Of a stretch of 64,000 nucleotides of DNA, positions 1 to 64,000 are shown in pieces. Made by a program: the position numbers and the translations under genes. Within the stretch, counting starts at the first letter, position 1. Every line of letters begins with the position of its first letter. This DNA comes from Blastocatellia bacterium (GTDB lineage Bacteria; Acidobacteriota; Blastocatellia; HR10), in assembly GCA_025055075.1 (NCBI GenBank), contig JANWYV010000006.1, positions 62,001-126,000 of the forward strand, written 5' to 3'. The notes beneath the pieces were generated by a model. The model saw nothing but the letters and a program-made list of their open reading frames with translations. It had not been told where the DNA came from and did not search any database.

Positions 1-420
1 CTCCTTCGGTTCGCGCGCGAGCGCTATCATATCCACGTGCACGAGCACGGAGGGGAGCGACATATTCACCTGCATTCGCACCGGCACGGCCCGGATCATC
101 ACCACGAGCACGGATGGCAATATGAGTGGCGCTCGCTCCTGATCGGGATGGTTCATGGATTAGCGGGGAGCGCCGCGCTCACCGTCTTGCTCCTTTCTTC
201 ACTGCGCTCGCTCCTTCACGGCGTGCTCTATCTCGCGACGTTCGGGATCGGCTCGGTCGCCGGCATGATGCTCATCAGTGCGCTCATCAGCTCGCCCTTC
301 GCCTATACGGCCTGGCGATTCGAACGCGTGAATCACGCGCTTCGCGTCTTAGCCGGCATCATGAGCCTCGGAATTGGCCTCGCGATCATCTACGAGATGG
401 GATCTCAACTTGGGGGATGA
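1..420 (+). CDS. NicO/UreH-type metal transport membrane protein, C-terminal part
   Basis: The reading frame is open at the left edge of the window, so only the last 139 codons are present. The visible part starts with a loop very rich in His (repeated HxH and HHH groups), then three hydrophobic segments, the first containing a G-M-V-H-G-L-A-G-S motif. This combination of a His-rich cytoplasmic loop and small-residue helices is typical of nickel/cobalt exporters and permeases of the NicO/RcnA and UreH-like families, where the His loop binds divalent metal. Function as a Ni/Co or related transporter is inferred from family resemblance; substrate cannot be told. It ends 30 bases before the next gene on the same strand. 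Confidence 0.7.
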   Translation, partial: LLRFARERYHIHVHEHGGERHIHLHSHRHGPDHHHEHGWQYEWRSLLIGMVHGLAGSAALTVLLLSSLRSLLHGVLYLATFGIGSVAGMMLISALISSPFAYTAWRFERVNHALRVLAGIMSLGIGLAIIYEMGSQLGG

Positions 421-450
421 ACATCCCCGCGTGTTGCAAGGAGGGGGGAG

Positions 451-2709
451 ATGGAGCGAAGGCGGCATCTCACACCGAGGGCGTTGAAAAGCATCTGGCT
501 GATTGGACTCCTCGCATTGAGCGGAAGCTCCGCAGCCGCAGTTCATCCGAAGCAACGGACGCTCACGGTCGAACGCATCTTCAGCCCACCGAGCCTGAGC
601 GGGCGCGTGCCCACGGGCCTTCGCTGGTCTCCCGATGGGCGATGGGTCACATATTTGGCCAGCAGTGCCGGAACTGAAGTCATGGACCTTTGGGGATACG
701 ACGTCACGCGTCGAGAGCGCACGGTGTTGCTCAAGGCCGAAGACCTCGTATCGGAGGGACCGCAGTTCTCGCCGGAGGAAGAAGCCTTGCGCGAGCGTCT
801 GCGGATGACGGCCACGGGCATCACCACCTATTTCTGGTCGCCCACGGGAACGCACATTTTCATCCCCATTGCTGGTGAGTTTTACCTCTACGAGTGGGCG
901 ACGCGACGCCTCACGCGATGGCTCTCGCGCGATCTCTCTCGGTTCGATCCGAAGTATTCGCCCGATGGGCGCTTCATCGCCTACGTCAAGAGGGGGAACC
1001 TCTTCCTCGTGGACGTGCAGAGCGGCCAAGAGCGACAGCTCACGTTCGACGGGATGGACGAAGTGCAAAATGGCGTGAGCGAATATGTCGCCCAAGAGGA
1101 GATGGATCGCTTCACGGGCTACTGGTGGTCGCCCGATGGGCGGCGCCTCGCCTATCTGCAGGTGGACAATCGCCCAGTGAGGGATTTCCATATCCCCGAC
1201 TATCGGCCGAACTACGTGGAGGTCGAGAAGCAAAAGTATCCGAAGGCGGGCGATCCGAATGCCATCGTGCGCGTCGGCGTGCTCTCGCTCGAGGATGGGA
1301 AGACGGTGTGGATGGATACGGGGCCGGAGACGGACATCTACATCCCGCGCGTCGCGTGGTTGCCGGATAGCAAGACGCTCAGCGTCCAAATCCAAAGTCG
1401 GGATCAAGACCGGCTGAGCCTCTATTTCTTCGATGTGACGACGGGGAAGGGGCGCCTCATCCTGACGGAGACGGAGCCGAACTGGGTGAATCTGCACGAT
1501 CACCTCTATTTCTTCCGGGACGGTCGGCGATTCCTTTGGTCATCCGAGCGCACGGGCTTTCGCCATCTCTACCTCTACGACATCGAGGGACGGCTCATTC
1601 GTCAACTCACGCAAGGGGAGTGGCAAGTGGAAGTCCTGTGTGGCGTGGATGAAGCGCGGGGCGTCATCTACTTCACCGCGACGGAGAAAAGCCCGATGGA
1701 GCGCCATCTCTATCGCATCGCCTTGGATGGGACGGGATTGACGCGAATCTCCAGGGAAGAGGGATGGCATGCGATCACTTTCTCGCCGACCTTCGAGTAT
1801 TATCTCGACCTCTTCTCGAACATCGCGACGCCACCCCGGTTGAGTCTCCATCGAGCCGATGGCGAACGGTTGGCGTACATCGAGGAGAACGTCGTCGCGG
1901 AGCTGCAGGAATACGCGCTGAGCCCTGTCGAATTCCTCACGGTGCGCGCCGAGGATGGAACGCCACTGCCGGCCATGATGATCAAGCCAAAAGGCTTCGA
2001 TCCTCGAAGGAGGTATCCGGTCATCGTGTACGTCTATGGCGGACCGCGCGCGCAGGTGGTGGTCAATCGGTGGGGAGGAGATCGGTTCCTGTGGCATCAG
2101 CTCATGGCCGAGCGAGGATTCCTCATCTTCAGCTTGGACAATCGCGGCTCTTGGGGAAGGGGGAAGGCGTGGGAGGCGAAGTTGCATCGGCGCCTCGGAT
2201 ATTGGGAGCTGAAAGATCAACTGGCGGGCGTCGCGTATTTGAAATCGCTCCCCTACGTGGATCCGGAGCGGATCGGCATTTGGGGATGGAGCTATGGGGG
2301 ATACATGACGCTCATGGCCCTCTTCACCGCTCCGGACGTCTTCCGCACGGGGATCGCCATCGCGCCGGTGACCGATTGGCGGAATTACGACACGCATTAT
2401 ACGGAACGCTATCTGGAGCGCCCGCAGGAGAATCCCGACGGGTATCGGCTCAGTTCGCCGATCACTTATGCCGCTCAAGCGAAGGTCCGCTTCTTGCTCG
2501 TGCATGGCATGGCTGACGACAACGTCCATTTTCAAGATACGGTGCAACTGGTGGACGCTTTGATCCGCGCGCGGCGTCCCTTCGATCTGATGATCTATCC
2601 GGGGAAGAGGCATGGGATCAGTGGGGCCGATGCGCGGATCCATCTCTTCACGCTGATGACCGACTACTTCCTGCGCCATCTCGCAGCTCCGAAGGAGGCG
2701 GGATCATGA
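451..2709 (+). CDS. Dipeptidyl peptidase IV-like serine peptidase (S9)
   Basis: A 752-residue exported prolyl oligopeptidase-family enzyme that would release N-terminal dipeptides from peptides. Residues 13-30 form a signal peptide. A beta-propeller (about 40-480) with repeated W-S-P-D-G motifs precedes the alpha/beta-hydrolase domain. The catalytic triad is readable: Ser614 in G-W-S-Y-G-G, Asp689 in H-G-M-A-D-D-N-V, His721 in K-R-H-G. The spacing (75 and 32 residues) is close to that of human DPP4. The two-Glu motif that anchors the free amino terminus is at E216-E217 (Q-E-E-M-D-R-F), which supports dipeptidyl rather than endopeptidase activity. A strong GGAGG ribosome site precedes the ATG. 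Its stop overlaps the next start (ATGA). Confidence 0.93.
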   Translation: MERRRHLTPRALKSIWLIGLLALSGSSAAAVHPKQRTLTVERIFSPPSLSGRVPTGLRWSPDGRWVTYLASSAGTEVMDLWGYDVTRRERTVLLKAEDLVSEGPQFSPEEEALRERLRMTATGITTYFWSPTGTHIFIPIAGEFYLYEWATRRLTRWLSRDLSRFDPKYSPDGRFIAYVKRGNLFLVDVQSGQERQLTFDGMDEVQNGVSEYVAQEEMDRFTGYWWSPDGRRLAYLQVDNRPVRDFHIPDYRPNYVEVEKQKYPKAGDPNAIVRVGVLSLEDGKTVWMDTGPETDIYIPRVAWLPDSKTLSVQIQSRDQDRLSLYFFDVTTGKGRLILTETEPNWVNLHDHLYFFRDGRRFLWSSERTGFRHLYLYDIEGRLIRQLTQGEWQVEVLCGVDEARGVIYFTATEKSPMERHLYRIALDGTGLTRISREEGWHAITFSPTFEYYLDLFSNIATPPRLSLHRADGERLAYIEENVVAELQEYALSPVEFLTVRAEDGTPLPAMMIKPKGFDPRRRYPVIVYVYGGPRAQVVVNRWGGDRFLWHQLMAERGFLIFSLDNRGSWGRGKAWEAKLHRRLGYWELKDQLAGVAYLKSLPYVDPERIGIWGWSYGGYMTLMALFTAPDVFRTGIAIAPVTDWRNYDTHYTERYLERPQENPDGYRLSSPITYAAQAKVRFLLVHGMADDNVHFQDTVQLVDALIRARRPFDLMIYPGKRHGISGADARIHLFTLMTDYFLRHLAAPKEAGS

Positions 2710-3641
2710 GCGCGCGAAGTCGGCGTCCGCGATGGCGAGGGCGCGCGTTCCCGTTGTGGGGGATATTCCTGGCGTTTCTCCCTCTCACGGCGTGGCCGAT
2801 CGCGCCGCAGGCTGTGGAGGATGCTCCGCCTCTCTACGGCTATGAGATCGTTCGGGTATATCCGCACGATCCGGAGGCGTTCACGCAAGGGCTGGTGTAC
2901 GAAGGAGGATTTCTCTACGAGAGCACGGGACTTCACGGGCGGTCCTCCCTGCGAAAGGTCGAGTTGGAGACTGGACAGGTGGTGAAGATTCATCGCCTGC
3001 CTGTGGAATTTTTCGGCGAAGGGTTGACGATCTGGCGGGATCGGCTCATCCAACTGACCTGGCACGAGCGGACGGGATTCGTGTACGACAAAGAGACGTT
3101 TCGCGTGCTGCGAACGTTCACCTATGCGACCGAAGGATGGGGGCTCACGCACGACGGGCGATGGCTGATCCGAAGCGATGGGACGGCGACGCTCTATTTC
3201 TTGGATCCGGAGACGTTCCACGAGGTGAAACGTCTCGAGGTTCGCGATCGAGGTCGGCCCGTGCCATTCTTGAACGAGTTGGAGTACATCCGCGGGGAGA
3301 TCTATGCGAACGTCTGGCAGACGGACTGCCTGGTGCGCATCTCGCCGCGGACGGGTCAGGTTCTTGGATGGGTTGATCTCACCGGGTTGCTGAGCGCAGA
3401 GGATCACGCGCGCCCGGTGGACGTGCTCAACGGCATCGCCTATGATGCTGAGCGCGATCGGCTCTTCGTGACGGGCAAGCTTTGGCCGAAATTGTTCGAG
3501 ATTCGATTGCGAAAGAAGGCCAGCCGATCGGGGCGCGAGTGTTCGCTCCCGCCATTGATAGAGAAGGAGGAAGCGCGCCATGCCACGCATCGTCTCGCTG
3601 ATCGCCAGCGCGACGGAGATCGTCTGCGCGCTCGGTTTTGA
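2706..3641 (+). CDS. Glutaminyl-peptide cyclotransferase (plant/bacterial type)
   Basis: Exported five-bladed propeller enzyme of the glutamine cyclotransferase family, which converts N-terminal Gln to pyroglutamate. A hydrophobic signal segment spans residues 15-33. Family motifs are visible: the F-T-Q-G-L near residue 60, Y-E-S-T-G, a G-W-G-L-T segment, L-N-E-L-E-Y and V-L-N-G-I-A-Y. Homology seems to end near residue 270 (L-F-E-I-R-L). The last 40 or so residues are basic, low in hydrophobics and run 62 bases into the next gene, so the natural stop may have been lost or a frameshift is present. ATGA coupling to the upstream peptidase gene suggests one operon for processing extracellular peptides. 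Confidence 0.85.
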   Translation: MSARSRRPRWRGRAFPLWGIFLAFLPLTAWPIAPQAVEDAPPLYGYEIVRVYPHDPEAFTQGLVYEGGFLYESTGLHGRSSLRKVELETGQVVKIHRLPVEFFGEGLTIWRDRLIQLTWHERTGFVYDKETFRVLRTFTYATEGWGLTHDGRWLIRSDGTATLYFLDPETFHEVKRLEVRDRGRPVPFLNELEYIRGEIYANVWQTDCLVRISPRTGQVLGWVDLTGLLSAEDHARPVDVLNGIAYDAERDRLFVTGKLWPKLFEIRLRKKASRSGRECSLPPLIEKEEARHATHRLADRQRDGDRLRARF

Positions 3642-4500
3642 AGAGCATTTGGTCGGGCGATCGCACGAGTGCGATTATCCCGAATCCGTTCGACGATTGC
3701 CCATGTGCACAGAACCGAAGTTCCCGGTCGAGGGCTGGAGTTACGAGATTGACGCGCGAGTGAAGGCGATCGTGCGTGACGGTCTCTCCGTCTACCGCGT
3801 GCACGAAGAGCGCCTGCGCGAGCTGCGCCCGGACATCATCGTGACGCAGTCGCATTGTGAGGTGTGCGCCGTCAGCTTGCGCGACGTGGAAGAAGCCGTT
3901 TGCACTTGGCTCGATGCGCCGGTGCGCATCGTCTCGCTGGAGCCGAACGCCCTGGCGGACGTGTGGGAGGACATCCGGCGCGTCGCGCGCGCGCTCGAAG
4001 TTCCCGAACGCGGCGAGGCGCTCGTCGCCGAGCTGCAAGAGCGCATGCAGAGGATCGCCGAACGCGCGCGTTCGCTCTCCCCGAAGCCAAGGGTCGCTTA
4101 CATCGAGTGGATCGAGCCGCTCATGGCCGGGGGGAATTGGATGCCCGAGCTGATCGAGATGGCCGGAGGCGTGAATCTCTTTGGCGAAGTCGGCCGACAT
4201 TCGCCGTGGATCGCGTGGGAGGAAGTGGTGGCGAAGGATCCGGACGTACTCTTCGTCGCTCCGTGTGGATTCGATATCGCGCGCACGCGCCGCGAGATGC
4301 GGTTTCTTGTGCGTCGGCCCGAGTGGTCGCAACTCACGGCGGTTCGCACGGATCGCGTCATCCTGGCCGATGGGAATCAATTCTTCAACCGACCGGGCCC
4401 GCGCTTGGTCGAATCGCTGGAGATCCTCGCCGAGGCACTGCATCCGGCGGTCTTCCATTTCGGACACGAAGGGACGGGATGGGAGCGATGGAGAGGATGA
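3580..4500 (+). CDS. Cobalamin-binding (BtuF-like) periplasmic-binding-fold protein
   Basis: A 306-residue protein of the BtuF/FhuD class III binding-protein fold, beginning R-I-V-S-L-I-A-S-A-T-E-I-V-C-A-L-G, the family's usual opening. Unlike BtuF of enterobacteria it has no signal peptide, so it may act in the cytoplasm or bind another corrinoid/metal ligand. Conserved W-I-E-P-L-M-A-G-G-N-W-M-P and F-N-R-P-G-P-R-L segments mark the second lobe. The ATG is preceded by GAGAAGGAGG, and this site and the first 20 codons lie inside the 3' end of the preceding cyclotransferase frame. No permease or ATPase of an ABC importer is next to it, so the transport role is uncertain. Confidence 0.8.
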   Translation: MPRIVSLIASATEIVCALGFEEHLVGRSHECDYPESVRRLPMCTEPKFPVEGWSYEIDARVKAIVRDGLSVYRVHEERLRELRPDIIVTQSHCEVCAVSLRDVEEAVCTWLDAPVRIVSLEPNALADVWEDIRRVARALEVPERGEALVAELQERMQRIAERARSLSPKPRVAYIEWIEPLMAGGNWMPELIEMAGGVNLFGEVGRHSPWIAWEEVVAKDPDVLFVAPCGFDIARTRREMRFLVRRPEWSQLTAVRTDRVILADGNQFFNRPGPRLVESLEILAEALHPAVFHFGHEGTGWERWRG

Positions 4501-4567
4501 GCGACCGTTCCCTCGCGTGCGCGCACGATGGATTGATCCTCGCGCGCGTCCTCAAGAAGGGACGTAC

Positions 4568-4597
4568 TTGACAGACGTCGCCATCGCTCCCTATACT
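4568..4597 (+). promoter_or_regulatory. Sigma-70-type promoter
   Basis: A perfect -35 (TTGACA, 4568-4573) and a -10 of TATACT (4592-4597) are separated by 18 bases. The predicted start of transcription, near 4604, lies only about four bases before the ATG at 4608, so the transcript would have almost no leader. Confidence 0.75.
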
Positions 4598-4607
4598 CGA
4601 GGCGACG

Positions 4608-5036
4608 ATGCGGGTTCACGAGAGCCGGAGGAACTTTCGCCGGGAGCAGATTCGTCCATCTCTTCTGAGCGTTTTCCTTTGCCTCTTGCTCGTACCCGCG
4701 TTCGTTGGTGCTGCTCTCGAGGGAGAGGAGAGTGAGGGCGTCTGGCTCCGTCGACCGTTCCGGACGATGTCTGGGACGTTGCCTTCTCCTTCGAGCGATC
4801 CCTCGAAGCCCATCCTTCGGCCCACTCGACCCGAGAAACATGTTCAGAGCCAGGTCATCGTCTTACCGCCGCGCGTCAGGCTCTTCACACTGAACTCGAA
4901 CGGCGGGTTCGTCGAAGACGAGCGCGAAGGTCTTTTCCTTCAACTTGTCGCCTATCACCAGCCGATCGAACGCGCTCCTCCCGCGTTGAATGAACGCCTC
5001 GCTTTCGGGAGCGAATTCATCAGCTCGCGGTCGTGA
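4608..5036 (+). CDS. Hypothetical exported protein
   Basis: I do not recognise this 142-residue protein. It has a basic amino terminus, a hydrophobic stretch (residues about 19-34, L-L-S-V-F-L-C-L-L-L) and a V-G-A-A cleavage-like site, so it is probably exported. The mature part is rich in Arg, Pro and Ser and has no known motif. The strong promoter just upstream supports expression. The start is uncertain: the ATG at 4608 has no ribosome site and would be nearly leaderless, and no better in-frame start is evident before the hydrophobic segment. It lies between the cobalamin-binding gene and the glucosylglycerate genes without an obvious link to either. Confidence 0.5.
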   Translation: MRVHESRRNFRREQIRPSLLSVFLCLLLVPAFVGAALEGEESEGVWLRRPFRTMSGTLPSPSSDPSKPILRPTRPEKHVQSQVIVLPPRVRLFTLNSNGGFVEDEREGLFLQLVAYHQPIERAPPALNERLAFGSEFISSRS

Positions 5037-5089
5037 ATCAGCCGCGTGCTCCTTCGCTCGGAGCGAAGGTCTTGATGTAGGAGGGGCGC

Positions 5090-5296
5090 ATGAATGTCGA
5101 AATCATCGTCGTCTTGTTGCTGGTCGCCGCTTTCTATGGCGGCATCGCCTTCCTGATTTGGAAAAATAAAAAGCAGCGGGCGGCTTCGGCAGAACATTCG
5201 TCGGAGCCGATGGAAGCCACATCTGAGGAGAGTTCGATCGTATCGCGCAAGGAGAAAGTCCGAAGCGAAGGCGGCCGGTCGTTGAACCAGAAGTGA
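5090..5296 (+). CDS. Small single-pass membrane protein, hypothetical
   Basis: A 68-residue protein with one hydrophobic helix (residues 4-23, I-I-V-V-L-L-L-V-A-A-F-Y-G-G) followed by a lysine-rich stop-transfer segment and a charged Ser/Glu-rich tail. The layout resembles CcmD/FixQ-like or other one-helix accessory subunits, but nothing specific is conserved. A good ribosome site (GTAGGAGGGG) precedes the ATG. It ends 35 bases before the glucosyl-3-phosphoglycerate synthase-like gene on the same strand and is probably co-transcribed with it. Function unknown. Confidence 0.6.
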   Translation: MNVEIIVVLLLVAAFYGGIAFLIWKNKKQRAASAEHSSEPMEATSEESSIVSRKEKVRSEGGRSLNQK

Positions 5297-5331
5297 CTCG
5301 CGTCGCCCGCTTGCGGAGGAAGGAGGAGAGA

Positions 5332-6540
5332 ATGGCCGATTTTCATCAAACGGGAGTCATTGCGACGCTGCATCGGTTGGTGCCGGGCGGATTGGAACGA
5401 TTGGAGCGCGAGCTGGTGACATATGCCGAGCAACGACCGATCGCCCTCGTTCTGCCCGCGCTCTACAGCGAATTCGAGGGGCCGGCCATGCCGCGCATCA
5501 TCGAGGAATTGCGTCAGGTTCCGTACCTGCGACAGATCGTCGTCACGATGAGCCAGGCGACGCCGGAGCAGTATGCTCGCGCGCGCCAAATGATGGCCGG
5601 TCTTCCTCAAGAGGTGATCTTCATTTGGAACGATGGGCCGCGCCTCCAGAAGCTGTACGAGAAACTGCAGGAGAACGGCTTGCCTGTTGGCGCCGATGGC
5701 AAAGGGCGCTCCTGTTGGATGGCTTACGGCTATGTGCTCGCTAGCGGCAAGAGCGACGTCATCGCCCTGCACGATTGTGACATCCTCACCTACACGCGCG
5801 AGATGTTGGCGCGATTATGCTATCCGGTCGCTAATCCCAACATTGATTTCGAGTTCTGCAAGGGCTATTACGCGCGCGTCACCGATCGCCTGCACGGGCG
5901 CGTGACGCGGCTCTTCGTCACGCCGCTTGTCCGCTCGCTTCTTAAGATTTTCGGGTCGCTGCCGTTCCTCGAATTCCTGGACAGCTTTCGCTATCCCCTC
6001 GCCGGAGAGTTCGCGATGATGGCCGACCTGGCGCGCATCAATCGCATCCCAGGCGATTGGGGTTTGGAGGTGGGCGTGCTCGCCGAGATCTATCGGAATC
6101 GTGCCGTCCGGCGCATCTGTCAAGTGGAGCTGTGCGAGACGTATGAGCACAAGCATCAAGTCCTGTCGCCCGATGATCCGACGCGCGGGCTGATGAAGAT
6201 GGCCGTGGACATCGCCAAGACGCTCTTTCGCACGCTCTCGGCCGAAGGAGTGGTGTTCACTTCGGGAGCCTTCCGCACGCTGCGCTCCACATATATTCGC
6301 ACGGCCGAGGATATGATCTCCCGCTATCATGCCGACGCGTTGATCAATGGTCTCGTCTTCGATCGGCACGAGGAGGAGGTCGCCGTCGAAGCGTTCGCTC
6401 GCGCGTTGCATCTGGCGGCGGAGGCCTTCATGGAGGATCCGCTCGGCGTGCCGTTGATCCCGAATTGGAATCGGGTGACGGCGGCCTTGCCCGAATTCTT
6501 CGACGAACTGCTTGAGGTCGTTCGCGAGGATAATTCATGA
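5332..6540 (+). CDS. gpgS: Glucosyl-3-phosphoglycerate synthase-like glycosyltransferase (GT81)
   Basis: A 402-residue GT-A fold transferase. It would join glucose from a nucleotide sugar to 3-phosphoglycerate, the first step to glucosylglycerate, a compatible solute of thermophiles and salt-stressed bacteria. Residues 36-44 (I-A-L-V-L-P-A-L) begin the nucleotide-binding fold. The metal-binding D-x-D lies at D148-C-D150 within I-A-L-H-D-C-D-I-L, and G-K-G-R at 123-126 fits the donor loop. The long C-terminal helical region is family-like. ATG 5332 is chosen because AAGGAGGAGAG precedes it and upstream codons lack family similarity. It overlaps the next gene, a phosphatase for the product, by ATGA. 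A mannosyl version is possible; the pairing supports either. Confidence 0.82.
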   Translation: MADFHQTGVIATLHRLVPGGLERLERELVTYAEQRPIALVLPALYSEFEGPAMPRIIEELRQVPYLRQIVVTMSQATPEQYARARQMMAGLPQEVIFIWNDGPRLQKLYEKLQENGLPVGADGKGRSCWMAYGYVLASGKSDVIALHDCDILTYTREMLARLCYPVANPNIDFEFCKGYYARVTDRLHGRVTRLFVTPLVRSLLKIFGSLPFLEFLDSFRYPLAGEFAMMADLARINRIPGDWGLEVGVLAEIYRNRAVRRICQVELCETYEHKHQVLSPDDPTRGLMKMAVDIAKTLFRTLSAEGVVFTSGAFRTLRSTYIRTAEDMISRYHADALINGLVFDRHEEEVAVEAFARALHLAAEAFMEDPLGVPLIPNWNRVTAALPEFFDELLEVVREDNS

Positions 6541-7379
6541 AGGGCCCGACACGGGACCGGCGATTGGTCCTCTATACAGATTTGGATGGGACGCTGCTCG
6601 ATGCGGAGACGTACTCGCACGAGGCGGCAGGTCCGGCACTCGAAGCGATTCGCTCGCGCGGGGCGCTGCTAGTGCTCTGTTCGAGCAAGACGCGAGCTGA
6701 GATGGAGCCGATTGGTCGGGCTTTGGGTCTACGCGCGCCCTTCATCGTCGAGAATGGCGGAGCGATCTATCTCCCGCGCGAGGAATTCGCGACGCTCGTG
6801 CCCGAGGCCGAGCCATGCGGCTCGTGGGTGCGGATCGCACTGGGCACTCCCCGCGCGCAGTTATTGGCGTGCTTGGCCGATCTCAAACAGCGTCTCGCGG
6901 TGCCTGTCGTGGGATGGAGCGACCTCGCGCCCGAAGCGATCGCTCGGGAATGCGGCTTGAGTCTTGAAGAGGCGCAGCGGGCGATGCGGCGCGAATTCGA
7001 CGAGCCGTTTCGCCTGGAGAGCGACGATCCGCAGGTGCTCTCGCAGATGGCGACGATCGTCGCCGAACACGGTCTTCGCCTCATGCGCGGCGGACGATAC
7101 TTTCATCTCGTAGGGGCGAGCGACAAAGGGCGCGCCGTGCGCGCGCTCACGGACATCTTGCGACGCCGATTCGGCGCGATCTTCACCGTCGGCCTCGGCG
7201 ACAGCGAAAATGATGCGCCGATGCTCGCCGAAGTGGATCTGCCCGTTCTCGTGCGCCGACCTTCCGGGGAGCCCGATCCGGCAGTGCTTCGGCTCGTCCC
7301 ACATGCGCGCGTCACTTCCGGCATCGGACCGGCGGGGTGGAATGAAGCTGTTCTCGCCATCCTCGCTGGAGATGGTTGA
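6537..7379 (+). CDS. Glucosyl/mannosyl-3-phosphoglycerate phosphatase (HAD-IIB)
   Basis: A 280-residue HAD-superfamily type IIB (Cof/MPGP) phosphatase that would remove phosphate from the glycosyl-3-phosphoglycerate made by the upstream enzyme, giving glucosylglycerate or mannosylglycerate. Motif I is D15-L-D17-G-T, motif II is in C-S-S-K-T, and motif IV is G-L-G-D-S-E-N-D near residue 222. The F-I-V-E-N-G-G-A-I-Y signature and the H-L-V-G-A-S-D-K-G segment are typical of the mannosyl-3-phosphoglycerate phosphatase branch. The ATGA overlap with the synthase gene indicates translational coupling. Its stop faces the murJ stop 14 bases away; no U-tract terminator is visible between them. Confidence 0.87.
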   Translation: MKGPTRDRRLVLYTDLDGTLLDAETYSHEAAGPALEAIRSRGALLVLCSSKTRAEMEPIGRALGLRAPFIVENGGAIYLPREEFATLVPEAEPCGSWVRIALGTPRAQLLACLADLKQRLAVPVVGWSDLAPEAIARECGLSLEEAQRAMRREFDEPFRLESDDPQVLSQMATIVAEHGLRLMRGGRYFHLVGASDKGRAVRALTDILRRRFGAIFTVGLGDSENDAPMLAEVDLPVLVRRPSGEPDPAVLRLVPHARVTSGIGPAGWNEAVLAILAGDG

Positions 7380-7393
7380 GCGAGCAGCGCTCA

Positions 7394-9040
7394 TCAGCGC
7401 GAGCGGAGACGCTGAAGCGCCGTGCGAGCCATATCGAGTTCCTTCACTCGAAGCCCCCAGCACGCCGCGAAAAAGGTGATCATCCCCAGTCCGATGGGCA
7501 CCAAAGCCGTGAGCATATGCCCGGCGAGACCGCTTCGCCCGAAATGCACCTCCAGTTCGCGAAAACTCATCGCGCAGACGAGCGCCATCACGCCCGAAGC
7601 GAGCGCGATCTTCCCGAGCGATTCCAGCAAGCGTCGTCCTTCGAGATAGCCGATCCTGCGTCGCATGAGCACGAAAAGTGCGAGGAAATTGAAGAGGGCG
7701 ACGAGTGAGGTGGAGAGCGCGAGCCCGCGGTGTCCGAATCCGAGTTGGCGAACCAGCAGATAGTTGAACGTGAAATTGGTCGCAATCGAGATGAGACTGA
7801 TGCGCATCGGGGTGTGCGCATCATTCAGGGCATAAAAGGCGGGAGCGAGCACCTTGATCGCGGCGTATCCGGTTAAGCCAATGGCATAGAAGGCGAGCGC
7901 CGTGGCCGTTTGTTCCGTGTCGAAAGCCGTGAATCGGCCGTGTTCATAGATCATGCGGATGATTGGCTCGCCGAGCACGATCAATCCGCAGGCCGAAGGG
8001 AAGCAGAGGAAGAAGACCAAGCCCAGCGACGCGGTGAGCGTGTGTCGAAATTCCGCGAGATCTCCCCGCGCGGCGGCCCGAGAGACGGCGGGCAAAGTGG
8101 CCATGCCGATGGCGACGCCGAAGACCCCGATGGGGAATTGCATGAGGCGGAAGGCATAATTCAGCCAGGAGACCGGCCCATCGCCCAAGTACGAGGCGAA
8201 GTTCGTATTCACGAAGACGTTGACCTGAACGGCAGCGGCTCCGATGATGGCCGGTCCCATGAGCCGGAGGATCTGCCGCACCCCCTCGTCGCGGAAGTCC
8301 ACGATCGGCTCGTACCGAAATCCTACGCGGGAAAGCGAAGGGACCTGAATGAGGAACTGCAGCGCGCCGCCGATGAGCGTCCCGATGGCCCATCCGATGA
8401 TGGCGCGAGGGCCGAAGCTCGGATCCAGAAGGTAAGCACATCCCACGCCGCCGAGGATTGAGCCGATGTTGAAGAACGTCGAAGCGGAAGCCGGGATGCC
8501 GAAGCGATCCTTGCTGTTGAGGATGCCCATGGCGACAGCAGCCATCGCGACGAGGATGATGAATGGGAACATGAGGCGCGTCATCTCGATGGTGAGGGCC
8601 ATCTTGCCCGGGATCGCTTCGAAGCCGCGCGCGATCAGTCCCACGATCTGCGGCGCCAGGAGAATGCCGAGGAGGGTCACTCCGGTGAGGACGAGCAGCA
8701 GTCCATTGAAGACGAGGTTCGCCAATCGCCAGGCGGCACGTTCCCCCTCGGTCACGAGGCGTTGCGAGAACGTGGAGACGAAGGCCGCGCTCAAGGCACC
8801 TTCAGCGAACAGATCGCGCAGCAGATTCGGAATACGGAAGGCAGCGATGAAAGCGTCCGAGTGCATGCCGACGCCGAAGACAGCGGCGAAGACTTGTTCG
8901 CGGACGAGGCCCAAGAGGCGGCTCCCCATGACGGCCAGGCTCACGACGCCGGCCGAGCGGGTGACGCGCCCCGCTGTCTCTTCCGCAATCGGCGGAGCGA
9001 CCTGACTGAGCGAGTGTGGAGTTTCCGCGTTCATCGCCAA
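7394..9040 (-). CDS. murJ: Lipid II flippase MurJ
   Basis: A 548-residue polytopic MATE/MVF-family protein that moves lipid II across the inner membrane for peptidoglycan synthesis. The family opening is clear: S-R-L-L-G-L-V-R-E, then D-A-F-I-A-A-F-R-I-P-N-L-L-R-D-L-F-A-E-G-A-L-S-A-A-F-V. The four essential-type arginines and about 14 hydrophobic helices are visible, as is the N-G-L-L segment of helix 3. The start is either TTG 9040 or ATG 9034. Neither has a convincing ribosome site, so this is the least certain part. It is transcribed toward, and ends close to, the phosphatase gene. Confidence 0.93.
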   Translation of the reverse strand: MAMNAETPHSLSQVAPPIAEETAGRVTRSAGVVSLAVMGSRLLGLVREQVFAAVFGVGMHSDAFIAAFRIPNLLRDLFAEGALSAAFVSTFSQRLVTEGERAAWRLANLVFNGLLLVLTGVTLLGILLAPQIVGLIARGFEAIPGKMALTIEMTRLMFPFIILVAMAAVAMGILNSKDRFGIPASASTFFNIGSILGGVGCAYLLDPSFGPRAIIGWAIGTLIGGALQFLIQVPSLSRVGFRYEPIVDFRDEGVRQILRLMGPAIIGAAAVQVNVFVNTNFASYLGDGPVSWLNYAFRLMQFPIGVFGVAIGMATLPAVSRAAARGDLAEFRHTLTASLGLVFFLCFPSACGLIVLGEPIIRMIYEHGRFTAFDTEQTATALAFYAIGLTGYAAIKVLAPAFYALNDAHTPMRISLISIATNFTFNYLLVRQLGFGHRGLALSTSLVALFNFLALFVLMRRRIGYLEGRRLLESLGKIALASGVMALVCAMSFRELEVHFGRSGLAGHMLTALVPIGLGMITFFAACWGLRVKELDMARTALQRLRSR

Positions 9041-9138
9041 TGCGCGCCATCGGCGCGAGAAGGGATTTTAGCCCAGAGCAGATGCGCGATGCACGTCGGC
9101 GCGCGATCTCCCTGTCGAGCCTCTTCGAGTACATTGCG

Positions 9139-9167
9139 TTGACTGCCGGAAGGGGCTTTGCTAGGGT
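9139..9167 (+). promoter_or_regulatory. Extended -10 promoter for the S46 peptidase gene
   Basis: TTGACT (9139-9144), 17-base spacer, and an extended -10 TGC-TAGGGT (hexamer 9162-9167). It lies in the 190-base gap between divergent murJ and the S46 peptidase gene and would give a leader of about 65 bases. Confidence 0.6.
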
Positions 9168-9237
9168 TGAAGGCCGACGCGATGACCCCTCGTGCTCCGC
9201 GAGGTGAGGGAGCGCGGGGGATTCGGAGGAGGTGATG

Positions 9238-11376
9238 ATGATGGTGTGGCGACGTTCCTCGACATTTCATCGAATGCTGCTCTTCATCCTCGCTGTCAGC
9301 TTGTGGGGGCGGGCACTCGCGTGGGCGGATGAGGGGATGTGGACGTTCGATAATCCCCCCCTGGCGCAGCTCAAAGAGCGTTATGGATTCACACCGACGC
9401 GCGAGTGGCTCGATCACATTCGGCTCTCCAGTGTTCGATTCAGTGACGGCGGATCGGGAGCGTTCGTGAGCCCGGATGGGCTCGTGCTCACGAATCATCA
9501 TGTCGCCCTCACGCAGCTGCAGAAACTCTCCACGCCGGAGAAGAACTACGCGCGCGATGGCTTCTACGCCCGCACGCGACGAGAGGAGCTGAAGTGCCCG
9601 GATCTCGCTCTCGACGTCCTCGTGCACATGGAGGAGGTGACGGCGCGGGTGCGGGCGGCCGTTCGGCCCGGCATGAGCGAACGCGAAGCTTTCGAGGCGC
9701 GGCGGGCGGAAATCGCGCGCATCGAGCGGGAGAGTCGCGAAGCCACTGGCCTCCATTCGGAAGTGGTCGCGCTCTACCACGGGGCCGAATATTGGCTCTA
9801 TCGCTACAAGCGGTACACGGATGTGCGATTGGTCTTCGCGCCGGAGCAGCAGATCGCCTTCTTCGGCGGCGATCCCGACAACTTCACGTATCCGCGCTAC
9901 TGTCTCGATTTCGCGCTCTTTCGCGTCTACGAGAACGGGCAGCCCCTTCGCTCAACGCATTATTTGCGATGGAACTCGCGAGGAGCGAGCGAGGGGGAAT
10001 TGGTCTTCGTCTCCGGCCATCCCGGGCGGACGAGTCGCTTGCTGACGGTGGCGCAGTTGGAGACGCTGCGAGACGTCACCTATCCGCGTACGATCAAGAC
10101 CCTTCGACATCGGTTGCAGGTGTTGCGACAGTATGCCGCGCAAGGCCCGGAGCCAGCACGGCAGGCCGCGGAGCTGATCTTCAGTTTGGAGAACGCCTTG
10201 AAGGCTTACATGGGCGAATGGAATGGCCTGCGCGATCCGGCGCTCATGGAGCGGAAACGGCAGCAGGAGCAGGAATTCCGCGCGCGCGTGGCCAGCCGAC
10301 CCGAATGGCAAGCGGAATACGGAACGGCGTGGGAAGAGATTGCGGAGGCCGAGGCGCGCTATCGCGAACAGGCCGTGCCATGGCTCTACCGTTCCGTGCG
10401 TCGCAGCTTCTCCGAATTGGTCGAACACGCGCTGACGCTCGTGCGCTACGTCGTGGAAGTGAAGAAGCCTGACGCCGAGCGGCTCCCGGGATTCCATGAT
10501 GCGCAGTTGGAGGCGGTGCGCTTTCGATTGCTCTCGCCGGCGCCGATCTTCCCCAAGCTTGAGGAAGTCTTACTGGCGGCGAGCTTGCAGGAATCCCTGG
10601 AGGAGCTGGGACCTGACGATCCATTCATTCAGGCTGCTTTGGGTGGACGCTCGCCGGAGATCGTCGCACGAGAGCTGATGCGAGGGACGCGCCTGACGGA
10701 TCCCGCCGTGCGGCGAGCGCTTCTCGAAGGAGGGGAAGAGGCTGTGGCGGCGTCGTCGGATCCCTTGATTCAATGGGCACGACGCGTGGATCCGATCCTT
10801 CGCCAAATGCAACGCTGGTTCGAGGAACAGGTGGCGAGCGTTCGGGAAGCCGCCGCCGCGAAGATCGGTCGAGCGCGCTTCGCCGTCTTCGGCAAGTCGG
10901 TCTATCCCGATGCGACGTTCACGCTGCGCCTCTCCTATGGGACGGTTCGTGGCTATCCGATGAACGGCACGCAGGCGCCGCCGAAGACGACCTTCTACGG
11001 GCTCTTCGATCGCGCCCATGGCTTCGATCAGAAGCCGCCGTATCATCTCCCTCCTCGAATATGGGCGCGACGCCATCGGCTCGATCTCTCGACGCCGCTC
11101 AATTTCGTGAGCACGTGCGACATCACCGGGGGCAACTCCGGCTCTCCGGTGATCAATCGGCAAGGCGAGCTCGTGGGCGTCATCTTCGATGGGAACATCG
11201 AGAGCTTGGTCGGGAACTTCGTCTACATCGAGGAGACGAATCGCGCCGTAGCCGTGCATAGCGCTGCGATTATCGAAGCCTTGCGCAAGCTCTACGATGC
11301 CGGACCGCTGGCGGACGAATTGGAGGGGAGGACTTCATCGTCGCGTCGCGCTTCGAGAGGGGGTCGAGCACGTTGA
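9238..11376 (+). CDS. S46-family dipeptidyl peptidase (DPP7-like)
   Basis: A 712-residue exported serine dipeptidyl peptidase. After a signal peptide, the chymotrypsin-fold motifs are readable: His in T-N-H-H (87/88), Asp224 in L-D-F-A-L-F-R-V-Y, and Ser634 in G-G-N-S-G-S-P. Between them lies the helical insertion typical of S46. The residue 18 after the catalytic Ser is Gly652 (F-D-G-N), the position that in characterised enzymes separates DPP7 (Gly, hydrophobic P1) from DPP11 (Arg, acidic P1). A hydrophobic or broad P1 preference is therefore predicted. AGGAGG at 9227-9232 overlaps a GTG at 9232, so ATG 9238 or 9241 is the likely start. It complements the DPP-IV gene at 451. Confidence 0.92.
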   Translation: MMVWRRSSTFHRMLLFILAVSLWGRALAWADEGMWTFDNPPLAQLKERYGFTPTREWLDHIRLSSVRFSDGGSGAFVSPDGLVLTNHHVALTQLQKLSTPEKNYARDGFYARTRREELKCPDLALDVLVHMEEVTARVRAAVRPGMSEREAFEARRAEIARIERESREATGLHSEVVALYHGAEYWLYRYKRYTDVRLVFAPEQQIAFFGGDPDNFTYPRYCLDFALFRVYENGQPLRSTHYLRWNSRGASEGELVFVSGHPGRTSRLLTVAQLETLRDVTYPRTIKTLRHRLQVLRQYAAQGPEPARQAAELIFSLENALKAYMGEWNGLRDPALMERKRQQEQEFRARVASRPEWQAEYGTAWEEIAEAEARYREQAVPWLYRSVRRSFSELVEHALTLVRYVVEVKKPDAERLPGFHDAQLEAVRFRLLSPAPIFPKLEEVLLAASLQESLEELGPDDPFIQAALGGRSPEIVARELMRGTRLTDPAVRRALLEGGEEAVAASSDPLIQWARRVDPILRQMQRWFEEQVASVREAAAAKIGRARFAVFGKSVYPDATFTLRLSYGTVRGYPMNGTQAPPKTTFYGLFDRAHGFDQKPPYHLPPRIWARRHRLDLSTPLNFVSTCDITGGNSGSPVINRQGELVGVIFDGNIESLVGNFVYIEETNRAVAVHSAAIIEALRKLYDAGPLADELEGRTSSSRRASRGGRAR

Positions 11377-11402
11377 GGAAGGTCCCTGGGCGAAAAATTC
11401 GA

Positions 11403-11431
11403 TTGCCTCGGCGAGCGAATTCTGCTACCAT
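11403..11431 (+). promoter_or_regulatory. Extended -10 promoter for the zinc-ribbon/RDD gene
   Basis: TTGCCT (11403-11408), 17-base spacer, TGC-TACCAT (hexamer 11426-11431). Transcription would start near 11438, about 47 bases before the ATG at 11485. Confidence 0.6.
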
Positions 11432-11484
11432 GCTAGCCGACAAGTTGAACGTCCGACTTCTGGCTCGGGCAGGGATGAGAAGCT

Positions 11485-12624
11485 ATGCGATGTCCAAAAT
11501 GTGGCTTTGTTCAATCGGCGGCTCAGGCGACATGTCGGTACTGCGGGACGAAGCTCTCTCCAACGACAGCTCCTTCGGCACAGGCGCACGAGCGAGCGGA
11601 CGATCGAGCACGCGCGCATACTGCGAGTTCAGTGGTGATCCCTTTTCCGGGAGCGCGGGCACGCGACGTCGCTTCCAACCGGCCTGTGCCAGACTCCTCG
11701 GACGACTCTTCAGCGGAAGAGCGCTCGGGTCCTCCGGAGTGGCGAGAGCAGCTTCGAGAACGCGTGCGAGCCATTCGCGAGCGGCGCGGGAGCGAGGGAG
11801 AATCCGCGCGCAAGGTCGCGGAGCCATCGCCACCTGCGAACCCGGAGAAAGAGCGACGTAACGCCATTGCGGAGACCGTGGCGGCGCGTGCGCGACGCCA
11901 TGATGAACTGGCGCCGGCTCCGAGAAGGGGAGGAGAGGTCGTGAACCCTTCGCCTCACCCAGAGGTTGAGGTGCAACCGCGCGCTCCGCGTGAACGAGAG
12001 TCCGCGCGAGAAGCGACACCGCTCTTCCCCTCGGACGAGGAGCTTTTGCTGGAAGAAGGCAGGGATCTGGCATCCGAGAGGGAAATGGGGCCAGAGGTCT
12101 CCCTTCGCCCGCGAAGCAGGGAACCGCAGGAGATCATTCGCGAGGAGCCGCAAATCGCTCCGGCTTCGCTCGGACGGCGCATAGGCGCGGCACTCCTCGA
12201 TCTGGGAGTGATCCTCTTCAGCGCCATTCCCTTTGTCGCCAGCGTTGAGTTGATCTTCGGCGATTTCTCCCATCGCTTCGTGCGCTTCGCGCTCGTGGGC
12301 ATCGTGATCGGGATTGGCGTCCTCTACGAGACGATTATGCTGAGCGTGGCTGGTCGCACGGTGGGGATGGCCATCGCCGGACTCCTCGCTCTGAATAAGC
12401 GAACGATGGACGTGCCATCGGTCGGACAGGCCCTGCGCCATGTCCTTGGATCCGTGTTGGGAGCGATCCCCCTCTTCTTCGGATTCTTCTGGGCGCTCTT
12501 CAATCGCGAGCGTCGTACGTTCGCTGACCTCTTCTCGGGGATCGTCGTGAAGCGAGTCGCCGAGTCCGTGTACGAGAGCCAGGAAGTGCACGCGCCTTGG
12601 CTCTATCGTCCCTCGCGGCGCTGA
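11485..12624 (+). CDS. Zinc-ribbon and RDD-domain membrane protein
   Basis: A 379-residue protein in three parts. Residues 1-23 hold a zinc ribbon (C-P-K-C ... C-R-Y-C). Residues about 30-230 form a long hydrophilic linker rich in Arg, Glu, Pro and Ser, probably disordered. Residues about 232-360 are an RDD domain with three hydrophobic helices, opening G-R-R-I-G-A-A-L-L-D-L and closing R-R-T-F-A-D-L-F-S-G. RDD proteins are small membrane proteins, some linked to ion or osmolyte exchange; the role here is unknown. The zinc ribbon suggests that the cytoplasmic part senses or binds a partner. The gene stands alone, followed by rqcH after 117 bases. Confidence 0.8.
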   Translation: MRCPKCGFVQSAAQATCRYCGTKLSPTTAPSAQAHERADDRARAHTASSVVIPFPGARARDVASNRPVPDSSDDSSAEERSGPPEWREQLRERVRAIRERRGSEGESARKVAEPSPPANPEKERRNAIAETVAARARRHDELAPAPRRGGEVVNPSPHPEVEVQPRAPRERESAREATPLFPSDEELLLEEGRDLASEREMGPEVSLRPRSREPQEIIREEPQIAPASLGRRIGAALLDLGVILFSAIPFVASVELIFGDFSHRFVRFALVGIVIGIGVLYETIMLSVAGRTVGMAIAGLLALNKRTMDVPSVGQALRHVLGSVLGAIPLFFGFFWALFNRERRTFADLFSGIVVKRVAESVYESQEVHAPWLYRPSRR

Positions 12625-12704
12625 AGCTGGAGATGGACCCGCGAGCATCGGCGGCGACGCGTGCCGGAGACGGGTTCGGCGTCGGTCTGCCTGAGGTCGG
12701 AGAC

Positions 12705-12734
12705 TTCGCGGATCCCCCGGCTTTATGCTAAAAC
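12705..12734 (+). promoter_or_regulatory. Extended -10 promoter next to the rqcH start
   Basis: TGC-TAAAAC (hexamer 12729-12734) with a weak TTCGCG 18 bases upstream (12705-12710). Only seven bases separate the -10 from the GTG at 12742, so transcription would begin at or just before the start codon. Confidence 0.45.
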
Positions 12735-12741
12735 AAAAGGC

Positions 12742-14580
12742 GTGGACGGATTCGCACTGTCTCATCTCGTCGAGGAACTCGCGGAGACGATTCTCGGCGC
12801 GCGCGTGGAGAAAATTCAATTGGGGGACCCATGGACGCTTCTTCTGAAACTCTATCGGCCGTCTCAGCGTCCGTCGAACCTTTGGCTGTTGCTCTCGGTC
12901 GAACCGCGTTGGCCGCGCGTATATCTGGTTGAGCGTCCGGTTCGAGAAGAGGTCGAGCCGACGCCTTTTCTGCTGCTGGCGCGGAAGTATCTCCGCGGCG
13001 CCCGCGTGGGCGAGATCGCGCAGGTGCGACGCGATCGCATCGTGCGATTCCTCTTTCGCGGATCGGCGCGTGTCTCCGAAGCGGGGGATGAAGGGGAGGA
13101 AGAGAATGAACTGATGCCCGAGGAAGGGGAAGACGCGCCCACGCTTGACGTCGTCCTCGTGGCGGAACTCTTCGGACGTACGCCGAATCTCTTCCTCCTC
13201 GATGCCTCCGGATGCATTCGCGAGCGGTTCCTCGCCTCTGATGACGAGCGCTGTGCACCCGGCGCGCTGTATCTTCCGCCGGCGGCGCCGGAGAAGCGCG
13301 ATCCTCTGGCGCTCAGTCGAGAGGAATTTCAACAGCTCCTCGCACGAGGTCCGTCGCTCGCCGAGAGCATCGTGGGGACGATCGAAGGGTTCAGCCCTCT
13401 CTATGCCGCCGAGGTCGAAGCGCGATGGCGCGACATGAGCGGATCGGCGGAACCATCGCCTGATCTCGCGTATGCGGCCTTTCGGAGCGTCGTGGAGGAT
13501 CTCATCCGTCGCCCTGCGGAGCCAATTCTCTACACGCGCGAGCCCCTGGAGCGCATGAATCCGGTGCAGGCTTCGCCGCGCGATGTGCGATTGTCGGCGA
13601 TCCCCCTCACCCACCTGCGCGATTGGACGGCGACGCGAGCGGAATCGTTCTCGCGTGCGGCGGCGCTTTACTACGACCTTGTTCGCCGCATCGAGCGCGC
13701 CCACGCGATGAAGACGACTCTGCTACGCCATCTCGCCACGCAGATCGAGAAGCGGGAGCGGTTGCGCGAGCGTTTGGAAGCGGATGAGCGCGCGCTCGGC
13801 GATCCGGAGAGATGGCGCCGATGGGGCGAGCTTCTTTTGGCGAATGCGCAGACGGCCGTGCGCACGGCCTCCGGCTTCCTGGTGACCGATTATTTTGATC
13901 CCGAACAGCCCATCCTCGAAATCCCGGCCGCTGCGCCGACGCCGCAGCAGGCGGCCGAGAGCTATTTCCAACGGTATCGCAAGGCCAAGCAAGGGACGCG
14001 AATGATCGCCGCGCGGCGCGAGGTCATCGAGCGAGAGCTGGAAGAACTGCGGCGTGCGCGCGAGCGCGCGGTCGTCGCCGATGAGATGGTCGTGCTAGAG
14101 GAGATCGCTCGTGATCTCGGCCTCTCCTCCTCATCGCCTGCGAGCGGGACGAACCGTCCGCCCGCGGTGAAAACCGAGAAGCGGACGCGCGCGTCATGGC
14201 CGGGCGTCTATCGCTTTCGCTCTTCAGATGGATTCGAGATCCTCGTCGGAAAGAGCGCGGCGGACAACGAACGACTCACGTTCCGGGTGGCCGCGCCGCA
14301 TGATCTCTGGCTGCATGCAGCCGATTATCCGGGCTCGCACGTCATCATTCGACGAGCGAAGAGGCAGGCCGTTCCGCCGCGCACATTGCGCGAAGCAGCG
14401 CAATTGGCTGCTTTCTTCAGCCAAGCGCGCCATTCGAGCAAGGTCGTCGTGAACTACACAGAGCGCAAATTCGTGAGTAAAATTCCCTGCTCAAAACCGG
14501 GGCTCGTGCGCGTGAGCGAGATGCGCTCGCTCGTGGTCGAGCCCAAGATCGAGGTCGAGCGGGTGCTCGAGGAGACGTAA
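12742..14580 (+). CDS. rqcH: RqcH/NFACT-family ribosome quality-control protein
   Basis: A 612-residue NFACT protein, the bacterial homologue of Rqc2/NEMF. It binds stalled 50S-peptidyl-tRNA and, in Bacillus, adds alanine tails. The NFACT-N domain starts at the family-typical V/M-D-G-F-A-L. The D98-R99 pair (V-R-R-D-R-I) matches the Asp-Arg motif required for tRNA recruitment in characterised RqcH. A helix-hairpin-helix-like segment and long coiled coil follow (about 215-440), then the NFACT-R domain (about 490-610) with the W-L-H-A motif. An unusual acidic insert (E-E-N-E-L-M-P-E-E-G-E) sits near residue 120. GTG 12742 is chosen from homology; it has no real ribosome site and may be leaderless. 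Confidence 0.88.
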   Translation: MDGFALSHLVEELAETILGARVEKIQLGDPWTLLLKLYRPSQRPSNLWLLLSVEPRWPRVYLVERPVREEVEPTPFLLLARKYLRGARVGEIAQVRRDRIVRFLFRGSARVSEAGDEGEEENELMPEEGEDAPTLDVVLVAELFGRTPNLFLLDASGCIRERFLASDDERCAPGALYLPPAAPEKRDPLALSREEFQQLLARGPSLAESIVGTIEGFSPLYAAEVEARWRDMSGSAEPSPDLAYAAFRSVVEDLIRRPAEPILYTREPLERMNPVQASPRDVRLSAIPLTHLRDWTATRAESFSRAAALYYDLVRRIERAHAMKTTLLRHLATQIEKRERLRERLEADERALGDPERWRRWGELLLANAQTAVRTASGFLVTDYFDPEQPILEIPAAAPTPQQAAESYFQRYRKAKQGTRMIAARREVIERELEELRRARERAVVADEMVVLEEIARDLGLSSSSPASGTNRPPAVKTEKRTRASWPGVYRFRSSDGFEILVGKSAADNERLTFRVAAPHDLWLHAADYPGSHVIIRRAKRQAVPPRTLREAAQLAAFFSQARHSSKVVVNYTERKFVSKIPCSKPGLVRVSEMRSLVVEPKIEVERVLEET

Positions 14581-14585
14581 GCGGT

Positions 14586-15476
14586 ATGTCGAAGGCGCCA
14601 AGCCTTGTGGAGTTGTGGCTCGGTGTGGAGGAATCGCTGCTGCGGGATGCCGCCGTGCGCTGGCGCTATCGGCCGGCGCTTCTGTTTGAATGCTTGTTGG
14701 AGTTTCGGGATCCGAGGGCCGAATTGGTGCATTCGGAGGATCGGAGATATACGACGTGGCTCCCGCACGATGAGGCGGCGGCCGATTGGAGCGTGTCGGC
14801 TGTGGACGATCTTGCTCTGGAGCAGGTGCGGACGGCACCGCAGCCGGAGGTCCAGCCCTACGAGGGAACGGTGACGCTCACGGAAGCGCGTTTGGAGGAG
14901 ATCGAGAACGACTTGATCGCCCACTTGGTGCGCTCGGAGCGGTTGATGCTGTATCACAATCCGAACCTGCGGCTCTATTCGCGATGGAACGAGAGTCGAG
15001 AGGAGTTCTTGGAGCGCGTCGTGGAAGAAGCGCGCGAGCGCCTGCATCCGGCGTTGAAGGAGCTGATGCGGGAGTTCCAAATCCAGTTGGAGCAACTTCG
15101 ACAGAGGCCGCTGCCAATGGATGTGCCGGATGAGCTGCGGATTGGACTGGATGTCCTGCGGCGGCGGATGATCTCGCGCGTGGAGGCGCAGTTGCATCGC
15201 ACGGTGTTGGACCATCCGCTTGGGACGGCTCTTCACTCGGTCGAAATCGAGGAGGAATTTGGAAAGGCCTCAGCCGCGGCGGAAGTTCCGGAAGAGCTGC
15301 AGTCGCTCGCGCAGGAGCTCGAACGCCTCTACGAGGCGGCCGCTGCGCGCGCCCAGGCGCTCTTGCGTGGAGCTTTGGAGCACGCGCGCGAGTGCGAGCC
15401 ATATGCCGTGGCTCTCCATCCCAATGGGATCCGCGTCATGCGCCGAGCGTTGCTCTGGGTTCCCGTGCCGGAGTGA
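14586..15476 (+). CDS. Hypothetical charged helical protein
   Basis: A 296-residue cytoplasmic protein I cannot name. It is rich in Glu, Arg and Leu, and residues about 95-265 are predicted largely alpha-helical with coiled-coil character (L-E-E-I-E-N-D ... Q-L-E-Q-L-R-Q-R). A segment [15 protein letters not shown] is reminiscent of the C-terminal region of some HerA/FtsK-like ATPases, but no P-loop exists here. It begins five bases after rqcH and ends two bases before the promoter of the next gene, so it belongs to the rqcH transcript. The linkage makes a ribosome-rescue accessory role worth testing but is not evidence of one. Confidence 0.7.
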
Positions 15477-15477
15477 G

Positions 15478-15507
15478 TTGGCACTTCGCAGGGATTCCCG
15501 GTATCAT
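15478..15507 (+). promoter_or_regulatory. Sigma-70-type promoter for the DHH gene
   Basis: TTGGCA (15478-15483), 18-base spacer, TATCAT (15502-15507). The -35 begins one base after the stop codon of the preceding gene. Confidence 0.7.
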
Positions 15508-15532
15508 TTCTCGCTTTGTTCGAGGTCGGTCT

Positions 15533-16492
15533 ATGAACGTGAAGGTGCTCTTTCACGATCGGTGCTTCGATGGGATCGCGTCGGCGGTCGTCTTCTCCCG
15601 CTTCTATCGGGAGCGCGTGAATCCCCGCGCGGAATTCGCGTATGCCGGATTGATGCATCGCGCGGGTCGCCTCTTCGACGATTCGCTCTTCGATGGGGAC
15701 GAGAACGCTATCGTGGACTTCAAATATAGCAGCTCCGACCGCCTGACCTGGTGGTTCGATCACCACGACAGCGCATTCCTCTCGCCGGAGGATGAGGCCC
15801 ATTTCCGTCGAGATCGCAGTGGGAAGAAGTTCCTCGATCCGAGCTACAAATCGTGCACGAAGCTGGTCGCGGACATCACGGCGTCGCGCTTCGGCTTCGA
15901 TCCGACGCCGCTGGAAGAAGTGATTCGGTGGGCGGACATCATTGATGGCGCTCAGTATCCGAATCCGCAAGCGGCCATTGATCTGAGCGAACCGGCCATG
16001 AAGGTGATGCTCGTCGTCGAAGCTGGACGAGACGATCACCTGGCGGAGCGATTGATCCGCGCGCTGCAGGAGAAGACGCTCGCGGAGGTCGTTCAAGAGC
16101 CTCCGGTCGCCGAGTTGCTCGGGCCACTAGCGGAATGGCACGAGCGCGCTATTGAGACCATTCGCCGCGTCGTGCGGTGCGAGCGTGGCGTCGCCTACTT
16201 CGACGTGAGCGAATACGGGCTGGAGGGGTACAACAAGTTCATCCCCTATTACCTCTGCCCGGATGTGACGTACAGCATCGGCGTGAGCCTCTCTCCCGTG
16301 CGGGCGAAAATCTCGGTGGGCTCGAATCCATGGGCGCCCTATCCGCGCCGCCATAATTTGGCCAAGATCTGCGAGCGCTATGGCGGAGGCGGTCATGCCG
16401 CCGTCGCGGCGATCTCGCTGCCCCCGGAGGCGATCGAACAAGCGCGCGCGATCGCGCGGGAGATCGCGCGCGAGCTGCAACGCTCAGAGTGA
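15533..16492 (+). CDS. DHH/DHHA1 phosphoesterase family protein
   Basis: A 319-residue DHH-superfamily hydrolase. Metal-binding motifs are in order: H8-D9-R-C-F-D13, V-D62-F, and the signature D76-H77-H78. The DHHA1 substrate-binding domain ends with G-G-G-G-H-A-A-V-A near residue 293. Relatives are oligoribonuclease/pAp phosphatases (NrnA), cyclic-dinucleotide phosphodiesterases and exopolyphosphatase-like proteins, all releasing 5'-nucleotides or phosphate with manganese. The exact substrate cannot be read from the sequence. The motif-I opening (F-H-D-R-C-F-D-G) resembles a group usually annotated simply as DHH phosphoesterase. ATG 15533 is chosen because homology begins there and a promoter lies directly upstream. 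Confidence 0.85.
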
Positions 16493-16505
16493 GCAAAAAT
16501 CCCCC

Positions 16506-16534
16506 TTGTCCTTTCTGTTAAGTCGTGCTATCCT
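16506..16534 (+). promoter_or_regulatory. Extended -10 promoter for the M23 peptidase gene
   Basis: TTGTCC (16506-16511), exactly 17 bases, then TGC-TATCCT (hexamer 16529-16534). The leader would be about 60 bases and contains the AAGGAGG ribosome site at its end. Confidence 0.75.
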
Positions 16535-16600
16535 AGGCCGCGTCCCGTCCGAACGCGCAGCGGGTGGCTTGGGAAAAATCGAGGGCAAGGAGGTGTCTGT

Positions 16601-17461
16601 ATGCGCCGAGATGCATTCTATACGCTGATCATCGCGCCCGCCACGAGTTCGCGCTTTTATAAGATCGTCATTCACCACAAGCATTTGTACGGTGCGCTCT
16701 TGAGCGGTGTGATTCTTCTTGGCCTCCTCAGTACGGCGGGCGTATGGGTGATGCGGCGAGCCGTCATGCTCGTGCGATACACGCGCATCGAGCGGGAGAA
16801 CGAAGCGCTCAAGCGCGAATATCTCATGCAACTGAATGCGTTGCAATCGCGCCTTGCCTCTCTCGAGGCCGAAGCGCATCAAGTGCGGCAGACTGTTCGG
16901 GAAATGGGGATCGAAGTCGAGAACGCTGATCCTGAGCCGACGACTTCGAACCCTGCCGGCGGGAAGGGGGGGCCTCATGAGCTGCAATTCTTCGCGGACG
17001 AGATCGCCCGCGTCGAGGCGACATTGAAGACCCTTCGTGTGCATTTGGAGCGCGAGCGCGAACGTCGTAGTCGGACGCCGCGCGGATGGCCGATCGAAGG
17101 CCCGTTGAATGCTCGGTTCGGTATTCGGCGGAATCCCTTCGGCGAGGGATACGAATTCCACACCGGTGTGGATATCGAGGCGCGGCACGGAGAACCGGTG
17201 CGCGCGACGGCTGACGGGGCGGTCGTCTTCGCCGCCTATTGGGGCGGATATGGGAACCTCGTGATCCTGGATCATGGCAACGGCCTCACGACCTTCTATG
17301 GGCATCTCTCGCGGATCACCGTGCGCGTGGGGCAAACGGTCAAGCGCGGTCAGATCGTCGGACGGGCTGGGAGCACGGGGCGATCCACCGGTCCCCATGT
17401 CCATTATGAGGTGCGGGTGAACGATCGCCCGGTGAACCCGCTGCGCTTCTCCGACGGCTGA
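16601..17461 (+). CDS. Membrane-anchored M23 (LytM) peptidase-family protein
   Basis: A 286-residue protein with a single transmembrane helix (about 31-51), a coiled coil (about 58-103 and 128-158), and a periplasmic LytM domain (about 162-284). All zinc ligands of an active M23 endopeptidase are present: H187-x3-D191 (F-H-T-G-V-D) and H266-x-H268 (G-P-H-V-H-Y-E), with a further H235. It should therefore cut peptidoglycan cross-bridges rather than act only as an activator. The anchor-coil-LytM layout resembles cell-shape and division factors. A strong ribosome site and promoter precede it. It converges on the PPOX gene with a GC-rich hairpin between. Confidence 0.87.
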   Translation: MRRDAFYTLIIAPATSSRFYKIVIHHKHLYGALLSGVILLGLLSTAGVWVMRRAVMLVRYTRIERENEALKREYLMQLNALQSRLASLEAEAHQVRQTVREMGIEVENADPEPTTSNPAGGKGGPHELQFFADEIARVEATLKTLRVHLERERERRSRTPRGWPIEGPLNARFGIRRNPFGEGYEFHTGVDIEARHGEPVRATADGAVVFAAYWGGYGNLVILDHGNGLTTFYGHLSRITVRVGQTVKRGQIVGRAGSTGRSTGPHVHYEVRVNDRPVNPLRFSDG

Positions 17462-17470
17462 AGCCTCGCG

Positions 17471-17488
17471 CTCCCTCGAGCGAGGGAG
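17471..17488. other. Hairpin between convergent genes
   Basis: CTCCCTCG and CGAGGGAG form an uninterrupted inverted repeat with two central bases in the 40-base gap between the convergent M23 and PPOX genes. It may help end transcription from both sides, but there is no T-run on either strand, so it is not a standard intrinsic terminator. Confidence 0.4.
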
Positions 17489-17501
17489 AGGAACGAGCCG
17501 T

Positions 17502-17924
17502 TCATTCGGCGCTGTAGTCCCAGAAGAAGACCCCTTCGGGCTTCAGGCGAATGATGAGCGTCTCCGGCGTGTACAGTTGCTGGAAGGCGCGGCTCTTGGG
17601 TGAACCATAGTACTTCGTGCCCAACGCGCGCCAGACTTTGCGCCACAGACGCGGATCGGTGACCTCCTCCGCCCGACCCCAGAAGGAGACACCCTTATAT
17701 GTGCGCACGCTCGTCCCCCCATCAATGACCCATCCGACCCGAGGATTCTTCAAAATGGCGCGTCCTTTCGCGCTCTCGCGGTCCGTGCCGAAGAAGAACT
17801 CGTTCCCCATGGCGACGAACCAGAGGGGGAGGACATGGGGGTATCCTCGAGCATCAGTGAACGCCAAGCGCATGATCTTTTGCGCGGCGCAGAACTCACG
17901 CAAGCTTCGCGGCACGCGTCGCAT
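17502..17924 (-). CDS. Pyridoxamine 5'-phosphate oxidase (PPOX)-fold protein
   Basis: A 140-residue split-barrel flavin-binding-fold protein. It shows the family pattern: an opening helix (L-R-E-F-C-A-A-Q-K), a first strand ending in G-Y-P-H-V-L-P-L-W-F, then G-N-E-F-F-F-G-T and a K-x-x-x-I-L-x-N-P-R-V segment. Relatives bind FMN, heme or the deazaflavin F420. As cofG and cofH are in this window, F420 is an attractive cofactor, but that is inference. ATG 17924 is favoured because GGAGG lies seven bases upstream; longer starts add unrelated sequence. It follows folD by 29 bases on the same strand. Confidence 0.78.
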   Translation of the reverse strand: MRRVPRSLREFCAAQKIMRLAFTDARGYPHVLPLWFVAMGNEFFFGTDRESAKGRAILKNPRVGWVIDGGTSVRTYKGVSFWGRAEEVTDPRLWRKVWRALGTKYYGSPKSRAFQQLYTPETLIIRLKPEGVFFWDYSAE

Positions 17925-17953
17925 GGCTCGTCCTCCGGTGTGAAATGGGACGC

Positions 17954-18892
17954 TCAGGCGGTCGCCGAACGAACCGCCGCCCGTCGCCATCGCGCGGCCT
18001 TGACCGTGTTTTTCATGAGCATGGCGATCGTGAGTGGGCCAACACCTCCGGGCACCGGTGTTAGGTAGCCGGCGACGGCTGCGACGCTCGTCGGATGCAC
18101 GTCCCCGACGAGCGTATATCCCTTCGATTCCAGTTCGCCCAAGCGCTTTTCGTCCGGTCCGAACAAGCGCTCGACCTCCGCGCGATCGGTCACTTTGTTG
18201 ATGCCCACATCAATGACGACGGCACCGGGCTTGACATATTCGGCAGTGACCAGAGCCGTTCGTCCGATCGCGGCGATGAGGATGTCCGCCTGGCGCGCGA
18301 TCTCCGCCAAGTGCGGCGTGCGACTGTGACAGATCGTGACCGTCGCATGCCGATGCAGGAGCATCAAGGCCAGCGGCTTCCCCACGATATCGCTGCGTCC
18401 GATGACGACAGCCCGTTGTCCCTCGATGGGGATCCGCATGCGCTCCAGCAGCTCGATGATGCCTGCGGGCGTGCATGGCTCCAACGCCTCTTGATTCCGC
18501 ACCAGGCGCCCGACGTTCACCGGATGAAAGCCGTCCACGTCTTTGGCGGGATCCACGGCGTCGAGCACCCGTTGCGTGTCAATATGGCGCGGCAGGGGCA
18601 GTTGCACGAGGATGCCGTCAATGTCCTCGCGAGCGTTCAAGCGAGCGATCAGGTGGAGCAATTCCTCGGTCGTCGTCGTCTCCGGCAGCTCGTGCTTCTC
18701 GGAATAGATGCCCAGTTCCCCACAGGTCTTCACCTTGCTGTTGACGTAGACGCGGGAAGCGGGATTCGTGCCAACGAGGATCGCGGCCAAACCAGGGCGA
18801 ATGCCGCGTTCGGCGAGCGCCGCGACTTCTCGCGCGACCTCGCTCTTGATCTGTTGGGCGATCGCTGCGCCATCGAGTCTCTGTGCGGTCAT
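17954..18892 (-). CDS. folD: Methylenetetrahydrofolate dehydrogenase/cyclohydrolase FolD
   Basis: A 312-residue bifunctional enzyme interconverting methylene-, methenyl- and formyl-tetrahydrofolate with NADP in the cytoplasm. The catalytic Lys is K53 in Y-V-N-S-K, and V-Q-L-P-L-P and K-D-V-D-G-F-H-P mark the substrate cleft. G-R-S-D-I-V-G-K-P is the Rossmann dinucleotide loop, and [11 protein letters not shown] near the end is the family signature. About 15 extra basic residues follow the usual end. Its ATG overlaps the upstream HD-domain gene stop (ATGA), so both are translated together. Confidence 0.95.
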
Positions 18893-19476
18893 GAGGTAGC
18901 TGTCTCCTCCGAAGACAATCGATTCAACCCTAACTGTTCGCCGATGGGGCGCAGAGCCGAGATGATGAAGGCGATCAGCTCGTCCAGGTCCACGCCCAAC
19001 TCTTGGGCACCACGATAGACGATGGCGCGATCCACGCCGCGCGCGAAGGCCTTGTCCTTGAGCTTCTTCTTGACCGAGGCGACAGGCAGATCATCCAAAC
19101 TCCGCGATGGGCGCACGAGTGTGCAGGCGATGATGAAACCCGTCAGCTCATCCACGGCGTAAAGGACCTTCGCCAGCAGCGTGTCGCGGGGAACCCCCGT
19201 ATAATCGGCGTGCCCGAGGATAGCGCGCACGATCTCTTCCGAATACCCGCGCTCGCGCAGCACCTCAGCTCCGCGCAGGGGATGATCGGGAGGATTCGGA
19301 TATCGCTCGTAGTCGAAATCGTGCAGCAAGCCCGCGATCCCCCACGTCTCCTCGTCCTCGCCATAGTGCCGCGCGAACGCGCGCATGACGGCCTCAACGG
19401 CGAGGGCATGCTTGATCAAGCTCTCGCTCTTCGTATACTCGCAGAGCAACGCGTACGCGTCTTCGCGCGTGGGCAT
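18889..19476 (-). CDS. HD-domain metal-dependent phosphohydrolase
   Basis: A 195-residue HD-superfamily protein. The metal site is readable: H in [10 protein letters not shown], then G-L-L-H-D-F-D-Y-E, then A-I-L-G-H-A-D-Y and a final V-D-E-L-T-G. This matches the small group of single-domain HDIG proteins that hydrolyse phosphate esters or phosphodiesters; the natural substrate is unknown. ATG 19476 is chosen because an AAGGAG site lies eight bases upstream. A longer frame upstream to 19677 lacks coding character and overlaps the opposite promoter. It heads a three-gene minus-strand operon with folD and the PPOX gene. Confidence 0.8.
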
Positions 19477-19528
19477 GGTCACTGCTCCTTCGTCGCGTTT
19501 CGCTCCTATGCCCATCGGCATCCAGCGA

Positions 19529-19537
19529 TGGTATAAT
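19529..19537 (+). promoter_or_regulatory. Extended -10 promoter element
   Basis: TGG-TATAAT gives a perfect -10 hexamer (19532-19537) with an upstream TG dinucleotide. The -35 region is poor (TGCCCA at 17 bases). It points toward the lytic transglycosylase gene at 19615. Confidence 0.6.
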
Positions 19538-19614
19538 GACACGGCGATTAGTCGGATATTAAACACGGCCCAGGCGATTTTCTCAAGTCGCCCGGTTCGA
19601 GCGATGACCGGAAG

Positions 19615-22221
19615 GTGAAGAGAAGCATTCCAGCCGATGGGATGAACGGCGCGCGCGAGCGGAGGGATACGAGTCAACGGCGCGCCATGCTACTCCTCGG
19701 CCTCGTTGTGATCGTCGGTTCGTTCACCTGGCCAACTACGAGGATAGTGGGCGCGTCGCGGGAGGCGACGTCGAAGGTTCTCGCCAAGCGCGAACGATTG
19801 CAGCAGCTCGTAGAGCGGGAGGAGTTCGCCCAGGCCGAACGCCTGCTGCGAGAGATCGAGCGCGAAGCGCCCACGCTCTTCCCCAAGGGCGTTTACGAAT
19901 ACGCGCGAGCGCGACTGCGACAACGAATGAATGATCTGGAGAGCGCTGCTCGGGCGTTCCACCGCGTGCTGGAGTCGACCACGCTCTTGAGTCCATATGC
20001 CGCGTGGCATCTGGCGGAGATCGCGCGCGAGAGAGGCGCCTGGGAGGAAGAGCGCGCCCTCTTGCTTCAGGCTTTGAAGAGCCGACCAGCCTTCTGGCTC
20101 GAAGAACGCATCCGGTGGCGGCTCGCGGAGAATGCGTGGCGTCGTGGGGCATGGGAGGAAGCGATCGAACGGTATCAGGAGTTCGCCGCTCATTCTCCGG
20201 AATTTGCTCCCGTAGCGCGATTGAACATCGCGCGGGCTCATGCGCGCCGAGGACGGATGGAGGAAGCGCGCGCGCTCTTGCTAACCCTCTCGGATGAACG
20301 ATCCGCTTCTGGGCGATCGAGCGCCGCTCGTCCGATCCGTTCTGAGGACCTTCTGGGATCGCCGAACGAGGTCGCGCTGCAAGCCGTTCGAGAACTCGAT
20401 GCGCTGGATCGAGCGCGCCAAATCGAGTTGACTCCCGAAGAGCATCGGCGACGGGCGCGCCTCTATCGCATGAACCGCGCGTTCGAGGAAGCGCGAGGGC
20501 ATTATGGGCAATTGATCGCGCGATTCCCCGATCACGCGCGGGTGCCGGAAGCGCTCCTGGAGATCGGACGAAGCTATTATGCCGAGGGCGAATTCGATCG
20601 CGCCGTTGAGTGGTTCGAACGTGTCGCCGAGCGCTTTCCGCACACGCCTGAGGGGGAGCAAGGGGCTTATCTCGTTGGGCATGCCCACGCGCGAGCCGGA
20701 CGCTGGTCAGCGGCCATCGCGCGCTACGAAGCGTTCATCGCGGCTTATCCTCAGAGCGAGGCATTGGCTGGCGCGCATGTGAATCTGATTGACGCTTTGC
20801 GCTCGGCGGGGCGCGAGGAGGAGGCGTTGCTCTGGTGCCAGCGCACGCGCTCGCGCTTCGCCGGACGGCCGGCGGCCATCGCCGCGCTTTTCTCCGAAGC
20901 GCGCATCCGGATCGGACGAGGTGAGTTCTCTGCTGCATTGGCTGTTCTCGATGAGCTGCTTCGAGAGGATCTCAATCAGACGGGCCCGCAGATGCCCGAT
21001 CGTCAAGAGGTCATGTACTGGCGAGGGCGCGTCCTAGAAGCGTTGGGGAGATGGGACGAGGCGATCAGCATCTATCTCTCACTGCCCGAGGAGCGCGGTT
21101 CGTACTACGGGCGGCGAGCGACGGAACGTTTGCGCGCTTTGTGGGAGCATCCTCGGGCGAAGGAGATTGTCCGACGGCACTTTCTGAGATGGAACGCGCG
21201 GGCGTCCTCGGCCCTGCTCCGGCGCGACTATCTGCAGGCGAAGACGAACTTTCAGCACGCGCTTCGACTCGCCCACGATGAACCGACGCGGCAGCAGTTG
21301 CGGCGTCAACTCAACGTCGTCCTCGCGCGGCTTCCCGTTCCCGGATACGCGTCCCTCCTCAAGCAGGCGAAGCTCGCCCTCGCGTGTGATGCTTCGACGC
21401 GCCCGCGCGCGACGATGGATGTTCAGCGCGCCCGCGCCGAAGCCTTGCTCTGCCTCGGGATCTATGATGAAGGCGCGTGGGAACTCGCCGAAGCGTGGGG
21501 ATGGGAAGGGGTGATCCCGCGAGCGTCGTCGCGCCGAGAGTCGACCGCTCGTGCGCGTGCCCTCGATCTCTGGCAGCTTTACAGGCTCGCCGTTTTCTTC
21601 GAGCGCGGGGGGTACGCCTATGAAGCGTTGCGATTGGTGGAAACGCATCTGGCCCCGCTCATTCCGAAGGACCATCCGCTTGATCAGTTGCCGACGGAGG
21701 TAGCACGCTTGCTCTATCCTGTGCCTTATCGCCGGTGGCTTCACGAGCACATCGTTCGACGTGGATTGGATCCGGCGCTCGCCCTCGCGATGATCCGGGA
21801 GGAGAGCCGATTCCGACCGGACGCGAAGTCGCCGGCGGCCGCGCGCGGTCTCGCCCAATTCATCCCAGAGACGGCGCGGCGGTTGGCGGAACGAGCGGGC
21901 CTTCAGTCGTTCGAGGATCAGGACGCGTATCGTCCGGAAATCTCCCTCCGCCTACTCGGCGTGTGGCTGGAGGAGCATGTGCGCCGGTTCTCCGGACAAC
22001 TCCCGCTCATCCTCGCGGCCTACAATGCTGGTGAGGAGAATGCGCTTCGATGGCTTGCCCGCGCACGCTCGGATGATCCCGATCGGTTCATCAGCGAGAT
22101 CGGATTCCGCGAGACGAAGATGTACGTGCAACGTGTCCTGGCTCATTATTGGGCATATCGAGAACTCATCGCGAAGCCAACAAGGAGGTCAGAGCGCGAA
22201 GATGTGGTGGGTGATCGGTAG
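19615..22221 (+). CDS. Soluble lytic transglycosylase with TPR-like repeats
   Basis: An 868-residue periplasmic enzyme that cleaves peptidoglycan glycan strands to 1,6-anhydro ends. A hydrophobic signal segment lies at residues 24-38. Residues about 50-640 are a superhelix of TPR/Sel1-like repeats (for example A-x-x-x-Y-x-x-F-I-A-x-Y-P-x-S-E-A), and residues about 710-850 are the SLT domain. The catalytic Glu is E730 in M-I-R-E-E-S-R-F, followed by A-A-R-G-L-A-Q-F-I-P-E-T-A and A-A-Y-N-A-G. It is longer than Slt70 (about 645) because of more repeats. GTG 19615 overlaps its purine-rich site; ATG 19642 is an alternative. The next gene starts inside its 3' end. Confidence 0.9.
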   Translation: MKRSIPADGMNGARERRDTSQRRAMLLLGLVVIVGSFTWPTTRIVGASREATSKVLAKRERLQQLVEREEFAQAERLLREIEREAPTLFPKGVYEYARARLRQRMNDLESAARAFHRVLESTTLLSPYAAWHLAEIARERGAWEEERALLLQALKSRPAFWLEERIRWRLAENAWRRGAWEEAIERYQEFAAHSPEFAPVARLNIARAHARRGRMEEARALLLTLSDERSASGRSSAARPIRSEDLLGSPNEVALQAVRELDALDRARQIELTPEEHRRRARLYRMNRAFEEARGHYGQLIARFPDHARVPEALLEIGRSYYAEGEFDRAVEWFERVAERFPHTPEGEQGAYLVGHAHARAGRWSAAIARYEAFIAAYPQSEALAGAHVNLIDALRSAGREEEALLWCQRTRSRFAGRPAAIAALFSEARIRIGRGEFSAALAVLDELLREDLNQTGPQMPDRQEVMYWRGRVLEALGRWDEAISIYLSLPEERGSYYGRRATERLRALWEHPRAKEIVRRHFLRWNARASSALLRRDYLQAKTNFQHALRLAHDEPTRQQLRRQLNVVLARLPVPGYASLLKQAKLALACDASTRPRATMDVQRARAEALLCLGIYDEGAWELAEAWGWEGVIPRASSRRESTARARALDLWQLYRLAVFFERGGYAYEALRLVETHLAPLIPKDHPLDQLPTEVARLLYPVPYRRWLHEHIVRRGLDPALALAMIREESRFRPDAKSPAAARGLAQFIPETARRLAERAGLQSFEDQDAYRPEISLRLLGVWLEEHVRRFSGQLPLILAAYNAGEENALRWLARARSDDPDRFISEIGFRETKMYVQRVLAHYWAYRELIAKPTRRSEREDVVGDR

Positions 22222-23074
22222 CATCTTGTGGCTGATGTCTCTCGCAGCAGCGGGCGAAGTGCAGCGTCCGCGTCCCGCTCCCCCGGAAGGAGAGGTGCGT
22301 CGTCTCATCGAGATGTTTCGCCGCGGATGGGAACGGAATGATGCAGAGGCGCTGCGACAAGCGTGCGCTCCCGGGATCGTGATGCTCAGCTTCGGGCGAC
22401 GGGATCGAGGGATCGAGGACGTCCTGGAGCATCTGCGCGTCGTGTTTCAGCATTTCCCTCAAGCCGAGCTGCAGTTGGAGGACATCGAGCTTCGCGTGTT
22501 GGGCACCGTCGCGTGGGCGCAGGCGGAAGCGCGCTACGTGCAGAAGACGGCGCACGGGATGGCGCTCGCTTACACGGGCTATGCCTCGTTTCTGCTGGAG
22601 CGACAACGCAGCGGATGGCGCATCGCACAGGTGGATTTGAACGTGCGACCGGCGACGCCAACGCCATCGGTCGCGACTGCCGAAGGCGCCTCTCTGGAGG
22701 GAGCGTGGCTGCTCGAATCGGCGAAAGACCTTGCGACGGGACGTCGGCTGTCGCAAGGCGCGATGCTGCTCTTCACGCGCTCGCGATTCGCGCTTTTTGT
22801 GGTCGCGCCAGATCGCCGTCCGCCACGCGAGAAGCCGCTCACCGATTATTCGAAGAGGGAATTGCTGGAGCTGGTGCGCGAGGTCGAGGGGAGCGTAGGG
22901 GAGTACCGTCGCGAAGGAGATCGTCTCTATCTTGTCCCCGTCTTCGCCTTTTTCCCACAGATGACGGGCGAACCGCAAATTTTCCAGAACGTGCGGCTGA
23001 ATCGAGAGACGTTGAGCGTAGAATGGGAGGTGCGCGGACGACGCCTGCTGATGACGTGGAGGCGCGTGGAATGA
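22202..23074 (+). CDS. Exported SnoaL-like domain protein, hypothetical
   Basis: A 290-residue protein with a short signal peptide (M-W-W-V-I-G-S-I-L-W-L-M). Residues about 30-150 look like an NTF2/SnoaL-type cone (R-x-L-I-E-M-F-R-R-G-W-E-R-N-D-A-E-A-L and R-S-G-W-R-I-A). A second beta-rich part, about 165-290, begins G-A-W-L-L-E-S-A-K-D and resembles lipocalin-like domains. No catalytic residue set is obvious. ATG 22202 overlaps the transglycosylase gene by 20 bases, with AAGGAGG inside that gene. Its stop overlaps the yraN start (ATGA). Being coupled to a peptidoglycan hydrolase hints at an envelope role, but this is only context. Confidence 0.7.
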   Translation: MWWVIGSILWLMSLAAAGEVQRPRPAPPEGEVRRLIEMFRRGWERNDAEALRQACAPGIVMLSFGRRDRGIEDVLEHLRVVFQHFPQAELQLEDIELRVLGTVAWAQAEARYVQKTAHGMALAYTGYASFLLERQRSGWRIAQVDLNVRPATPTPSVATAEGASLEGAWLLESAKDLATGRRLSQGAMLLFTRSRFALFVVAPDRRPPREKPLTDYSKRELLELVREVEGSVGEYRREGDRLYLVPVFAFFPQMTGEPQIFQNVRLNRETLSVEWEVRGRRLLMTWRRVE

Positions 23075-23520
23075 AGGCCGGCGAACGGACGCCTGCGGAT
23101 CTCGGAGCGCTCGGCGAGCGCTTCGCCCTCGAATTTTTGAAGCGACGCGAGGGGTATCACATCGTCGCGACCAACGTCGTCCTCCCCATCGGGCGGAATC
23201 TCCGAGGAGCGCTCGTTCTTGGGGAGCTGGACATCGTTGCCTACGATGGCGACGTGCTCGTCTTCGTGGAGGTGAAGACGCGGACATCCGAAGACATCGC
23301 GCGAGCTGAGGCGGGTGTGGATCGGCGTCAGCGTCGCGCGCTCTCTCGTGCCGCGCGCGCCTATCGCCATTGGCTACGTCTCGGGTCTGCCGCTTATCGG
23401 TTCGATCTCGTCACGGTCATCTTCGGCGATGGGGCATCGCCGGAGATCATCCTGACGCGCGGCGCCTTCGAGGATCGGCCCGTTCGACCGCGCTTCTCCG
23501 CGAGTTGGTACCAGGAGTGA
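23071..23520 (+). CDS. YraN/UPF0102 family endonuclease-fold protein
   Basis: A 149-residue protein of the YraN family, which has a restriction-endonuclease-like fold. The opening L-G-x-x-G-E-R-F-A-L-E-F-L is typical. The nuclease-type residues are present as E in L-G-E-L-D-I-V-A and E/K in F-V-E-V-K-T-R. The family is often found near rnhB or rsmI and is thought to act on DNA in transformation or repair, but its function is unproven. Here it is coupled by ATGA to the SnoaL-like gene and ends seven bases before the promoter of the polyprenyl synthase gene. Confidence 0.88.
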   Translation: MKAGERTPADLGALGERFALEFLKRREGYHIVATNVVLPIGRNLRGALVLGELDIVAYDGDVLVFVEVKTRTSEDIARAEAGVDRRQRRALSRAARAYRHWLRLGSAAYRFDLVTVIFGDGASPEIILTRGAFEDRPVRPRFSASWYQE

Positions 23521-23526
23521 AGCCGC

Positions 23527-23556
23527 TTGGTCTGTCTGTCGGTCCTGTGCTAAAGT
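23527..23556 (+). promoter_or_regulatory. Extended -10 promoter for the polyprenyl synthase gene
   Basis: TTGGTC (23527-23532), 18-base spacer, TGC-TAAAGT (hexamer 23551-23556). Transcription would begin near 23563; a GAGG ribosome site (23570-23573) lies seven bases before ATG 23581. Confidence 0.65.
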
Positions 23557-23580
23557 GAATTCCTCTCTCGAGGCATGCAG

Positions 23581-24609
23581 ATGACACAACAGGGGGCGAA
23601 TAATCTGGAGCGGGCGACCCGAGCGGGGACGACTTCGGCATCGGAGATCTTCGTCCTGGTTCGCGAGGAGCTGGCCGCGTTCGAGCATGAGTTCTCTCGC
23701 CAAATCGCTTCCGAGGTGCCCCTGATCGCCGAGATCGGACGATATGTGAAGGACGGTGGAGGGAAGCGCATTCGACCGGCGTTGTTGCTGTTGTCGGCGA
23801 AGCTCTGGGGACGTCCCATCACACCTTCGGCGATCCGGCTCGCCGTCGTCGTCGAATTCATCCATACGGCCACGCTCGTGCATGATGACATCATCGATGG
23901 CGCGGAGATGCGGCGTGGACGCCCCTCGGTGAACGCGCGGTGGGGGAATCAAATCACCGTGCTCATGGGCGACTGGCTCTACATGCGCGCGTTCGAGATG
24001 GCGCTCGAGGAGCGGAGCTTCGAGATCCTCGACCTACTCACGCGAATCACGCGGAAGATGACGGAGGGTGAGCTGATTCAGCTCGGCCACATCGGCGACC
24101 TCTTCATCACGCGGGAGCGATATTTCGAGATCCTCCAGCGGAAGACGGCCTATCTCTTCAGCGCATGTGCGGAGATCGGGGGGATCCTCGGCGGAGCATC
24201 GCCGGTCGAGCAGCAGGCTTTGCGCGACTATGGGATGCATCTCGGCACGGCTTTCCAATTGATTGACGATGTACTCGATTTCGTCGCCGATGATGAGAGC
24301 CTGGGCAAGCCCGCGGGCAATGATCTGCGCGAAGGGAAGCTGACGCTCCCCGTGATCCTGTTGGTCGAGCGCGGGGAACCGAAGTATCTGGAGATGGTGC
24401 GCGCAGTGCTTGCCGACGGCGATTATCGAAAGGTGACGCGGCAGGAGTTGGTCGCCGTGTTGGAAGCGGAAGGCTGTTTGGAACGCGCCCGTGAAGAAGC
24501 GCGCGCGTATGCTCACCGGGCTTCGGCCTGTCTGCGCGTGGTGGCGCCTTCTCCGTATCGAGATGCTCTGGATCGCATCGCGGAGTTCACCGTCGAGCGG
24601 ACGCGGTGA
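23581..24609 (+). CDS. Trans-polyprenyl diphosphate synthase (IspB-like)
   Basis: A 342-residue all-trans prenyl transferase that extends farnesyl diphosphate with isopentenyl diphosphate, probably to the side chain of the respiratory quinone. G-G-G-K-R-I-R-P-A begins the fold. The first aspartate-rich motif is H-D-D-I-I-D and the second is Q-L-I-D-D-V-L-D-F. The first motif has the D-D-x-x-D spacing of long-chain (heptaprenyl/octaprenyl) enzymes, unlike the second synthase at 30346. ATG 23581 is preferred over ATG 23575 because of its GAGG site. It carries its own promoter and is followed by two orphan genes on the same strand. Confidence 0.92.
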   Translation: MTQQGANNLERATRAGTTSASEIFVLVREELAAFEHEFSRQIASEVPLIAEIGRYVKDGGGKRIRPALLLLSAKLWGRPITPSAIRLAVVVEFIHTATLVHDDIIDGAEMRRGRPSVNARWGNQITVLMGDWLYMRAFEMALEERSFEILDLLTRITRKMTEGELIQLGHIGDLFITRERYFEILQRKTAYLFSACAEIGGILGGASPVEQQALRDYGMHLGTAFQLIDDVLDFVADDESLGKPAGNDLREGKLTLPVILLVERGEPKYLEMVRAVLADGDYRKVTRQELVAVLEAEGCLERAREEARAYAHRASACLRVVAPSPYRDALDRIAEFTVERTR

Positions 24610-24664
24610 GCGCTCCCTTTGGAGGTGACGCGCCCTCGCCCCCCTCTTGATAGGGGATTCGACC

Positions 24665-25420
24665 ATGCGCGAGCCGCTCGAACTACGGCCCTGGCGAGGG
24701 ACGCGAGCGGAGACCGCATTCGTCGAGCGATTGCGCATTTGGTCAGCGCTCGATGAAGCTGGGCGGCGACAGGCGGCCCTCGCGCATTGGAGCACCTGCT
24801 GGTTCCAGCGCGCGGCGCTCGATGTCTATCTGGAGCTTCTCAATGAAGAGCTTTCCTGCGAGGTCTTCGGATCGGAGAAGGCGATCGCGTCCTTCAGCGC
24901 GGTGGAGCAGAAGATGTGGAGTTTCCTGCAATTGGCGAAGGGGGCGCTCGATGCCGTGGCCCGCGAGATCAATTTCGTCTACTGGCACGTGGATGCGCAG
25001 CATCGCTTCTTCGATCCCACGGGACGCACCCGATGGGTGACGTTTTACACCGTGCGCGAACGATTGTTCGGATTGAAGGAATTTCGAGATGATCCGCTCG
25101 CGCGCGTTCTGGAAGCGAGGACGCGCGCCGAGACGGCCGATCGGATCTATCGTGATCTGAGCCATCTCGCCGCCGCGAGCTTGACGGCGCCGCGATTGAT
25201 CGGGCGCGTGGAGCGATCGAATCCGACGCAGGGGGAGACGACGCTGCGAGCCGGCGACGCACGGATCTATATTCCCGACGATCCGCGGCAATGGCCCGCC
25301 ACGTACGAGCGCGACTTCGAGGTGAACACCTTGTTTCCCGCGATCCTGCGCTGGCTTGAGCATTTCACCGATGAGGTTTACGATAAACTCGAGCTCCGTC
25401 TGAGGGGAGAGGGACGATGA
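24665..25420 (+). CDS. Hypothetical cytoplasmic protein
   Basis: A 251-residue protein that I do not recognise. It has no signal peptide or membrane helix, and it is rich in aromatic and charged residues. Noticeable stretches are H-W-S-T-C-W-F-Q-R, I-N-F-V-Y-W-H-V-D-A-Q-H-R-F-F-D-P-T-G, V-T-F-Y-T-V-R-E-R-L-F-G and R-D-F-E-V-N-T-L-F-P-A. The last part (W-L-E-H-F-T-D-E-V-Y-D-K-L-E) is helical. An AGGGGA site precedes ATG 24665. It overlaps the next gene by ATGA, so the two orphans are translated together, downstream of the polyprenyl synthase gene. Confidence 0.7.
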   Translation: MREPLELRPWRGTRAETAFVERLRIWSALDEAGRRQAALAHWSTCWFQRAALDVYLELLNEELSCEVFGSEKAIASFSAVEQKMWSFLQLAKGALDAVAREINFVYWHVDAQHRFFDPTGRTRWVTFYTVRERLFGLKEFRDDPLARVLEARTRAETADRIYRDLSHLAAASLTAPRLIGRVERSNPTQGETTLRAGDARIYIPDDPRQWPATYERDFEVNTLFPAILRWLEHFTDEVYDKLELRLRGEGR

Positions 25421-26013
25421 ACAAATCGCGAGCGCATCAGAGGCCGCGTGCATATACGGTCGCGCGCGTCTTGCTCGTCGTGAACCTTCTGTGGGAGGTG
25501 CCTTCGACAGATGCGCAATCGTGGTATGGTCCGGGGATGCGCCGGATCGAGCCCTTGGCGCGCTATGAGGTGAAGGTCGAGGATCATGTGTTTGTCCTCT
25601 ATCCGCTCGCTGTGACGCTGGACATGGAACGTCAGGAGACGACCGTTTGGCTCTACGTCGGATCCGAACGCGATCGAGGGAAGGTGCGGTATTTCTGTCC
25701 GCGCGGGGTACTGTTGCGCGATGGGGTGAGTGAGCGGCGCTTCGCGCTCAGCCGGTTGGAGGGGCTCTCCATTGTGCGGCGGAAAGGAGAATGTCTGGAG
25801 TTTCGCGCTCAGGGACCGGATCTGGACGCTCAGGCGCGCGCGCGATTCGAGGCCGTTGGGGAACAGCGATGGCGAGGCGACGAGAAGCCCTGGCCATCTC
25901 CGGCTCAAGTCGGCTTGGTCTTCTTCGGCCTTCCTTCTCCACGTGCGACGTATCTGGCCGTTCAATTGCCATTCGGCGAGGAGATCCTCATTGCGACGCG
26001 CGATCTGCGCTGA
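25417..26013 (+). CDS. Hypothetical exported protein
   Basis: A 198-residue protein with a basic amino terminus and a hydrophobic signal segment (about 15-27, V-A-R-V-L-L-V-V-N-L-L-W). The mature part contains several beta-strand-like stretches (Y-E-V-K-V-E-D-H-V-F-V-L-Y-P-L and T-T-V-W-L-Y-V-G-S-E). One Cys pair candidate is C in Y-F-C-P-R and C in K-G-E-C-L-E. No family is recognised. It starts on the ATGA of the previous orphan, so a cytoplasmic and an exported partner seem to be made in equal supply. Its stop is 25 bases before the -10 of the nfeD promoter. Confidence 0.68.
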   Translation: MNKSRAHQRPRAYTVARVLLVVNLLWEVPSTDAQSWYGPGMRRIEPLARYEVKVEDHVFVLYPLAVTLDMERQETTVWLYVGSERDRGKVRYFCPRGVLLRDGVSERRFALSRLEGLSIVRRKGECLEFRAQGPDLDAQARARFEAVGEQRWRGDEKPWPSPAQVGLVFFGLPSPRATYLAVQLPFGEEILIATRDLR

Positions 26014-26042
26014 TGACGCGGGCTCTCGTCTTGTGCTAAATT
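26013..26042 (+). promoter_or_regulatory. Extended -10 promoter for the nfeD-like gene
   Basis: ATGACG (26013-26018) 18 bases before TGC-TAAATT (hexamer 26037-26042). Only 12 bases separate the -10 from ATG 26055, and no ribosome site is present, so a very short leader is predicted. Confidence 0.5.
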
Positions 26043-26054
26043 ATTGCCGGATTT

Positions 26055-27392
26055 ATGAAGCATAGGCGGTTGATCGTACAAGCTGGATGTCTCACCGTGC
26101 TCCTCTGCGGCATCGCGCGGGCGGATGTCCATGTCGTGAACTTCGACGACATCGTGCATCCGGCGAGCGCGCAATTGGTCGAGCGGGCGATTCGCGTGGC
26201 CGAGCAAGCGCAATCGCGCGCGCTCATCATCACGTTGCGCACACCGGGGGGGCTCGTCTCGGCCATGCGGGAGATCGTCGAGCGCATCCTCGCTGCCCGT
26301 GTGCCCGTGGTCGTCTACGTCTCGCCGAGCGGAGCTAATGCGGCCTCCGCCGGCTTCTTCATCCTCATCGCTGCCGATGTCGCGGCCATGGCGCCGGGAA
26401 CGAACACGGGAGCCGCGCATCCAGTGGCCATCGGGATGGAGCAGGATCGCACGATGTATGAGAAGGCAGAGAACGATGCGGCGGCCTACATTCGCTCGCT
26501 CGCCGAGAAGCGAGGGCGCAATATCGAGCTGGCTGAAGCGGCCGTGCGCACGAGCCGTTCCTATACGGAGACGGAGGCGTTGCGCGAGGGATTGATCGAT
26601 CTCGTCGCGCGCGATCTCTCGGATCTGCTCGCGCAATTGGATGGGCGGACGATCCGTCGGTTGAGCGGAGAGACCGTCACGTTGCGCACGAAAGGGGAAT
26701 CGGTAGTGCGCATCGAACCCACCCTGCGCGAGCGGGTGCTCAGCTTCCTGGCGAATCCGAACATCGCCTTCGTGCTGGGCGCCATCGGCCTGCTCATGAT
26801 CTACTTCGAATTGAACAATCCGGGAGCGATCATCCCGGCCGTCGTCGGCACGATCGCTCTCGTGCTCGCCCTCTACGGGTTCCATCTGCTGCCGATCAGC
26901 TTGACCGGCGTGCTGCTGCTCATCATCGCCATCGCGCTCTTCATCGCCGAGGCGAAGATCCAGAGCTTCGGTGTGCTCGGGCTCGGGGGCGTCGTCTCGA
27001 TGATCATCGGGGCGCTGATGCTCGTGGATGCACCAGATCCGGCGATCCAGATCCACCGTTCGATCGCCATCGCGATCGCCGTTCCGACTGCTGTGGCGAT
27101 GATCGTGATCCTGCGCTTGGCCATGAAGGCGCGGGAGCAAAAGGTCGTCACTGGCGATCTCGGCATGGTGGGGTTGATCGGGACGGCGGAGACGGAGCTG
27201 AATCCCGAGGGGCAGGTCTTTGTGCGCGGCGAGTTGTGGAGCGCTATTGCCTCTTCCCGGATCGCCAAGGGCGAACGCGTGCGCGTCGTGGGGATCGATG
27301 GCTTGAAGTTGCGCGTCGAAGCCATGCAACCTCTGGAGCCGCCACGCCAGACCTCCATCCTGGACGTGGCCCGAAATGAGGAGCGCACCTGA
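26055..27392 (+). CDS. NfeD-family membrane-bound ClpP-class serine protease
   Basis: A 445-residue long-form NfeD (NfeD1b). A signal peptide (about 1-23) is followed by a periplasmic crotonase/ClpP-like protease domain. T-P-G-G-L-V forms the oxyanion loop, the nucleophile is Ser in [12 protein letters not shown], and a Lys in S-L-A-E-K-R-G-R is a likely general base. Three to four membrane helices (about 235-355) and a C-terminal NfeD OB-fold domain (about 370-440) follow. In archaea such enzymes cleave the C terminus of the partner stomatin. The next gene encodes that SPFH partner, which strengthens the assignment. The pair probably organises membrane microdomains. Confidence 0.92.
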
Positions 27393-27444
27393 GCGGGAAT
27401 CCCGCAGGGAGCGGGGACCTCGGTGCATGCGAAAGGAGGGAGCT

Positions 27445-28227
27445 ATGCCGGAACTCTTCACGGGATCCACGATCGCGGTGGTCATCCTGCTGCTTTGGGT
27501 GTTGAGCTGGATCAAGGTCATCAATGAGTACGAACGCGGCGTCGTCTTCACCTTCGGGCGATTGCGACCTGAGCCGAAACCCCCGGGCATTCGCCTGGTG
27601 ATCGGCCCCTTCCAACGCATGGTGCGCGTGAGCTTGCGCACCGTCGCGATGGACGTACCCCCGCAGGACGTCATCACGCGCGATAACGTCTCGGTGAAGG
27701 TGAATGCCGTCGTCTACTTCCGCGTCATTGATGCGAATAAGGCCATCGTCGAGGTCGAGAATTATCTCTACGCCACCTCGCAGCTCGCGCAAACGACCTT
27801 GCGCTCGGTCTGCGGCGAAGTCGAATTAGACGATCTTCTCAGCAAGCGCGAGGAGCTGAACGCCCGCTTGCAGCGCATCCTCGACAAGCACACCGACCCG
27901 TGGGGAATCAAAGTGAGCATGGTCGAGATCAAGGCCGTGGATCTGCCGCAGGAGATGATTCGAGCGATCTCTAAGCAGGCGGAGGCCGAACGCGAGAAGC
28001 GCGCCAAGATCATTCATGCTGAGGGCGAATATCTGGCCGCGCAGCAATTGACCGATGCCGCGCGGAAGCTCGCCCAGGAGCCGCTCTCCATCCAACTGCG
28101 GTACCTGCAGACGCTCACTGAGATCGGTGCGGAGAAGAATTCAACCGTCGTCTTCCCGTTACCCCTCGAGTTGCTCTCCGTCCTTGCTCCGCGACAAGCT
28201 CGAGCGGAGGTGACGGATCGGTCTTGA
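27445..28227 (+). CDS. SPFH/stomatin-like (slipin) membrane protein
   Basis: A 260-residue slipin. An N-terminal membrane hairpin (residues 8-22) is followed by the SPFH domain (about 25-185) with the signature [10 protein letters not shown], then [15 protein letters not shown] and a W-G-I-K-V-x-x-V-E-I-K segment. A helical coiled-coil region ([15 protein letters not shown]) drives oligomer formation. It is the usual partner and substrate of the NfeD protease encoded 52 bases upstream. ATG 27445 is chosen because GAAAGGAGGG precedes it. Confidence 0.93.
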
Positions 28228-28240
28228 GGCGAGACGTCCT

Positions 28241-28687
28241 ATGCACGATGACATTCGAGCGAGAAGCCGACGTGCGATTGTGCTCTTCATTGGCTCTGTG
28301 ACGTTGGCTTTTGCCATGTTCACCACGGGCTTGCTCATCGGGCGATGGGTGCGAGTCCCCGAATCAGCGGCGACGATTCATGAGGAGAAATCGCCGAGCG
28401 GGAGCCGATCGGAAGAGGTGGCGGCATCCGCGTCGCCGGACGAACCCGCGTCGTATCTGATCCAAGCGGGACGTTTCTCTTCCGCTTCGGAGGCCGAGCG
28501 TTTCGCCGCCCATTTGAAAGAACGGGGCTTCGATCAGGCATTCACTCGCCCGCGTTCGACGCCCGACGGTGAGTCGGTTGTGGAGGTCGTTCTGGGGCCT
28601 TTCGAGGACACTGAGGCCGCTGCTCGCACGCTGCGCGAGCTGAGGAACTATGGCGTGTCCGACGTGCGCTTGATCCCCAACCGATGA
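28241..28687 (+). CDS. Membrane-anchored SPOR-domain protein
   Basis: A 148-residue protein with one transmembrane helix (about 12-32, V-L-F-I-G-S-V-T-L-A-F-A-M-F), a short linker and a C-terminal SPOR domain (about 68-147). The domain has the expected pattern I-Q-A-G-R-F-S-S-x-x-E-A-E-R-F-A, K-E-R-G-F-D and V-V-L-G-P-F-E-D-T-E-A-A. SPOR domains bind denuded glycan strands at division sites, so a septal role is likely. It follows the SPFH gene by 13 bases and precedes lnt by 16, forming one envelope operon. Confidence 0.85.
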   Translation: MHDDIRARSRRAIVLFIGSVTLAFAMFTTGLLIGRWVRVPESAATIHEEKSPSGSRSEEVAASASPDEPASYLIQAGRFSSASEAERFAAHLKERGFDQAFTRPRSTPDGESVVEVVLGPFEDTEAAARTLRELRNYGVSDVRLIPNR

Positions 28688-28703
28688 CGCGCGCTCGTCG
28701 GAG

Positions 28704-30335
28704 ATGGGCGAGCACTTTGCGACGGCCTCTGCGAAACGAACGGAGCACACGATTCCGATGGCTCCGCGCAATGCGCCGTTGGCGCTGAGTGATTGGGTGT
28801 GTGCTGGAGCGACGGCGCTCGCCTTCGTCCTCGCGTTTCCATCTCCTCTGGGAGAGGGCATATGGCTCCTCGCGTGGGGAGCGTGGATCCCTCTCCTCTT
28901 CCGCCTCGCGACGCGAGGTTCCCTCTCTCTTCGGGAGGTCGCCCTTCTCGGTTCGGGCGTGGCGCTCGTCGTCTTCTATGGGAGCTTTTCATGGCTGACG
29001 TTTCCCATCGTTCACTACGGGGGAGTGCCCACGCCGATCGCCTATGCGCTCCTGCTCATTCCGGCGTTCGTCCTCTCGATCTTCTTCTCCGCGTTCCTAT
29101 GGCTCGCGCGATGGGGGATTGTTCGGTGGGGAAGAACAGGAGTCTTCATGGCACCGTTCTTTTGGGTCGCCTTGGAATGGGCGCGCGTCCGCCTGACGCG
29201 GCATGGCTGGAACTTGTTCGGATATAGCCAGGCGAGCGTTCCCGAGCTGATTCAAATCGCGCGCGGCACGGGCGTGCTGGGGGTGAGCTTCCTGCTGCTC
29301 CTGGCGAATGCGCTCGGTCTCTTCTTCATCCTGCGCGAGACGAAGCTGTGGCGACGGCTTCTTCTGGGCATCGGGGCTCCCCTCGCGCTCGTGAGTCTGG
29401 TCTTCCTCGTCGGAAGGACAGCTCGCCCGGAGATTCAGCCCGGGACGTCTCTCGTGCACGTCTTCGCCGTGCAACCAGTGATCCCCGTCATCGGGCGCGG
29501 CGCCGGATTGCGCGCTCCGGATGTGGTCGAGAGCTTGAATCGGCATCTGCGCCTCTCCGAAGAGGTCCTCGCTGAAGGGAAAGGAGATGACGCGCACCCG
29601 CGGCTGCTCGTCTGGCCGGAGTCGCCGATGAATCTCTCATTGGATGAGGACGAAGCGATTGCGGCATATCTCGCCGATTTCGCGCGCCGACATGGGGTGT
29701 ATCTTCTGCTGAATCACCTGGGGAAGAGCGGTCGCGGTTGGCATAACAGCGCCGCCATGCTCTCTCCTCAGGGCGCGCGCATCGCCGATTATCACAAGAT
29801 TCGGCTTCTGGAATTCGGCGAGTACGTTCCCGGGCGCGAACTCCTTCCCTTCTTGAAGAAGATCCCGGCCCTGGCGGGCGACTTCGTGCCGGGGCGCGAG
29901 TACGCGGTCGCCGATGTGGGGCGCGCGCGCATCGGGACGTTCATTTGTTTCGAATCCGCTTTCCCGGAGATTCCGCGCGCGCTCGTACGCCGAGGGGCGA
30001 CGCTGCTGGTGAACATCTCCAATGATGGTTGGTTTGGAACGACTGCAGGCGCGCGCCAGCATCTCTATCACGCCGTTCTTCGCGCCGTCGAGATGGGGCG
30101 TCCGCTCGTGCGCGTGACCAATAGTGGCATCACGGCCTTGATCACTCCTTATGGCGAGGTGCGGGACGCCACGCCGCTATTTCAAATGGCGACGCGCCAT
30201 TGGCTCGTGCGCGCTCCCTCATCCTCTTCTCCTCTCACGTGGTATGCGCGACATGGCGAGTTCTTCGCTTGGTTCTGCGCCGCGGCAAGCGGAGGCCTCC
30301 TGATTTTGGGAATGTATCGAAAACCACGGGCATGA
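28704..30335 (+). CDS. lnt: Apolipoprotein N-acyltransferase Lnt
   Basis: A 543-residue inner-membrane enzyme that adds the third acyl chain to lipoproteins, as in Gram-negative bacteria. About seven hydrophobic helices occupy residues 25-240. The periplasmic nitrilase-like domain (about 250-510) holds the catalytic triad E306 (W-P-E-S-P), K365 (H-K-I-R-L-L-E-F-G-E-Y-V-P-G) and C415 (F-I-C-F-E-S), matching Glu267, Lys335 and Cys387 of E. coli. N-D-G-W-F-G-T-T and N-S-G-I-T are also conserved. The start is uncertain: ATG 28704 has GGAG directly adjacent, and ATG 28758 is an alternative. It converges with ispA, ten bases apart. Confidence 0.93.
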   Translation: MGEHFATASAKRTEHTIPMAPRNAPLALSDWVCAGATALAFVLAFPSPLGEGIWLLAWGAWIPLLFRLATRGSLSLREVALLGSGVALVVFYGSFSWLTFPIVHYGGVPTPIAYALLLIPAFVLSIFFSAFLWLARWGIVRWGRTGVFMAPFFWVALEWARVRLTRHGWNLFGYSQASVPELIQIARGTGVLGVSFLLLLANALGLFFILRETKLWRRLLLGIGAPLALVSLVFLVGRTARPEIQPGTSLVHVFAVQPVIPVIGRGAGLRAPDVVESLNRHLRLSEEVLAEGKGDDAHPRLLVWPESPMNLSLDEDEAIAAYLADFARRHGVYLLLNHLGKSGRGWHNSAAMLSPQGARIADYHKIRLLEFGEYVPGRELLPFLKKIPALAGDFVPGREYAVADVGRARIGTFICFESAFPEIPRALVRRGATLLVNISNDGWFGTTAGARQHLYHAVLRAVEMGRPLVRVTNSGITALITPYGEVRDATPLFQMATRHWLVRAPSSSSPLTWYARHGEFFAWFCAAASGGLLILGMYRKPRA

Positions 30336-30345
30336 GGGACGCGCC

Positions 30346-31260
30346 CTATGCGCGACGTTCGAGGACGAGGCGAGCCAGGTCGGCGAGTCGCTCCGAACGC
30401 GGGAGCAATCGGAGCGCTTCGAGGGCTTCGCCGATGAGCGCCTCGGCCTTCTGCCGAGAGGCCTCCACACCGTACAGACGCGGATAGGTCGCTTTGCGAG
30501 CGGCGGCATCTTTGCCCGGCGTCTTTCCGATCTCCTCAGGCGTCCCCGTGACGTCGAGCACATCGTCAATGATCTGGAAGGCGAGCCCCAGACATTCTCC
30601 ATAACGCGTGAGCGCTCGCATTTGCTCCGGCGTCGCCCCGCCCAAAATCCCGCCGGCGCGCACTGAGACGGTGATCAGCGCTCCCGTCTTCAGGCGATGA
30701 ATGGCCGCGAGTCTCGGCTCATCGAAAGGTTGTCCCTCCGTCAAGAGATCCAGCACTTGGCCGCCGACCATCCCCTCCACCGTCCCCGCCGCTCGCGCGA
30801 TCTCCGCGATCACCCGCACCTGGCGATCGCGATGCGAAGGCGGAATCGGGAGCTCGGCCAACGTTTGGAAGGCGAGCGTGAGCAAGGCATCGCCCGCCAA
30901 AAGCGCGATCGCTTCGCCAAAGACCTTGTGGCATGTCGGCTGACCACGTCGCCAATCGTCGTTGTCGAGTGCTGGAAGGTCATCGTGGATGAGCGAATAA
31001 GTGTGAATCATCTCCAGAGCGCATGCCGTCGGCAGGAGCCACGATTCCGGGACGTCGAACATCTCTCCGGTCGCGATCGCAAGGATCGGACGCAAGCGCT
31101 TCCCTCCGGCGAAGAGGCTATATCGCATGGCGCGATGAATCACTTCCGGAGGCGTCGCTTCCGAAGGGACGAGTTGATCGAGCCAATGATGGAGGCGCTC
31201 TCGCTGCGCGCTCAGATATTCGGCCAGCTCGGTCGCTCGTCGTTCCAACGGCATCGTCAC
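30346..31260 (-). CDS. ispA: Farnesyl/geranylgeranyl diphosphate synthase (IspA-like)
   Basis: A 304-residue short-chain prenyl transferase. G-G-K-R-L-R-P-I-L precedes the first aspartate-rich motif, [11 protein letters not shown]. The two-residue insertion (D-D-x-x-x-x-D) is the mark of bacterial farnesyl and geranylgeranyl synthases. The second motif is F-Q-I-I-D-D-V-L-D. It supplies the precursor for the long-chain enzyme at 23581. It overlaps xseB by ATGA, giving the familiar xseA-xseB-ispA order. Confidence 0.92.
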
Positions 31261-31517
31261 AGCCGAGGGGCCTCCTCCTCAGGGGGTTCTTCAAACGGTT
31301 GAGCCTCGTACTCCCCGCGGGCGTTTTTGATGAGGATCTCGACCTTTCGCTCAGCTTCTTCGAGACGCTTCTGGCACTCCCGCGAGAGCCGGACGCCGCG
31401 CTCGAAAAGCTCTAGCGCACGCTCCAGCGGCAGATCCCCATTCTCCAGTTGCTCGACGATGCCCTCCAGTTCTTTGAGGGCGGCCTCGAAGTCCGTTGGT
31501 TTGGATGCCTTATTCAT
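31257..31517 (-). CDS. xseB: Exonuclease VII small subunit
   Basis: An 86-residue helical protein with the XseB pattern: [23 protein letters not shown] then [11 protein letters not shown]. It binds the large subunit to form exonuclease VII, which degrades single-stranded DNA to oligonucleotides. An acidic C-terminal tail of about 15 residues is extra. It overlaps xseA by eight bases upstream and ispA by four downstream, so all three are translationally coupled. Confidence 0.93.
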
Positions 31518-32877
31518 CCAACTCCACCTCTTCGGTCACTGCGGTCAGCCGGCCTTTGAAGAGCCGAACGCGCAGGCGTTCGCCCACGCGCACTTCGGCC
31601 ACATCGCGAACGATGACGTGGCGTTCGTTCCACACGATGGCATATCCGCGCGAGAGAACGGCCAATGGGCTGAGCGCGTCGAGCTTTCCCACAGCGAGGC
31701 TCAAGCGACGCCGACACATGTGCAGGCGTTCGCGAATCGTCGCCTCTAATCGGTTCCGAAGTACGGCCAAGCGCCCGTGGATCTCCGCCAAGCGTCGGCT
31801 CGGACGCTGCGCCGTGAGGCGCATCGAAAGTGCGGCGAAGCGTTCTCGTGTGGCGCGCACGCGTCGAGTCATGGCAATTTGCAATTGGTAATCCAACTCA
31901 TCCGCTCGCTGCCGCGCGTGCTGCACGGCCGTGCGCACTCGCAGGAAGCCCGGGCGCGCACGAAGTTGCAAGAGGCGCTCGCGCCATCTCGCGAGAAGAT
32001 AGCGCGCCGCTTTCACCGCACGCGACTCCAGCGCGGCGAATCGCTCGATCAGTTCATCCCGACGTGCAGCGACCATTTCGGCGGCCGCCGACGGCGTCGG
32101 GGCGCGCACATCTGCGACGAAATCGGCAATAGTGAAATCGGTCTCATGTCCGACGGCCGAGATGATGGGAATCCGCGAGTGAAAGATAGCGCGCGCGACG
32201 ATCTCCTCATTGAACGCCCACAGGTCTTCGATCGAACCCCCACCGCGCCCGACAATGAGGACGTCCAGGTCGTCGCGCTGATTCATGAGGCGAATGGCTG
32301 CAGCGATCTCCTCGGCGGCCCCTTCCCCTTGGACGCGCACAGGGAAGATCAAGACGTCAATGCCACGATTGCGCCGCTTCAGGATGCGCAAGATGTCACG
32401 GATGGCGGCGCCCGTCGGGGAGGTGATCACACCAATCTTCCTTGGCATGAGTGGAAGTGGGCGCTTGCGCGCGGGATCGAATAATCCTTCCGCCGCCAAC
32501 CGGGCTTTCAGTTGCTCGAACGCCAATTGCAAGGAGCCAATGCCGACCGGCTCCATGTACGCGACCAATAGGCGATACTCGCCACGCTTCTCGAAGACGC
32601 TCAGCCGTCCGCGCGCATAGACCTCCAGTCCGTCCTCGAGCTGAAAGCGAATCAGCCGATTCTGCGAGCGGAAGCAAACGCAGGGCAATTGCGCAACCGC
32701 GTCCTTCAACGTGAAATACCAATGGCCGGAGCTGTGGGACTTGAAATTGGAGATCTCACCTCGAACCCAAACATCGGGGAATTCCCCCTCCAGCAAATCC
32801 CTAATCCGCGAGGTCAATTCGCTGACGGTGAAAGCCTGTCGCTCGGCCGTCAGCTTCGCCAAGATCGTCGACTCCAT
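31510..32877 (-). CDS. xseA: Exonuclease VII large subunit
   Basis: A 455-residue nuclease subunit. An N-terminal OB fold (about 15-110, F-T-V-S-E-L-T and V-R-G-E-I-S-N-F-K) binds single-stranded DNA. The catalytic region follows, with K-I-G-V-I-T-S-P-T-G-A-A, D-V-L-I-V-G-R-G-G-G-S-I-E-D-L-W and S-A-V-G-H-E-T-D-F-T-I-A-D. A long coiled coil and C-terminal small beta domain complete it. ATG 32877 is preceded by CCGGAG. A strong promoter lies in the end of the permease gene upstream, so the operon can be expressed independently of it. Confidence 0.95.
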   Translation of the reverse strand: MESTILAKLTAERQAFTVSELTSRIRDLLEGEFPDVWVRGEISNFKSHSSGHWYFTLKDAVAQLPCVCFRSQNRLIRFQLEDGLEVYARGRLSVFEKRGEYRLLVAYMEPVGIGSLQLAFEQLKARLAAEGLFDPARKRPLPLMPRKIGVITSPTGAAIRDILRILKRRNRGIDVLIFPVRVQGEGAAEEIAAAIRLMNQRDDLDVLIVGRGGGSIEDLWAFNEEIVARAIFHSRIPIISAVGHETDFTIADFVADVRAPTPSAAAEMVAARRDELIERFAALESRAVKAARYLLARWRERLLQLRARPGFLRVRTAVQHARQRADELDYQLQIAMTRRVRATRERFAALSMRLTAQRPSRRLAEIHGRLAVLRNRLEATIRERLHMCRRRLSLAVGKLDALSPLAVLSRGYAIVWNERHVIVRDVAEVRVGERLRVRLFKGRLTAVTEEVELDE

Positions 32878-32917
32878 GCGTCGCTCCGGCTTCGATTCGA
32901 TGCGTCCTACAAGCCGA

Positions 32918-32947
32918 ATATTAGCCCGCGGTCGAGGGGGGTGTCAA
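32918..32947 (-). promoter_or_regulatory. Sigma-70-type promoter for xseA-xseB-ispA
   Basis: On the minus strand, a perfect TTGACA (32947-32942), 18-base spacer and TAATAT (32923-32918). The -10 overlaps the TAA stop codon of the upstream permease gene. The leader would be about 34 bases. Confidence 0.75.
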
Positions 32948-34306
32948 ATCGCGCTCGTGCATCGCGTCGCCCGCGAGCTTGCGCTTCCAGAGCAGATACG
33001 CGGGGAGCCCGGAGAGCATGATGCCCAATCCAAGCGCTGATTCGCGCGGCGCGCCCACGAACGTGCTCACCGTGAGGACGAGCGCCAGCCCACCGAAGAG
33101 CAGCGGGGCGAGAGGATACCCCGGCGTGCGAAACGGACGTTCGACGTCGGGGAATTTTCGTCGCAGGAAGAGGCAGCCGACGGTCGTCAGTCCATAGAAG
33201 ACCCATGCGGCGAAGATCACATAGGTGAAGAGCTGCTCGTAGGTGCCGCTCGCGGCCAGTAGCGACGCCCAGGCCGCTTGCGCGAGGATCGCCACATGCG
33301 GGACACGAAAGCGTTCGTGGATCCGCGCGACCTTTTTGAAGAAGAGCCCGTCGGCAGCCATCGCGTAGAAGATACGCGCGCCCGAAAGGATTGAACCGTT
33401 CAACGCGCCCAGAATGGAGATCAAAATTGCCAGAGAGACGATCGTCGCTCCCGGCGCGCCGAGGACGCGCTCGATAGCATCGGCGGCCACGCGCTCGCTC
33501 GCCTGGATCGCGGCGATGGGCAGCACATAAAAATACGCGAGATTAGCCAGCAGATACACGAGAATGACGGCGAGCGTGCCGAGCACCAACGCGCGCGGAA
33601 TCGTGCGCGCCGGATTCGCGATCTCTCCCGCGACCATATTGACGTTATTCCAGCCGTCGTACGCCCATAGCGCGGCGACCATGGCGACGCCGAAGCGCCC
33701 GAACCACTCGCCGTGCGCAGACTCTGGCCATATCGGCCGATAATGCGCCGTCGTCCCGTCCCCGAGGAGGAAGGCGAGCCCAACCAATCCCAAAATGAGC
33801 GCCAGCTTGAGCGCGGTGAGCCCAGCTTGCACAGCGCCGCCAACGCGAACGCCGCGACAGTTCACCAGTGAGAGTGCGAGCACGCACGCGATGGCGATGA
33901 TCCTGCTCTCTTTCTCCGAGAGGGGGAAGAAATGGCCGAGGTAGATGGCGAATCCGGCCGCCAGCGCTGCGATCGAACCCGTCTTGATCACCAGAAACTG
34001 CGTCCAGCCATAAAGGAAGCCCCAGAGTGGACCATACGCCAGACGCAGGTACACATACTCGCCGCCGACGCGGGAGAACGCCGCTCCCAACTCCGCATAG
34101 GTGAAGGCGCCCAGCAGCGATAATCCTCCCGCTAGGAGCCACACGGCGAAGACCAAGCCCGGCGCTTCCACCGCTCGCGCAATCGTGTTCGGGACGATGA
34201 AGATGCCCGTTCCGATAATAGTCCCCACGATGATCGAACTGGCCTCCTTGAGGCCGAGTCCGCGATGCAGTTTCTCCTCGCCGAGTGTCGGCGTAGGAAC
34301 AGCCAT
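32921..34306 (-). CDS. APC-superfamily amino-acid permease
   Basis: A 461-residue inner-membrane transporter with about 12 hydrophobic helices. The helix-1 unwinding motif is I-I-G-T-G-I-F-I-V-P. The E-Y-V-Y-L-R-L-A-Y-G segment after helix 2 and A-Y-D-G-W-N-N-V-N in helix 6 are typical of the LAT/cationic amino-acid branch. Substrate cannot be fixed; neutral amino acids are a reasonable guess. GGAGGGGG lies directly upstream of two adjacent ATG codons, and the second (34306) has better spacing. It follows the M28 peptidase gene by 17 bases, fitting uptake of released amino acids. Confidence 0.9.
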   Translation of the reverse strand: MAVPTPTLGEEKLHRGLGLKEASSIIVGTIIGTGIFIVPNTIARAVEAPGLVFAVWLLAGGLSLLGAFTYAELGAAFSRVGGEYVYLRLAYGPLWGFLYGWTQFLVIKTGSIAALAAGFAIYLGHFFPLSEKESRIIAIACVLALSLVNCRGVRVGGAVQAGLTALKLALILGLVGLAFLLGDGTTAHYRPIWPESAHGEWFGRFGVAMVAALWAYDGWNNVNMVAGEIANPARTIPRALVLGTLAVILVYLLANLAYFYVLPIAAIQASERVAADAIERVLGAPGATIVSLAILISILGALNGSILSGARIFYAMAADGLFFKKVARIHERFRVPHVAILAQAAWASLLAASGTYEQLFTYVIFAAWVFYGLTTVGCLFLRRKFPDVERPFRTPGYPLAPLLFGGLALVLTVSTFVGAPRESALGLGIMLSGLPAYLLWKRKLAGDAMHERDLTPPSTAG

Positions 34307-34323
34307 CATCCCCCTCCCTGGCC

Positions 34324-36402
34324 CTATTGGCGTTCCCGCAGCTTCACCCATCCTTTGGCCACCAGCTCGTTGACGAATACTTCGATGTCCGTCAGCGCCA
34401 CGTTCTCGAATTCGGCGGATGCCGCCCAATAGATGTGAGCGAGACTGCGCTCTCCATCAATCAAATTCTTGACGAGAGTCGAGAGCCCAAGCCCCAGTCG
34501 TGGAGAAGTGTACTCGAGCCACGCGCGGAATTCCGGCCCCAGTGAGAGCGTGCGCATGGGGATGAACTGATGAAGGCGCCGCTCTTCGGCCTCCGGCTCC
34601 AACTCCTGCGGCGCGACGCCAAGCGTTCGACATGTGCGCTCATACTGCTCGGTCAAGAGCTGAACGGCGGCTTCTTGAAGGACGAAGAGATTCCACGTGA
34701 AGCCGGACTCGTATTTGAGCGTGGCGACAGGATCAGAGGCTCCTTCAGCGAGCGCGAGCTTCGCGAGCGAGGCGAGGATACGACTCTCGCGCTCGTACGC
34801 CTGTTGCACGATGTGATACGCGCGTTTGAAGCGCGCGTGGACGTCCTCGCGAGTGCCCTCAGCGATCCATTGCAGCGCTCGCGCTTCGGCCTCTCCAAGG
34901 CGTTCCGCTCCTCCCGCGCGCACTTCAGCCAAGAGCTTCGGTAAATCACGTGCCGTCGCATTGGCGAGGAAAAGACCACACGCCGCGCCCAGGAACACCA
35001 TTCGCTTGAGCGCCGTGGGATCCAGATGTTCAACCCGATCCTCGCTCGTGTGGATGTATCGGAGCGAAGGCGCGGCCAGGCTGATCGAAGGGACGCCGAT
35101 GCCGCTCGTCTCGAAGACGAGATGGTCCGACAGCGGCGCGTAGGGCCAGAATTGCAACGCGAAGGGATCGCGCGTCCCCGTCGGCGCCACGAAAAGCGGC
35201 GAAGGCGCGCGCCCAACAGGAGCCAGATCTGACGCCAAGCGCGCGATCGCGCGGATGATATCGTCGGCGAACGTCCCCATCCAGCTCGGCTGTCGAATCG
35301 CGATGAAATCCGTGCGTCCGTGCCGATCTCCGCCCGCTTGGTCAATGTTGACGTTCACCAACAGGCGGGAGGCTTCCTCGGGATTTGCGAAGAAGTAGCG
35401 ATATGTGCTCTCGATCTCCGTCACCCACCAGAAGCGCATCGTTCGCAGAGGCGGTGGGATCTTCCCCTGGCGGATGAGTGTCAGAAGGACGCGCGCGATC
35501 TCTAAGAGGGCAGCGCTTCCGGAGGCATTGTCGTTCGCTCCCGGTGGCGGATGATCGAGATGAGCCGTGAAGACGATATCTTGATCGCGAACGCGCGTGC
35601 CGGGGATTTCGGCGACGACCATCTTCATCTGTCCCGGCCATCGCATATCCACGCGCAGACGGACGCGGGCACGAAGTCGTTCCCCCTGCGCTAACCGTTG
35701 CGCGAGCGCTCGACCGCGAGTCGGCGAGAGCATGAAGGCGAATCCGGGAGTTCCCTGCTTCGCGCGTTCTGGAGAGAGATATCCCCAGGCCACAGCTTCT
35801 TCGGACGCGGCGATGCCGAAGAATGCGCTCTGCGCGTAGGAGATGATCCCCACTGCTCCGCGTTCGACGATCGCCAGTGGTTCGACCTGATGCGGCGGGC
35901 CGCTCGCCAGCACGATCTTCCCTCGCACGTCCACGCCGCGATAATCGGCCGCATTCGTCCCTCCGCCGACGGCGACGATCTCGGCTTCCACCTCAGCATC
36001 GCGGCTGTATTGAGCGACGGAGAGCGGAAGCTCGGCCGCATCAGCGAGCTTGACCGGTTCCGGATCAAGCACCCAGAGTTCACCGCGCCGCACGTCCCAG
36101 GAGGGGACATCGGCAGGAAAGCTGAGAATGCGCACGCCGGCCAATCCCACAGCGCGCGCGCGTTCGGCCACGATCTCAGCGGCGCGAGCGAATCCTTGAG
36201 AAGCCGGATATCGGGCGAGGGCCGCCAGTTCCGCCGTGATCGCTAGGACGCGCTCGCCCGAGGCTTCGGCGAGAAGTTGCGAGACGAGGTCCGAGGGCAA
36301 CAATGACGCTGGTAGAGCGACCGCCGAAGGATTCGCGAGGCTCGCGAAGACGAGGATGCTCAGGAAAAGATGCGCTCGACGCCGCGACCGAGTGAACCTC
36401 AT
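34324..36402 (-). CDS. Exported M28 (aminopeptidase-type) metallopeptidase with PA domain
   Basis: A 692-residue zinc peptidase. A signal peptide (about 9-30) precedes a protease-associated domain (about 120-235). The M28 domain has H-L-D-H ... N-D-N-A-S-G-S for the first zinc, a T-E-I-E-S-T-Y segment with the Glu residues, V-N-I-D-Q-A-G-G-D, and a final zinc His in Y-I-H-T-S-E-D. Roughly 200 residues follow the catalytic domain. They are helical, with a close resembling a winged helix (D-I-E-V-F-V-N-E-L-V-A-K-G-W-V), and are not usual for family members. ATGA coupling joins it to the isocitrate dehydrogenase gene. Confidence 0.87.
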   Translation of the reverse strand: MRFTRSRRRAHLFLSILVFASLANPSAVALPASLLPSDLVSQLLAEASGERVLAITAELAALARYPASQGFARAAEIVAERARAVGLAGVRILSFPADVPSWDVRRGELWVLDPEPVKLADAAELPLSVAQYSRDAEVEAEIVAVGGGTNAADYRGVDVRGKIVLASGPPHQVEPLAIVERGAVGIISYAQSAFFGIAASEEAVAWGYLSPERAKQGTPGFAFMLSPTRGRALAQRLAQGERLRARVRLRVDMRWPGQMKMVVAEIPGTRVRDQDIVFTAHLDHPPPGANDNASGSAALLEIARVLLTLIRQGKIPPPLRTMRFWWVTEIESTYRYFFANPEEASRLLVNVNIDQAGGDRHGRTDFIAIRQPSWMGTFADDIIRAIARLASDLAPVGRAPSPLFVAPTGTRDPFALQFWPYAPLSDHLVFETSGIGVPSISLAAPSLRYIHTSEDRVEHLDPTALKRMVFLGAACGLFLANATARDLPKLLAEVRAGGAERLGEAEARALQWIAEGTREDVHARFKRAYHIVQQAYERESRILASLAKLALAEGASDPVATLKYESGFTWNLFVLQEAAVQLLTEQYERTCRTLGVAPQELEPEAEERRLHQFIPMRTLSLGPEFRAWLEYTSPRLGLGLSTLVKNLIDGERSLAHIYWAASAEFENVALTDIEVFVNELVAKGWVKLRERQ

Positions 36403-37403
36403 GCCTCCAGCTCCGCCAAAATCGCCTCAGTGAATTCCGTCGTCGTCGCCGTCCCTCCTAAATCGCGGGTGCGAATCTGCCGCTCGGCGAGCACCCGGCA
36501 CAGAGCTGCGTAAATTCGATCGGCTGCTTCCGCCTCCCCGATGTGGCGCAGCATCATCAAAGCCGACAGGAGCATCGCCGTCGGATTAGCCAGATTCTTC
36601 CCGGCGATGTCCGGTGCGCTCCCATGCACGGCCTCGAAGACGGCAATCGTATCTCCGAGATTCGCTCCCCCAACAACCCCCAATCCACCGACGAGCCCGG
36701 CTGCGAGGTCGGAGATGATGTCCCCGTAGAGGTTCTCCAAAAGCAGGACGTCAAACTGCTGCGGATTCATCACCAGCTGCATGCAAGCGTTGTCCACGAT
36801 CTTCTCCTCGATCTCGATCTCGGGATAGTCGCGCGCGACGCGCCGAAAGCAGTCCAAGAAGAGCCCATCCGAGAGCTTCATGATGTTGGCCTTATGCACG
36901 GCTGTCACCTTCCGTCTCCGCTCTCGGCGCGCGTACTCGAAGGCGAAGCGCGCGATGCGCGTCGAGGCGCGCTCGGTGATGATCTTGAGCGATTCGACGA
37001 CGCCCGGCACGACGATGTGTTCCAATCCCGAGTAGAGGTCCTCCGTGTTCTCGCGCACGACGACGAGGTCCACGGAGCCGAAGCGTGTGGGGATGCCGGG
37101 AAGGTTGCGCACCGGACGGAGATTGGCGTACAGGTCCAATTCCTTTCGCAAGCGCACGTTGACGCTCGGAAAGCCTTCGCCGATGGGCGTCGTGATCGGC
37201 CCTTTGAGAGCCACGCGGTTGCGCTCGATGGATTCCAAGACCGCGAAGGGGAGGGGATCGCCGTAGCGATTGAGAGCTTGCATCCCCGCGACGTGCTCTT
37301 CCCACTGGATGGGGACGCGGGCTGCCGCAAGGATTCGCACGACGGCCGCGGAAACTTCTGGCCCAATGCCATCTCCCGGAATCAGCGTGATCGTATAGCC
37401 CAT
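36399..37403 (-). CDS. NAD-dependent isocitrate dehydrogenase-type enzyme
   Basis: A 334-residue beta-decarboxylating dehydrogenase. The nucleotide-side opening is I-P-G-D-G-I-G-P-E-V. The substrate loop V-R-E-N-T-E-D-L-Y-S-G-L-E-H is of the isocitrate type rather than that of isopropylmalate dehydrogenase (V-R-E-L-T-G-G-I). The catalytic Lys lies in T-A-V-H-K-A-N-I-M-K, and metal-binding Asp residues lie in L-Y-G-D-I-I-S-D. F-E-A-V-H-G-S-A-P-D-I-A-G-K suggests NAD use. It would make 2-oxoglutarate in the citric acid cycle. A homoisocitrate or tartrate enzyme is a less likely alternative. Confidence 0.88.
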   Translation of the reverse strand: MGYTITLIPGDGIGPEVSAAVVRILAAARVPIQWEEHVAGMQALNRYGDPLPFAVLESIERNRVALKGPITTPIGEGFPSVNVRLRKELDLYANLRPVRNLPGIPTRFGSVDLVVVRENTEDLYSGLEHIVVPGVVESLKIITERASTRIARFAFEYARRERRRKVTAVHKANIMKLSDGLFLDCFRRVARDYPEIEIEEKIVDNACMQLVMNPQQFDVLLLENLYGDIISDLAAGLVGGLGVVGGANLGDTIAVFEAVHGSAPDIAGKNLANPTAMLLSALMMLRHIGEAEAADRIYAALCRVLAERQIRTRDLGGTATTTEFTEAILAELEA

Positions 37404-37427
37404 CGTCTCATCCCTCGTCCGTGCGCT

Positions 37428-38819
37428 TCAGCGATTTTTCGTCTCATTGCGCGGAACCTCGATCACGCGACCATCTTTGATGACGAGGACGACGTTACGC
37501 AGCGCGTCCAGATCGAGCAATGGATCGCCATCCACGACGATCAAATCCGCTAGTTTGCCGGGCTCGATTGTCCCCAGCTCTTTCTCCCGACCCAGGGCTT
37601 CCGCTCCCATCCGCGTCGCCATCTGAATGACCTCGATCGGAGGGATTCCCATGCTCGCATAAAGCGCCAGTTCTTTGTAGAACCGACCGTGCGGGACGAG
37701 ATCCGATCCCGTGTCGGGCCCGAGCGCGATCTTCACTCCCAGCAAGCGCGCGCGCGTGAGGGTGCGGAAGGTCTCTCGCAACGTGCGCTTCGGATCGTAG
37801 CCCCGTGCCCGCCATTCGAGCACATTGCGTCGCCAAAGGGTCGCTCGTTGACCGAGCGCTTGAAGGATCTCCGCCGGAAGCCGATTTTGTAGCGGCGGCT
37901 CGATCAGGTCTTCCTCGGTCTTCTCCACTGGGTCTATGCGCTGCGCCTGAATCTGATAGAGCGTCGGCACGAGGATGATGTTACGACGCACCATCTCCAG
38001 CAAGAGCCGGTCGTCGTACGCGCGCAGAGGGGCCATGTGCTCGATCGTGTCCACGCCGGCCATCACGGCCAAGCGCACCGCCTCATCATACGGGACGTCT
38101 ATATGGGCGGCGACCTTCAATCCCGCGCGACGCGCTTCGCTGACGATCGCCGAGAGTTCCTCGAGCGTGGGAAGCGGACGCTGGCGCGTCAGGCGGACCT
38201 TCACGAAATCAATGCCCTTGGCGATTTGCTCCCGGACTTTCCGGCGGGCGTCTTTCGCCCCATCGTATTCGAGGAAGAGAGGAGATGGGGGATGCGTCGG
38301 ATCTCGCTTGACAAGCTGCGGCCCAGAAGCGAAGAGCCGCGGCCCTTCGGCTTCGATCTGCTCCCGCAGCTTGAGGACGAGTTCGCTCGATCCGCAATCG
38401 CGCAGGCTCGTCACCCCGGAGAGGAGATCGAGCCGAGCGTTTTGAAGGATCACGTGCCGAAGCTTCTCCGCCGTATCCGTGAACTCGGCGTCTCGCTCGC
38501 CAAGCCCGAGCCCTTCCAGATGCGCATGCGCGTCAATGAGTCCGGGGAGGATGAATTTCCCTTGCGCGTCAATCACATTCACGCCGGTGGGGATGCGCAT
38601 GCGCCCCAGCCGTCCCACGGCCTTGATCCTGTTGCCGGCGATGAGAATGACGGGATTCTCAAACGGCAGGGGAGTATTGCCATCAATGAGCCATCCTCCG
38701 ACGAGCGCCAGCGTGATCTCAGCGTCCGCCTCGTCGCGAGCGCGAGGGCGTTCCGGCACCCAGAGACCGCCGAGCACAAGAAGCATCATGGTGAGGAGGA
38801 GTCGTGTGCGCATGCTCAT
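37428..38819 (-). CDS. Exported amidohydrolase-family protein
   Basis: A 463-residue metal-dependent hydrolase of the imidazolonepropionase/prolidase-like branch. After a signal peptide, the composite beta sandwich frames a TIM barrel. Metal motifs are D-A-H-A-H-L-E-G, a bridging Lys candidate in G-I-D-F-V-K-V-R-L, His in V-A-A-H-I-D and T-I-E-H-M, and the final Asp in G-P-D-T-G-S-D. Secreted relatives cleave X-Pro or X-Lys/Arg dipeptides, which would fit the peptidases nearby, but the substrate is unproven. ATG 38819 is chosen because it overlaps the preceding gene's TGA (ATGA). Confidence 0.87.
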   Translation of the reverse strand: MSMRTRLLLTMMLLVLGGLWVPERPRARDEADAEITLALVGGWLIDGNTPLPFENPVILIAGNRIKAVGRLGRMRIPTGVNVIDAQGKFILPGLIDAHAHLEGLGLGERDAEFTDTAEKLRHVILQNARLDLLSGVTSLRDCGSSELVLKLREQIEAEGPRLFASGPQLVKRDPTHPPSPLFLEYDGAKDARRKVREQIAKGIDFVKVRLTRQRPLPTLEELSAIVSEARRAGLKVAAHIDVPYDEAVRLAVMAGVDTIEHMAPLRAYDDRLLLEMVRRNIILVPTLYQIQAQRIDPVEKTEEDLIEPPLQNRLPAEILQALGQRATLWRRNVLEWRARGYDPKRTLRETFRTLTRARLLGVKIALGPDTGSDLVPHGRFYKELALYASMGIPPIEVIQMATRMGAEALGREKELGTIEPGKLADLIVVDGDPLLDLDALRNVVLVIKDGRVIEVPRNETKNR

Positions 38820-39280
38820 CGTTCTGGCCAGGGGATCGTCATCTCCGTCGTGCGAGCCACAAGATCTGCGCTTTCCATCGTCCGGAGAGCATCCTCGTAT
38901 TCTTCCGTGAGGGCGAAATCGAGGTCTCCGGAGAAAGACGGTTCGCACGCCTTCCGAGGTCTTTTCGAAATGGCCGCCAGCTCTTTGGCGGGCGCGCGGA
39001 CGGATTCGCGGGGCTTCAGAAGGAGCTCACCCACGTCATGTCGTCGCACGAGCCCAATGCTCACCTGTCGCCGCGTGCCTTTCAACGTTAACGCCACAAG
39101 TTCTTGGACCTCGCTGCCGACGTCTTTGGTGCCCCTCATGAAGATCCCACGCGCCCGCTGCTTTGGAGCTCCTTCGAGAAAATACGGAAGAAGCACCTCG
39201 AAGGGCGCGCGCGTAGAAGGTCGCACGATGTTCGTTTCCGACATCGCGCGACGCTCAAGCTCTATTTTCCCCTCGCGCAT
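38816..39280 (-). CDS. Hypothetical protein
   Basis: A 154-residue cytoplasmic protein without a recognised domain. Residues about 25-95 look beta-rich (A-R-G-I-F-M-R-G-T-K-D-V-G-S-E-V-Q-E-L-V-A-L-T-L-K-G and Q-V-S-I-G-L-V-R-R-H-D-V-G-E-L-L-L-K). This is faintly like small ligand-binding domains such as PilZ, but the PilZ Arg motifs are missing. The C-terminal part is acidic. The start could be ATG 39280 or 39244; a -10 element ends only nine bases before 39280. It is coupled by ATGA to the amidohydrolase gene and heads the minus-strand cluster. Confidence 0.6.
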   Translation of the reverse strand: MREGKIELERRAMSETNIVRPSTRAPFEVLLPYFLEGAPKQRARGIFMRGTKDVGSEVQELVALTLKGTRRQVSIGLVRRHDVGELLLKPRESVRAPAKELAAISKRPRKACEPSFSGDLDFALTEEYEDALRTMESADLVARTTEMTIPWPER

Positions 39281-39289
39281 GGTATCGCT

Positions 39290-39319
39290 ATTGTACAGCA
39301 GGCTTTGCTAAAATAACCA
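39290..39319 (-). promoter_or_regulatory. Promoter for the minus-strand cluster
   Basis: On the minus strand, TACAAT (39295-39290) with a weak TGGTTA 18 bases upstream (39319-39314). It overlaps the plus-strand promoter at 39306-39314. Nine bases separate the -10 from ATG 39280. Confidence 0.5.
39306..39314 (+). promoter_or_regulatory. Extended -10 promoter for the aldo/keto reductase gene
   Basis: TGC-TAAAAT (hexamer 39309-39314, five of six consensus bases) with only a weak TCGCTA 18 bases upstream. A ribosome site (GAGGAGAG) lies just before ATG 39347. Confidence 0.6.
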
Positions 39320-39346
39320 GTCCTTTCGACGAAGAGGAGAGAACGA

Positions 39347-40471
39347 ATGGCGCGACGAGCGACACGAGAGGGAACTGAACGATTCCGCGCTCGATTTGCG
39401 GAAGCGCAAGCTGCGGGGCATTTCCGCGAGGCCTTTGGGCTTTGGATCTCCTCGATCGGCATCGGCACGTATCTTGGCGCATCGGATGCGGAGACCGATC
39501 GCGCCTATGGGGAGGCCATTGCGTGGGCTCTTCAGCGGGGCAGCAACGTCATTGACACGGCGATCAACTACCGCTGTCAACGCAGCGAACGAGTCATTGG
39601 CGAGGTGCTCGCGCGACTAGTCGCGGCCGGGACGATCGCGCGCGATGAGGTCCTCGTGGCGACCAAAGGAGGGTACATCCCCTTTGACGGACATCCTCCG
39701 CGAACGCGCGCGGAGTGGCAGCGTTACTTGGAGGAGACCTTCTTCCGGCCCGGCATCCTTCGACCGGAGGACGTCGTCGGCGGCATTCACAGTCTCGCGC
39801 CGCGCTACTTGGAGCATCAATTGGAGACGAGCTTGCGGAATCTGCGCTTGGAGACCGTGGACGTCTACTATCTGCACAATCCGGAGCAGCAATTGGAGGA
39901 GATCTCCCGCGAAGAATTTCGCCGGCGCATGCGCGCAGCGTTCGCGTGGCTGGAGGAGAAGGTGGCTGAGGGGAAGATCGGCGTCTACGGGACGGCGACG
40001 TGGGAGGGGTATCGCGTCCCACCGGACGAGCGGGTTCATTTGTCGTTGGCCGAGCTGGTCGCGCTCGCGAAAGAAGTGGGTGGGACGGACCACCATTTTC
40101 GCGTCATCCAACTTCCGTATAACCTTCTCATGCCAGAGGCGAGTCTGCTGCGCACGCAAACGCTCGGAGGGTGGCAAGTCTCCGTCCTAGAGGCCGCGGA
40201 GCATTTGGGGATCGTTGTCATGGCGAGCGCGCCGCTTTTACAAGGGCGACTCGCAGCGCAGTGGCCGGTGGCCAGAGCGGATGCCCTCAAGGGCTTGACC
40301 GCGGCGCAGCGAGCGCTGCAGATCGTTCGCTCGACGCCAGGGATCACGGTCGCGCTCGTCGGAATGAGTCGTCGCGCTCACGTCGAGGAGAATTTGCGCC
40401 TGGCGGATATCCGACCGCTCTCGCGGGAGGAATGGCGTCAGATACTGTTCATCCAGCATGGGGTCGGCTGA
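39347..40471 (+). CDS. Aldo/keto reductase family oxidoreductase
   Basis: A 374-residue NAD(P)H-dependent TIM-barrel reductase. The tetrad is readable: Asp and Tyr in V-I-D-T-A-I-N-Y-R, Lys in V-L-V-A-T-K-G-G-Y, and His in Y-Y-L-H-N-P-E. The N-terminal L-W-I-S-S-I-G-I-G-T-Y-L-G is the usual first strand. C-terminal V-A-L-V-G-M-S and V-E-E-N-L-R-L bind the cofactor phosphate region. Substrate unknown. It has its own promoter and ends 31 bases before the zinc transporter gene. Confidence 0.9.
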   Translation: MARRATREGTERFRARFAEAQAAGHFREAFGLWISSIGIGTYLGASDAETDRAYGEAIAWALQRGSNVIDTAINYRCQRSERVIGEVLARLVAAGTIARDEVLVATKGGYIPFDGHPPRTRAEWQRYLEETFFRPGILRPEDVVGGIHSLAPRYLEHQLETSLRNLRLETVDVYYLHNPEQQLEEISREEFRRRMRAAFAWLEEKVAEGKIGVYGTATWEGYRVPPDERVHLSLAELVALAKEVGGTDHHFRVIQLPYNLLMPEASLLRTQTLGGWQVSVLEAAEHLGIVVMASAPLLQGRLAAQWPVARADALKGLTAAQRALQIVRSTPGITVALVGMSRRAHVEENLRLADIRPLSREEWRQILFIQHGVG

Positions 40472-40502
40472 CATTTGAGCATTTTTGGCGTGGAGGGGGA
40501 GC

Positions 40503-41378
40503 GTGCTTCCGAAGCGAGAAGGCGCGCGGCCATTGTTTCACGTCTTCCTCCTGACGAGCGGTTACATGATCGTCGAAGCCGTCGGGGGATGGCTGACCAA
40601 TAGTCTCGCGCTTTTGGCCGATGCTGGGCATATGCTCACGGATGTCGCGGCCTTGGCCTTGGCCCTGGGTGCGATGTGGATGTGCGAGCGGAGCGCGCCA
40701 CCGGAGAAGACCTACGGCTATTATCGGCTCGAGATCCTCGCCGCGTTGCTGAACGCTGTCATCTTGATCATCATCTCGTTGGCCATCTTCTATGAGGCCT
40801 ACGAGCGTCTCCAACAACCACCGTATGTGCGGGGAGCGGAGATGATGCTGATCGCGCTCGGTGGGCTCGTCGTCAATGGAATTGGCGCCGCGCTCTTGCA
40901 TCGGGCGCGCCACCAGAGTTTGAACGTGCGGGGGGCCTTCCTGCACGTCGTGAGCGATGGGATGGGATCGATCGGCGCATTGTTGGCTGGAGGACTCATC
41001 TGGGCGAAGGGATGGTATCTCGCCGATCCCGCCATCAGTCTCTTGACGGGCGGATTGATCATCGTCTGCGCGTGGCGATTGCTCAAAGAGGCGGTCAATA
41101 TCTTGATGGAAGCGACGCCCGCGCACATTGATATCGCGGGCGTGGAGCGCGTGATCCGCAGCGTCCCGGGGATTCAAGATGTTCACGATCTGCACGTCTG
41201 GACGATCACCTCGGGGAAGGATGCTTTGAGCGCGCACGTCATCTTAGCGGAGGATCATGCCTCACCGAAGGAAGTCCTCCAAAAGATTCGCGCGCGGCTG
41301 AAGGAGGTCTATGGGATCGAGCATGTGACGATTCAGATCGAGACGCCCGACTTCGAGGAGGAGGAGATCCATTTCTGA
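40503..41378 (+). CDS. Cation diffusion facilitator (Zn/Co/Cd efflux), ZitB-like
   Basis: A 291-residue inner-membrane proton/metal antiporter with six helices and a cytoplasmic C-terminal ferredoxin-like domain (about 200-290). The metal site in helix 2 is H-x-x-x-D (A-D-A-G-H-M-L-T-D), with the matching H-V-V-S-D in helix 5. The His/Asp set is characteristic of zinc-transporting members. The C-terminal V-H-D-L-H-V-W motif is also typical. GTG 40503 is chosen because GGAGGGGGAG precedes it and upstream codons add nothing. It ends ten bases before the tmRNA promoter. Confidence 0.9.
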   Translation: MLPKREGARPLFHVFLLTSGYMIVEAVGGWLTNSLALLADAGHMLTDVAALALALGAMWMCERSAPPEKTYGYYRLEILAALLNAVILIIISLAIFYEAYERLQQPPYVRGAEMMLIALGGLVVNGIGAALLHRARHQSLNVRGAFLHVVSDGMGSIGALLAGGLIWAKGWYLADPAISLLTGGLIIVCAWRLLKEAVNILMEATPAHIDIAGVERVIRSVPGIQDVHDLHVWTITSGKDALSAHVILAEDHASPKEVLQKIRARLKEVYGIEHVTIQIETPDFEEEEIHF

Positions 41379-41388
41379 GCGAGATGCA

Positions 41389-41418
41389 TTGACCGCTTTC
41401 CGCGATCGGTGATACAAT
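41389..41418 (+). promoter_or_regulatory. tmRNA promoter
   Basis: TTGACC (41389-41394), 18-base spacer, TGA-TACAAT (hexamer 41413-41418). Transcription would begin near 41425, six bases before the mature tmRNA 5' end, which RNase P would generate. Confidence 0.8.
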
Positions 41419-41430
41419 CGCTTGTGGTTT

Positions 41431-41788
41431 GGGGGTGACATGGGTTCGACGGGGGTCAAGAGGCGACGGGGTGCATGCCGGGTACCGTGCCGGCCCGAAA
41501 GAGGCACGGAAAAAAATAACTGCCAACGTGCAGTACGCTCAGGCCGCGTGAAGACGGCCTCGCTCCTCCTCGCCTCGCCCGCGGGTGAGGGAAGGGGCGT
41601 CGACCCAGACGGGCTCGGTCAGGGTGATTGATCGGCGCGCCCTGGCGACATCGAGCAGCCGATCTAGTTGCGCGAGGCGCGCGTCGCCTCGCCTCCTCGC
41701 GCGACGAATCGTCGAGAGGCGACTAAGCATGTAGAACCTCGCGCCGGAAGGCCCTCGGACAGCGGTTCGATTCCGCTCACCTCCACCA
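41431..41788 (+). ncRNA. ssrA: Transfer-messenger RNA (tmRNA, SsrA)
   Basis: The 5' end GGGGGTGACATGGGTTCGAC and the 3' end CGGTTCGATTCCG followed by CACCTCCACCA are diagnostic. GGGGGTG pairs with CACCTCC to form the seven-pair acceptor stem with one G-U, and the terminal CCA is encoded. The tag frame begins at GCC (41522) after an A-rich stretch and reads A-N-V-Q-Y-A-Q-A-A, stop TGA. With the alanine carried by the RNA the tag is ten residues and ends A-A, as needed for ClpXP-type recognition. The RNA is a standard one-piece type of about 358 bases and rescues stalled ribosomes with SmpB. Confidence 0.95.
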
Positions 41789-41813
41789 TTTTTCATGTCT
41801 TGAATCGGCGATC

Positions 41814-42269
41814 ATGTTTGACGAGCTTTTCTTCTCATCGTTCAAGAGTGCGGAGGAACGAGCCTCCAAGTTGGAGCGATTGGCCGAGATCCAAGATGAG
41901 CTGCAACGGCTCATTGATGTGCGACGACGCCTGATGGAGCGACTCGCGCGCATGCGGAGCGAGCTGGAGGGACATCGTCGGGAGAGTCTCGACATCCGCA
42001 TGCGAACCATGGATTTGGTGAATCGCATCCGGCGACGACTCCAGGAATCCCCTGGCAGCTCCATCACTCCGGAAGAGGAGCGTATGCTCGCTGAGCTCGA
42101 AGCCTGGCAGCAGCGCTTGGAGCGGGACATCTCCGATCTCGAACACCGCGTGAAGGTCGCCGCCTTCGAGGCCGAGAGCCTGGAGGTCACATTGAACGAA
42201 TTGCGCGAGCAGGCCGACGCCATCGCCACTGAGCTGGAGCAGGAAGAAGGATTCTCCGAGAAGCATTGA
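41814..42269 (+). CDS. Coiled-coil protein, hypothetical
   Basis: A 151-residue, almost entirely helical protein with heptad-like repeats of Leu, Glu and Arg (for example R-A-S-K-L-E-R-L-A-E-I-Q-D-E-L-Q-R-L, and L-E-H-R-V-K-V-A-A-F). There is a break at S-P-G-S-S-I-T-P-E-E-E that would form the turn of a helical hairpin. No membrane segment or known domain is seen. It starts 26 bases after tmRNA and ends six bases before rph. No good ribosome site is seen before the ATG. Function unknown. Confidence 0.7.
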   Translation: MFDELFFSSFKSAEERASKLERLAEIQDELQRLIDVRRRLMERLARMRSELEGHRRESLDIRMRTMDLVNRIRRRLQESPGSSITPEEERMLAELEAWQQRLERDISDLEHRVKVAAFEAESLEVTLNELREQADAIATELEQEEGFSEKH

Positions 42270-42275
42270 AAACCG

Positions 42276-43061
42276 ATGGGTGAGACGGTACTTCGTCAAG
42301 ATGGACGTCACCCGGACATGCTGCGTCCTATTCGGATTCTCCCCAACTTCCTCAAGTTCCCCGAAGGTTCGGTCTTGATCGAGTGTGGCGATACGAAGGT
42401 CATCTGTGCGGCGACTGTGGAGGAGCGCGTCCCCGCGTTCCTGCGCGGCACGGGGAGGGGATGGATCACGGCCGAATACGCCATGTTGCCGCGAGCGACC
42501 GAGACGCGCACGCCGCGCGAGACGGGACGTACGCCGCCATCCGGGCGCACGCAGGAGATTCAGCGATTGATCGGGCGCAGTCTCCGTGCTGTTGTGGATT
42601 TGGATAGACTCGGCGAACGGACGATCCTTCTCGACTGCGATGTCGTTCAGGCCGATGGGGGAACGCGAACGGCTTCGATCACGGGCGCGTTCGTCGCATT
42701 GGTCTTCGCCCTGCAGCGATTGTACGCAACAGGAGCGATCGCCGAATGGCCCGTGCGCGACTATGTGGCCGCCGTCAGCGTGGGGATTGTGGACGGCACG
42801 CCTATGCTTGATCTGCGGTATGAGGAAGATAGCCGGGCGGCTGTGGACATGAACGTCGTGGGCACAGGCGATGGGCGATTCGTGGAGATCCAAGGGACGG
42901 CCGAGAGCGAACCGTTCACTGAAGAGCAACTTCACCAACTGCTCGCGCTCGCGCGTCGAGGCATCGCTCAGGTGATCGAGATTCAACGGTCCGTCCTCGG
43001 GCCTTGGCCGGCGGCCGCAGAACTCTCTCAAGAGGACACCTCGTCCATTCGTGAGTTATGA
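42276..43061 (+). CDS. rph: Ribonuclease PH
   Basis: A 261-residue phosphorolytic 3' exoribonuclease that trims tRNA precursors. The opening [13 protein letters not shown] is the family mark. Other motifs are [15 protein letters not shown][17 protein letters not shown], [19 protein letters not shown], and the phosphate-site D-x-x-Y-E-E-D-S. About 20 residues extend the usual C terminus. Its stop overlaps the next start (ATGA). Confidence 0.95.
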
Positions 43062-43564
43062 AGCGAGCGATCCTGATCCTCTTTCCTCTGTTCATCGCTC
43101 TTCAGACGGCCGAGGAGCGGCCCTTTCAGGATCCGGAGGGCCGATACCAGCTCGTGCTGCGCGATCGGTGGGAGCCGGTGACGTACCAAGACGGCGCTGG
43201 GAATACAGTGACCGATATCGTCTACGGAAGCAGCGAGGAAGGGTTGCTGCGCGTGCGCCAATTCAAGGTCGAGCCGGGGACCTCGCCGCGCGCTTTTGCC
43301 GAGCGAGAGGAGGAGGTCTCGCTGCGCTTCCGTCCCGGGTATTTGCGTGGAACGATGGAATCGTTCGGCGGGGTGTATCCCGAGAGCGTCGTCTTCAATT
43401 TCGAGTTCACGCGACGCGGACAGAAGAAGGTCGCGCGGTACTATTACTTCAAGACGGATGAGACGACCATCTACGTCCTGCAGTTCGAAGGGCGTCCGGA
43501 AGTCATGCGATCCACGCGAAATCGTCTGGATCTGATCGCCCGGAGTTTCCGAGTTCGCTCGTGA
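43058..43564 (+). CDS. Hypothetical exported protein
   Basis: A 168-residue protein with a short signal peptide ([14 protein letters not shown]). The mature part has alternating beta strands and resembles PsbP/MOG1-like small domains: [17 protein letters not shown] near the start, [18 protein letters not shown] in the middle, and [10 protein letters not shown] at the end. No active site is obvious. It is coupled to rph by ATGA and to prmC by GTGA, so it is expressed with RNA-processing and translation genes despite being exported. Confidence 0.72.
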
Positions 43565-44433
43565 GATCGGTGGGGACGATTCGTCAGGCCCTGGAGTGGG
43601 CGCGACGGCGTCTGGAGGAGGCAAACGTCGAGGACCCACGACGCACGGCGGGGACGTTGCTCGCGCACGCCTTGCAAAGGGATTACCTTTACGTGCTCAC
43701 CCGACCGGAGGAGCCGCTTTCGGAATCCGTGTGGGAAGAGTTCACGCGCCTGATCGAACGGCGGGCACAAGGAGAGCCGCTTCAGTACATCACCGGGCAT
43801 CAGGAGTTCTTCGGGCTCGATTTCCTCGTCACGCCGGACGTCCTGATCCCGCGTCCGGAGACGGAATTGATCGTGGAAGCTGTCTTGGAGCGGGCGTCGG
43901 ATTCGGCCCGACTTCTCATCATTGACGTGGGGACGGGATCAGGCTGTCTGGCCGTGACACTCGCTGTGCACTTGCCGCACGCGCGGATTCTGGCGCTCGA
44001 TATCTCGGAAGCCGCGCTGGCCGTCGCGCGTCGCAACGCCGAGCGGCATAGCGTCCACGCGCGCATCGAATTCCTCGTGAGCGATCTCTTCTCAGCCCTG
44101 GACGCGAGCGCGCAACCGCCCAAAGCCGATTTCATCGTCGCGAATCCCCCTTACATTTCCGAAGCCGAATGGCCAAGCCTTCCGCGCGAAGTTCGAGACT
44201 ATGAACCTCGCCTGGCCTTGATCGCCGGGGCGGAAGCCGCGCGCCTTCAACGGCGGCTCTTCGCCGAAGGACAGAGGTTCCTGAAGCCGGGAGGGTATCT
44301 CGTCTGCGAGATGGGATACGGGCAATATCCATCGCTCCGCGAAGCGCTGGAGCCAACCGCGTGGGAACTGGTCGAAGTCAAGCGCGATCTCCAAGGGATC
44401 GAGCGAACGCTCGTATTGCGGCGCCGGGCATAA
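43561..44433 (+). CDS. prmC: Release-factor glutamine methyltransferase PrmC
   Basis: A 290-residue SAM-dependent methyltransferase that methylates the Gln of the GGQ motif of peptide release factors. An N-terminal helical substrate domain (about 1-80, with P-L-Q-Y-I-T-G-H-Q-E-F-F-G) precedes the Rossmann domain. The SAM loop is D-V-G-T-G-S-G (122-128) and the catalytic N-P-P-Y is at 195-198. R-P-E-T-E at 98-102 is also conserved. The GTG start overlaps the previous stop (GTGA). With tmRNA and RqcH it forms a translation-termination and rescue theme in this window. Confidence 0.95.
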   Translation: MRSVGTIRQALEWARRRLEEANVEDPRRTAGTLLAHALQRDYLYVLTRPEEPLSESVWEEFTRLIERRAQGEPLQYITGHQEFFGLDFLVTPDVLIPRPETELIVEAVLERASDSARLLIIDVGTGSGCLAVTLAVHLPHARILALDISEAALAVARRNAERHSVHARIEFLVSDLFSALDASAQPPKADFIVANPPYISEAEWPSLPREVRDYEPRLALIAGAEAARLQRRLFAEGQRFLKPGGYLVCEMGYGQYPSLREALEPTAWELVEVKRDLQGIERTLVLRRRA

Positions 44434-44555
44434 GCCGGAGGCAACTTCTCACCTTTCCTCCGAGATCAAGGTGTGGGAAAATCTTCACTCTGAAGAGGGC
44501 GCGAGAGGAAGTGGCGCTCATTGGTGAGAAGAGTACGATGGGTGGAGAGGCGAAG

Positions 44556-44912
44556 ATGAACGACTACGAACGCGAGTGCGTCTTCTGTCACATCGTGAAC
44601 GGAGATCATCCGGCTGACATCCTCTACCAGGACGATCGCGTGATTGCATTCAAGGACATCAATCCCCAAGCACCATGGCACATCCTGATCATCCCTCGCG
44701 AGCACATGGATTCATTGAATGATGCGGCTCCTCAAGACGAAGCCGTGCTCGGACACATGCTGCGGATCGCGTCGAAAGTGGCGAATCAAATTGGGATCGC
44801 CGAAGAGGGGTATCGGGTCGTCATCAATACGGGGCCGCGGGCTGGGCAGAGCATCTTTCATCTCCACCTCCATCTGCTCGGTGGGCGCCCATTGCGTTGG
44901 CCTCCGGGATGA
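44556..44912 (+). CDS. HIT-family nucleotide hydrolase (HinT-like)
   Basis: A 118-residue histidine-triad protein. C-V-F-C near the start is half of the zinc site found in many bacterial HinT proteins. I-A-F-K-D-I-N-P-Q-A-P-W-H-I-L-I-I-P and the triad H-L-H-L-H-L-L are complete. Such enzymes hydrolyse adenosine phosphoramidates and acyl-adenylates. ATG 44556 is preferred because GGAGAGG lies five bases upstream; ATG 44538 is possible. The 122 bases before it contain a small CGGAGG/CCTCCG hairpin and no further gene. It ends three bases before the dapF-like gene. Confidence 0.92.
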   Translation: MNDYERECVFCHIVNGDHPADILYQDDRVIAFKDINPQAPWHILIIPREHMDSLNDAAPQDEAVLGHMLRIASKVANQIGIAEEGYRVVINTGPRAGQSIFHLHLHLLGGRPLRWPPG

Positions 44913-44915
44913 CCA

Positions 44916-45776
44916 ATGCGGCGCGTGCCGTTTTGCAAGCTTCAGGCTTTGGGCAACGATTTCATCGTTGTCGCCCGCGAGCACCTCTCCGCGGAAGAGA
45001 TCGCTCGATGGGCAGCGCGATGGTGTCATCGTCATTTCGGCATTGGCGCTGATGGCGTGATCCTCGTCGCCCCATTGGCCTCGGACTCTGAGGCGGACTT
45101 CGAGATGCGCTTGTGGAACGCCGATGGGACGGAGGCAGAGCTCTCTGGCAACGGTCTTCGCTGCCTAGCGGCATATCTTGCATTCACGGGACGGTGGCGA
45201 GAGCCCGTCGTTCGCCTTCGAACGAAGGCGGGAGTGAGACACCTGGAACAGATTCGCCACGAAGGGACGCACTTTGAATTCCTCACTGACATGGGGATCC
45301 CCGCACTCTCCAGCACGGCGATCCCGATGGCCCTCGATCCCCCACGACCACGCATCATCGGGTTCCCCGTTCGCGTCCACGAGCATGCGATCCCGATCAC
45401 CGCGTGTTCCTTGGGGAATCCTCATTGCGTTGTGTTCGTGGAGGACTTCACGGCGTTGGACATTCGGCACATAGGGGCAGCCCTCGAGCGACATCCGCTC
45501 TTTCCCGAACGGACCAACGTGGAATTCGTGCGCGTTCGGGATCGTCAAAACCTCGAATTGCGGATGTGGGAGCGCGGCGTGGGAGAGACGCTCTCCTCAG
45601 GGACAGGAGCATCGGCGGCGCTCGTCGCCGCTGTGCTCAATGGATTAGCGGAGAGAGAAGCATGGGTGCACACACCGGCCGGTGCCCTGCGCGTCCGATG
45701 GCGGTCGGATGATCATATCACTGTCGAGGGATCGGCGGAGGTCCTCTTTTTCGGAGAATGGGTGGGGCAGATATGA
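44916..45776 (+). CDS. dapF: Diaminopimelate epimerase-family protein with both catalytic Cys replaced by Ser
   Basis: A 286-residue two-lobed epimerase of the DapF family, full length and with conserved N-D-F (14-16), W-N-A-D-G-T (67-72), G-N-P-H (167-170) and E-R-G-V-G-E-T (219-225). DapF normally uses a pair of cysteines as base and acid, as in C-G-N-G and A-C-G-S-G-A. Here the first is Ser77 (E-L-S-G-N-G, codon TCT at 45144) and the second Ser228 (L-S-S-G-T-G-A-S, codon TCA at 45597). Both substitutions need more than a sequencing slip to explain, and the rest of the fold is intact. LL-diaminopimelate epimerase activity is therefore doubtful. A different amino-acid epimerase, isomerase or dehydratase role is possible. 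It overlaps the next gene by ATGA. Confidence 0.85.
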   Translation: MRRVPFCKLQALGNDFIVVAREHLSAEEIARWAARWCHRHFGIGADGVILVAPLASDSEADFEMRLWNADGTEAELSGNGLRCLAAYLAFTGRWREPVVRLRTKAGVRHLEQIRHEGTHFEFLTDMGIPALSSTAIPMALDPPRPRIIGFPVRVHEHAIPITACSLGNPHCVVFVEDFTALDIRHIGAALERHPLFPERTNVEFVRVRDRQNLELRMWERGVGETLSSGTGASAALVAAVLNGLAEREAWVHTPAGALRVRWRSDDHITVEGSAEVLFFGEWVGQI

Positions 45777-46021
45777 GCGGCAAAGACGTACGCTTCGTCC
45801 TGTTGGCTCGATTCACAGCGGTTGCCGAGGCGGAAATGGTGCGGGAGTTGCTCGCCCGAGAGGGGATTTCTGCTCTCTTGACCGGGACGAGCGATCCGTT
45901 AGGCGTCGTGAGTGGCGCTCAACCGATTCGACTCCTCGTGGCGGAGTCTGATCTGGAGCGCGCCCGATCGCTATATCAGGCATTCTTCCAAAAGCCATTC
46001 TTCGAGGCTCAAGAGAGTTGA
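45773..46021 (+). CDS. DUF2007 (putative signal-transducing) family protein
   Basis: An 82-residue protein of the DUF2007 family. The pattern is typical: V-L-L-A-R-F-T-A-V-A-E-A-E-M-V-R-E-L-L, then G-I-S-A-L-L-T-G and Q-P-I-R-L-L-V-A-E-S-D-L-E-R-A. These small alpha/beta proteins resemble ACT/PII-like folds, and their role is unknown. The start lies on the ATGA overlap with the dapF-like gene, and the stop overlaps the comF start, so it is tightly coupled on both sides. Confidence 0.82.
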   Translation: MSGKDVRFVLLARFTAVAEAEMVRELLAREGISALLTGTSDPLGVVSGAQPIRLLVAESDLERARSLYQAFFQKPFFEAQES

Positions 46022-46773
46022 AGTCGAATCGAGGAAGACGGGCCACCGTGGGGCAATCCTTCGCGGACGTCTTGCTCAGTGTGATCTTCCCTTCTCGCTG
46101 CATGCTCTGTGGAGAACCCGTGGAGTCGCTCGCCGATGGGCTCACCTGTGCGGCGTGTTGGGCGACGCTCGATTGGCTTCCCGCCGCGCGATGCGCTCGC
46201 TGCCATGCGCCGGTGAAGGCCCCCGTGGAGGAATGTCCGGCATGTCCGGCGATGGCATTGGATCGCCTTCGATTCCTCGGGCCTTACACGGGTGCTCTTC
46301 GAGCCCATCTCCTCTTCTTGAAGAGGAAGCCATATGTGTGTCGGCGCTTGCGCGAAGAGATTGGTAAACGGGTCGCGACGGAGCCGATTTTTCGCGAGGT
46401 GGAGCTGGTGCTTCCGGTTCCGCTTCATCCCCGGCGACAGCGCGAACGAGGGTACAATCAAGCGGAGCTTTTGGCCGAAGAGGTAGCGCGCGCGCTCATC
46501 TGTCCGCTGCGGCGTGATGTCTTGCGGCGCGTGATCTACACGGAACCACATCGGGCGGGGATGGATGCGCTCGCTCGCGCGCGCCGCGTCGCCCAATGCT
46601 TCGTCATCACTTCCCCGAAAGCGGTGTGGGGAAAGACTGTGCTCTTGGTGGACGACGTTTATACGACCGGAGCGACTTTGAACGAGTGCGCTCGAACGGT
46701 GCGAGCAGCTGGCGCGCGCGCCGTCTACGGATTCGTCGTCGCGCGCGCCATCGGCGAGACTTCCGGTTCCTGA
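46018..46773 (+). CDS. ComF-family phosphoribosyltransferase-like protein
   Basis: A 251-residue ComF/GntX-type protein. The N-terminal double zinc ribbon has eight cysteines (C28, C31, C44, C47, C59, C62, C73, C76). The C-terminal phosphoribosyltransferase fold has H-P-R-R-Q-R-E-R-G-Y-N-Q-A and the PRPP loop V-L-L-V-D-D-V-Y-T-T-G-A-T. In transformable bacteria ComF aids DNA uptake; elsewhere its role is unclear. The TTG start at 46018 overlaps the preceding TGA. It converges with the PPIase gene 13 bases away. Confidence 0.9.
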   Translation: MKSNRGRRATVGQSFADVLLSVIFPSRCMLCGEPVESLADGLTCAACWATLDWLPAARCARCHAPVKAPVEECPACPAMALDRLRFLGPYTGALRAHLLFLKRKPYVCRRLREEIGKRVATEPIFREVELVLPVPLHPRRQRERGYNQAELLAEEVARALICPLRRDVLRRVIYTEPHRAGMDALARARRVAQCFVITSPKAVWGKTVLLVDDVYTTGATLNECARTVRAAGARAVYGFVVARAIGETSGS

Positions 46774-46786
46774 AAAAGTGGTGCGC

Positions 46787-47872
46787 TCAACGCCCCTGGC
46801 CGGAAGCCGGCGGTGTTGGAAGCGCGATCGGACGCAAACCACCGAAGTTCGTCGGATTCTCCAACATCCGCTGCGCGAGCACGTTCTCGATGCGGGATTC
46901 CGCGAGGGCCAATCGGGTCACGGCCGTCTGTAGGACTTGCTCCCGTTGACCGCGCAGCTCTTCGGCGATCTGGGCGCGCACCTCATCGAGCGTCAGTTCG
47001 CGATCGCGCTGGAGGCGACGGACGAGTTTCAGGATGAGCCACGAATTGCCGATGCGGATCGGTTCCGTGATGTCACCTTCGCGCATGGTGAGCAGGCGCG
47101 CGCGCAAGGCTTCGGGGAACTGCTCGGTCGTCTCGGGGAAGAACCCCCAATCTCCTCCTCGAGCCGCTGTCAGCGGGTCTTCGGACCGGCGCGCGGCAAC
47201 GGTCGCGAAATCCGCCCCGCGACGCAACTGCTCGTAAATCTCCCGGATCTTTCGCTGGGCGGCATCAGCCCCGACAGCATCATCCGGGACGTTATCTCTC
47301 TCCGGCGTCACCAGAATGCGCGCGAGCGCGAATCCCCGCCGCTCCACGAATTGGGCTTTATTGGCCTTGTAAAATTCCTCGATCTCGCGGTCGGTGACCG
47401 TGATGCGCGGCGTCACCTCTCGATCGAAGAGCTTCCGGATCGCCAATTGGCGACGGATCTCGCGCCGGAACTGCTCTTCCGTCTGGCCCAGTTCGCGGAG
47501 CGTCCGCTGAAAACCTTCTTCGCTCAATCCCCGCTCGCGCTTGAACTGTTGAATGCCTTGGACGATCTCCTCGTCGGTGGGGAGCAAGCCCAGGCGCTCG
47601 GCCTTTTGATAGAGGGCCTGCTGAGTGATGAGCCCCTCGAGGACTTGGAGACGAGCAGCCGCCAGCTCGGCGGGGGTCGGCGGAGCTTGTCCTTGTTGAG
47701 CACCAGCGCGAAGCTGTTGTTCGACGAGCCGATCCACCTCCGAGATGGTGATCTCCACGCCGTTGACGCGTGCGGCCACATCCTCGGCCGTCGCGCGGCT
47801 TTGCGGACGATCTTTACAGGCGCTGAATAAGAGGCTGAGGCCAAGCACACCGAGAAAAGCGATTCTCCTCAT
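46787..47872 (-). CDS. Periplasmic peptidyl-prolyl isomerase lipoprotein (SurA/PrsA-like)
   Basis: A 361-residue chaperone. The signal peptide ends in a lipobox L-F-S-A-C, with Cys19 as the lipidated residue. A SurA-type N-terminal helical domain (about 30-165) is followed by a parvulin domain (about 170-275), with A-R-I-L-V-T, F-A-T-V-A-A-R-R-S-E-D, R-G-G-D-W-G-F-F and G-D-I-T-E-P-I. A C-terminal helical tail packs against the chaperone part. It should help fold outer-membrane or secreted proteins. GGAGGG stands before ATG 47872. It is divergent from rpmB. Confidence 0.92.
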   Translation of the reverse strand: MRRIAFLGVLGLSLLFSACKDRPQSRATAEDVAARVNGVEITISEVDRLVEQQLRAGAQQGQAPPTPAELAAARLQVLEGLITQQALYQKAERLGLLPTDEEIVQGIQQFKRERGLSEEGFQRTLRELGQTEEQFRREIRRQLAIRKLFDREVTPRITVTDREIEEFYKANKAQFVERRGFALARILVTPERDNVPDDAVGADAAQRKIREIYEQLRRGADFATVAARRSEDPLTAARGGDWGFFPETTEQFPEALRARLLTMREGDITEPIRIGNSWLILKLVRRLQRDRELTLDEVRAQIAEELRGQREQVLQTAVTRLALAESRIENVLAQRMLENPTNFGGLRPIALPTPPASGQGR

Positions 47873-47884
47873 GATCCCTCCTGC

Positions 47885-47913
47885 TTGACGAGATGAGCGA
47901 TCTCTGCTACTTT
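47885..47913 (+). promoter_or_regulatory. Extended -10 promoter for rpmB
   Basis: TTGACG (47885-47890), 17-base spacer, TGC-TACTTT (hexamer 47908-47913). It lies in the 89-base gap between divergent PPIase and rpmB genes and gives a leader of about 42 bases. Confidence 0.65.
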
Positions 47914-47961
47914 CAGGGATTGATTCATATCGAGGGCATCACGTGGGAGAGAGAGCGAACG

Positions 47962-48153
47962 ATGGCACAACGGTGTGTCATTTGCGGGAAAGGACCACAG
48001 TTCGGGCATCGCGTCAGCCACGCGGGCAATCGCACTAAGCATAAGTTCGAGCCGAATCTGCATCGCGTGCGCGCGCGCATCAATGGCGCTGTCCGACGCA
48101 TTCGCGTCTGCACGCGGTGTTTGAAGGCGGGGAAGGTCGTCAAAGCGGCCTGA
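47962..48153 (+). CDS. rpmB: Ribosomal protein bL28
   Basis: A 63-residue ribosomal protein of the large subunit. It opens M-A-Q-R-C-V-I-C-G-K-G-P-Q-F-G-H-R-V-S-H-A. The two C-x-x-C pairs (C-V-I-C and C-T-R-C) make this the zinc-binding (C+) form. The ATG is at 47962; a longer upstream frame does not match the family. It converges with ridA. Confidence 0.96.
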   Translation: MAQRCVICGKGPQFGHRVSHAGNRTKHKFEPNLHRVRARINGAVRRIRVCTRCLKAGKVVKAA

Positions 48154-48166
48154 TCCCGCCTCTCTT

Positions 48167-48544
48167 TCAGAGCGTCGCGATGGCGTCCATCTCGATCCGG
48201 GCATCTCGAGGCAAGCGCGAGACCTCGACGGTCGCTCGCGCCGGTTTCTCCCCTGGGAAATACCGGGCATAGACCTCGTTCATCTTCGAGAAGTCATTGA
48301 GATCCGCCAAGTAGACGGTCGTCTTGACCACTTTCTCCAAGGACGAACCGGCGGCTTCCAAAATGGCCCGGAGGTTCTGGAGCACGCGCTCGGTTTGCTC
48401 TTCGATCCCTCCGGGGATGAGCTCGCCCGTCTCCGGATCGAGAGCGATCTGCCCGGAGACGAAGATCCATTCGCCGACTTGAACGGCCTGAACATAGGGA
48501 CCAATCGCGCGTGGAGCTTGGTCGGTCGTGATCGTTCGTCGCAT
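48167..48544 (-). CDS. ridA: RidA (YjgF/YER057c) enamine/imine deaminase
   Basis: A 125-residue trimeric enzyme that hydrolyses reactive 2-aminoacrylate and related enamines. Motifs are [27 protein letters not shown], a [12 protein letters not shown] segment and the substrate-binding Arg in [14 protein letters not shown]. It starts three bases after the relA/spoT stop and so belongs to the same transcript. Confidence 0.95.
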
Positions 48545-48547
48545 CGT

Positions 48548-50719
48548 TCACCGCTCCTCCCGTTCGACGTCAATTACTCCTTCGACGGCTCGGATGGCGC
48601 TTGTGACGCGTTCGAGATGCTTCAGGTCGAAGATCTCGACGGTGATTCGAATCTCGCCACGCCCATCCGAGGTCGTTCGGGCGCGAGCGTCGCGAATGTT
48701 CGTCTTGATGTTAGCGATGGCCGAGGTGATCTCGGCCAGGATGCCCTGCCGATCTTCGACGACCACGTACAAGGGGACAGCATAAGGTTCGTTCTCTCCT
48801 CCTCGCGTCCACTCCACTTCGACGATGCGCTCGCGATTGACGAGGAGAGCCGGGACGTTGTTGCAGCGTCGGGCGTGAACGGCGACGCCGCGTCCTCGGG
48901 TAATGTAGCCGATGATTTCCTCCCCGCGGATGGGATTGCAGCAACGCGCTCGATAGACCATGAGGTCCTCGACCCCACGGACGCGAATGGGCGCCTCTCG
49001 CAAGCCGAGGGCTTTCTTGACCCGCTCGGTGACTTCCACCAGCTTCGACTTCGGCTTCTCCTCCAATTGGGCGAGCACTTCAGCCGGGACGAAGCGAGTG
49101 AGGATGCTGCGCGCAGAGATCTTCCCGTAGCCGATGGCAGCCAGTAAGTCCTCCACCTTCTGGTACCCATAGTCGGGAGCGATCCTCTCCAACTCCCCGT
49201 CGCCCAGCAGATTCTTGAGCTTGAGATGAAGCTTCTCAGCTTCTCGTTCCAGCAGTCGCCGGCCGAGTTCCATCGCCTGGAGATGCTCCTGCTCGCGGAG
49301 CCATCGCCGAATCTTCGTGCGCGCGCGATTGGTTTTAACGAAGCGCAACCAATCGCGGCTCGGGTGTTGATTCGGCGAGGTGAGGATCTCCACGATGTCG
49401 CCCGTCTTGATCTGATACCGGAGTGGAACGAGCCGGCCGTTCACCTTCGCACCCGCGCAGTGATGACCGACCTCCGTGTGGATGGCATACGCGAAATCAA
49501 TGGGCGTCGCTCCTTGCGGCAGCTCGATGACTTTCCCCTTGGGGGTGAAAGCGAAGACCTCTTTGGGAGAGAGGTCGAGCTTCAGGTCTTCGAGGAATTC
49601 GCGAGCATCGCGGGATTCTTGTTGCTCATCGAGCAGGCGGCGGAGCCACGCGATCATCTTATCCTCGGCCTGCGCGCCGAGTTTCCCTTCCTTGTACTTC
49701 CAGTGGGCGGCAATGCCCTCCTCGGCCACCCGATGCATCTCCTCGGTGCGAATCTGCACTTCGAACGATTGGCCGTTCTCACCGACGACCGACGTATGGA
49801 GCGATTGATACATGTTCTCGCGGGGCGTGGCGATCCAATCTCGGAAGCGCCCGGGGATGGGATTCCAATTCTGATGGATGATGCCCAACGCAGCATAACA
49901 ATCGCGCACACTGGAGACAATCACCCGCACAGCCATCAGGTCGTAGATCTGATCGAGGGAGACCTTCTTGCGGCGCATCTTTTGGAAGATGCTGTAGAGG
50001 CGTTTGACGCGCCCTTCGATGGCGATCACCGAGATCCCTTCCGCTTCGAGCCTTGTCCACATCCGCGCCTTCACCTCTTCCAGGTACGCTTCCAATTGCG
50101 GACGCTTGCGATCGATCGACTCCTTGAGTCGGCGGTAATCCTCTGGGTAGAGATACTTGAAGGCGAGGTCCTCCAATTCTCCGCGCAGACGGCCCATGCC
50201 CAACCGGTGGGCGATAGGGGCGAAGACGTCGAGCGTCTCTTGCGCGATGCGGATCTGTTTCTCACGAGGGAGGGGATCGAGGGTCCGCATGTTGTGCAAC
50301 CGATCGGCCAGTTTCACTAAGATCACCCGGACGTCGTCCACCATCGCCAGGACCATCTTCCGCAAGCTCTCGGCTTGTGCTTCCTCCCGCGAGGCGAAGG
50401 CGATCTGACCGATTTTCGTCACCCCATTGACGATATGAGCGATCTCTGGGCCAAAGTACATCTCCAGTTCTTCACGCGTGACGCCGCAATCTTCGATCAC
50501 ATCATGTAAGAGCCCCGCACTGACGGTGACGACGTCAAGACGCTGATCGGCCAAAATATTGGCGACCTCGAGCGGATGGACGAGGTACGGCTCTCCGCTG
50601 AGACGGACCTGTCCACGGTGTTCGCGCGCCGAGAAGATATACGCGCGCCGCAGGAGTTCCAGATCGGCCTCCGGATGATATCGCTCGACCTTCTCCAAAA
50701 TGTCCTCGAACCGGATCAC
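48548..50719 (-). CDS. RelA/SpoT-family (p)ppGpp synthetase/hydrolase
   Basis: A 723-residue long RSH protein. The N-terminal HD hydrolase domain has its metal motif intact (H48, and H72-D73 in L-L-H-D-V-I-E-D), so hydrolysis is expected. The synthetase domain follows (about 220-370), with V-K-R-L-Y-S-I-F-Q-K-M, I-Y-D-L-M-A-V-R-V-I-V and Y-Q-S-L-H-T. A TGS domain (about 385-445), a helical/zinc-finger-like region (C-C-N-P-I) and a C-terminal ACT domain (about 650-723) complete it. This makes it a bifunctional SpoT/Rel that sets the stringent response. GTG 50719 has GAGGAGG nine bases upstream. Confidence 0.94.
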   Translation of the reverse strand: MIRFEDILEKVERYHPEADLELLRRAYIFSAREHRGQVRLSGEPYLVHPLEVANILADQRLDVVTVSAGLLHDVIEDCGVTREELEMYFGPEIAHIVNGVTKIGQIAFASREEAQAESLRKMVLAMVDDVRVILVKLADRLHNMRTLDPLPREKQIRIAQETLDVFAPIAHRLGMGRLRGELEDLAFKYLYPEDYRRLKESIDRKRPQLEAYLEEVKARMWTRLEAEGISVIAIEGRVKRLYSIFQKMRRKKVSLDQIYDLMAVRVIVSSVRDCYAALGIIHQNWNPIPGRFRDWIATPRENMYQSLHTSVVGENGQSFEVQIRTEEMHRVAEEGIAAHWKYKEGKLGAQAEDKMIAWLRRLLDEQQESRDAREFLEDLKLDLSPKEVFAFTPKGKVIELPQGATPIDFAYAIHTEVGHHCAGAKVNGRLVPLRYQIKTGDIVEILTSPNQHPSRDWLRFVKTNRARTKIRRWLREQEHLQAMELGRRLLEREAEKLHLKLKNLLGDGELERIAPDYGYQKVEDLLAAIGYGKISARSILTRFVPAEVLAQLEEKPKSKLVEVTERVKKALGLREAPIRVRGVEDLMVYRARCCNPIRGEEIIGYITRGRGVAVHARRCNNVPALLVNRERIVEVEWTRGGENEPYAVPLYVVVEDRQGILAEITSAIANIKTNIRDARARTTSDGRGEIRITVEIFDLKHLERVTSAIRAVEGVIDVEREER

Positions 50720-50810
50720 CGAGCCGTACCTCCTCTCTCCCCGGAGGACAATTCTATCGGATGATGCGGACCTTCGACTAGCGAGGGGAGCGCCGCTCGA
50801 TTTCGGAAAT

Positions 50811-50850
50811 AAAAAAGGTGGAGGAACTCATGCGACGCGAATCCTCCACC
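50811..50850 (-). terminator. Intrinsic terminator of the tonB-exbBD-TPR operon
   Basis: On the minus strand, a perfect nine-pair stem (GGTGGAGGA/TCCTCCACC; arms 50850-50842 and 50825-50817) with a 16-base loop is followed directly by TTTTTT (50816-50811) and more T-rich sequence. It lies 25 bases after the stop of the TPR gene. Confidence 0.88.
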
Positions 50851-50874
50851 CAGACGCGATCAATCGGCCGGTGT

Positions 50875-51714
50875 TCAGGTAGATTTCTGCGCTTGTTGCT
50901 GCTTTTGCTGCTCCTCCCGTCGCTTGTACAGCTCCATCGCACGATCACGCGCCTGATCGGCCAAACGGGTCAACTCAGCGCGCACCTTCGGGTCCTTCTC
51001 GACTTTCGCCTGTTCGCGATAGAGCAAATTGATGTATGCCCACGCATCGCCATATTCGGGATTCAGCTCGACGGCCTTGTTGAGATATTCCATGCCCTTT
51101 TGCACCAACGCCTTCACCTTCGGCACCTCGCTCTCGGGCACATTCCAAGTGACCGGCTGCGGCGGACGGTTCACCTGATAGGGCTGCGTGATCTGGAACG
51201 ATTCTTGCCAGTACCCTTGTCCGAGAGTGTAGTAGATCTCGGCCTTGGCCTTGTTATCGAGACCGGGGAGATCTAATCGCTTGAGCGTCCACTCGCGGTA
51301 TTTCTCCATGTGTTGCTCGCGTTCTTCCTCAGTCTCCGCCAAATCGGCGAGGTTCTTGTGGATCACAGCGAGGTAGGCGATCGCATCGGCACTATTTGGA
51401 TTCTTCTGGTAGACGTCCTCGTAGATCTTCATCGCCTCCAAGGCCAGAGGTTTCTCATTCGTGAGATTGAACTTCGCGAACAGGCCCGCCGCATAGTAGA
51501 GCCGCGCTTGTTCCATGTTCGGATAGAGATCAACGGCCTCTTTGAAAAGGCGAATCGCTTCATCATAGTCGCCACGCTCATAGGCGACGGCTCCATTATT
51601 CAGCCGATCCTTCGCTTTGACCATGCGATAGAAATCAGGCCCTTGGGTGATCCCCAACAGGGCGAGGATTCCAATGAAGATCGCGATCGCAATGATGAGC
51701 CCTCTCTTCTTCAC
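50875..51714 (-). CDS. Membrane-anchored TPR protein
   Basis: A 279-residue protein with an N-terminal membrane anchor (about 5-22, L-I-I-A-I-A-I-F-I-G-I-L-A-L-L-G). Three or four TPR-like repeats follow (N-N-G-A-V-A-Y-E-R-G-D-Y-D-E-A-I-R-L-F, and A-V-E-L-N-P-E-Y-G-D-A-W-A-Y). The C-terminal tail is Gln/Lys-rich. Such proteins often accompany TonB/ExbBD systems as assembly partners; the specific role is unknown. GTG 51714 is favoured over TTG 51735 because GGGGGAAGG lies right before it. It is the last gene of the operon before the terminator. Confidence 0.78.
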   Translation of the reverse strand: MKKRGLIIAIAIFIGILALLGITQGPDFYRMVKAKDRLNNGAVAYERGDYDEAIRLFKEAVDLYPNMEQARLYYAAGLFAKFNLTNEKPLALEAMKIYEDVYQKNPNSADAIAYLAVIHKNLADLAETEEEREQHMEKYREWTLKRLDLPGLDNKAKAEIYYTLGQGYWQESFQITQPYQVNRPPQPVTWNVPESEVPKVKALVQKGMEYLNKAVELNPEYGDAWAYINLLYREQAKVEKDPKVRAELTRLADQARDRAMELYKRREEQQKQQQAQKST

Positions 51715-51753
51715 AGTCCTTCCCCCTTCAGCCAAAATTTTCCGTCCGGACGA

Positions 51754-52212
51754 TCAACGTTCCGGCAAATCGTCGATCTGTAGGCCGATGGGCGTGGCTC
51801 CGGCCGCTTTCACAATGTCAATAACGCGCACGACCTCCCCATAGAGCGTGTTGCGCGGCGCACGGATGAAGACCGAGCGCTGATCTGGGGGCCGCGCGGC
51901 AATGATATCACCCAACTTCTCCCTCAGCGTCTCTTCCGTCACCGACTCAACGTTGAGCTTGAGTCCAACCAATCGTCCGGAGGCATCCGCCTCGACGGAG
52001 ACGACGAGCGCCAGCGGATTACTCACGGCAACGTTCTCCGGCGGCTTCTCCGGAATCTTCGATTCGAGCTTGCTCGGCTTGAGCGGCGTGATGGCCATGA
52101 AGATGATCAGGAGCACGAGCAAGATGTCAATGAGCGGAACGACGTTCATGTCCACCAGAGGCTTGCCCGCCTCCGGCCGCTTGTAGTCCTCCTTCCCAGT
52201 TGGTATCGCCAT
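51754..52212 (-). CDS. ExbD/TolR-family biopolymer transport protein (copy 1)
   Basis: A 152-residue protein with one transmembrane helix (about 23-42) holding the proton-path Asp in V-V-P-L-I-D-I-L-L-V-L-L-I-I-F-M. The periplasmic domain (about 55-150) is of the ExbD fold. It works with ExbB and TonB to carry proton-motive energy to outer-membrane transporters. ATG 52212 is preferred because GGGGGAGAG precedes it; a longer frame reaching the preceding exbD gene has no family similarity in its first 29 residues. It is the second of two tandem exbD genes and is clearly divergent from the first. Confidence 0.9.
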   Translation of the reverse strand: MAIPTGKEDYKRPEAGKPLVDMNVVPLIDILLVLLIIFMAITPLKPSKLESKIPEKPPENVAVSNPLALVVSVEADASGRLVGLKLNVESVTEETLREKLGDIIAARPPDQRSVFIRAPRNTLYGEVVRVIDIVKAAGATPIGLQIDDLPER

Positions 52213-52295
52213 GGTCTCTCCCCCCGCGTGAGAAGTGGGGAGAGCCACGCGGCCGAGATCGCCTTTCGACGCTCGGCTCGCCGTGCCCTCCCGTT

Positions 52296-52739
52296 TCACT
52301 CGGATTCTGGTTTCGTTCGCTTACCCGGATCAACGACCAAGCCGACGCGATCCACGCCGGCGCTGCGAATGGCGTTGATCACCCCCACAACGTTATCGTA
52401 GCGCACCCGATTATCGGCCTTCACGTAGACGACGCGCTGGTCCAGCGGGCGAGCTTCCATCATCCGACGAATCCGCGTCTCCAGCTCGCTCTGACTCACC
52501 AGATCACGTCCCACGTAGATGGTCCCATCAATCGGGATCGCTACGACGACGGCGCTCTCCTTATTGATGTCGGGATCCTCCTCACCGTGCGGTGCTTTGG
52601 GCAGCGTCACCGCGATGCCCGCTTGTAGGAAGGGGGTGACAACCATCATGATGATGAGCAACACCAGCATGATGTCGGCCATGGGGATGACGTTGATCTC
52701 GGCCATGACCCCCTTTCGCTCGCCGACTTGCATTCCCAT
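52296..52739 (-). CDS. ExbD/TolR-family biopolymer transport protein (copy 2)
   Basis: A 147-residue ExbD with the membrane motif I-N-V-I-P-M-A-D-I-M-L-V-L-L-I-I-M-M-V-V-T-P, including the essential Asp. The periplasmic part ends V-G-L-V-V-D-P. It starts six bases after exbB. Two ExbD proteins per operon are common in Acidobacteriota and Bacteroidota and may form a mixed complex or serve different energised partners. The gene lies directly between exbB and the second exbD. Confidence 0.92.
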   Translation of the reverse strand: MGMQVGERKGVMAEINVIPMADIMLVLLIIMMVVTPFLQAGIAVTLPKAPHGEEDPDINKESAVVVAIPIDGTIYVGRDLVSQSELETRIRRMMEARPLDQRVVYVKADNRVRYDNVVGVINAIRSAGVDRVGLVVDPGKRTKPESE

Positions 52740-52745
52740 AGGGGC

Positions 52746-53486
52746 TCAGCTCCTTTTCTTCAGGAAGGGCATCAATGCGACGTCCACCAATTCGGATGAG
52801 GAGTTCTCCATCTCCACGACGAAGGACTCCATCCGGTTGGTGAAGTAGTTGAACATCCACACGGCCGGGATGGCCACAAAGAGCCCGTAGGCCGTATTCA
52901 CCAGGGCCTCGGAGATGCCACCTGCCACCGCCGCGATTCCCGCCGTCTCTGCTTGCTTCAGCCCTTGGAAGGCGTTCACGATGCCCACGACCGTACCGAA
53001 CAAGCCGACGAATGGCGCCGTCGAACCAATGGTTGCCAACTGCGACAGACCACGTTTGAACTCAGCCGTCTTGATAGCGATCGCTCGCTGCAGGGCGCGC
53101 CGTGTCGCTTCGACGATCTCGCCCGGAATGTCCGTAGAGAGCTGGTGGGAGCGGAACTCCTGGAGTCCCGCGTTGACAACCATCGCCAGGTGGCTCTTCT
53201 TGTACTTGCTCGAGAGCGCGATGGCATCATCCAAACGACCTTCGCGTAAGGCCGCGGCGACTTTCGGGGCGAACTCGCGCGATTGCTTCTTCGCCGCCGA
53301 ATAGGTAAGCAGTCGCTCGATCATCACCGCGATCGAGTACATGGACATCAGGGACAGGATGATGATCACGATCAATCCCACCGTCCCCAATCGTTGGAGC
53401 ATAGCCCAGAGAGTGAACTCCACGGCTCCCGCGCCCTCTTGCAAGAGCAGGCCAATGCCCGCGTGCGTCAAGATGCTGTAGCCCAT
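52746..53486 (-). CDS. exbB: ExbB/TolQ/MotA-family proton channel protein
   Basis: A 246-residue inner-membrane protein with three helices (about 32-56, 145-170 and 190-215). The conserved channel regions are readable: L-A-T-I-G-S-T-A-P-F-V-G-L-F-G-T-V-V-G-I and I-S-E-A-L-V-N-T-A-Y-G-L-F-V-A-I-P-A. It forms the pentameric proton channel around ExbD. The Leu-rich N-terminal extension is longer than in E. coli ExbB. ATG 53486 has GGAGGGAG just upstream. It follows tonB by 29 bases. Confidence 0.93.
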   Translation of the reverse strand: MGYSILTHAGIGLLLQEGAGAVEFTLWAMLQRLGTVGLIVIIILSLMSMYSIAVMIERLLTYSAAKKQSREFAPKVAAALREGRLDDAIALSSKYKKSHLAMVVNAGLQEFRSHQLSTDIPGEIVEATRRALQRAIAIKTAEFKRGLSQLATIGSTAPFVGLFGTVVGIVNAFQGLKQAETAGIAAVAGGISEALVNTAYGLFVAIPAVWMFNYFTNRMESFVVEMENSSSELVDVALMPFLKKRS

Positions 53487-53515
53487 ATGCTTTCTCCCTC
53501 CTTGGTTGTGAGATT

Positions 53516-54280
53516 TCAGAGCTTAAAGTTGAAAATCAGAATGCCCGTCACCTTGATGGGCTCCCCGCTGAGGAGCGTCGGACGGAACTTCCACTGCCAT
53601 GCGGCTTCCAAGGCCGCCTGCCGCAGGAGCGGATGGCCATCAATCACCTGCGCCGAGATGACGTTCCCCTCCTCGTCAATAACGACTTCAACCTGAACTG
53701 TCCCTTGGACTCGGGCCGCGCGAGCGATCGCCGGATAGACCGGGGTGACCTTCCGAATCGCATTCCCCTGCAGCACGCCTTGCGATACGCGTCGTGGCGG
53801 TTCCTTCCTCTCCTCTCTTGGTGGCGGCGGCGGAGGAGGAGCTTCCACGGGGCCTGCTACGCTCCCTAAGACTCCCCCAACAACTCCACCGAGGACTCCT
53901 CCAGGGACTCCACCTGGAACCCCTCCTGGCACACCTCCCATCACGCCCGCGGAGACCGCAACAACAGGAAGATTAGCAGGCGGCAATTCCTTCGGAATCT
54001 CCTTGGGCGCGATGAACTCCGTCGGCACGACGACGACTTTCGTCGCCGCCGGGACGGCCGCACTTGGGGGCGGAGGCGGAGGAGGCGGTGGCGGTGGTGG
54101 TGGCGCCACCAAAGCCGCCGAGATGAATTGCTCTCTCAGCTCGGGATTCACGAGCATGATGCTCGCTACGATGGCCGTCACCACGATGAAGCTATAGACG
54201 ACCATCGTCGCGAGAAAGAACCACTTGGTCGGCGACTTTTGCTTTTGCGTCGTTGACTCGATCAGAGACCATTCAAACAT
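53516..54280 (-). CDS. tonB: TonB energy-transducing protein
   Basis: A 254-residue protein that couples ExbBD to outer-membrane receptors. A transmembrane helix (about 21-44) is followed by a Pro-rich stretch (13 prolines at 60-72), an unusual Gly-Gly-Val-(Pro/Leu/Val) repeat (115-139), a second Pro run (148-154) and the C-terminal TonB domain (about 170-254). The domain shows P-V-Y-P-A-I-A-R-A-A-R-V-Q-G-T-V, V-V-I-D-E-E-G-N-V and A-A-L-E-A-A-W-Q-W-K-F-R-P. The gene heads the operon tonB-exbB-exbD-exbD-TPR and has a strong promoter. Confidence 0.93.
   Translation of the reverse strand: MFEWSLIESTTQKQKSPTKWFFLATMVVYSFIVVTAIVASIMLVNPELREQFISAALVAPPPPPPPPPPPPPSAAVPAATKVVVVPTEFIAPKEIPKELPPANLPVVAVSAGVMGGVPGGVPGGVPGGVLGGVVGGVLGSVAGPVEAPPPPPPPREERKEPPRRVSQGVLQGNAIRKVTPVYPAIARAARVQGTVQVEVVIDEEGNVISAQVIDGHPLLRQAALEAAWQWKFRPTLLSGEPIKVTGILIFNFKL
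53867..53938 (-). repeat. 12-base repeat unit encoding Gly-Gly-Val-Pro in tonB
   Basis: Six tandem four-codon units (residues 115-138). The first three encode G-G-V-P and the rest G-G-V-L, G-G-V-V and G-G-V-L. Third codon positions vary freely among synonymous codons, so the repeat is kept at the protein level rather than being a fresh DNA expansion. Confidence 0.8.
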
Positions 54281-54314
54281 AGGCCCCCCTTACGCGTGTG
54301 ATGCCGATGGGTCA

Positions 54315-54390
54315 AGGGACGGAAATACTTCCACATACCACCCCACTGCTCTCTCTCAGGCCAGCAACCAAACGGAAGTATATCGTCCCT
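54315..54390. repeat. Imperfect inverted repeat around the tonB promoter
   Basis: Left arm 54315-54332 and right arm 54374-54390 match in two blocks (AGGGACG and ATACTTCC with their complements), separated by a three- versus two-base mismatch. The arms are 41 bases apart. The right arm contains the promoter -10 hexamer and the left arm lies in the leader, as for a looped operator. Confidence 0.55.
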
Positions 54391-54405
54391 CCCCCTTTCG
54401 GTCAA
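54377..54405 (-). promoter_or_regulatory. tonB: Promoter of the tonB operon
   Basis: On the minus strand, TTGACC (54405-54400), exactly 17 bases, then TATACT (54382-54377). Transcription would begin near 54370 with a 90-base leader before ATG 54280. Confidence 0.8.
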
Positions 54406-54440
54406 GATCCCTTTTATGTATCGCGTCGAGACCACGTACC

Positions 54441-55733
54441 TCAGCGAGAAGCTGTCGCGCGCCGCTCCTTTTGGCTCGGCGTCGCCTCCGCCGGCTTTGG
54501 TCGGACGACAGGTCGCCGCGCCTGCCGCTGGCTTTGCCACGTTTGCCACCACAGCATGATCGGGCTCGCGATGGCGATCGTGGAATAGGTCCCTACGATG
54601 ATCCCCACCAGCAGAGCGAGCGAGAATCCGCTGAGCACCTCGCCGCCGAAAAGATAGAGCGAAAGAACGGCCAGCAACGTCAATCCCGACGTGAGGATCG
54701 TCCGCGAGAGCGTCTGATTGATGCTATCGTTAACGATCTTCGTCAAACCCTCCCGCCGCCGTAACCGCAGGTTCTCGCGAACGCGGTCGAAGATGACGAT
54801 CGTGTCGTTGACCGAATATCCCACGAGCGTCAAGAGGGCAGCCACTACATTCAGGGAGATCTCCTTTTGCACAAGCGAGAAGATGCCGAGGGTGACTAAG
54901 ACATCGTGGAAGATGGCAATGACGGCGGCCACTCCGTAGATCCATTCGAAGCGGAAGGCGATGTAGATGAGCATGCCGACCAAGGAGGCGAGCGTGACCG
55001 AGATGGCGCGCTGTCGCAGTTCCTGTCCGATTTGCGGGCCGACGATCTCCGCGCTGATCATCGCCGCATTGCCGGCGAAGAATCGCTGCGGCATCCACTG
55101 GATCAAGGCCGTTGGCACTCCCGATACAGCTCGTAGATCAGCGAGATCGCGCAGCAGGCCGCCTTGGTCTTGATCCCGATATCGGATGATGGCATCCGCA
55201 TATCGGCCATATTCGAGTTCGGCTGCGGCACGCCCTGAAGCGGAGATCAGCCCCAGCGGATCTTCCGTCAAGAACACCTCTCGCAACCGATCTCGGCTGA
55301 TCGTGTTGAGGTCCACCTTCGTCGCGACTTCCGAGGGCGGATTGAAGGTGTTCAAAGCCGCCAGGATCGCGCGCTTCTCCACATCGAGATCGCTCTCCAC
55401 GGAAGAGCCCGCCTTCTGTCCCGCCTCGCGCTGCGGAAGACGGATCAAGACTTCGTTCTTGATCCCGCTGATGGGATCGCTGATCGGTTGGATGATGACT
55501 TTCCCAGGATCAATCCCCTGCTTGCCGAGTGCCTCGCGCAAGCGATCCTCCGGTGGGGGAGTGTCCTTGAACTTCACATTCACAAGCGTCCCACCGGCGA
55601 AGTCGATGCCGAGGTTGAAACCGCGCGTGAAAGCTGACACCCCTCCCAGTACGAGCAGAGCGAGCGAGACCAAGATGAACTTCCGCTTCAGGCGGATCCA
55701 GTCAATATTCGGCGTCTTGATCAGCTCGTACAT
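54441..55733 (-). CDS. secF: Protein translocase subunit SecF
   Basis: A 430-residue inner-membrane protein that, with SecD, uses proton flow to pull exported proteins through SecYEG. Six helices are visible, starting with K-R-K-F-I-L-V-S-L-A-L-L-V-L-G-G. The motifs G-I-D-F-A-G-G-T-L-V, V-G-Y-S-V-N-D-T-I-V-I-F-D-R-V-R-E-N and S-I-N-Q-T-L-S-R-T are conserved. The first periplasmic region (about residues 40-235) is some 80-100 residues longer than in E. coli SecF (323 residues in all). It starts one base after the secD stop. Confidence 0.95.
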   Translation of the reverse strand: MYELIKTPNIDWIRLKRKFILVSLALLVLGGVSAFTRGFNLGIDFAGGTLVNVKFKDTPPPEDRLREALGKQGIDPGKVIIQPISDPISGIKNEVLIRLPQREAGQKAGSSVESDLDVEKRAILAALNTFNPPSEVATKVDLNTISRDRLREVFLTEDPLGLISASGRAAAELEYGRYADAIIRYRDQDQGGLLRDLADLRAVSGVPTALIQWMPQRFFAGNAAMISAEIVGPQIGQELRQRAISVTLASLVGMLIYIAFRFEWIYGVAAVIAIFHDVLVTLGIFSLVQKEISLNVVAALLTLVGYSVNDTIVIFDRVRENLRLRRREGLTKIVNDSINQTLSRTILTSGLTLLAVLSLYLFGGEVLSGFSLALLVGIIVGTYSTIAIASPIMLWWQTWQSQRQARRPVVRPKPAEATPSQKERRATASR

Positions 55734-55734
55734 A

Positions 55735-57396
55735 TCAAATGCTCAACGCTTCTGGTCGGCCTCCCTGGCGTTCCAGAACCCAACTGAAGATCGCCCGCGA
55801 CACGAAGATCGCCGTGAAGAAATTCGCGATCAATCCAGCTGTGAGCGTGACGGCGAATCCTCGAATCGGTCCCGTCCCGAAGACGAAGAGGAAGAGGGCG
55901 GCGATGATCGTCGTGAGGTTCGTATCGAAGATCGTCGTGAACGCGCGTTCGAAGCCCAGGGCGACGGCCGAAGCCGGAACCTTCCCATTGCGCAACTCTT
56001 CCCGAATGCGCTCGAAGATGAGCACATTGGCATCTACAGCCATGCCGATGGTAAGGGCGACGCCGGCAATGCCCGGCAGTGTCAACACAGCGCCCACAAT
56101 CTTCATCGCCGCGAGCAGCAGGATGAGATTCAGAACGAGTCCGATGACGGCGTTCACACCCGAGAGCCGATAGTAGAAGAGCATGAAGATCGTGATGGCG
56201 GCTAATCCCGCGATCGAGGCCGCGAATCCTTGTCGGATCGAATCAGCGCCCAGGCTCGGTCCGACCGTCCGCTCCTCCAAATACGTCACGCGCGCCGGAA
56301 GCGCGCCCGAGCGCAGCGTCAGGGCGAGGTCCTCTGCTTCCTCCTTGGTGAAATCCCCCTCGATGCGCCCTTCGTCGCGGATCGCATCTCGGATGACGGG
56401 AGCGCTCTTGATCTCGTTGTTGAGGATGATGGCCAGATTCTTCCCGATGTTAGCGCTTGTGGCCGTGTAAAAGCGTTCGGCTCCCGAGGGACGCAGCGAG
56501 AAGAGAATCTCGTAGACGGTCCCTCCAGCTTGCGAGGGAACGGCTTGAGCGTTGCGAAGATCATCCCCGGTGATCACGGGGGTCTTCTCGACGACATAGT
56601 ACTGCACGGGAGGGGCAGCGGGATCACGCCGGCGCTCGCGCGCCGGGAGGATCTCCTTATCCGGAGGCACGGTGCCTCCCACAGCTTGTCGCGCGGCCTC
56701 TTCGCTCGGATACGGGCCGCTATGAACGAGCTTCAGCTCCAGGCGGGATTCAGCGCGGATGAGATTCTTCACCCGTTCGGGATCGTCCACGCCCGGCAAC
56801 TGCAGCAGGATCTGGTATCCGGTCGCTGGCCCATGCCGCGCGATCGTCGGCTCGGCGACGCCGAAGGCATTGATCCGCTGCTCGATGATCCGCATGGCTT
56901 GCTCGGTCGCCCGTTCCCGGACGTCGCGCATCTCTTCATCCTTCATCTCGAAAATGAGGCGTTTGCCCTCGTTGCGCGCTGTCCAACCTGGGCCGAAATC
57001 GAGCGTGATGCGGGCCTTGGCATCCTCTATCTGTGCGCTGTCCTCCAGATCGACCTCGATCCGGCCAAGCGCCGGTGAGGTGATGTTCGTGAATTTGATT
57101 CCCGCTTGCTGGAGGATCGAACGCGCCTTCTCCAAATTCCCCGCCGTGATCGAGCGAACGGCATCGTCGGTCTGAACCTGGAGGATCAGGTGGCTCCCCC
57201 CGCGCAGGTCAAGGCCGAGCTTGATGTTTTCAGAGAGGTTCTTTTTGAGGCGGCTCGGCGTGAAGTTCGCTGCGATCGCCTGAGCGGTGATGCGCCCCGA
57301 AGCGTCACGGAATTGGAAGGGGCCGAACAAGAGATACAGGGCAATCAGGGTGACGCCCCCGATCAGAAGGAAGCGGTTCCGAAGCTTCCGACTCAT
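55735..57396 (-). CDS. secD: Protein translocase subunit SecD
   Basis: A 553-residue partner of SecF. Helix 1 (about 10-27), a large periplasmic P1 region with G-L-D-L-R-G-G-S-H-L-I-L-Q-V near its start, and five further helices (about 375-550). Signature segments are G-P-S-L-G-A-D-S-I-R-Q-G, A-V-D-A-N-V-L-I-F-E-R-I-R-E-E and T-T-I-I-A-A-L-F-L-F. The gene order tgt-yajC-secD-secF is the conserved bacterial arrangement. The yajC stop is 48 bases upstream. Confidence 0.96.
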   Translation of the reverse strand: MSRKLRNRFLLIGGVTLIALYLLFGPFQFRDASGRITAQAIAANFTPSRLKKNLSENIKLGLDLRGGSHLILQVQTDDAVRSITAGNLEKARSILQQAGIKFTNITSPALGRIEVDLEDSAQIEDAKARITLDFGPGWTARNEGKRLIFEMKDEEMRDVRERATEQAMRIIEQRINAFGVAEPTIARHGPATGYQILLQLPGVDDPERVKNLIRAESRLELKLVHSGPYPSEEAARQAVGGTVPPDKEILPARERRRDPAAPPVQYYVVEKTPVITGDDLRNAQAVPSQAGGTVYEILFSLRPSGAERFYTATSANIGKNLAIILNNEIKSAPVIRDAIRDEGRIEGDFTKEEAEDLALTLRSGALPARVTYLEERTVGPSLGADSIRQGFAASIAGLAAITIFMLFYYRLSGVNAVIGLVLNLILLLAAMKIVGAVLTLPGIAGVALTIGMAVDANVLIFERIREELRNGKVPASAVALGFERAFTTIFDTNLTTIIAALFLFVFGTGPIRGFAVTLTAGLIANFFTAIFVSRAIFSWVLERQGGRPEALSI

Positions 57397-57444
57397 CTCA
57401 CCGCCTGCGCGCGAAGTGTGTTCTTGGCCGAAAGGCCCGAGGGA

Positions 57445-57762
57445 TCATTTCGCCGTCGCTCTCTCGCTCTCTTCCGGGCGCGGTTGTTGCAAGCCAATGA
57501 CGGCATTGCGGGCGATCTCCAAACGGGACTGATCGGAACGGACGACCAACGTCTCATCGCGCACGCTGATGATCGTCCCGTAGATGCCCCCTGTGGTCAC
57601 GATCTTGTCGCCGACTTTGAGATTAGCGATCAGCTCCTGCAACTTCTTCCGGCGCCGGCGTTCTGGCAGGATGATGAGCACGTAGAAGATGAGGAAGATC
57701 AACAACAGTGGAACGAGCGAGAGGAAAGCATTTCCGGCCTGCAGAAGAATTCCGACGTTCAT
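57445..57762 (-). CDS. yajC: Preprotein translocase accessory subunit YajC
   Basis: A 105-residue single-pass membrane protein of the SecDF complex. An N-terminal helix (about 12-33, L-V-P-L-L-L-I-F-L-I-F-Y-V-L-I-I-L-P) is followed by P-E-R-R-R-R-K-K-L-Q-E-L-I and the family's V-G-D-K-I-V-T-T-G-G-I-Y-G-T-I. The C-terminal part is a small beta domain. It sits between tgt and secD. Confidence 0.95.
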   Translation of the reverse strand: MNVGILLQAGNAFLSLVPLLLIFLIFYVLIILPERRRRKKLQELIANLKVGDKIVTTGGIYGTIISVRDETLVVRSDQSRLEIARNAVIGLQQPRPEESERATAK

Positions 57763-57804
57763 AATTGATGCGCCCGCTGGCGAGAGCTTGGCAACGATCC
57801 CTCC

Positions 57805-58974
<1,170 letters not shown>

Positions 58975-58978
58975 TCAC

Positions 58979-59009
58979 ATCTTAACTCCGAGAGGGGGAT
59001 GACGGTCAA
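58979..59009 (-). promoter_or_regulatory. Possible promoter before tgt
   Basis: On the minus strand, TTGACC (59009-59004) and TAAGAT (58984-58979) with a long 19-base spacer, in the gap between cofH and tgt. It would give a leader of about seven bases. Weak by spacing. Confidence 0.35.
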
Positions 59010-59036
59010 TTGCGCGGGAGGGAGATGTTCGACAAT

Positions 59037-60218
59037 TCAGGCGAAGATGCGCCGAATCTGGTAAGTCGTCGTGCGTTCGGCGGGGATGCGGCCCAGCTCG
59101 CGGATGCGGGCATGAAATTCCTCGGGCGCCAGATACTCTCCGGCCGTTGCTCCTGCCAATCGGGAGATATTCTCTTCCATGAGGGTGCCCCCGTAGTCGT
59201 TGGCGCCCGCCCGTAAGCAGAGCTGCGAGAGCGCGCGCCCGAGCTTCACCCAAGAGACCTGAATGTTCTCGATCCATCCTCGCAAGAGCAGTCGCGCGAG
59301 GGCATGAACTTTCAGATGTTCCTCCAGGGTCGGTCCCGGTCGCGCTTTCCCGAGCTTGTAGAGCACAGTGTTCCAAGGGACGAAGCCCAAGGGGACGAAT
59401 TCCGTGAATCCGCCGGTGCGCTTCTGGATCTCGCGCAACAGCAGCAGATGACCAACCCAGTGCTCCGGCGTCTCCACGTGTCCATACATCATCGTGGAGG
59501 TGGAGCGAATGCCTAGCTCGTGGGCCGTCGTGATCACCTCCACCCACTGGGCGACGGTGAGTTTCTGCCGCGAGATGCGCCACCGCACCACGTCGTCGAG
59601 GATCTCGGCGGCCGTCCCCGGCAGCGTGTCCAAGCCGTTCTCCTTCAGCATGAGCAAGTAATCGCGGAGCGCCATCCCCGTTCGCTCGACGCCATAGACG
59701 ATCTCCATCGGCGAGAAAGCGTGGATGTGAATCTGGGGGACGCGCTCTTTGATCGCCCGCAGGATGTCGCGGTAGAAGAATCCGTCCATATTTGGGGGCA
59801 ATCCGCCTTGCACGCAGACCTCGGTCGCGCCCCGTTGCCAAGCCTCGACGGCTTTCTCGGCGATCTGATCGAGCGTCAAAGCGTACGCGTCTCGCTCCTT
59901 CGGTGTGCGGCTGAAGGCGCAAAAGCTGCAGCCGACGAAGCAGATGTTGGTGAAATTGATGTTCCGGTTGACGACGTAGGTGACAATATCGCCGACGGTC
60001 TCCCGCCGCACCTGATCGGCGACGGTCACAAGGGCGCGCACCTCCGCGCCCCTCGCCCGAGCCAGCCGAAGACCTTCCTCGAAATTCAACTCGCGCCCGG
60101 CCAACGCGGCTTCTAAGATTCGAGCCAGATCACGAGGCGCGCGCGCGAGCGCGCGCTCCACCGATGCTTCTTCGCCTTCGAGCTTCCCCATGATGTCCGT
60201 CAGCAAGTCTTCTCTCAT
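59037..60218 (-). CDS. cofH: FO synthase subunit 2 (CofH)
   Basis: A 393-residue radical SAM enzyme. With CofG it makes 7,8-didemethyl-8-hydroxy-5-deazariboflavin (FO), the chromophore of coenzyme F420; CofH joins tyrosine to the pyrimidine. The iron-sulfur cluster motif is C93-F-V-G-C97-S-F-C100. T-E-V-C-V-Q-G-G, H-A-F-S-P-M-E-I and G-A-N-D-Y-G-G-T-L-M-E-E-N are characteristic. ATG 60218 overlaps the cofG stop (ATGA), showing coupling; a longer frame into cofG lacks family similarity. The related menaquinone enzyme MqnC/MqnE is the main alternative, but the adjacent CofG supports FO. Confidence 0.9.
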   Translation of the reverse strand: MREDLLTDIMGKLEGEEASVERALARAPRDLARILEAALAGRELNFEEGLRLARARGAEVRALVTVADQVRRETVGDIVTYVVNRNINFTNICFVGCSFCAFSRTPKERDAYALTLDQIAEKAVEAWQRGATEVCVQGGLPPNMDGFFYRDILRAIKERVPQIHIHAFSPMEIVYGVERTGMALRDYLLMLKENGLDTLPGTAAEILDDVVRWRISRQKLTVAQWVEVITTAHELGIRSTSTMMYGHVETPEHWVGHLLLLREIQKRTGGFTEFVPLGFVPWNTVLYKLGKARPGPTLEEHLKVHALARLLLRGWIENIQVSWVKLGRALSQLCLRAGANDYGGTLMEENISRLAGATAGEYLAPEEFHARIRELGRIPAERTTTYQIRRIFA

Positions 60219-61477
60219 GCCGGATACCCTTCCTCGGTCACGCGCGCGAGAACGCGCGCCGAAAGCTCTGGGGTCAGGAACCCAGGCCGTCGAATGAATT
60301 CCGGATAAATGGCCAAGCGTTCTCGGAGTTCGAACCCTCGGACGCGCATTTGTTCGCGCAGCCATTCGATCTGAGGCCAGGGACGTTCAGGATTGATGTG
60401 ATCGGGCGTGAGCGGAGAAATCCCCCCCCAATCGTTGATTCCGGCATGAAGGAGGATGCCCATCGCCTCACTGGCTTGCGGCGAAGGCGACCATAGCGTC
60501 GAGGGGGCATCCGGAATGAGATTCGGGGGCACTTGAATGTTCATCCGCCCACCGAAGAGAAGGCGAGCGACGGCCACCGTGCGGGCTAGGTCTTCCACGG
60601 TCGGCTCCGGATGTGCGCGCATGGGGATGTTCGGTTTGGCCCGAAAGTTCTGGATGATGATCTCCTGAATATGCCCGTAGGTCTCGTGGATCGCGCGTAA
60701 CGCGAGGAGCGAATCCACGCGCTCCTCGAGGGTCTCCCCGATGCCGATGAGCAGGCCCGTCGTGAACGGGATGCGCAAACGTCCGGCATCGGCGATCGTG
60801 CGCAATCGAAGGCGCGGGTGTTTGTCCGGAGCGCGGGAATGCGGCCCACCTCGCCGCAGAAGACGCGGGCTCGCATTCTCCAGCATCAAGCCCATGCTCA
60901 CGCTCACCTCTTTGAGCGCGCGCAGATCGGCTTCGGTCATCACTCCCGGGTTCACGTGGGGCAACAATTCGGTCTCCGCCAACACGCGCGCGCACATGGC
61001 GCGCAAGTAGCCGAGCGTCGTCTCGTGTCCGAGTGCCGCGAGCGTCCGACGCATTTCGGGAAACGCTCGCTCCGGTTTATCGCCCAGGCTGAAAAGGGCT
61101 TCCTTGCACCCGAGTCGTTCCCCGGCCCGCGCGACGGCGAGCACTTCCTCGGGCGTCATCGTCTTCGCCTCGGGCTCCCCAGGATCCTTGCGAAACGTGC
61201 AATAGGCGCAATAGTCGCGGCACAGATTCGTGAGGGGAAGGAAGACCTTCTTGGAGAAGGTGATCGTGCGTCCGCGTTCGCGATCGCGGACTTCGGCCGC
61301 CGCCTCCAAAAGCGCCCACCACTCGTCCCCTTCAGCTTGAATGAGAAGCAAGGTATCTTCGCGGTCTAGGCGCTGACCCGCGCGCGCTTTCTTCAGCGCG
61401 GCGATGAAGGCGCGATAGAAACGTCGTTCCCCCCCGCGCGGTAGGACATGCGCGATGTCGCCGCCTCGCCCGCTCAT
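60215..61477 (-). CDS. cofG: FO synthase subunit 1 (CofG)
   Basis: A 420-residue radical SAM enzyme that closes the deazaflavin ring in FO synthesis. The cluster motif is C86-R-D-Y-C90-A-Y-C93. S-L-G-D-K-P-E, H-V-N-P-G, S-M-G-L-M-L-E-N and I-N-D-W-G-G-I-S-P are CofG-type. The N-terminal 60 residues are a helical extension. Its promoter faces that of the proline dehydrogenase gene. In a Gram-negative, non-actinobacterial context the pair suggests that deazaflavin is used either as F420 or as a photolyase antenna. Confidence 0.92.
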   Translation of the reverse strand: MSGRGGDIAHVLPRGGERRFYRAFIAALKKARAGQRLDREDTLLLIQAEGDEWWALLEAAAEVRDRERGRTITFSKKVFLPLTNLCRDYCAYCTFRKDPGEPEAKTMTPEEVLAVARAGERLGCKEALFSLGDKPERAFPEMRRTLAALGHETTLGYLRAMCARVLAETELLPHVNPGVMTEADLRALKEVSVSMGLMLENASPRLLRRGGPHSRAPDKHPRLRLRTIADAGRLRIPFTTGLLIGIGETLEERVDSLLALRAIHETYGHIQEIIIQNFRAKPNIPMRAHPEPTVEDLARTVAVARLLFGGRMNIQVPPNLIPDAPSTLWSPSPQASEAMGILLHAGINDWGGISPLTPDHINPERPWPQIEWLREQMRVRGFELRERLAIYPEFIRRPGFLTPELSARVLARVTEEGYPA

Positions 61478-61491
61478 CGTCGTGAGCGTTA

Positions 61492-61520
61492 ACTGTATCG
61501 CACTCGGACGATGTGCGCAA
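61492..61520 (-). promoter_or_regulatory. cofG: Promoter of cofG-cofH
   Basis: On the minus strand, TTGCGC (61520-61515), 17-base spacer, TACAGT (61497-61492). The predicted leader before ATG 61477 is about eight bases, and no ribosome site is visible. Confidence 0.5.
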
Positions 61521-61535
61521 ACGCGCGCCCCTCGT

Positions 61536-61565
61536 TTGTGAAATCTTCAGGCGACGCCGTAAAAT
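61536..61565 (+). promoter_or_regulatory. Promoter of the proline dehydrogenase gene
   Basis: TTGTGA (61536-61541), 18-base spacer, TAAAAT (61560-61565). It gives a leader of about 110 bases before ATG 61684; I could not match that leader to a known riboswitch. Confidence 0.6.
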
Positions 61566-61683
61566 TCGAGAGGGGCTATGCGAGGGTGCGGACGCGCGAG
61601 CTCTTGGGGCAACAGCCGAAGAACACGGCGAGAGTGTGCTGGCATCCCTCGCGCATCATGTTGGGCGTTTCGAGGAGCAGGCT

Positions 61684-62538
61684 ATGGACCTCTTCTTCCT
61701 GGCTCGCCGCTTCGTCGCGGGCGTGGATGTCGAAAGCGCCATCCGCGTCGTTCGGGGATTGAATGAGAGAGGGTTACAGGCGACGCTGGATTTCCTCGGC
61801 GAAAACGTTCGAGATCGCGAGCAGGCCGAGAAGGCCGTCGAGGCCTACGCTTCTCTCCTGGGGGAGATCGCGACGGCCGGCATCGAGTCGGACATCTCGG
61901 TGAAGCTCACGCAGCTCGGATTGGACATCAGCGAGCGATTCTGCGAGGAGAATATGGAGCGGCTTCTCTCCCGCGCCGCTGAATGTCGCAACTTCGTCTG
62001 GATCGACATGGAGGGATCAGCCTACACGCAGCGCACGTTGGACCTTTTCTTTCGCCTCTTTCGCACTCATCCCAATGTCGGTGTGGCCATTCAGGCCTAC
62101 CTCTATCGCAGCGAAGAGGACGTGCGCCGCCTCGCCGACGTGAGGGCGCGCGTGCGCGTGTGCAAGGGGGCGTACAAGGAGCCGAAGACGATCGCCTATC
62201 GGCGAATGCGCGACATTCGGCGAAATTTTCTTCGACTCGCCGAGATCCTCTTCGAGCGCGGGAGCAATCCGGCCATCGCCACGCATGACGAACAGCTCAT
62301 CGAAGCCGTCCAACGCATGACGATCGAGCGGGAGATCACCCCGGATCGCTTCGAGTTCCAAATGCTCTATGGGATTCGGCCGCGCTTGCAGGAGCGGTTG
62401 GCTCGCCAAGGCTATCGCGTGCGCGTCTATGTCCCCTTCGGGACGCACTGGTTCCCTTACTTCTCTCGTCGGCTGCGAGAGCGGAAGGAGAACATCTGGT
62501 TCGTCCTGAAGAATCTCTTCGAGTGGTCCCGCGCCTGA
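61684..62538 (+). CDS. Proline dehydrogenase (PRODH)
   Basis: A 284-residue flavin enzyme that oxidises proline to pyrroline-5-carboxylate and passes electrons to quinone. It is the short single-domain form. Motifs: A-R-R-F-V-A-G-V-D, I-S-V-K-L-T-Q-L-G-L, V-W-I-D-M-E-G-S-A-Y-T-Q, V-C-K-G-A-Y-K-E-P and F-E-F-Q-M-L-Y-G-I-R. ATG 61684 is chosen because GAGGAG lies six bases upstream; codons before it do not match the family. It fits catabolism of proline released by the DPP-IV-type peptidase. Confidence 0.9.
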   Translation: MDLFFLARRFVAGVDVESAIRVVRGLNERGLQATLDFLGENVRDREQAEKAVEAYASLLGEIATAGIESDISVKLTQLGLDISERFCEENMERLLSRAAECRNFVWIDMEGSAYTQRTLDLFFRLFRTHPNVGVAIQAYLYRSEEDVRRLADVRARVRVCKGAYKEPKTIAYRRMRDIRRNFLRLAEILFERGSNPAIATHDEQLIEAVQRMTIEREITPDRFEFQMLYGIRPRLQERLARQGYRVRVYVPFGTHWFPYFSRRLRERKENIWFVLKNLFEWSRA

Positions 62539-62552
62539 GGTCGCGCGTGCCT

Positions 62553-63074
62553 TCACCACACGACGGGCACGATGCGATTGGGGGGGACGCGGACGTAGCC
62601 GCGTTCCCGCGCGAAGCGAACGATCTCGCGCAGCAATTCGACATCGCGCTGGCAGTACGCGATGACGCGCGCGACTTCTCCGGCGCGCCACCATCGAACG
62701 GCGTCTTCCCCACTTCCGCTTTTGCTCCGCCCGAGCGTCGCCCGCACGAGCGATTCGAAGGGGACGCGCCGCGCGAGCTTCCGCATCAAGTCGGCATGCA
62801 GATCGAGCGATTTGAAGTAGAGTTTGCCCACAGGCCCATATCCGCTCAGGACGGAGAAATCGAAGCGCTCACCATTGAAGGTGATGATGCGGTCGAACGT
62901 CTCCAACTCGGCGATCAATCGTGGCGCGTCGGATTCGAACCAAGTGCGGAAGTCGTGTCCCTCATCCCACGTGACGGCGACGGAGAGGCCGAAGGCGCGG
63001 ATGTTCGTCCATCCGCCCGGGACCTCATGGGCCAATCGCTGCGTCTCTACATCGAGATAGATCTCGCGCGCCAT
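62553..63074 (-). CDS. RNase H-like 3'-5' exonuclease-fold protein
   Basis: A 173-residue protein of the RNase H-like (DnaQ/YprB) fold. The acidic metal set is readable: D8-x-E in Y-L-D-V-E-T, then D in F-N-G-E-R-F-D, and a final D in Y-C-Q-R-D-V-E. It is likely to be an exonuclease or a ribonuclease H-like nuclease; the target nucleic acid is unknown. It lacks the helicase-like or TPR parts that larger YprB proteins have. Its first 28 bases overlap the end of the acyltransferase gene upstream. Confidence 0.8.
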   Translation of the reverse strand: MAREIYLDVETQRLAHEVPGGWTNIRAFGLSVAVTWDEGHDFRTWFESDAPRLIAELETFDRIITFNGERFDFSVLSGYGPVGKLYFKSLDLHADLMRKLARRVPFESLVRATLGRSKSGSGEDAVRWWRAGEVARVIAYCQRDVELLREIVRFARERGYVRVPPNRIVPVVW

Positions 63075-63823
63075 GATGAAGCCGATGCGGATGACTCGGG
63101 AAGGGCAGAGGCGATCGCGCGACGCACCGTCGTCATCAGGACTTCCAGGGTCGCCACGCTATAGGCCGTCGTCGGAATCGGTTCGTGGACGATGACGCGA
63201 ACGCGCCCGGGCCGACAGCGCAGCGGTCCCTTGGGCATCACCTCGTAAGTCCCGCGAATCGTCACCGGCACGATCGGCACGCCCGCTTCTAGCGCCATGA
63301 GGAAGACTCCCTTCCGAAAGGGAAGCAGCGTTCCATCGGGCGTGCGCGTGCCTTCAGGATAGGCGAGGAAGCTCACGCCTCGCCGGAGCTTCTCGGCCGC
63401 TCGATGCAAGCTCTCGATCGCGCGTTCGCGGTTCGAGCGATCAATCGGCGCGCAGTCAATCCAATACAAACCCGGGTTGAGCAGCGGCCATCGAAACAGT
63501 TCCTTCTTGGCCAAAAACGCCATATCCCGCTCAAGCGCGATCAGCTGAATGAGCGGGTCGAGCAGGCTCTGATGATTCGACAGGAAGAGATACGTTTGGT
63601 GCGGATCGAGCCGCTCCAACCCGACGACCTCAAAGCGCACGCCGCTGAGCCAAAGCCCAATTCGAATGAAGAGCCGCGCGGGAGCATAGAGCACACGTTT
63701 TTGCCGAGAAAGCAGAAAGAGCGCGAACAGCACTGGAGCGATCACCGCTAAACTGAAGCCCCAGAAGGCGAACATCGCCCATCCTCTCGCCCGATCGCGC
63801 ATCGCGACGTGTGCTCCTTCCAT
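63047..63823 (-). CDS. 1-acyl-sn-glycerol-3-phosphate acyltransferase (PlsC)-family protein
   Basis: A membrane acyltransferase of about 258 residues that makes phosphatidic acid. One or two N-terminal helices (W-A-M-F-A-F-W-G-F-S-L-A-V-I-A-P-V-L-F) precede the acyltransferase domain. Motif I is N-H-Q-S-L-L-D, motif III is Y-P-E-G-T-R, and P-I-V-P-V-T-I is motif IV. The promoter at 63877-63849 rules out the longest frame. ATG 63823 or 63802 is the start; the latter has AAGGAG 11 bases upstream. Confidence 0.88.
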   Translation of the reverse strand: MEGAHVAMRDRARGWAMFAFWGFSLAVIAPVLFALFLLSRQKRVLYAPARLFIRIGLWLSGVRFEVVGLERLDPHQTYLFLSNHQSLLDPLIQLIALERDMAFLAKKELFRWPLLNPGLYWIDCAPIDRSNRERAIESLHRAAEKLRRGVSFLAYPEGTRTPDGTLLPFRKGVFLMALEAGVPIVPVTIRGTYEVMPKGPLRCRPGRVRVIVHEPIPTTAYSVATLEVLMTTVRRAIASALPESSASASSWRARSISM

Positions 63824-63848
63824 ACCCGACTTGAAACGCGTCGAGGAT

Positions 63849-63877
63849 ATGATAAACTCTCGCTCTCTGCCCGACAA
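63849..63877 (-). promoter_or_regulatory. Promoter of the plsC-type gene
   Basis: On the minus strand, TTGTCG (63877-63872), 17-base spacer, TATCAT (63854-63849). Transcription would begin near 63842, about 19 bases before ATG 63823. Confidence 0.7.
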
Positions 63878-63940
63878 CGGGAGGGCTGTAGAATGCGAGG
63901 CTTGGACGCTCTCAGACGAGATCCGGAAGGAGGGAAGGGG

Positions 63941-64000
63941 ATGAGGCGACTCCATGTTCTCTTCGTAATCGTGGGGCTTGTCCTGGGGACGATTGTTGTT
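63941..64000 (+). CDS. Start of an exported or membrane protein (cut by window edge)
   Basis: Only 20 codons are present. AAGGAGGG precedes the ATG at 63941. The visible residues are basic then strongly hydrophobic (L-H-V-L-F-V-I-V-G-L-V-L-G-T-I-V-V), like a signal peptide or membrane anchor. Nothing about its function can be said. Confidence 0.6.
   Translation, partial: MRRLHVLFVIVGLVLGTIVV

What the first reader, a model, noticed from the sequence alone, without database searches (positions are those of the whole stretch)
44916..45776. DapF-family protein with both catalytic cysteines replaced by serine
Diaminopimelate epimerases use two cysteines as acid/base pair. Here both positions are serine (Ser77 in E-L-S-G-N-G, Ser228 in L-S-S-G-T-G-A-S), while the rest of the fold, length and binding motifs are intact and the reading frame is clean. 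In the wider proline-racemase/DapF superfamily a natural change at one position alters chemistry (for example to dehydration), but a double change in a DapF-like protein is striking. Either the enzyme does another reaction, or it epimerises through serines, or the true DapF is elsewhere. It is coupled to HIT, DUF2007 and comF rather than to lysine genes.
Basis: partly seen in the sequence, partly recalled or inferred. Interest (0 to 1): 0.78.

Follow-up and report, generated by a model that had tools for sequence, protein, structure and literature searches.

The report
DapF family with two catalytic serines
A whole branch of the bacterial phylum Acidobacteriota carries, usually as its only copy, a version of a cell-wall and lysine enzyme (DapF) in which both "essential" catalytic cysteines are serines while the residues that grip the substrate are unchanged, so either proton-transfer racemases can run on serine or these bacteria make this building block in an unknown way.

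Summary
ORF 44916-45776 (+) is a full-length DapF homologue (TIGR00652, 231 bits, cut-off 115; model pLDDT 97, closest to ligand-bound DapF 9mro) with Ser77 (TCT) and Ser228 (TCA) where DapF has its two catalytic cysteines. It is not a local oddity: 135 distinct Ser/Ser sequences were read across this class (Blastocatellia) and many other families of Acidobacteriota, down to about 35% identity. Other lineages of the phylum and 57 of 59 readable homologues in other phyla are Cys/Cys.
It is the only DapF in this 98.8%-complete genome. The same genome has a dapB-dapA-dapD-murB-murA cluster, a DAP-type MurE and no DAP dehydrogenase, so meso-DAP is probably needed. All DAP-contacting residues are kept in the Ser/Ser set; only the thiols are gone. 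Ser/Ser arose at least twice, and Cys/Ser forms exist.
Best explanation (0.55): a serine-based LL-DAP epimerase. Chief doubts: engineered Cys-to-Ser changes cripple relatives; Chloracidobacterium, a lysine auxotroph without detectable dapB, keeps the Ser/Ser protein; one genus carries both types. Activity is untested. I found no description of it in the papers searched. Verdict: new variant of a known kind.

The parts
44916..45776 (+). Ser/Ser DapF homologue, 286 aa
   Evidence: TIGR00652 230.9 bits vs cut-off 114.65; AlphaFold2 model pLDDT 97.2; best PDB fold match 9mro_A, TM 0.91
45144..45146 (+). codon TCT, Ser77, at the position of catalytic Cys 1 (Cys73 of H. influenzae DapF), directly before helix 78-90
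   Evidence: Ser in 140/140 sequences of the Ser/Ser set
45597..45599 (+). codon TCA, Ser228, at the position of catalytic Cys 2 (Cys217 of H. influenzae DapF), directly before helix 229-241
   Evidence: Ser in 140/140
45117..45119 (+). Asn68, DAP-contact residue (Anabaena Asn66)
   Evidence: 140/140 conserved in the Ser/Ser set; contact described in PMC12039745
45570..45575 (+). Glu219-Arg220, contacts to distal amine and carboxylate of DAP (Anabaena Glu215-Arg216)
   Evidence: 140/140 conserved; PMC12039745
44541..44912 (+). HIT-family protein, upstream neighbour
   Evidence: neighbour in the family of this genome
   Evidence: neighbour throughout the order
46018..46773 (+). comF-like phosphoribosyltransferase, downstream neighbour

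Best explanation
It is the organism's diaminopimelate epimerase, working with a serine pair instead of the cysteine pair. Shown: DapF fold and full DAP-binding pocket, Ser at both catalytic positions next to the N-termini of the two central helices, sole DapF in the genome, DAP pathway genes and DAP-type MurE present, DAP dehydrogenase absent. Inferred: LL-DAP is gripped by the conserved Asn/Glu/Arg set, its alpha-carbon lies between Ser77 and Ser228, one serine (its hydroxyl made acidic by the helix N-terminus and a desolvated closed site) takes the alpha-proton and the other gives one back on the opposite face, yielding meso-DAP. Second-shell changes special to the Ser/Ser set (A86, aromatic 120 and 122, bulky 217) may tune the serines.
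For: Only DapF in a 98.8%-complete genome. DAP contacts invariant in the Ser/Ser set: N68, N201, E219, R220 140/140, N14 137/137 readable, N168 138/140; Cys/Cys DapFs of the same phylum are less canonical at N168 (Val in 32 of 43). Own genome has dapB-dapA-dapD-murB-murA and a MurE that scores 556 bits with the DAP-adding model and reads DNPR. No DAP dehydrogenase over cut-off in 80 genomes. Elsewhere Ser/Ser dapF lies beside M20 (DapE/ArgE-type or related) hydrolases in several families and in murI-htrA-dapF-pgsA. Natural precedent for a catalytic Ser in the related proline racemase superfamily: Ser/Cys 4-hydroxyproline epimerase, Ser/Thr dehydratase (PMC4113996).
Against: Single Cys-to-Ser mutants of relatives lose most activity (PMC11602996, PMC12039745). 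24 of 74 Ser/Ser-only genomes tested have no convincing dapB, among them Chloracidobacterium, a proven lysine auxotroph, though 3 of 5 Cys/Cys control genomes of the phylum lack it too. Five genomes of genus g68 carry a Ser/Ser and a Cys/Cys copy. His170, which I recall as a suggested partner of the first catalytic residue, is kept in only 68 of 140, so a Ser-His dyad cannot be the general trick. No enzymology exists.
Confidence: 0.55

Rival explanations
1. The Ser/Ser protein binds DAP or a close analogue but does a different, one-sided reaction (half-reaction, elimination, or action on an acylated or peptide-bound DAP), as one-position changes do in the proline racemase superfamily; meso-DAP is made by an unrecognised enzyme.
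For: Position swaps change chemistry in the superfamily (Ser/Thr dehydratase, PMC4113996); Ser/Ser and Cys/Cys copies coexist in five g68 genomes; Ser/Ser copy retained in a lysine auxotroph without detectable dapB; second-shell positions differ systematically.
Against: Contacts to both ends of DAP are invariant; no other epimerase candidate is known in the genome; no consistent new pathway partner appears among its neighbours.
Confidence: 0.22
2. It has lost catalysis and is kept as a DAP-binding or protein-binding factor (E. coli DapF is known to complex with RppH); meso-DAP comes from an unrelated, for example PLP-dependent, racemase.
For: Cys-to-Ser usually cripples this fold; the RppH-DapF complex exists in E. 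coli (6d13); PLP-dependent racemases were not surveyed.
Against: Ser itself is invariant at both places in 140 sequences instead of drifting to Ala, Gly or Thr; most substrate contacts are fully constrained; the Ser/Ser pair arose at least twice.
Confidence: 0.13
3. It is an amino-acid racemase for another substrate, as F. nucleatum HisR and S. aureus CntK are for histidine.
For: Precedent of DapF-annotated proteins in hosts without DAP (PMC11602996); retention in Chloracidobacterium.
Against: HisR and CntK use cysteines; [quoted passage not shown] this genome encodes DAP pathway enzymes.
Confidence: 0.1

Closest known systems
Diaminopimelate epimerase DapF (TIGR00652; structures 9mro Anabaena, 3ejx Arabidopsis, 1gqz H. 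influenzae)
   Same: fold, length, over the curated family cut-off, DAP-contact residues, catalytic positions at helix N-termini
   Different: both catalytic Cys are Ser, as an invariant natural state; distinctive residues at 86, 120, 122, 217
Ser/Cys 4-hydroxyproline 2-epimerase (B9JQV3) and Ser/Thr trans-3-hydroxyproline dehydratase (B9K4G4) of the proline racemase superfamily (PMC4113996)
   Same: related fold; a natural catalytic Ser at the first position
   Different: other substrate and subfamily (12-16% identity to such entries); these have Ser at one place with Cys or Thr at the other, not Ser/Ser; the published Ser-x-x-Asn positioning is not present (here S-G-N-G)
DapF C73S and C217S engineered mutants (2q9h, 2q9j; found)
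   Same: the same substitutions, one at a time
   Different: laboratory mutants of a Cys enzyme, single changes
Histidine racemases HisR and CntK
   Same: DapF-like fold; precedent for a DapF homologue with another substrate
   Different: Cys/Cys catalysts (PMC11602996)

Membership tests
DapF (diaminopimelate epimerase) | full-length match over the curated DapF family cut-off | tested here: met
   TIGR00652 230.9 bits vs 114.65
DapF (diaminopimelate epimerase) | DapF fold | tested here: met
   pLDDT 97.2; 9mro_A TM 0.91, rmsd 1.9
DapF (diaminopimelate epimerase) | conserved DAP-contact residues (N, N, N, N, E, R) | tested here: met
   all present; 134 of 137 readable Ser/Ser sequences have the complete set of nine tested positions
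DapF (diaminopimelate epimerase) | two catalytic cysteines | tested here: not met
   Ser77/Ser228 here; Ser/Ser in 135 distinct sequences
DapF (diaminopimelate epimerase) | host has a DAP pathway that needs the enzyme | tested here: met
   dapB, dapA, dapD, DAP-type MurE present, Ddh absent; DapC and DapE not pinned down in this genome; LysA assignment ambiguous (TIGR01048 325 bits over cut-off, but the DokD decarboxylase model scores 345, below its own cut-off)
DapF (diaminopimelate epimerase) | LL-DAP to meso-DAP epimerase activity | not testable with these tools
   needs purified protein
Proline racemase / hydroxyproline epimerase superfamily members with Ser | closer to PRS than to DapF | tested here: not met
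   PRS entries 12-16% identity, E about 1e-14; DapF entries 26-41%, E down to 1.6e-35
Histidine racemase (HisR/CntK) | Cys/Cys pair with a histidine pocket | tested here: not met
   Ser/Ser and a DAP-type distal site
meso-DAP dehydrogenase as alternative source of meso-DAP | TIGR01921 over cut-off in the genome | tested here: not met
   none over cut-off in own genome or order, 0 of 80 genomes

The most novel reading that the evidence does not exclude
A natural amino-acid epimerase that moves the alpha-proton with two serine hydroxyls instead of two thiols, fixed across a large part of a bacterial phylum and evolved at least twice from the cysteine enzyme.
Probability: 0.5. Interest if true: 0.88.

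Novelty: new variant of a known kind. Interest (0 to 1): 0.74.

Why it matters
Cofactor-independent racemases are explained by a thiol/thiolate pair, and Cys-to-Ser is the standard way to cripple them. A phylum-scale lineage that runs its only DapF on Ser/Ser would change the idea of what this active site needs, would predict DapF that resists thiol-directed inhibitors, and would offer a comparative set (Cys/Cys, Cys/Ser, Ser/Ser, two or more origins) for dissecting the mechanism. If the protein is not an epimerase, abundant soil bacteria make meso-DAP by an unknown route.

Tried and rejected
Sequencing error, pseudogene, chance: rejected by 135 distinct Ser/Ser sequences with invariant pocket residues. 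Second DapF or Ddh in the genome: not found. Relocated catalytic cysteine: no Cys new to the Ser/Ser set is general; C37 (100%) and C83 (92%) are also common in Cys/Cys enzymes. Ser-His dyad as general activator: His170 is kept in only 68 of 140. Selenocysteine: both codons are plain Ser codons. General loss of Cys racemases: MurI of a Ser/Ser genome keeps both cysteines, and this genome's hydroxyproline epimerase is Cys/Cys. Literature: no paper held both 'diaminopimelate epimerase' and 'Acidobacteriota'; four with 'Acidobacteria' and 'serine' were unrelated by title; no measured peptidoglycan composition turned up for these bacteria.

Full report
OBSERVATION. The ORF at 44916-45776 (+) encodes 286 aa, with codon 77 = TCT and codon 228 = TCA. 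It scores 230.9 bits with the curated DapF model (cut-off 114.65), and its nearest solved relatives are DAP epimerases, best 9mro from a cyanobacterium. The two serines stand exactly where those enzymes have their catalytic cysteines. An AlphaFold2 model from 44 Ser/Ser sequences has mean pLDDT 97.2. Ser77 and Ser228 lie directly before helices 78-90 and 229-241, as the cysteines do in DapF. The best structural match is DapF bound to D,L-aziDAP (TM 0.91, rmsd 1.9), that is, the closed form.

HOW WIDESPREAD. All ten genomes of the order, in three families, are Ser/Ser. Of 90 class members read, 89 were resolvable and all 89 are Ser/Ser; one was truncated at the first position. Forty further members of the phylum, chosen among better-scoring hits, are all Ser/Ser. 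Among 50 read from lower-scoring genomes of the phylum, 43 are Cys/Cys, 2 Cys/Ser and 5 Ser/Ser. Homologues from other phyla are Cys/Cys in 57 of 59 readable cases; two Bacillota sequences have Ala or Gly at the first position, but that sample was drawn with patterns from the query and is not a survey. In all there are 135 distinct Ser/Ser sequences. Named relatives place the window in Acidobacteriota, Blastocatellia. One class member, G020, has a chromosome of exactly 2,659,040 bp, the published length for Chloracidobacterium validum BV2-C.

HISTORY. In a tree built without the two columns, 32 of 35 Ser/Ser representatives form one clade (99/95). Two more (G177, G290) join it only weakly, and one (G118) lies apart, among the phylum's Cys/Cys sequences. 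One common clade for all Ser/Ser is disfavoured (AU p 0.014), although that group was named after the fact. Cys/Ser forms lie in two separate places. So cysteine was replaced by serine more than once within this phylum. Both serines are coded mostly by TCN with a few AGC.

WHAT IS KEPT AND WHAT CHANGED. Residues that contact DAP in solved structures (PMC12039745) were checked: N68, N201, E219, R220 are 140/140, N14 137/137 readable, N168 138/140, and the G-N after the first Ser 140/140. The phylum's Cys/Cys enzymes are less canonical (N168 is Val in 32 of 43). This is the strongest argument that the substrate is still DAP or nearly so. His170 is relaxed (68 of 140). Positions that separate the sets are 86 (Arg/Lys to Ala), 120 and 122 (to aromatic) and 217 (Val/Thr to Ile/Phe); they are candidates for compensation, not proof.

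METABOLIC SETTING. The genome (98.8% complete) has no other DapF; the only other PF01678 hit is a Cys/Cys 4-hydroxyproline epimerase followed by an oxidoreductase-like ORF. It has dapB-dapA-dapD-murB-murA in one cluster, a MurE with the DAP-type motif DNPR (motif meaning from general knowledge) and 556 bits with the DAP-adding model, and no DAP dehydrogenase. A LysA-like decarboxylase is present but its assignment is ambiguous. Other Ser/Ser-only genomes have dapB-dapA-dapD clusters, in one case with an aminotransferase and a DapE/ArgE-type deacylase (L357). Next to Ser/Ser dapF itself one finds M20 hydrolases in f48, f34, f42, f14 and one f29 genome, murI-htrA-dapF-pgsA in f13, htrA in several families, and HIT/comF in the window's order. 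Only some M20 neighbours are DapE/ArgE-like; those of f48 and f42 score best with other M20 models, so this link is suggestive only.

WHAT DOES NOT FIT. Of 74 Ser/Ser-only genomes, 47 have dapB over the cut-off, 3 a plausible weaker hit and 24 none worth the name. These include the Chloracidobacterium genomes, whose members cannot make lysine (PMC4376005, PMC12816986) yet have a peptidoglycan layer and keep the Ser/Ser protein with all its DAP contacts. Three of five Cys/Cys control genomes lack dapB too, so this is not special to Ser/Ser, but it is unexplained. Five genomes of genus g68 carry both a Ser/Ser and a very divergent Cys/Cys copy, the former in a thiC-pfpI-dapF-metB neighbourhood.

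MECHANISM. In Cys enzymes a thiolate of pKa about 8.5 takes the alpha-proton, and engineered Cys-to-Ser changes greatly reduce turnover (PMC11602996, PMC12039745). A natural Ser at the first position works in 4-hydroxyproline epimerase (Ser/Cys) and in a dehydratase (Ser/Thr) of the related superfamily (PMC4113996). My best reading is therefore that this is a true but serine-based DAP epimerase (0.55). The chemistry steps are inference; the anatomy, distribution, conservation and genomic need are shown. Rivals are a one-sided reaction on DAP or an analogue, a non-catalytic DAP-binding role, or another substrate.

NOVELTY. I found no paper in the searched library that reports it; the library is open-access only, so prior mention elsewhere is possible. 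By fold and pocket it belongs to the DapF family, but it fails the family's catalytic-residue criterion, so it should be called a Ser/Ser DapF homologue, not a verified DapF.

Noticed in passing
L230 (G123, f15) and L257 (G183, f46): DapF homologues with Cys at the first and Ser at the second catalytic position, in separate places of the tree: natural half-way forms.
   Followed up: partly
L057 and L061 (Bacillota MAGs): DapF homologues with Ala or Gly at the first catalytic position and Cys at the second; nearest sampled relative is Cys/Cys. Possibly paralogues or one-base enzymes.
   Followed up: no
L279, L352-L355 (genus g68, family f29): Five species carry a Ser/Ser and a very divergent Cys/Cys DapF; in one, the Ser/Ser gene is followed directly by a DapE/ArgE-type deacylase.
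   Followed up: partly
L348, L349 (Chloracidobacterium): Lysine auxotroph without detectable dapB keeps a Ser/Ser DapF with all DAP contacts; how its peptidoglycan is made is unclear.
   Followed up: partly
L346:8103-9503 (own genome): LysA-like decarboxylase that scores above the LysA cut-off but higher in bits with an ornithine/lysine decarboxylase model (below that model's cut-off); true role unsure.
   Followed up: partly
L003:1354-2307 (own genome, contig C20): Cys/Cys 4-hydroxyproline epimerase homologue followed by an oxidoreductase-like ORF: probable hydroxyproline use.
   Followed up: no
phylum Cys/Cys DapFs (for example L229, L232): Most carry Val instead of Asn at the G-N-P-H motif, losing one Asn that contacts DAP.
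   Followed up: partly

Follow-up and report, generated by a model that had tools for sequence, protein, structure and literature searches.

The redox cofactor F420 is built around FO, its light-absorbing core. The FO synthase of F420 biosynthesis occurs in a split form, CofG plus CofH, in archaea, cyanobacteria and several bacteria, and as the fused protein FbiC in Actinobacteria; FbiB of the later pathway carries a C-terminal reductase domain. In the pathway as it is predicted here, CofH would couple tyrosine to a riboflavin precursor and CofG would close the ring to give FO, CofC would activate 2-phospholactate or phosphoenolpyruvate, CofD would move the activated group onto FO, CofE would append glutamates, and Fno (npdG) would use NADPH to reduce F420, on which luciferase-like and PPOX reductases would draw. 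Acidobacteria are among the phyla listed with F420 biosynthesis genes in a review, the accessible part of which reports no experimental study of F420 roles outside Actinobacteria (PMC8498797). The remark of an earlier, sequence-only reading of the DNA studied here that F420 and FO are sparsely described outside Actinobacteria is thus a fair one, the genes being known in Acidobacteria and their roles lacking experimental study.

The window, i.e., the whole stretch of 64,000 nucleotides that was analyzed, belongs to a member of Acidobacteriota, and its host is indeed a non-actinobacterium, as that reading had supposed. The phylum was assigned by way of a named Acidobacteriaceae record (L116, G402), whose genome agrees with G084, a same-phylum entry of the phylum sample, in the coordinates, bits and E-value of cofG; the class is probably Blastocatellia. 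It contains the following features.

59037..60218, minus strand: cofH, FO synthase subunit 2 (5-amino-6-(D-ribitylamino)uracil-tyrosine hydroxyphenyl transferase), 393 aa; TIGR03551, 515 bits (cut-off 374); CofH_C, PF19288
60215..60218, minus strand: ATGA overlap of the cofG stop and the cofH start (TCAT on the plus strand)
60215..61477, minus strand: cofG, 420 aa; TIGR03550, 451 bits (cut-off 213); Radical_SAM, PF04055
61478..61600, minus strand: upstream region of cofG, partly conserved in an alignment of four species of the genus

The cofG-cofH pair and the predicted F420 pathway of its genome

Each of the two proteins scored well above its curated NCBIfam equivalog cut-off, which bears out the split FO synthase that had been proposed, and the radical-SAM CX3CX2C motif reads CRDYCAYC in the translation of cofG and CFVGCSFC in that of cofH. 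The two genes are adjacent on the minus strand at the coordinates originally reported, and their ATGA overlap suggests translational coupling. The pair had also been credited with a promoter of its own. Upstream of cofG no sigma-70-like match was found on the minus strand, and the two matches present there both lie on the plus strand and point towards the divergent gene at 61513-62538 (plus strand), with which 61478..61600 is probably shared as a divergent promoter region; nevertheless, a promoter belonging to cofG-cofH is plausible, because the alignment of four species of the genus shows partial conservation of this stretch.

The window itself is devoid of cofC, cofD and cofE, as had been observed from the sequence, and all three genes were located elsewhere in the genome (3.02 Mb, 59 contigs, 98.8% complete), on contig C16, where cofD, cofC, cofE and npdG (fno) follow one another on one strand. 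All four encoded proteins exceeded the respective cut-offs (CofD, 346 bits against 257; CofE, 307 against 181; Fno, 229 against 150; CofC, 165 against 105). A TetR-type regulator gene followed by genes that we take to be efflux-type is divergent from cofD-cofC-cofE-fno (L032:8033-13194). The genome search likewise returned F420-family proteins and a photolyase, the two kinds of downstream gene on which the sequence-only proposal depended. Together, these data point, with a probability of about 0.9, to a predicted complete F420 pathway in this organism, in which the window pair would be the FO synthase; membership of the pathway is assigned by curated models, and the chemistry, known for the families, is presumed to apply here. 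Judged by sequence, there is nothing unusual about this split FO synthase, and what it adds is another acidobacterial genus for a known pathway.

With regard to the CofC substrate, the diagnostic position of the 3-phosphoglycerate type of CofC, a Ser equivalent to S162 of Mycetohabitans, is described in the accessible part of PMC8764529. When the C16 protein was aligned with the solved structure 7p97, a 3-phosphoglycerate enzyme, this position, which we placed by its distance from the conserved Ser that follows, was occupied by Gly. The residue leads us to expect phospholactate or phosphoenolpyruvate as the substrate, an expectation that shares this partly deduced placement.

We weighed two other roles for the pair. 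The first, that it supplies FO solely as a photolyase antenna, as the sequence-only reading had allowed, is very improbable. The photolyase of the genome finds its best NCBIfam model in the 8-HDF type (TIGR03556, of type ‘exception’) and its best solved relatives in 1owl and 1tez, presumably the Synechococcus FO-antenna photolyase, and FO-only relatives seem to exist, since in the phylum sample described below 9 of the 49 genomes with cofG have no cofD above the cut-off (one of them, G234, has a partial cofD). However, the photolyase reached only 456 bits against a TIGR03556 cut-off of 885, a cofGH-bearing member of the genus (G397) has no photolyase match, and the genome has cofC, cofD, cofE and fno in a cluster and encodes F420-family proteins as well. 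Because these four exceed their cut-offs, we favor F420 over FO alone, and FO as the only product was rejected; the part of the antenna proposal that survives is that FO may serve light harvesting in addition to F420, a possibility suggested by the closeness of the photolyase to 1owl and 1tez. The second, membership of the futalosine menaquinone pathway, which the sequence-only reading had itself raised, has a negligible chance of being right and was refuted by the model scores: CofH is close kin of MqnC and MqnE and scored 368 and 318 bits with their models, but both values lie under the cut-offs (428 and 435, respectively) while CofH exceeds its own, CofG is no menaquinone enzyme, and a separate MqnE is encoded on contig C45 (527 bits, cut-off 435), with a further CofH-like match, under the CofH cut-off, on C5.

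Candidate F420 users in the window and elsewhere in the genome

The sequence-only reading had singled out a small PPOX-fold protein adjoining folD in the window.

17502..17924, minus strand: PPOX-fold protein of 140 aa (counted from the start chosen), possible F420-dependent reductase; Pfam PNPOx_N, PF01243, 74 bits (cut-off 28)
17954..18892, minus strand: open reading frame directly upstream of the PPOX gene, putatively folD, as named in the sequence-only reading; the gene order is kept in G323 and G397

The PPOX-fold gene is real and adjoins the putative folD as described, and its use of F420 is possible. The protein scored 45 bits with the nearest F420 family, TIGR03618, under the cut-off of 79, but its nearest homolog in G259, a genome from another family of the class, is encoded directly upstream of cofH and shares 44% identity with it, against 26 to 31% with the two other PPOX proteins of the window's genome. 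The position of the G259 homolog lends circumstantial support to the window protein as a possible F420 user, which may still bind F420. In G259, methionine-salvage-like genes (class II aldolase, ARD, HAD phosphatase) and a small multidrug resistance gene lie between cofG and cofH (L205:7335-12257); a link of these genes to radical SAM by-products is possible.

By family-model scores, F420 users elsewhere in the genome are better supported than the window protein. Among the three PPOX proteins of the genome, the one on C45 passed TIGR03618 with 134 bits, and the one on C33 (75 bits) fell under its cut-off, as did that of the window. Three of the five luciferase-like genes encode proteins above an F420-family cut-off (TIGR03617, 426 bits against 278; TIGR03560, 273 against 231; TIGR03619, 176 against 167), while the third luciferase-like protein of C33 was 0.1 bit short of the TIGR03619 cut-off and the first reached no cut-off among its best 25 families. 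Some luciferase-like proteins of this superfamily use FMN, so the user assignments are made at the level of the family only. C33 has its PPOX and luciferase-like genes together with a CoA-transferase-subunit-like gene, and an acyl-CoA ligase and a short-chain dehydrogenase are encoded nearby (L195:3894-10258); this is perhaps an F420-linked degradation cluster.

Distribution and history of FO synthase

The F420 pathway has already been predicted in Acidobacteriota; what is new here is the patchiness of FO synthase, i.e., its uncoupling from the rest of the pathway. In a phylum sample of 396 genomes, mostly draft assemblies in pieces on which the absences depend, cofG was above the cut-off in 49 and cofD in 51, with 40 genomes having both, 11 cofD only and 9 cofG only. 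Among the 11 of 51 cofD-positive genomes without cofG above the cut-off, G322 has a cofG fragment at a contig edge. In the other ten (G383, G132, G371, G009, G331, G275, G291, G203, G330, and G376) all candidates were scored and no CofG or CofH above the cut-off was found; the CofG/CofH-type matches were at the level of MqnC/MqnE, or there were none at all. Their cofD loci contain cofC in 10/10 cases and, in the stretches read, cofE in 8/10, the exceptions being G275 and G376, of which the latter stretch ends shortly after cofC. The four genomes searched for users (G383, G132, G371, and G009) have npdG and luciferase-like genes.

Other arrangements were also seen in the sample. Three two-contig genomes of 3.7 Mb from the same class (G096, G123, and G165) encode, on separate contigs, a CofG that is divergent (322-329 bits) and a CofH-like protein that narrowly misses the cut-off (363-370 bits); they have no cofD and are possible FO-only organisms. 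G077 and G206 each have a single open frame of 840-876 aa that spans CofG and CofH, an FbiC-like fusion, and cofD is not above the cut-off.

The pattern extends beyond the phylum. A scan of named genomes by CofD alignment, from which the window's own lineage was left out, gave 80 loci, of which 50 were tested. In these 50 cofD-positive genomes cofG was above the cut-off in 37 and absent from 13, and CofH was absent from 13/13 of the latter, with CofH detected in 3/3 positive controls. The genomes lacking both include Ktedonobacter robiniae, Xylanimonas oleitrophica, Cellulosimicrobium cellulans JZ5, Actinotalea sp. C106 and several archaeal assemblies. Because cofC and cofE are not near cofD at every one of the 13 loci, some of these organisms may use CofD otherwise.

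Gene trees of the two modules were then compared. The CofD tree, of 82 rows, recovers the order of the window as a single clade (98/91). In that of CofG, with 65 rows, the members of the window's genus group together (99/98) and have G235, from another family, as their sister (100/99); the order-mate G400 lies far from them. In AU tests, which were set up after the trees had been seen, a grouping of the genus with G235 in CofD was rejected, as was a grouping of the genus with G400 in CofG; the cofGH of G400 sits on a 3.4 kb contig and may be contamination. On the CofD tree, a gene tree and not a species tree, the FO-synthase state changes at least 12 times, with 23/82 rows without FO synthase. 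The CofG and CofD trees conflict, and the two modules have different histories; either cofGH or cofDCE may have moved. Given the patchy absence and the conflicting trees, FO synthase appears to behave as a module that is lost or exchanged separately, independent of cofC-cofD-cofE.

FO as a possible shared precursor and comparison with known systems

FO was present in the culture supernatants of producers and is called membrane permeable in the accessible part of one report (PMC11917521), and yeast equipped with CofC, CofD and FbiB, which has no FO synthase, produces F420 when FO is supplied, according to the accessible part of another (PMC10949242). If FO is released and permeable, relatives that have only cofC, cofD and cofE could pick up the precursor from their neighbors, and their gene content is consistent with such uptake from the surroundings. 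At its broadest, this would make FO a shared, vitamin-like commodity: FO synthase would have been repeatedly lost or exchanged in Acidobacteriota and other phyla while cofC-cofD-cofE and the users stay, and many users would depend on the FO of neighbors, with the window's genus among the suppliers. We advance this broad proposal tentatively, at somewhat under even odds.

Its main rival for the relatives without cofGH is that they make FO with an unrelated enzyme that has not been described, and take up none. In its favor, cofD, cofC and, in most cases, cofE are retained by these relatives, and Fno and luciferase-like proteins by the ones that were checked; in addition, an FO importer common to the relatives was not found beside cofDCE. 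However, no candidate for such an enzyme was found, and the release and permeability of FO are documented in the accessible part of PMC11917521, and we regard this explanation as unlikely. Among the loci examined, only that of G009, a genome without FO synthase, has an MFS transporter gene, which adjoins fno-cofD-cofC-cofE (L213:9360-10571) and is a lead for an FO importer.

Less likely still is that the absence of FO synthase from relatives is a mere artifact of incomplete assemblies. Most of the genomes are drafts, and G322 with its fragment at a contig edge is a case in point; however, among the 38 of the 51 cofD-positive genomes that are at least 95% complete, cofG is absent from 9, against 0.9 expected from incompleteness, the absences group by lineage (G009 with G331, G275 with G291, and G203 with G330), and cofG and cofH are both missing from strain-named records too, Ktedonobacter robiniae among them. 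On the count of 9 observed against 0.9 expected, incompleteness as the sole cause of the patchiness was rejected.

Returning to the proposal of a shared precursor, no literature was found that treats FO auxotrophy, or cofC, cofD and cofE without FO synthase, as a trait, in a search whose coverage left out most subscription journals. Should the wider pattern hold, neither cofD nor FO synthase by itself would be enough to diagnose F420 biosynthesis, and producers would have to be counted by the two together; FO would then be one more cofactor precursor that microbes trade, like cobalamin-like compounds. Of these results, the separation of FO synthase from the remaining pathway is worth following.

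Compared with known systems, the window pair resembles the split CofG and CofH in being two adjacent, overlapping genes for radical SAM proteins above the equivalog cut-offs, and differs from it in nothing of substance, the order being cofG then cofH and the position remote from the other pathway genes. It has the same two domains as FbiC of Actinobacteria, cofG-like then cofH-like, but in two genes, and the fused model (cut-off 1018) was matched in halves only. As in the bacterial pathway of CofC/FbiD, CofD/FbiA, CofE/FbiB and Fno, all four proteins are found here above their cut-offs, encoded in a single cluster, whereas CofE, at 250 aa, is without the C-terminal reductase domain of FbiB.
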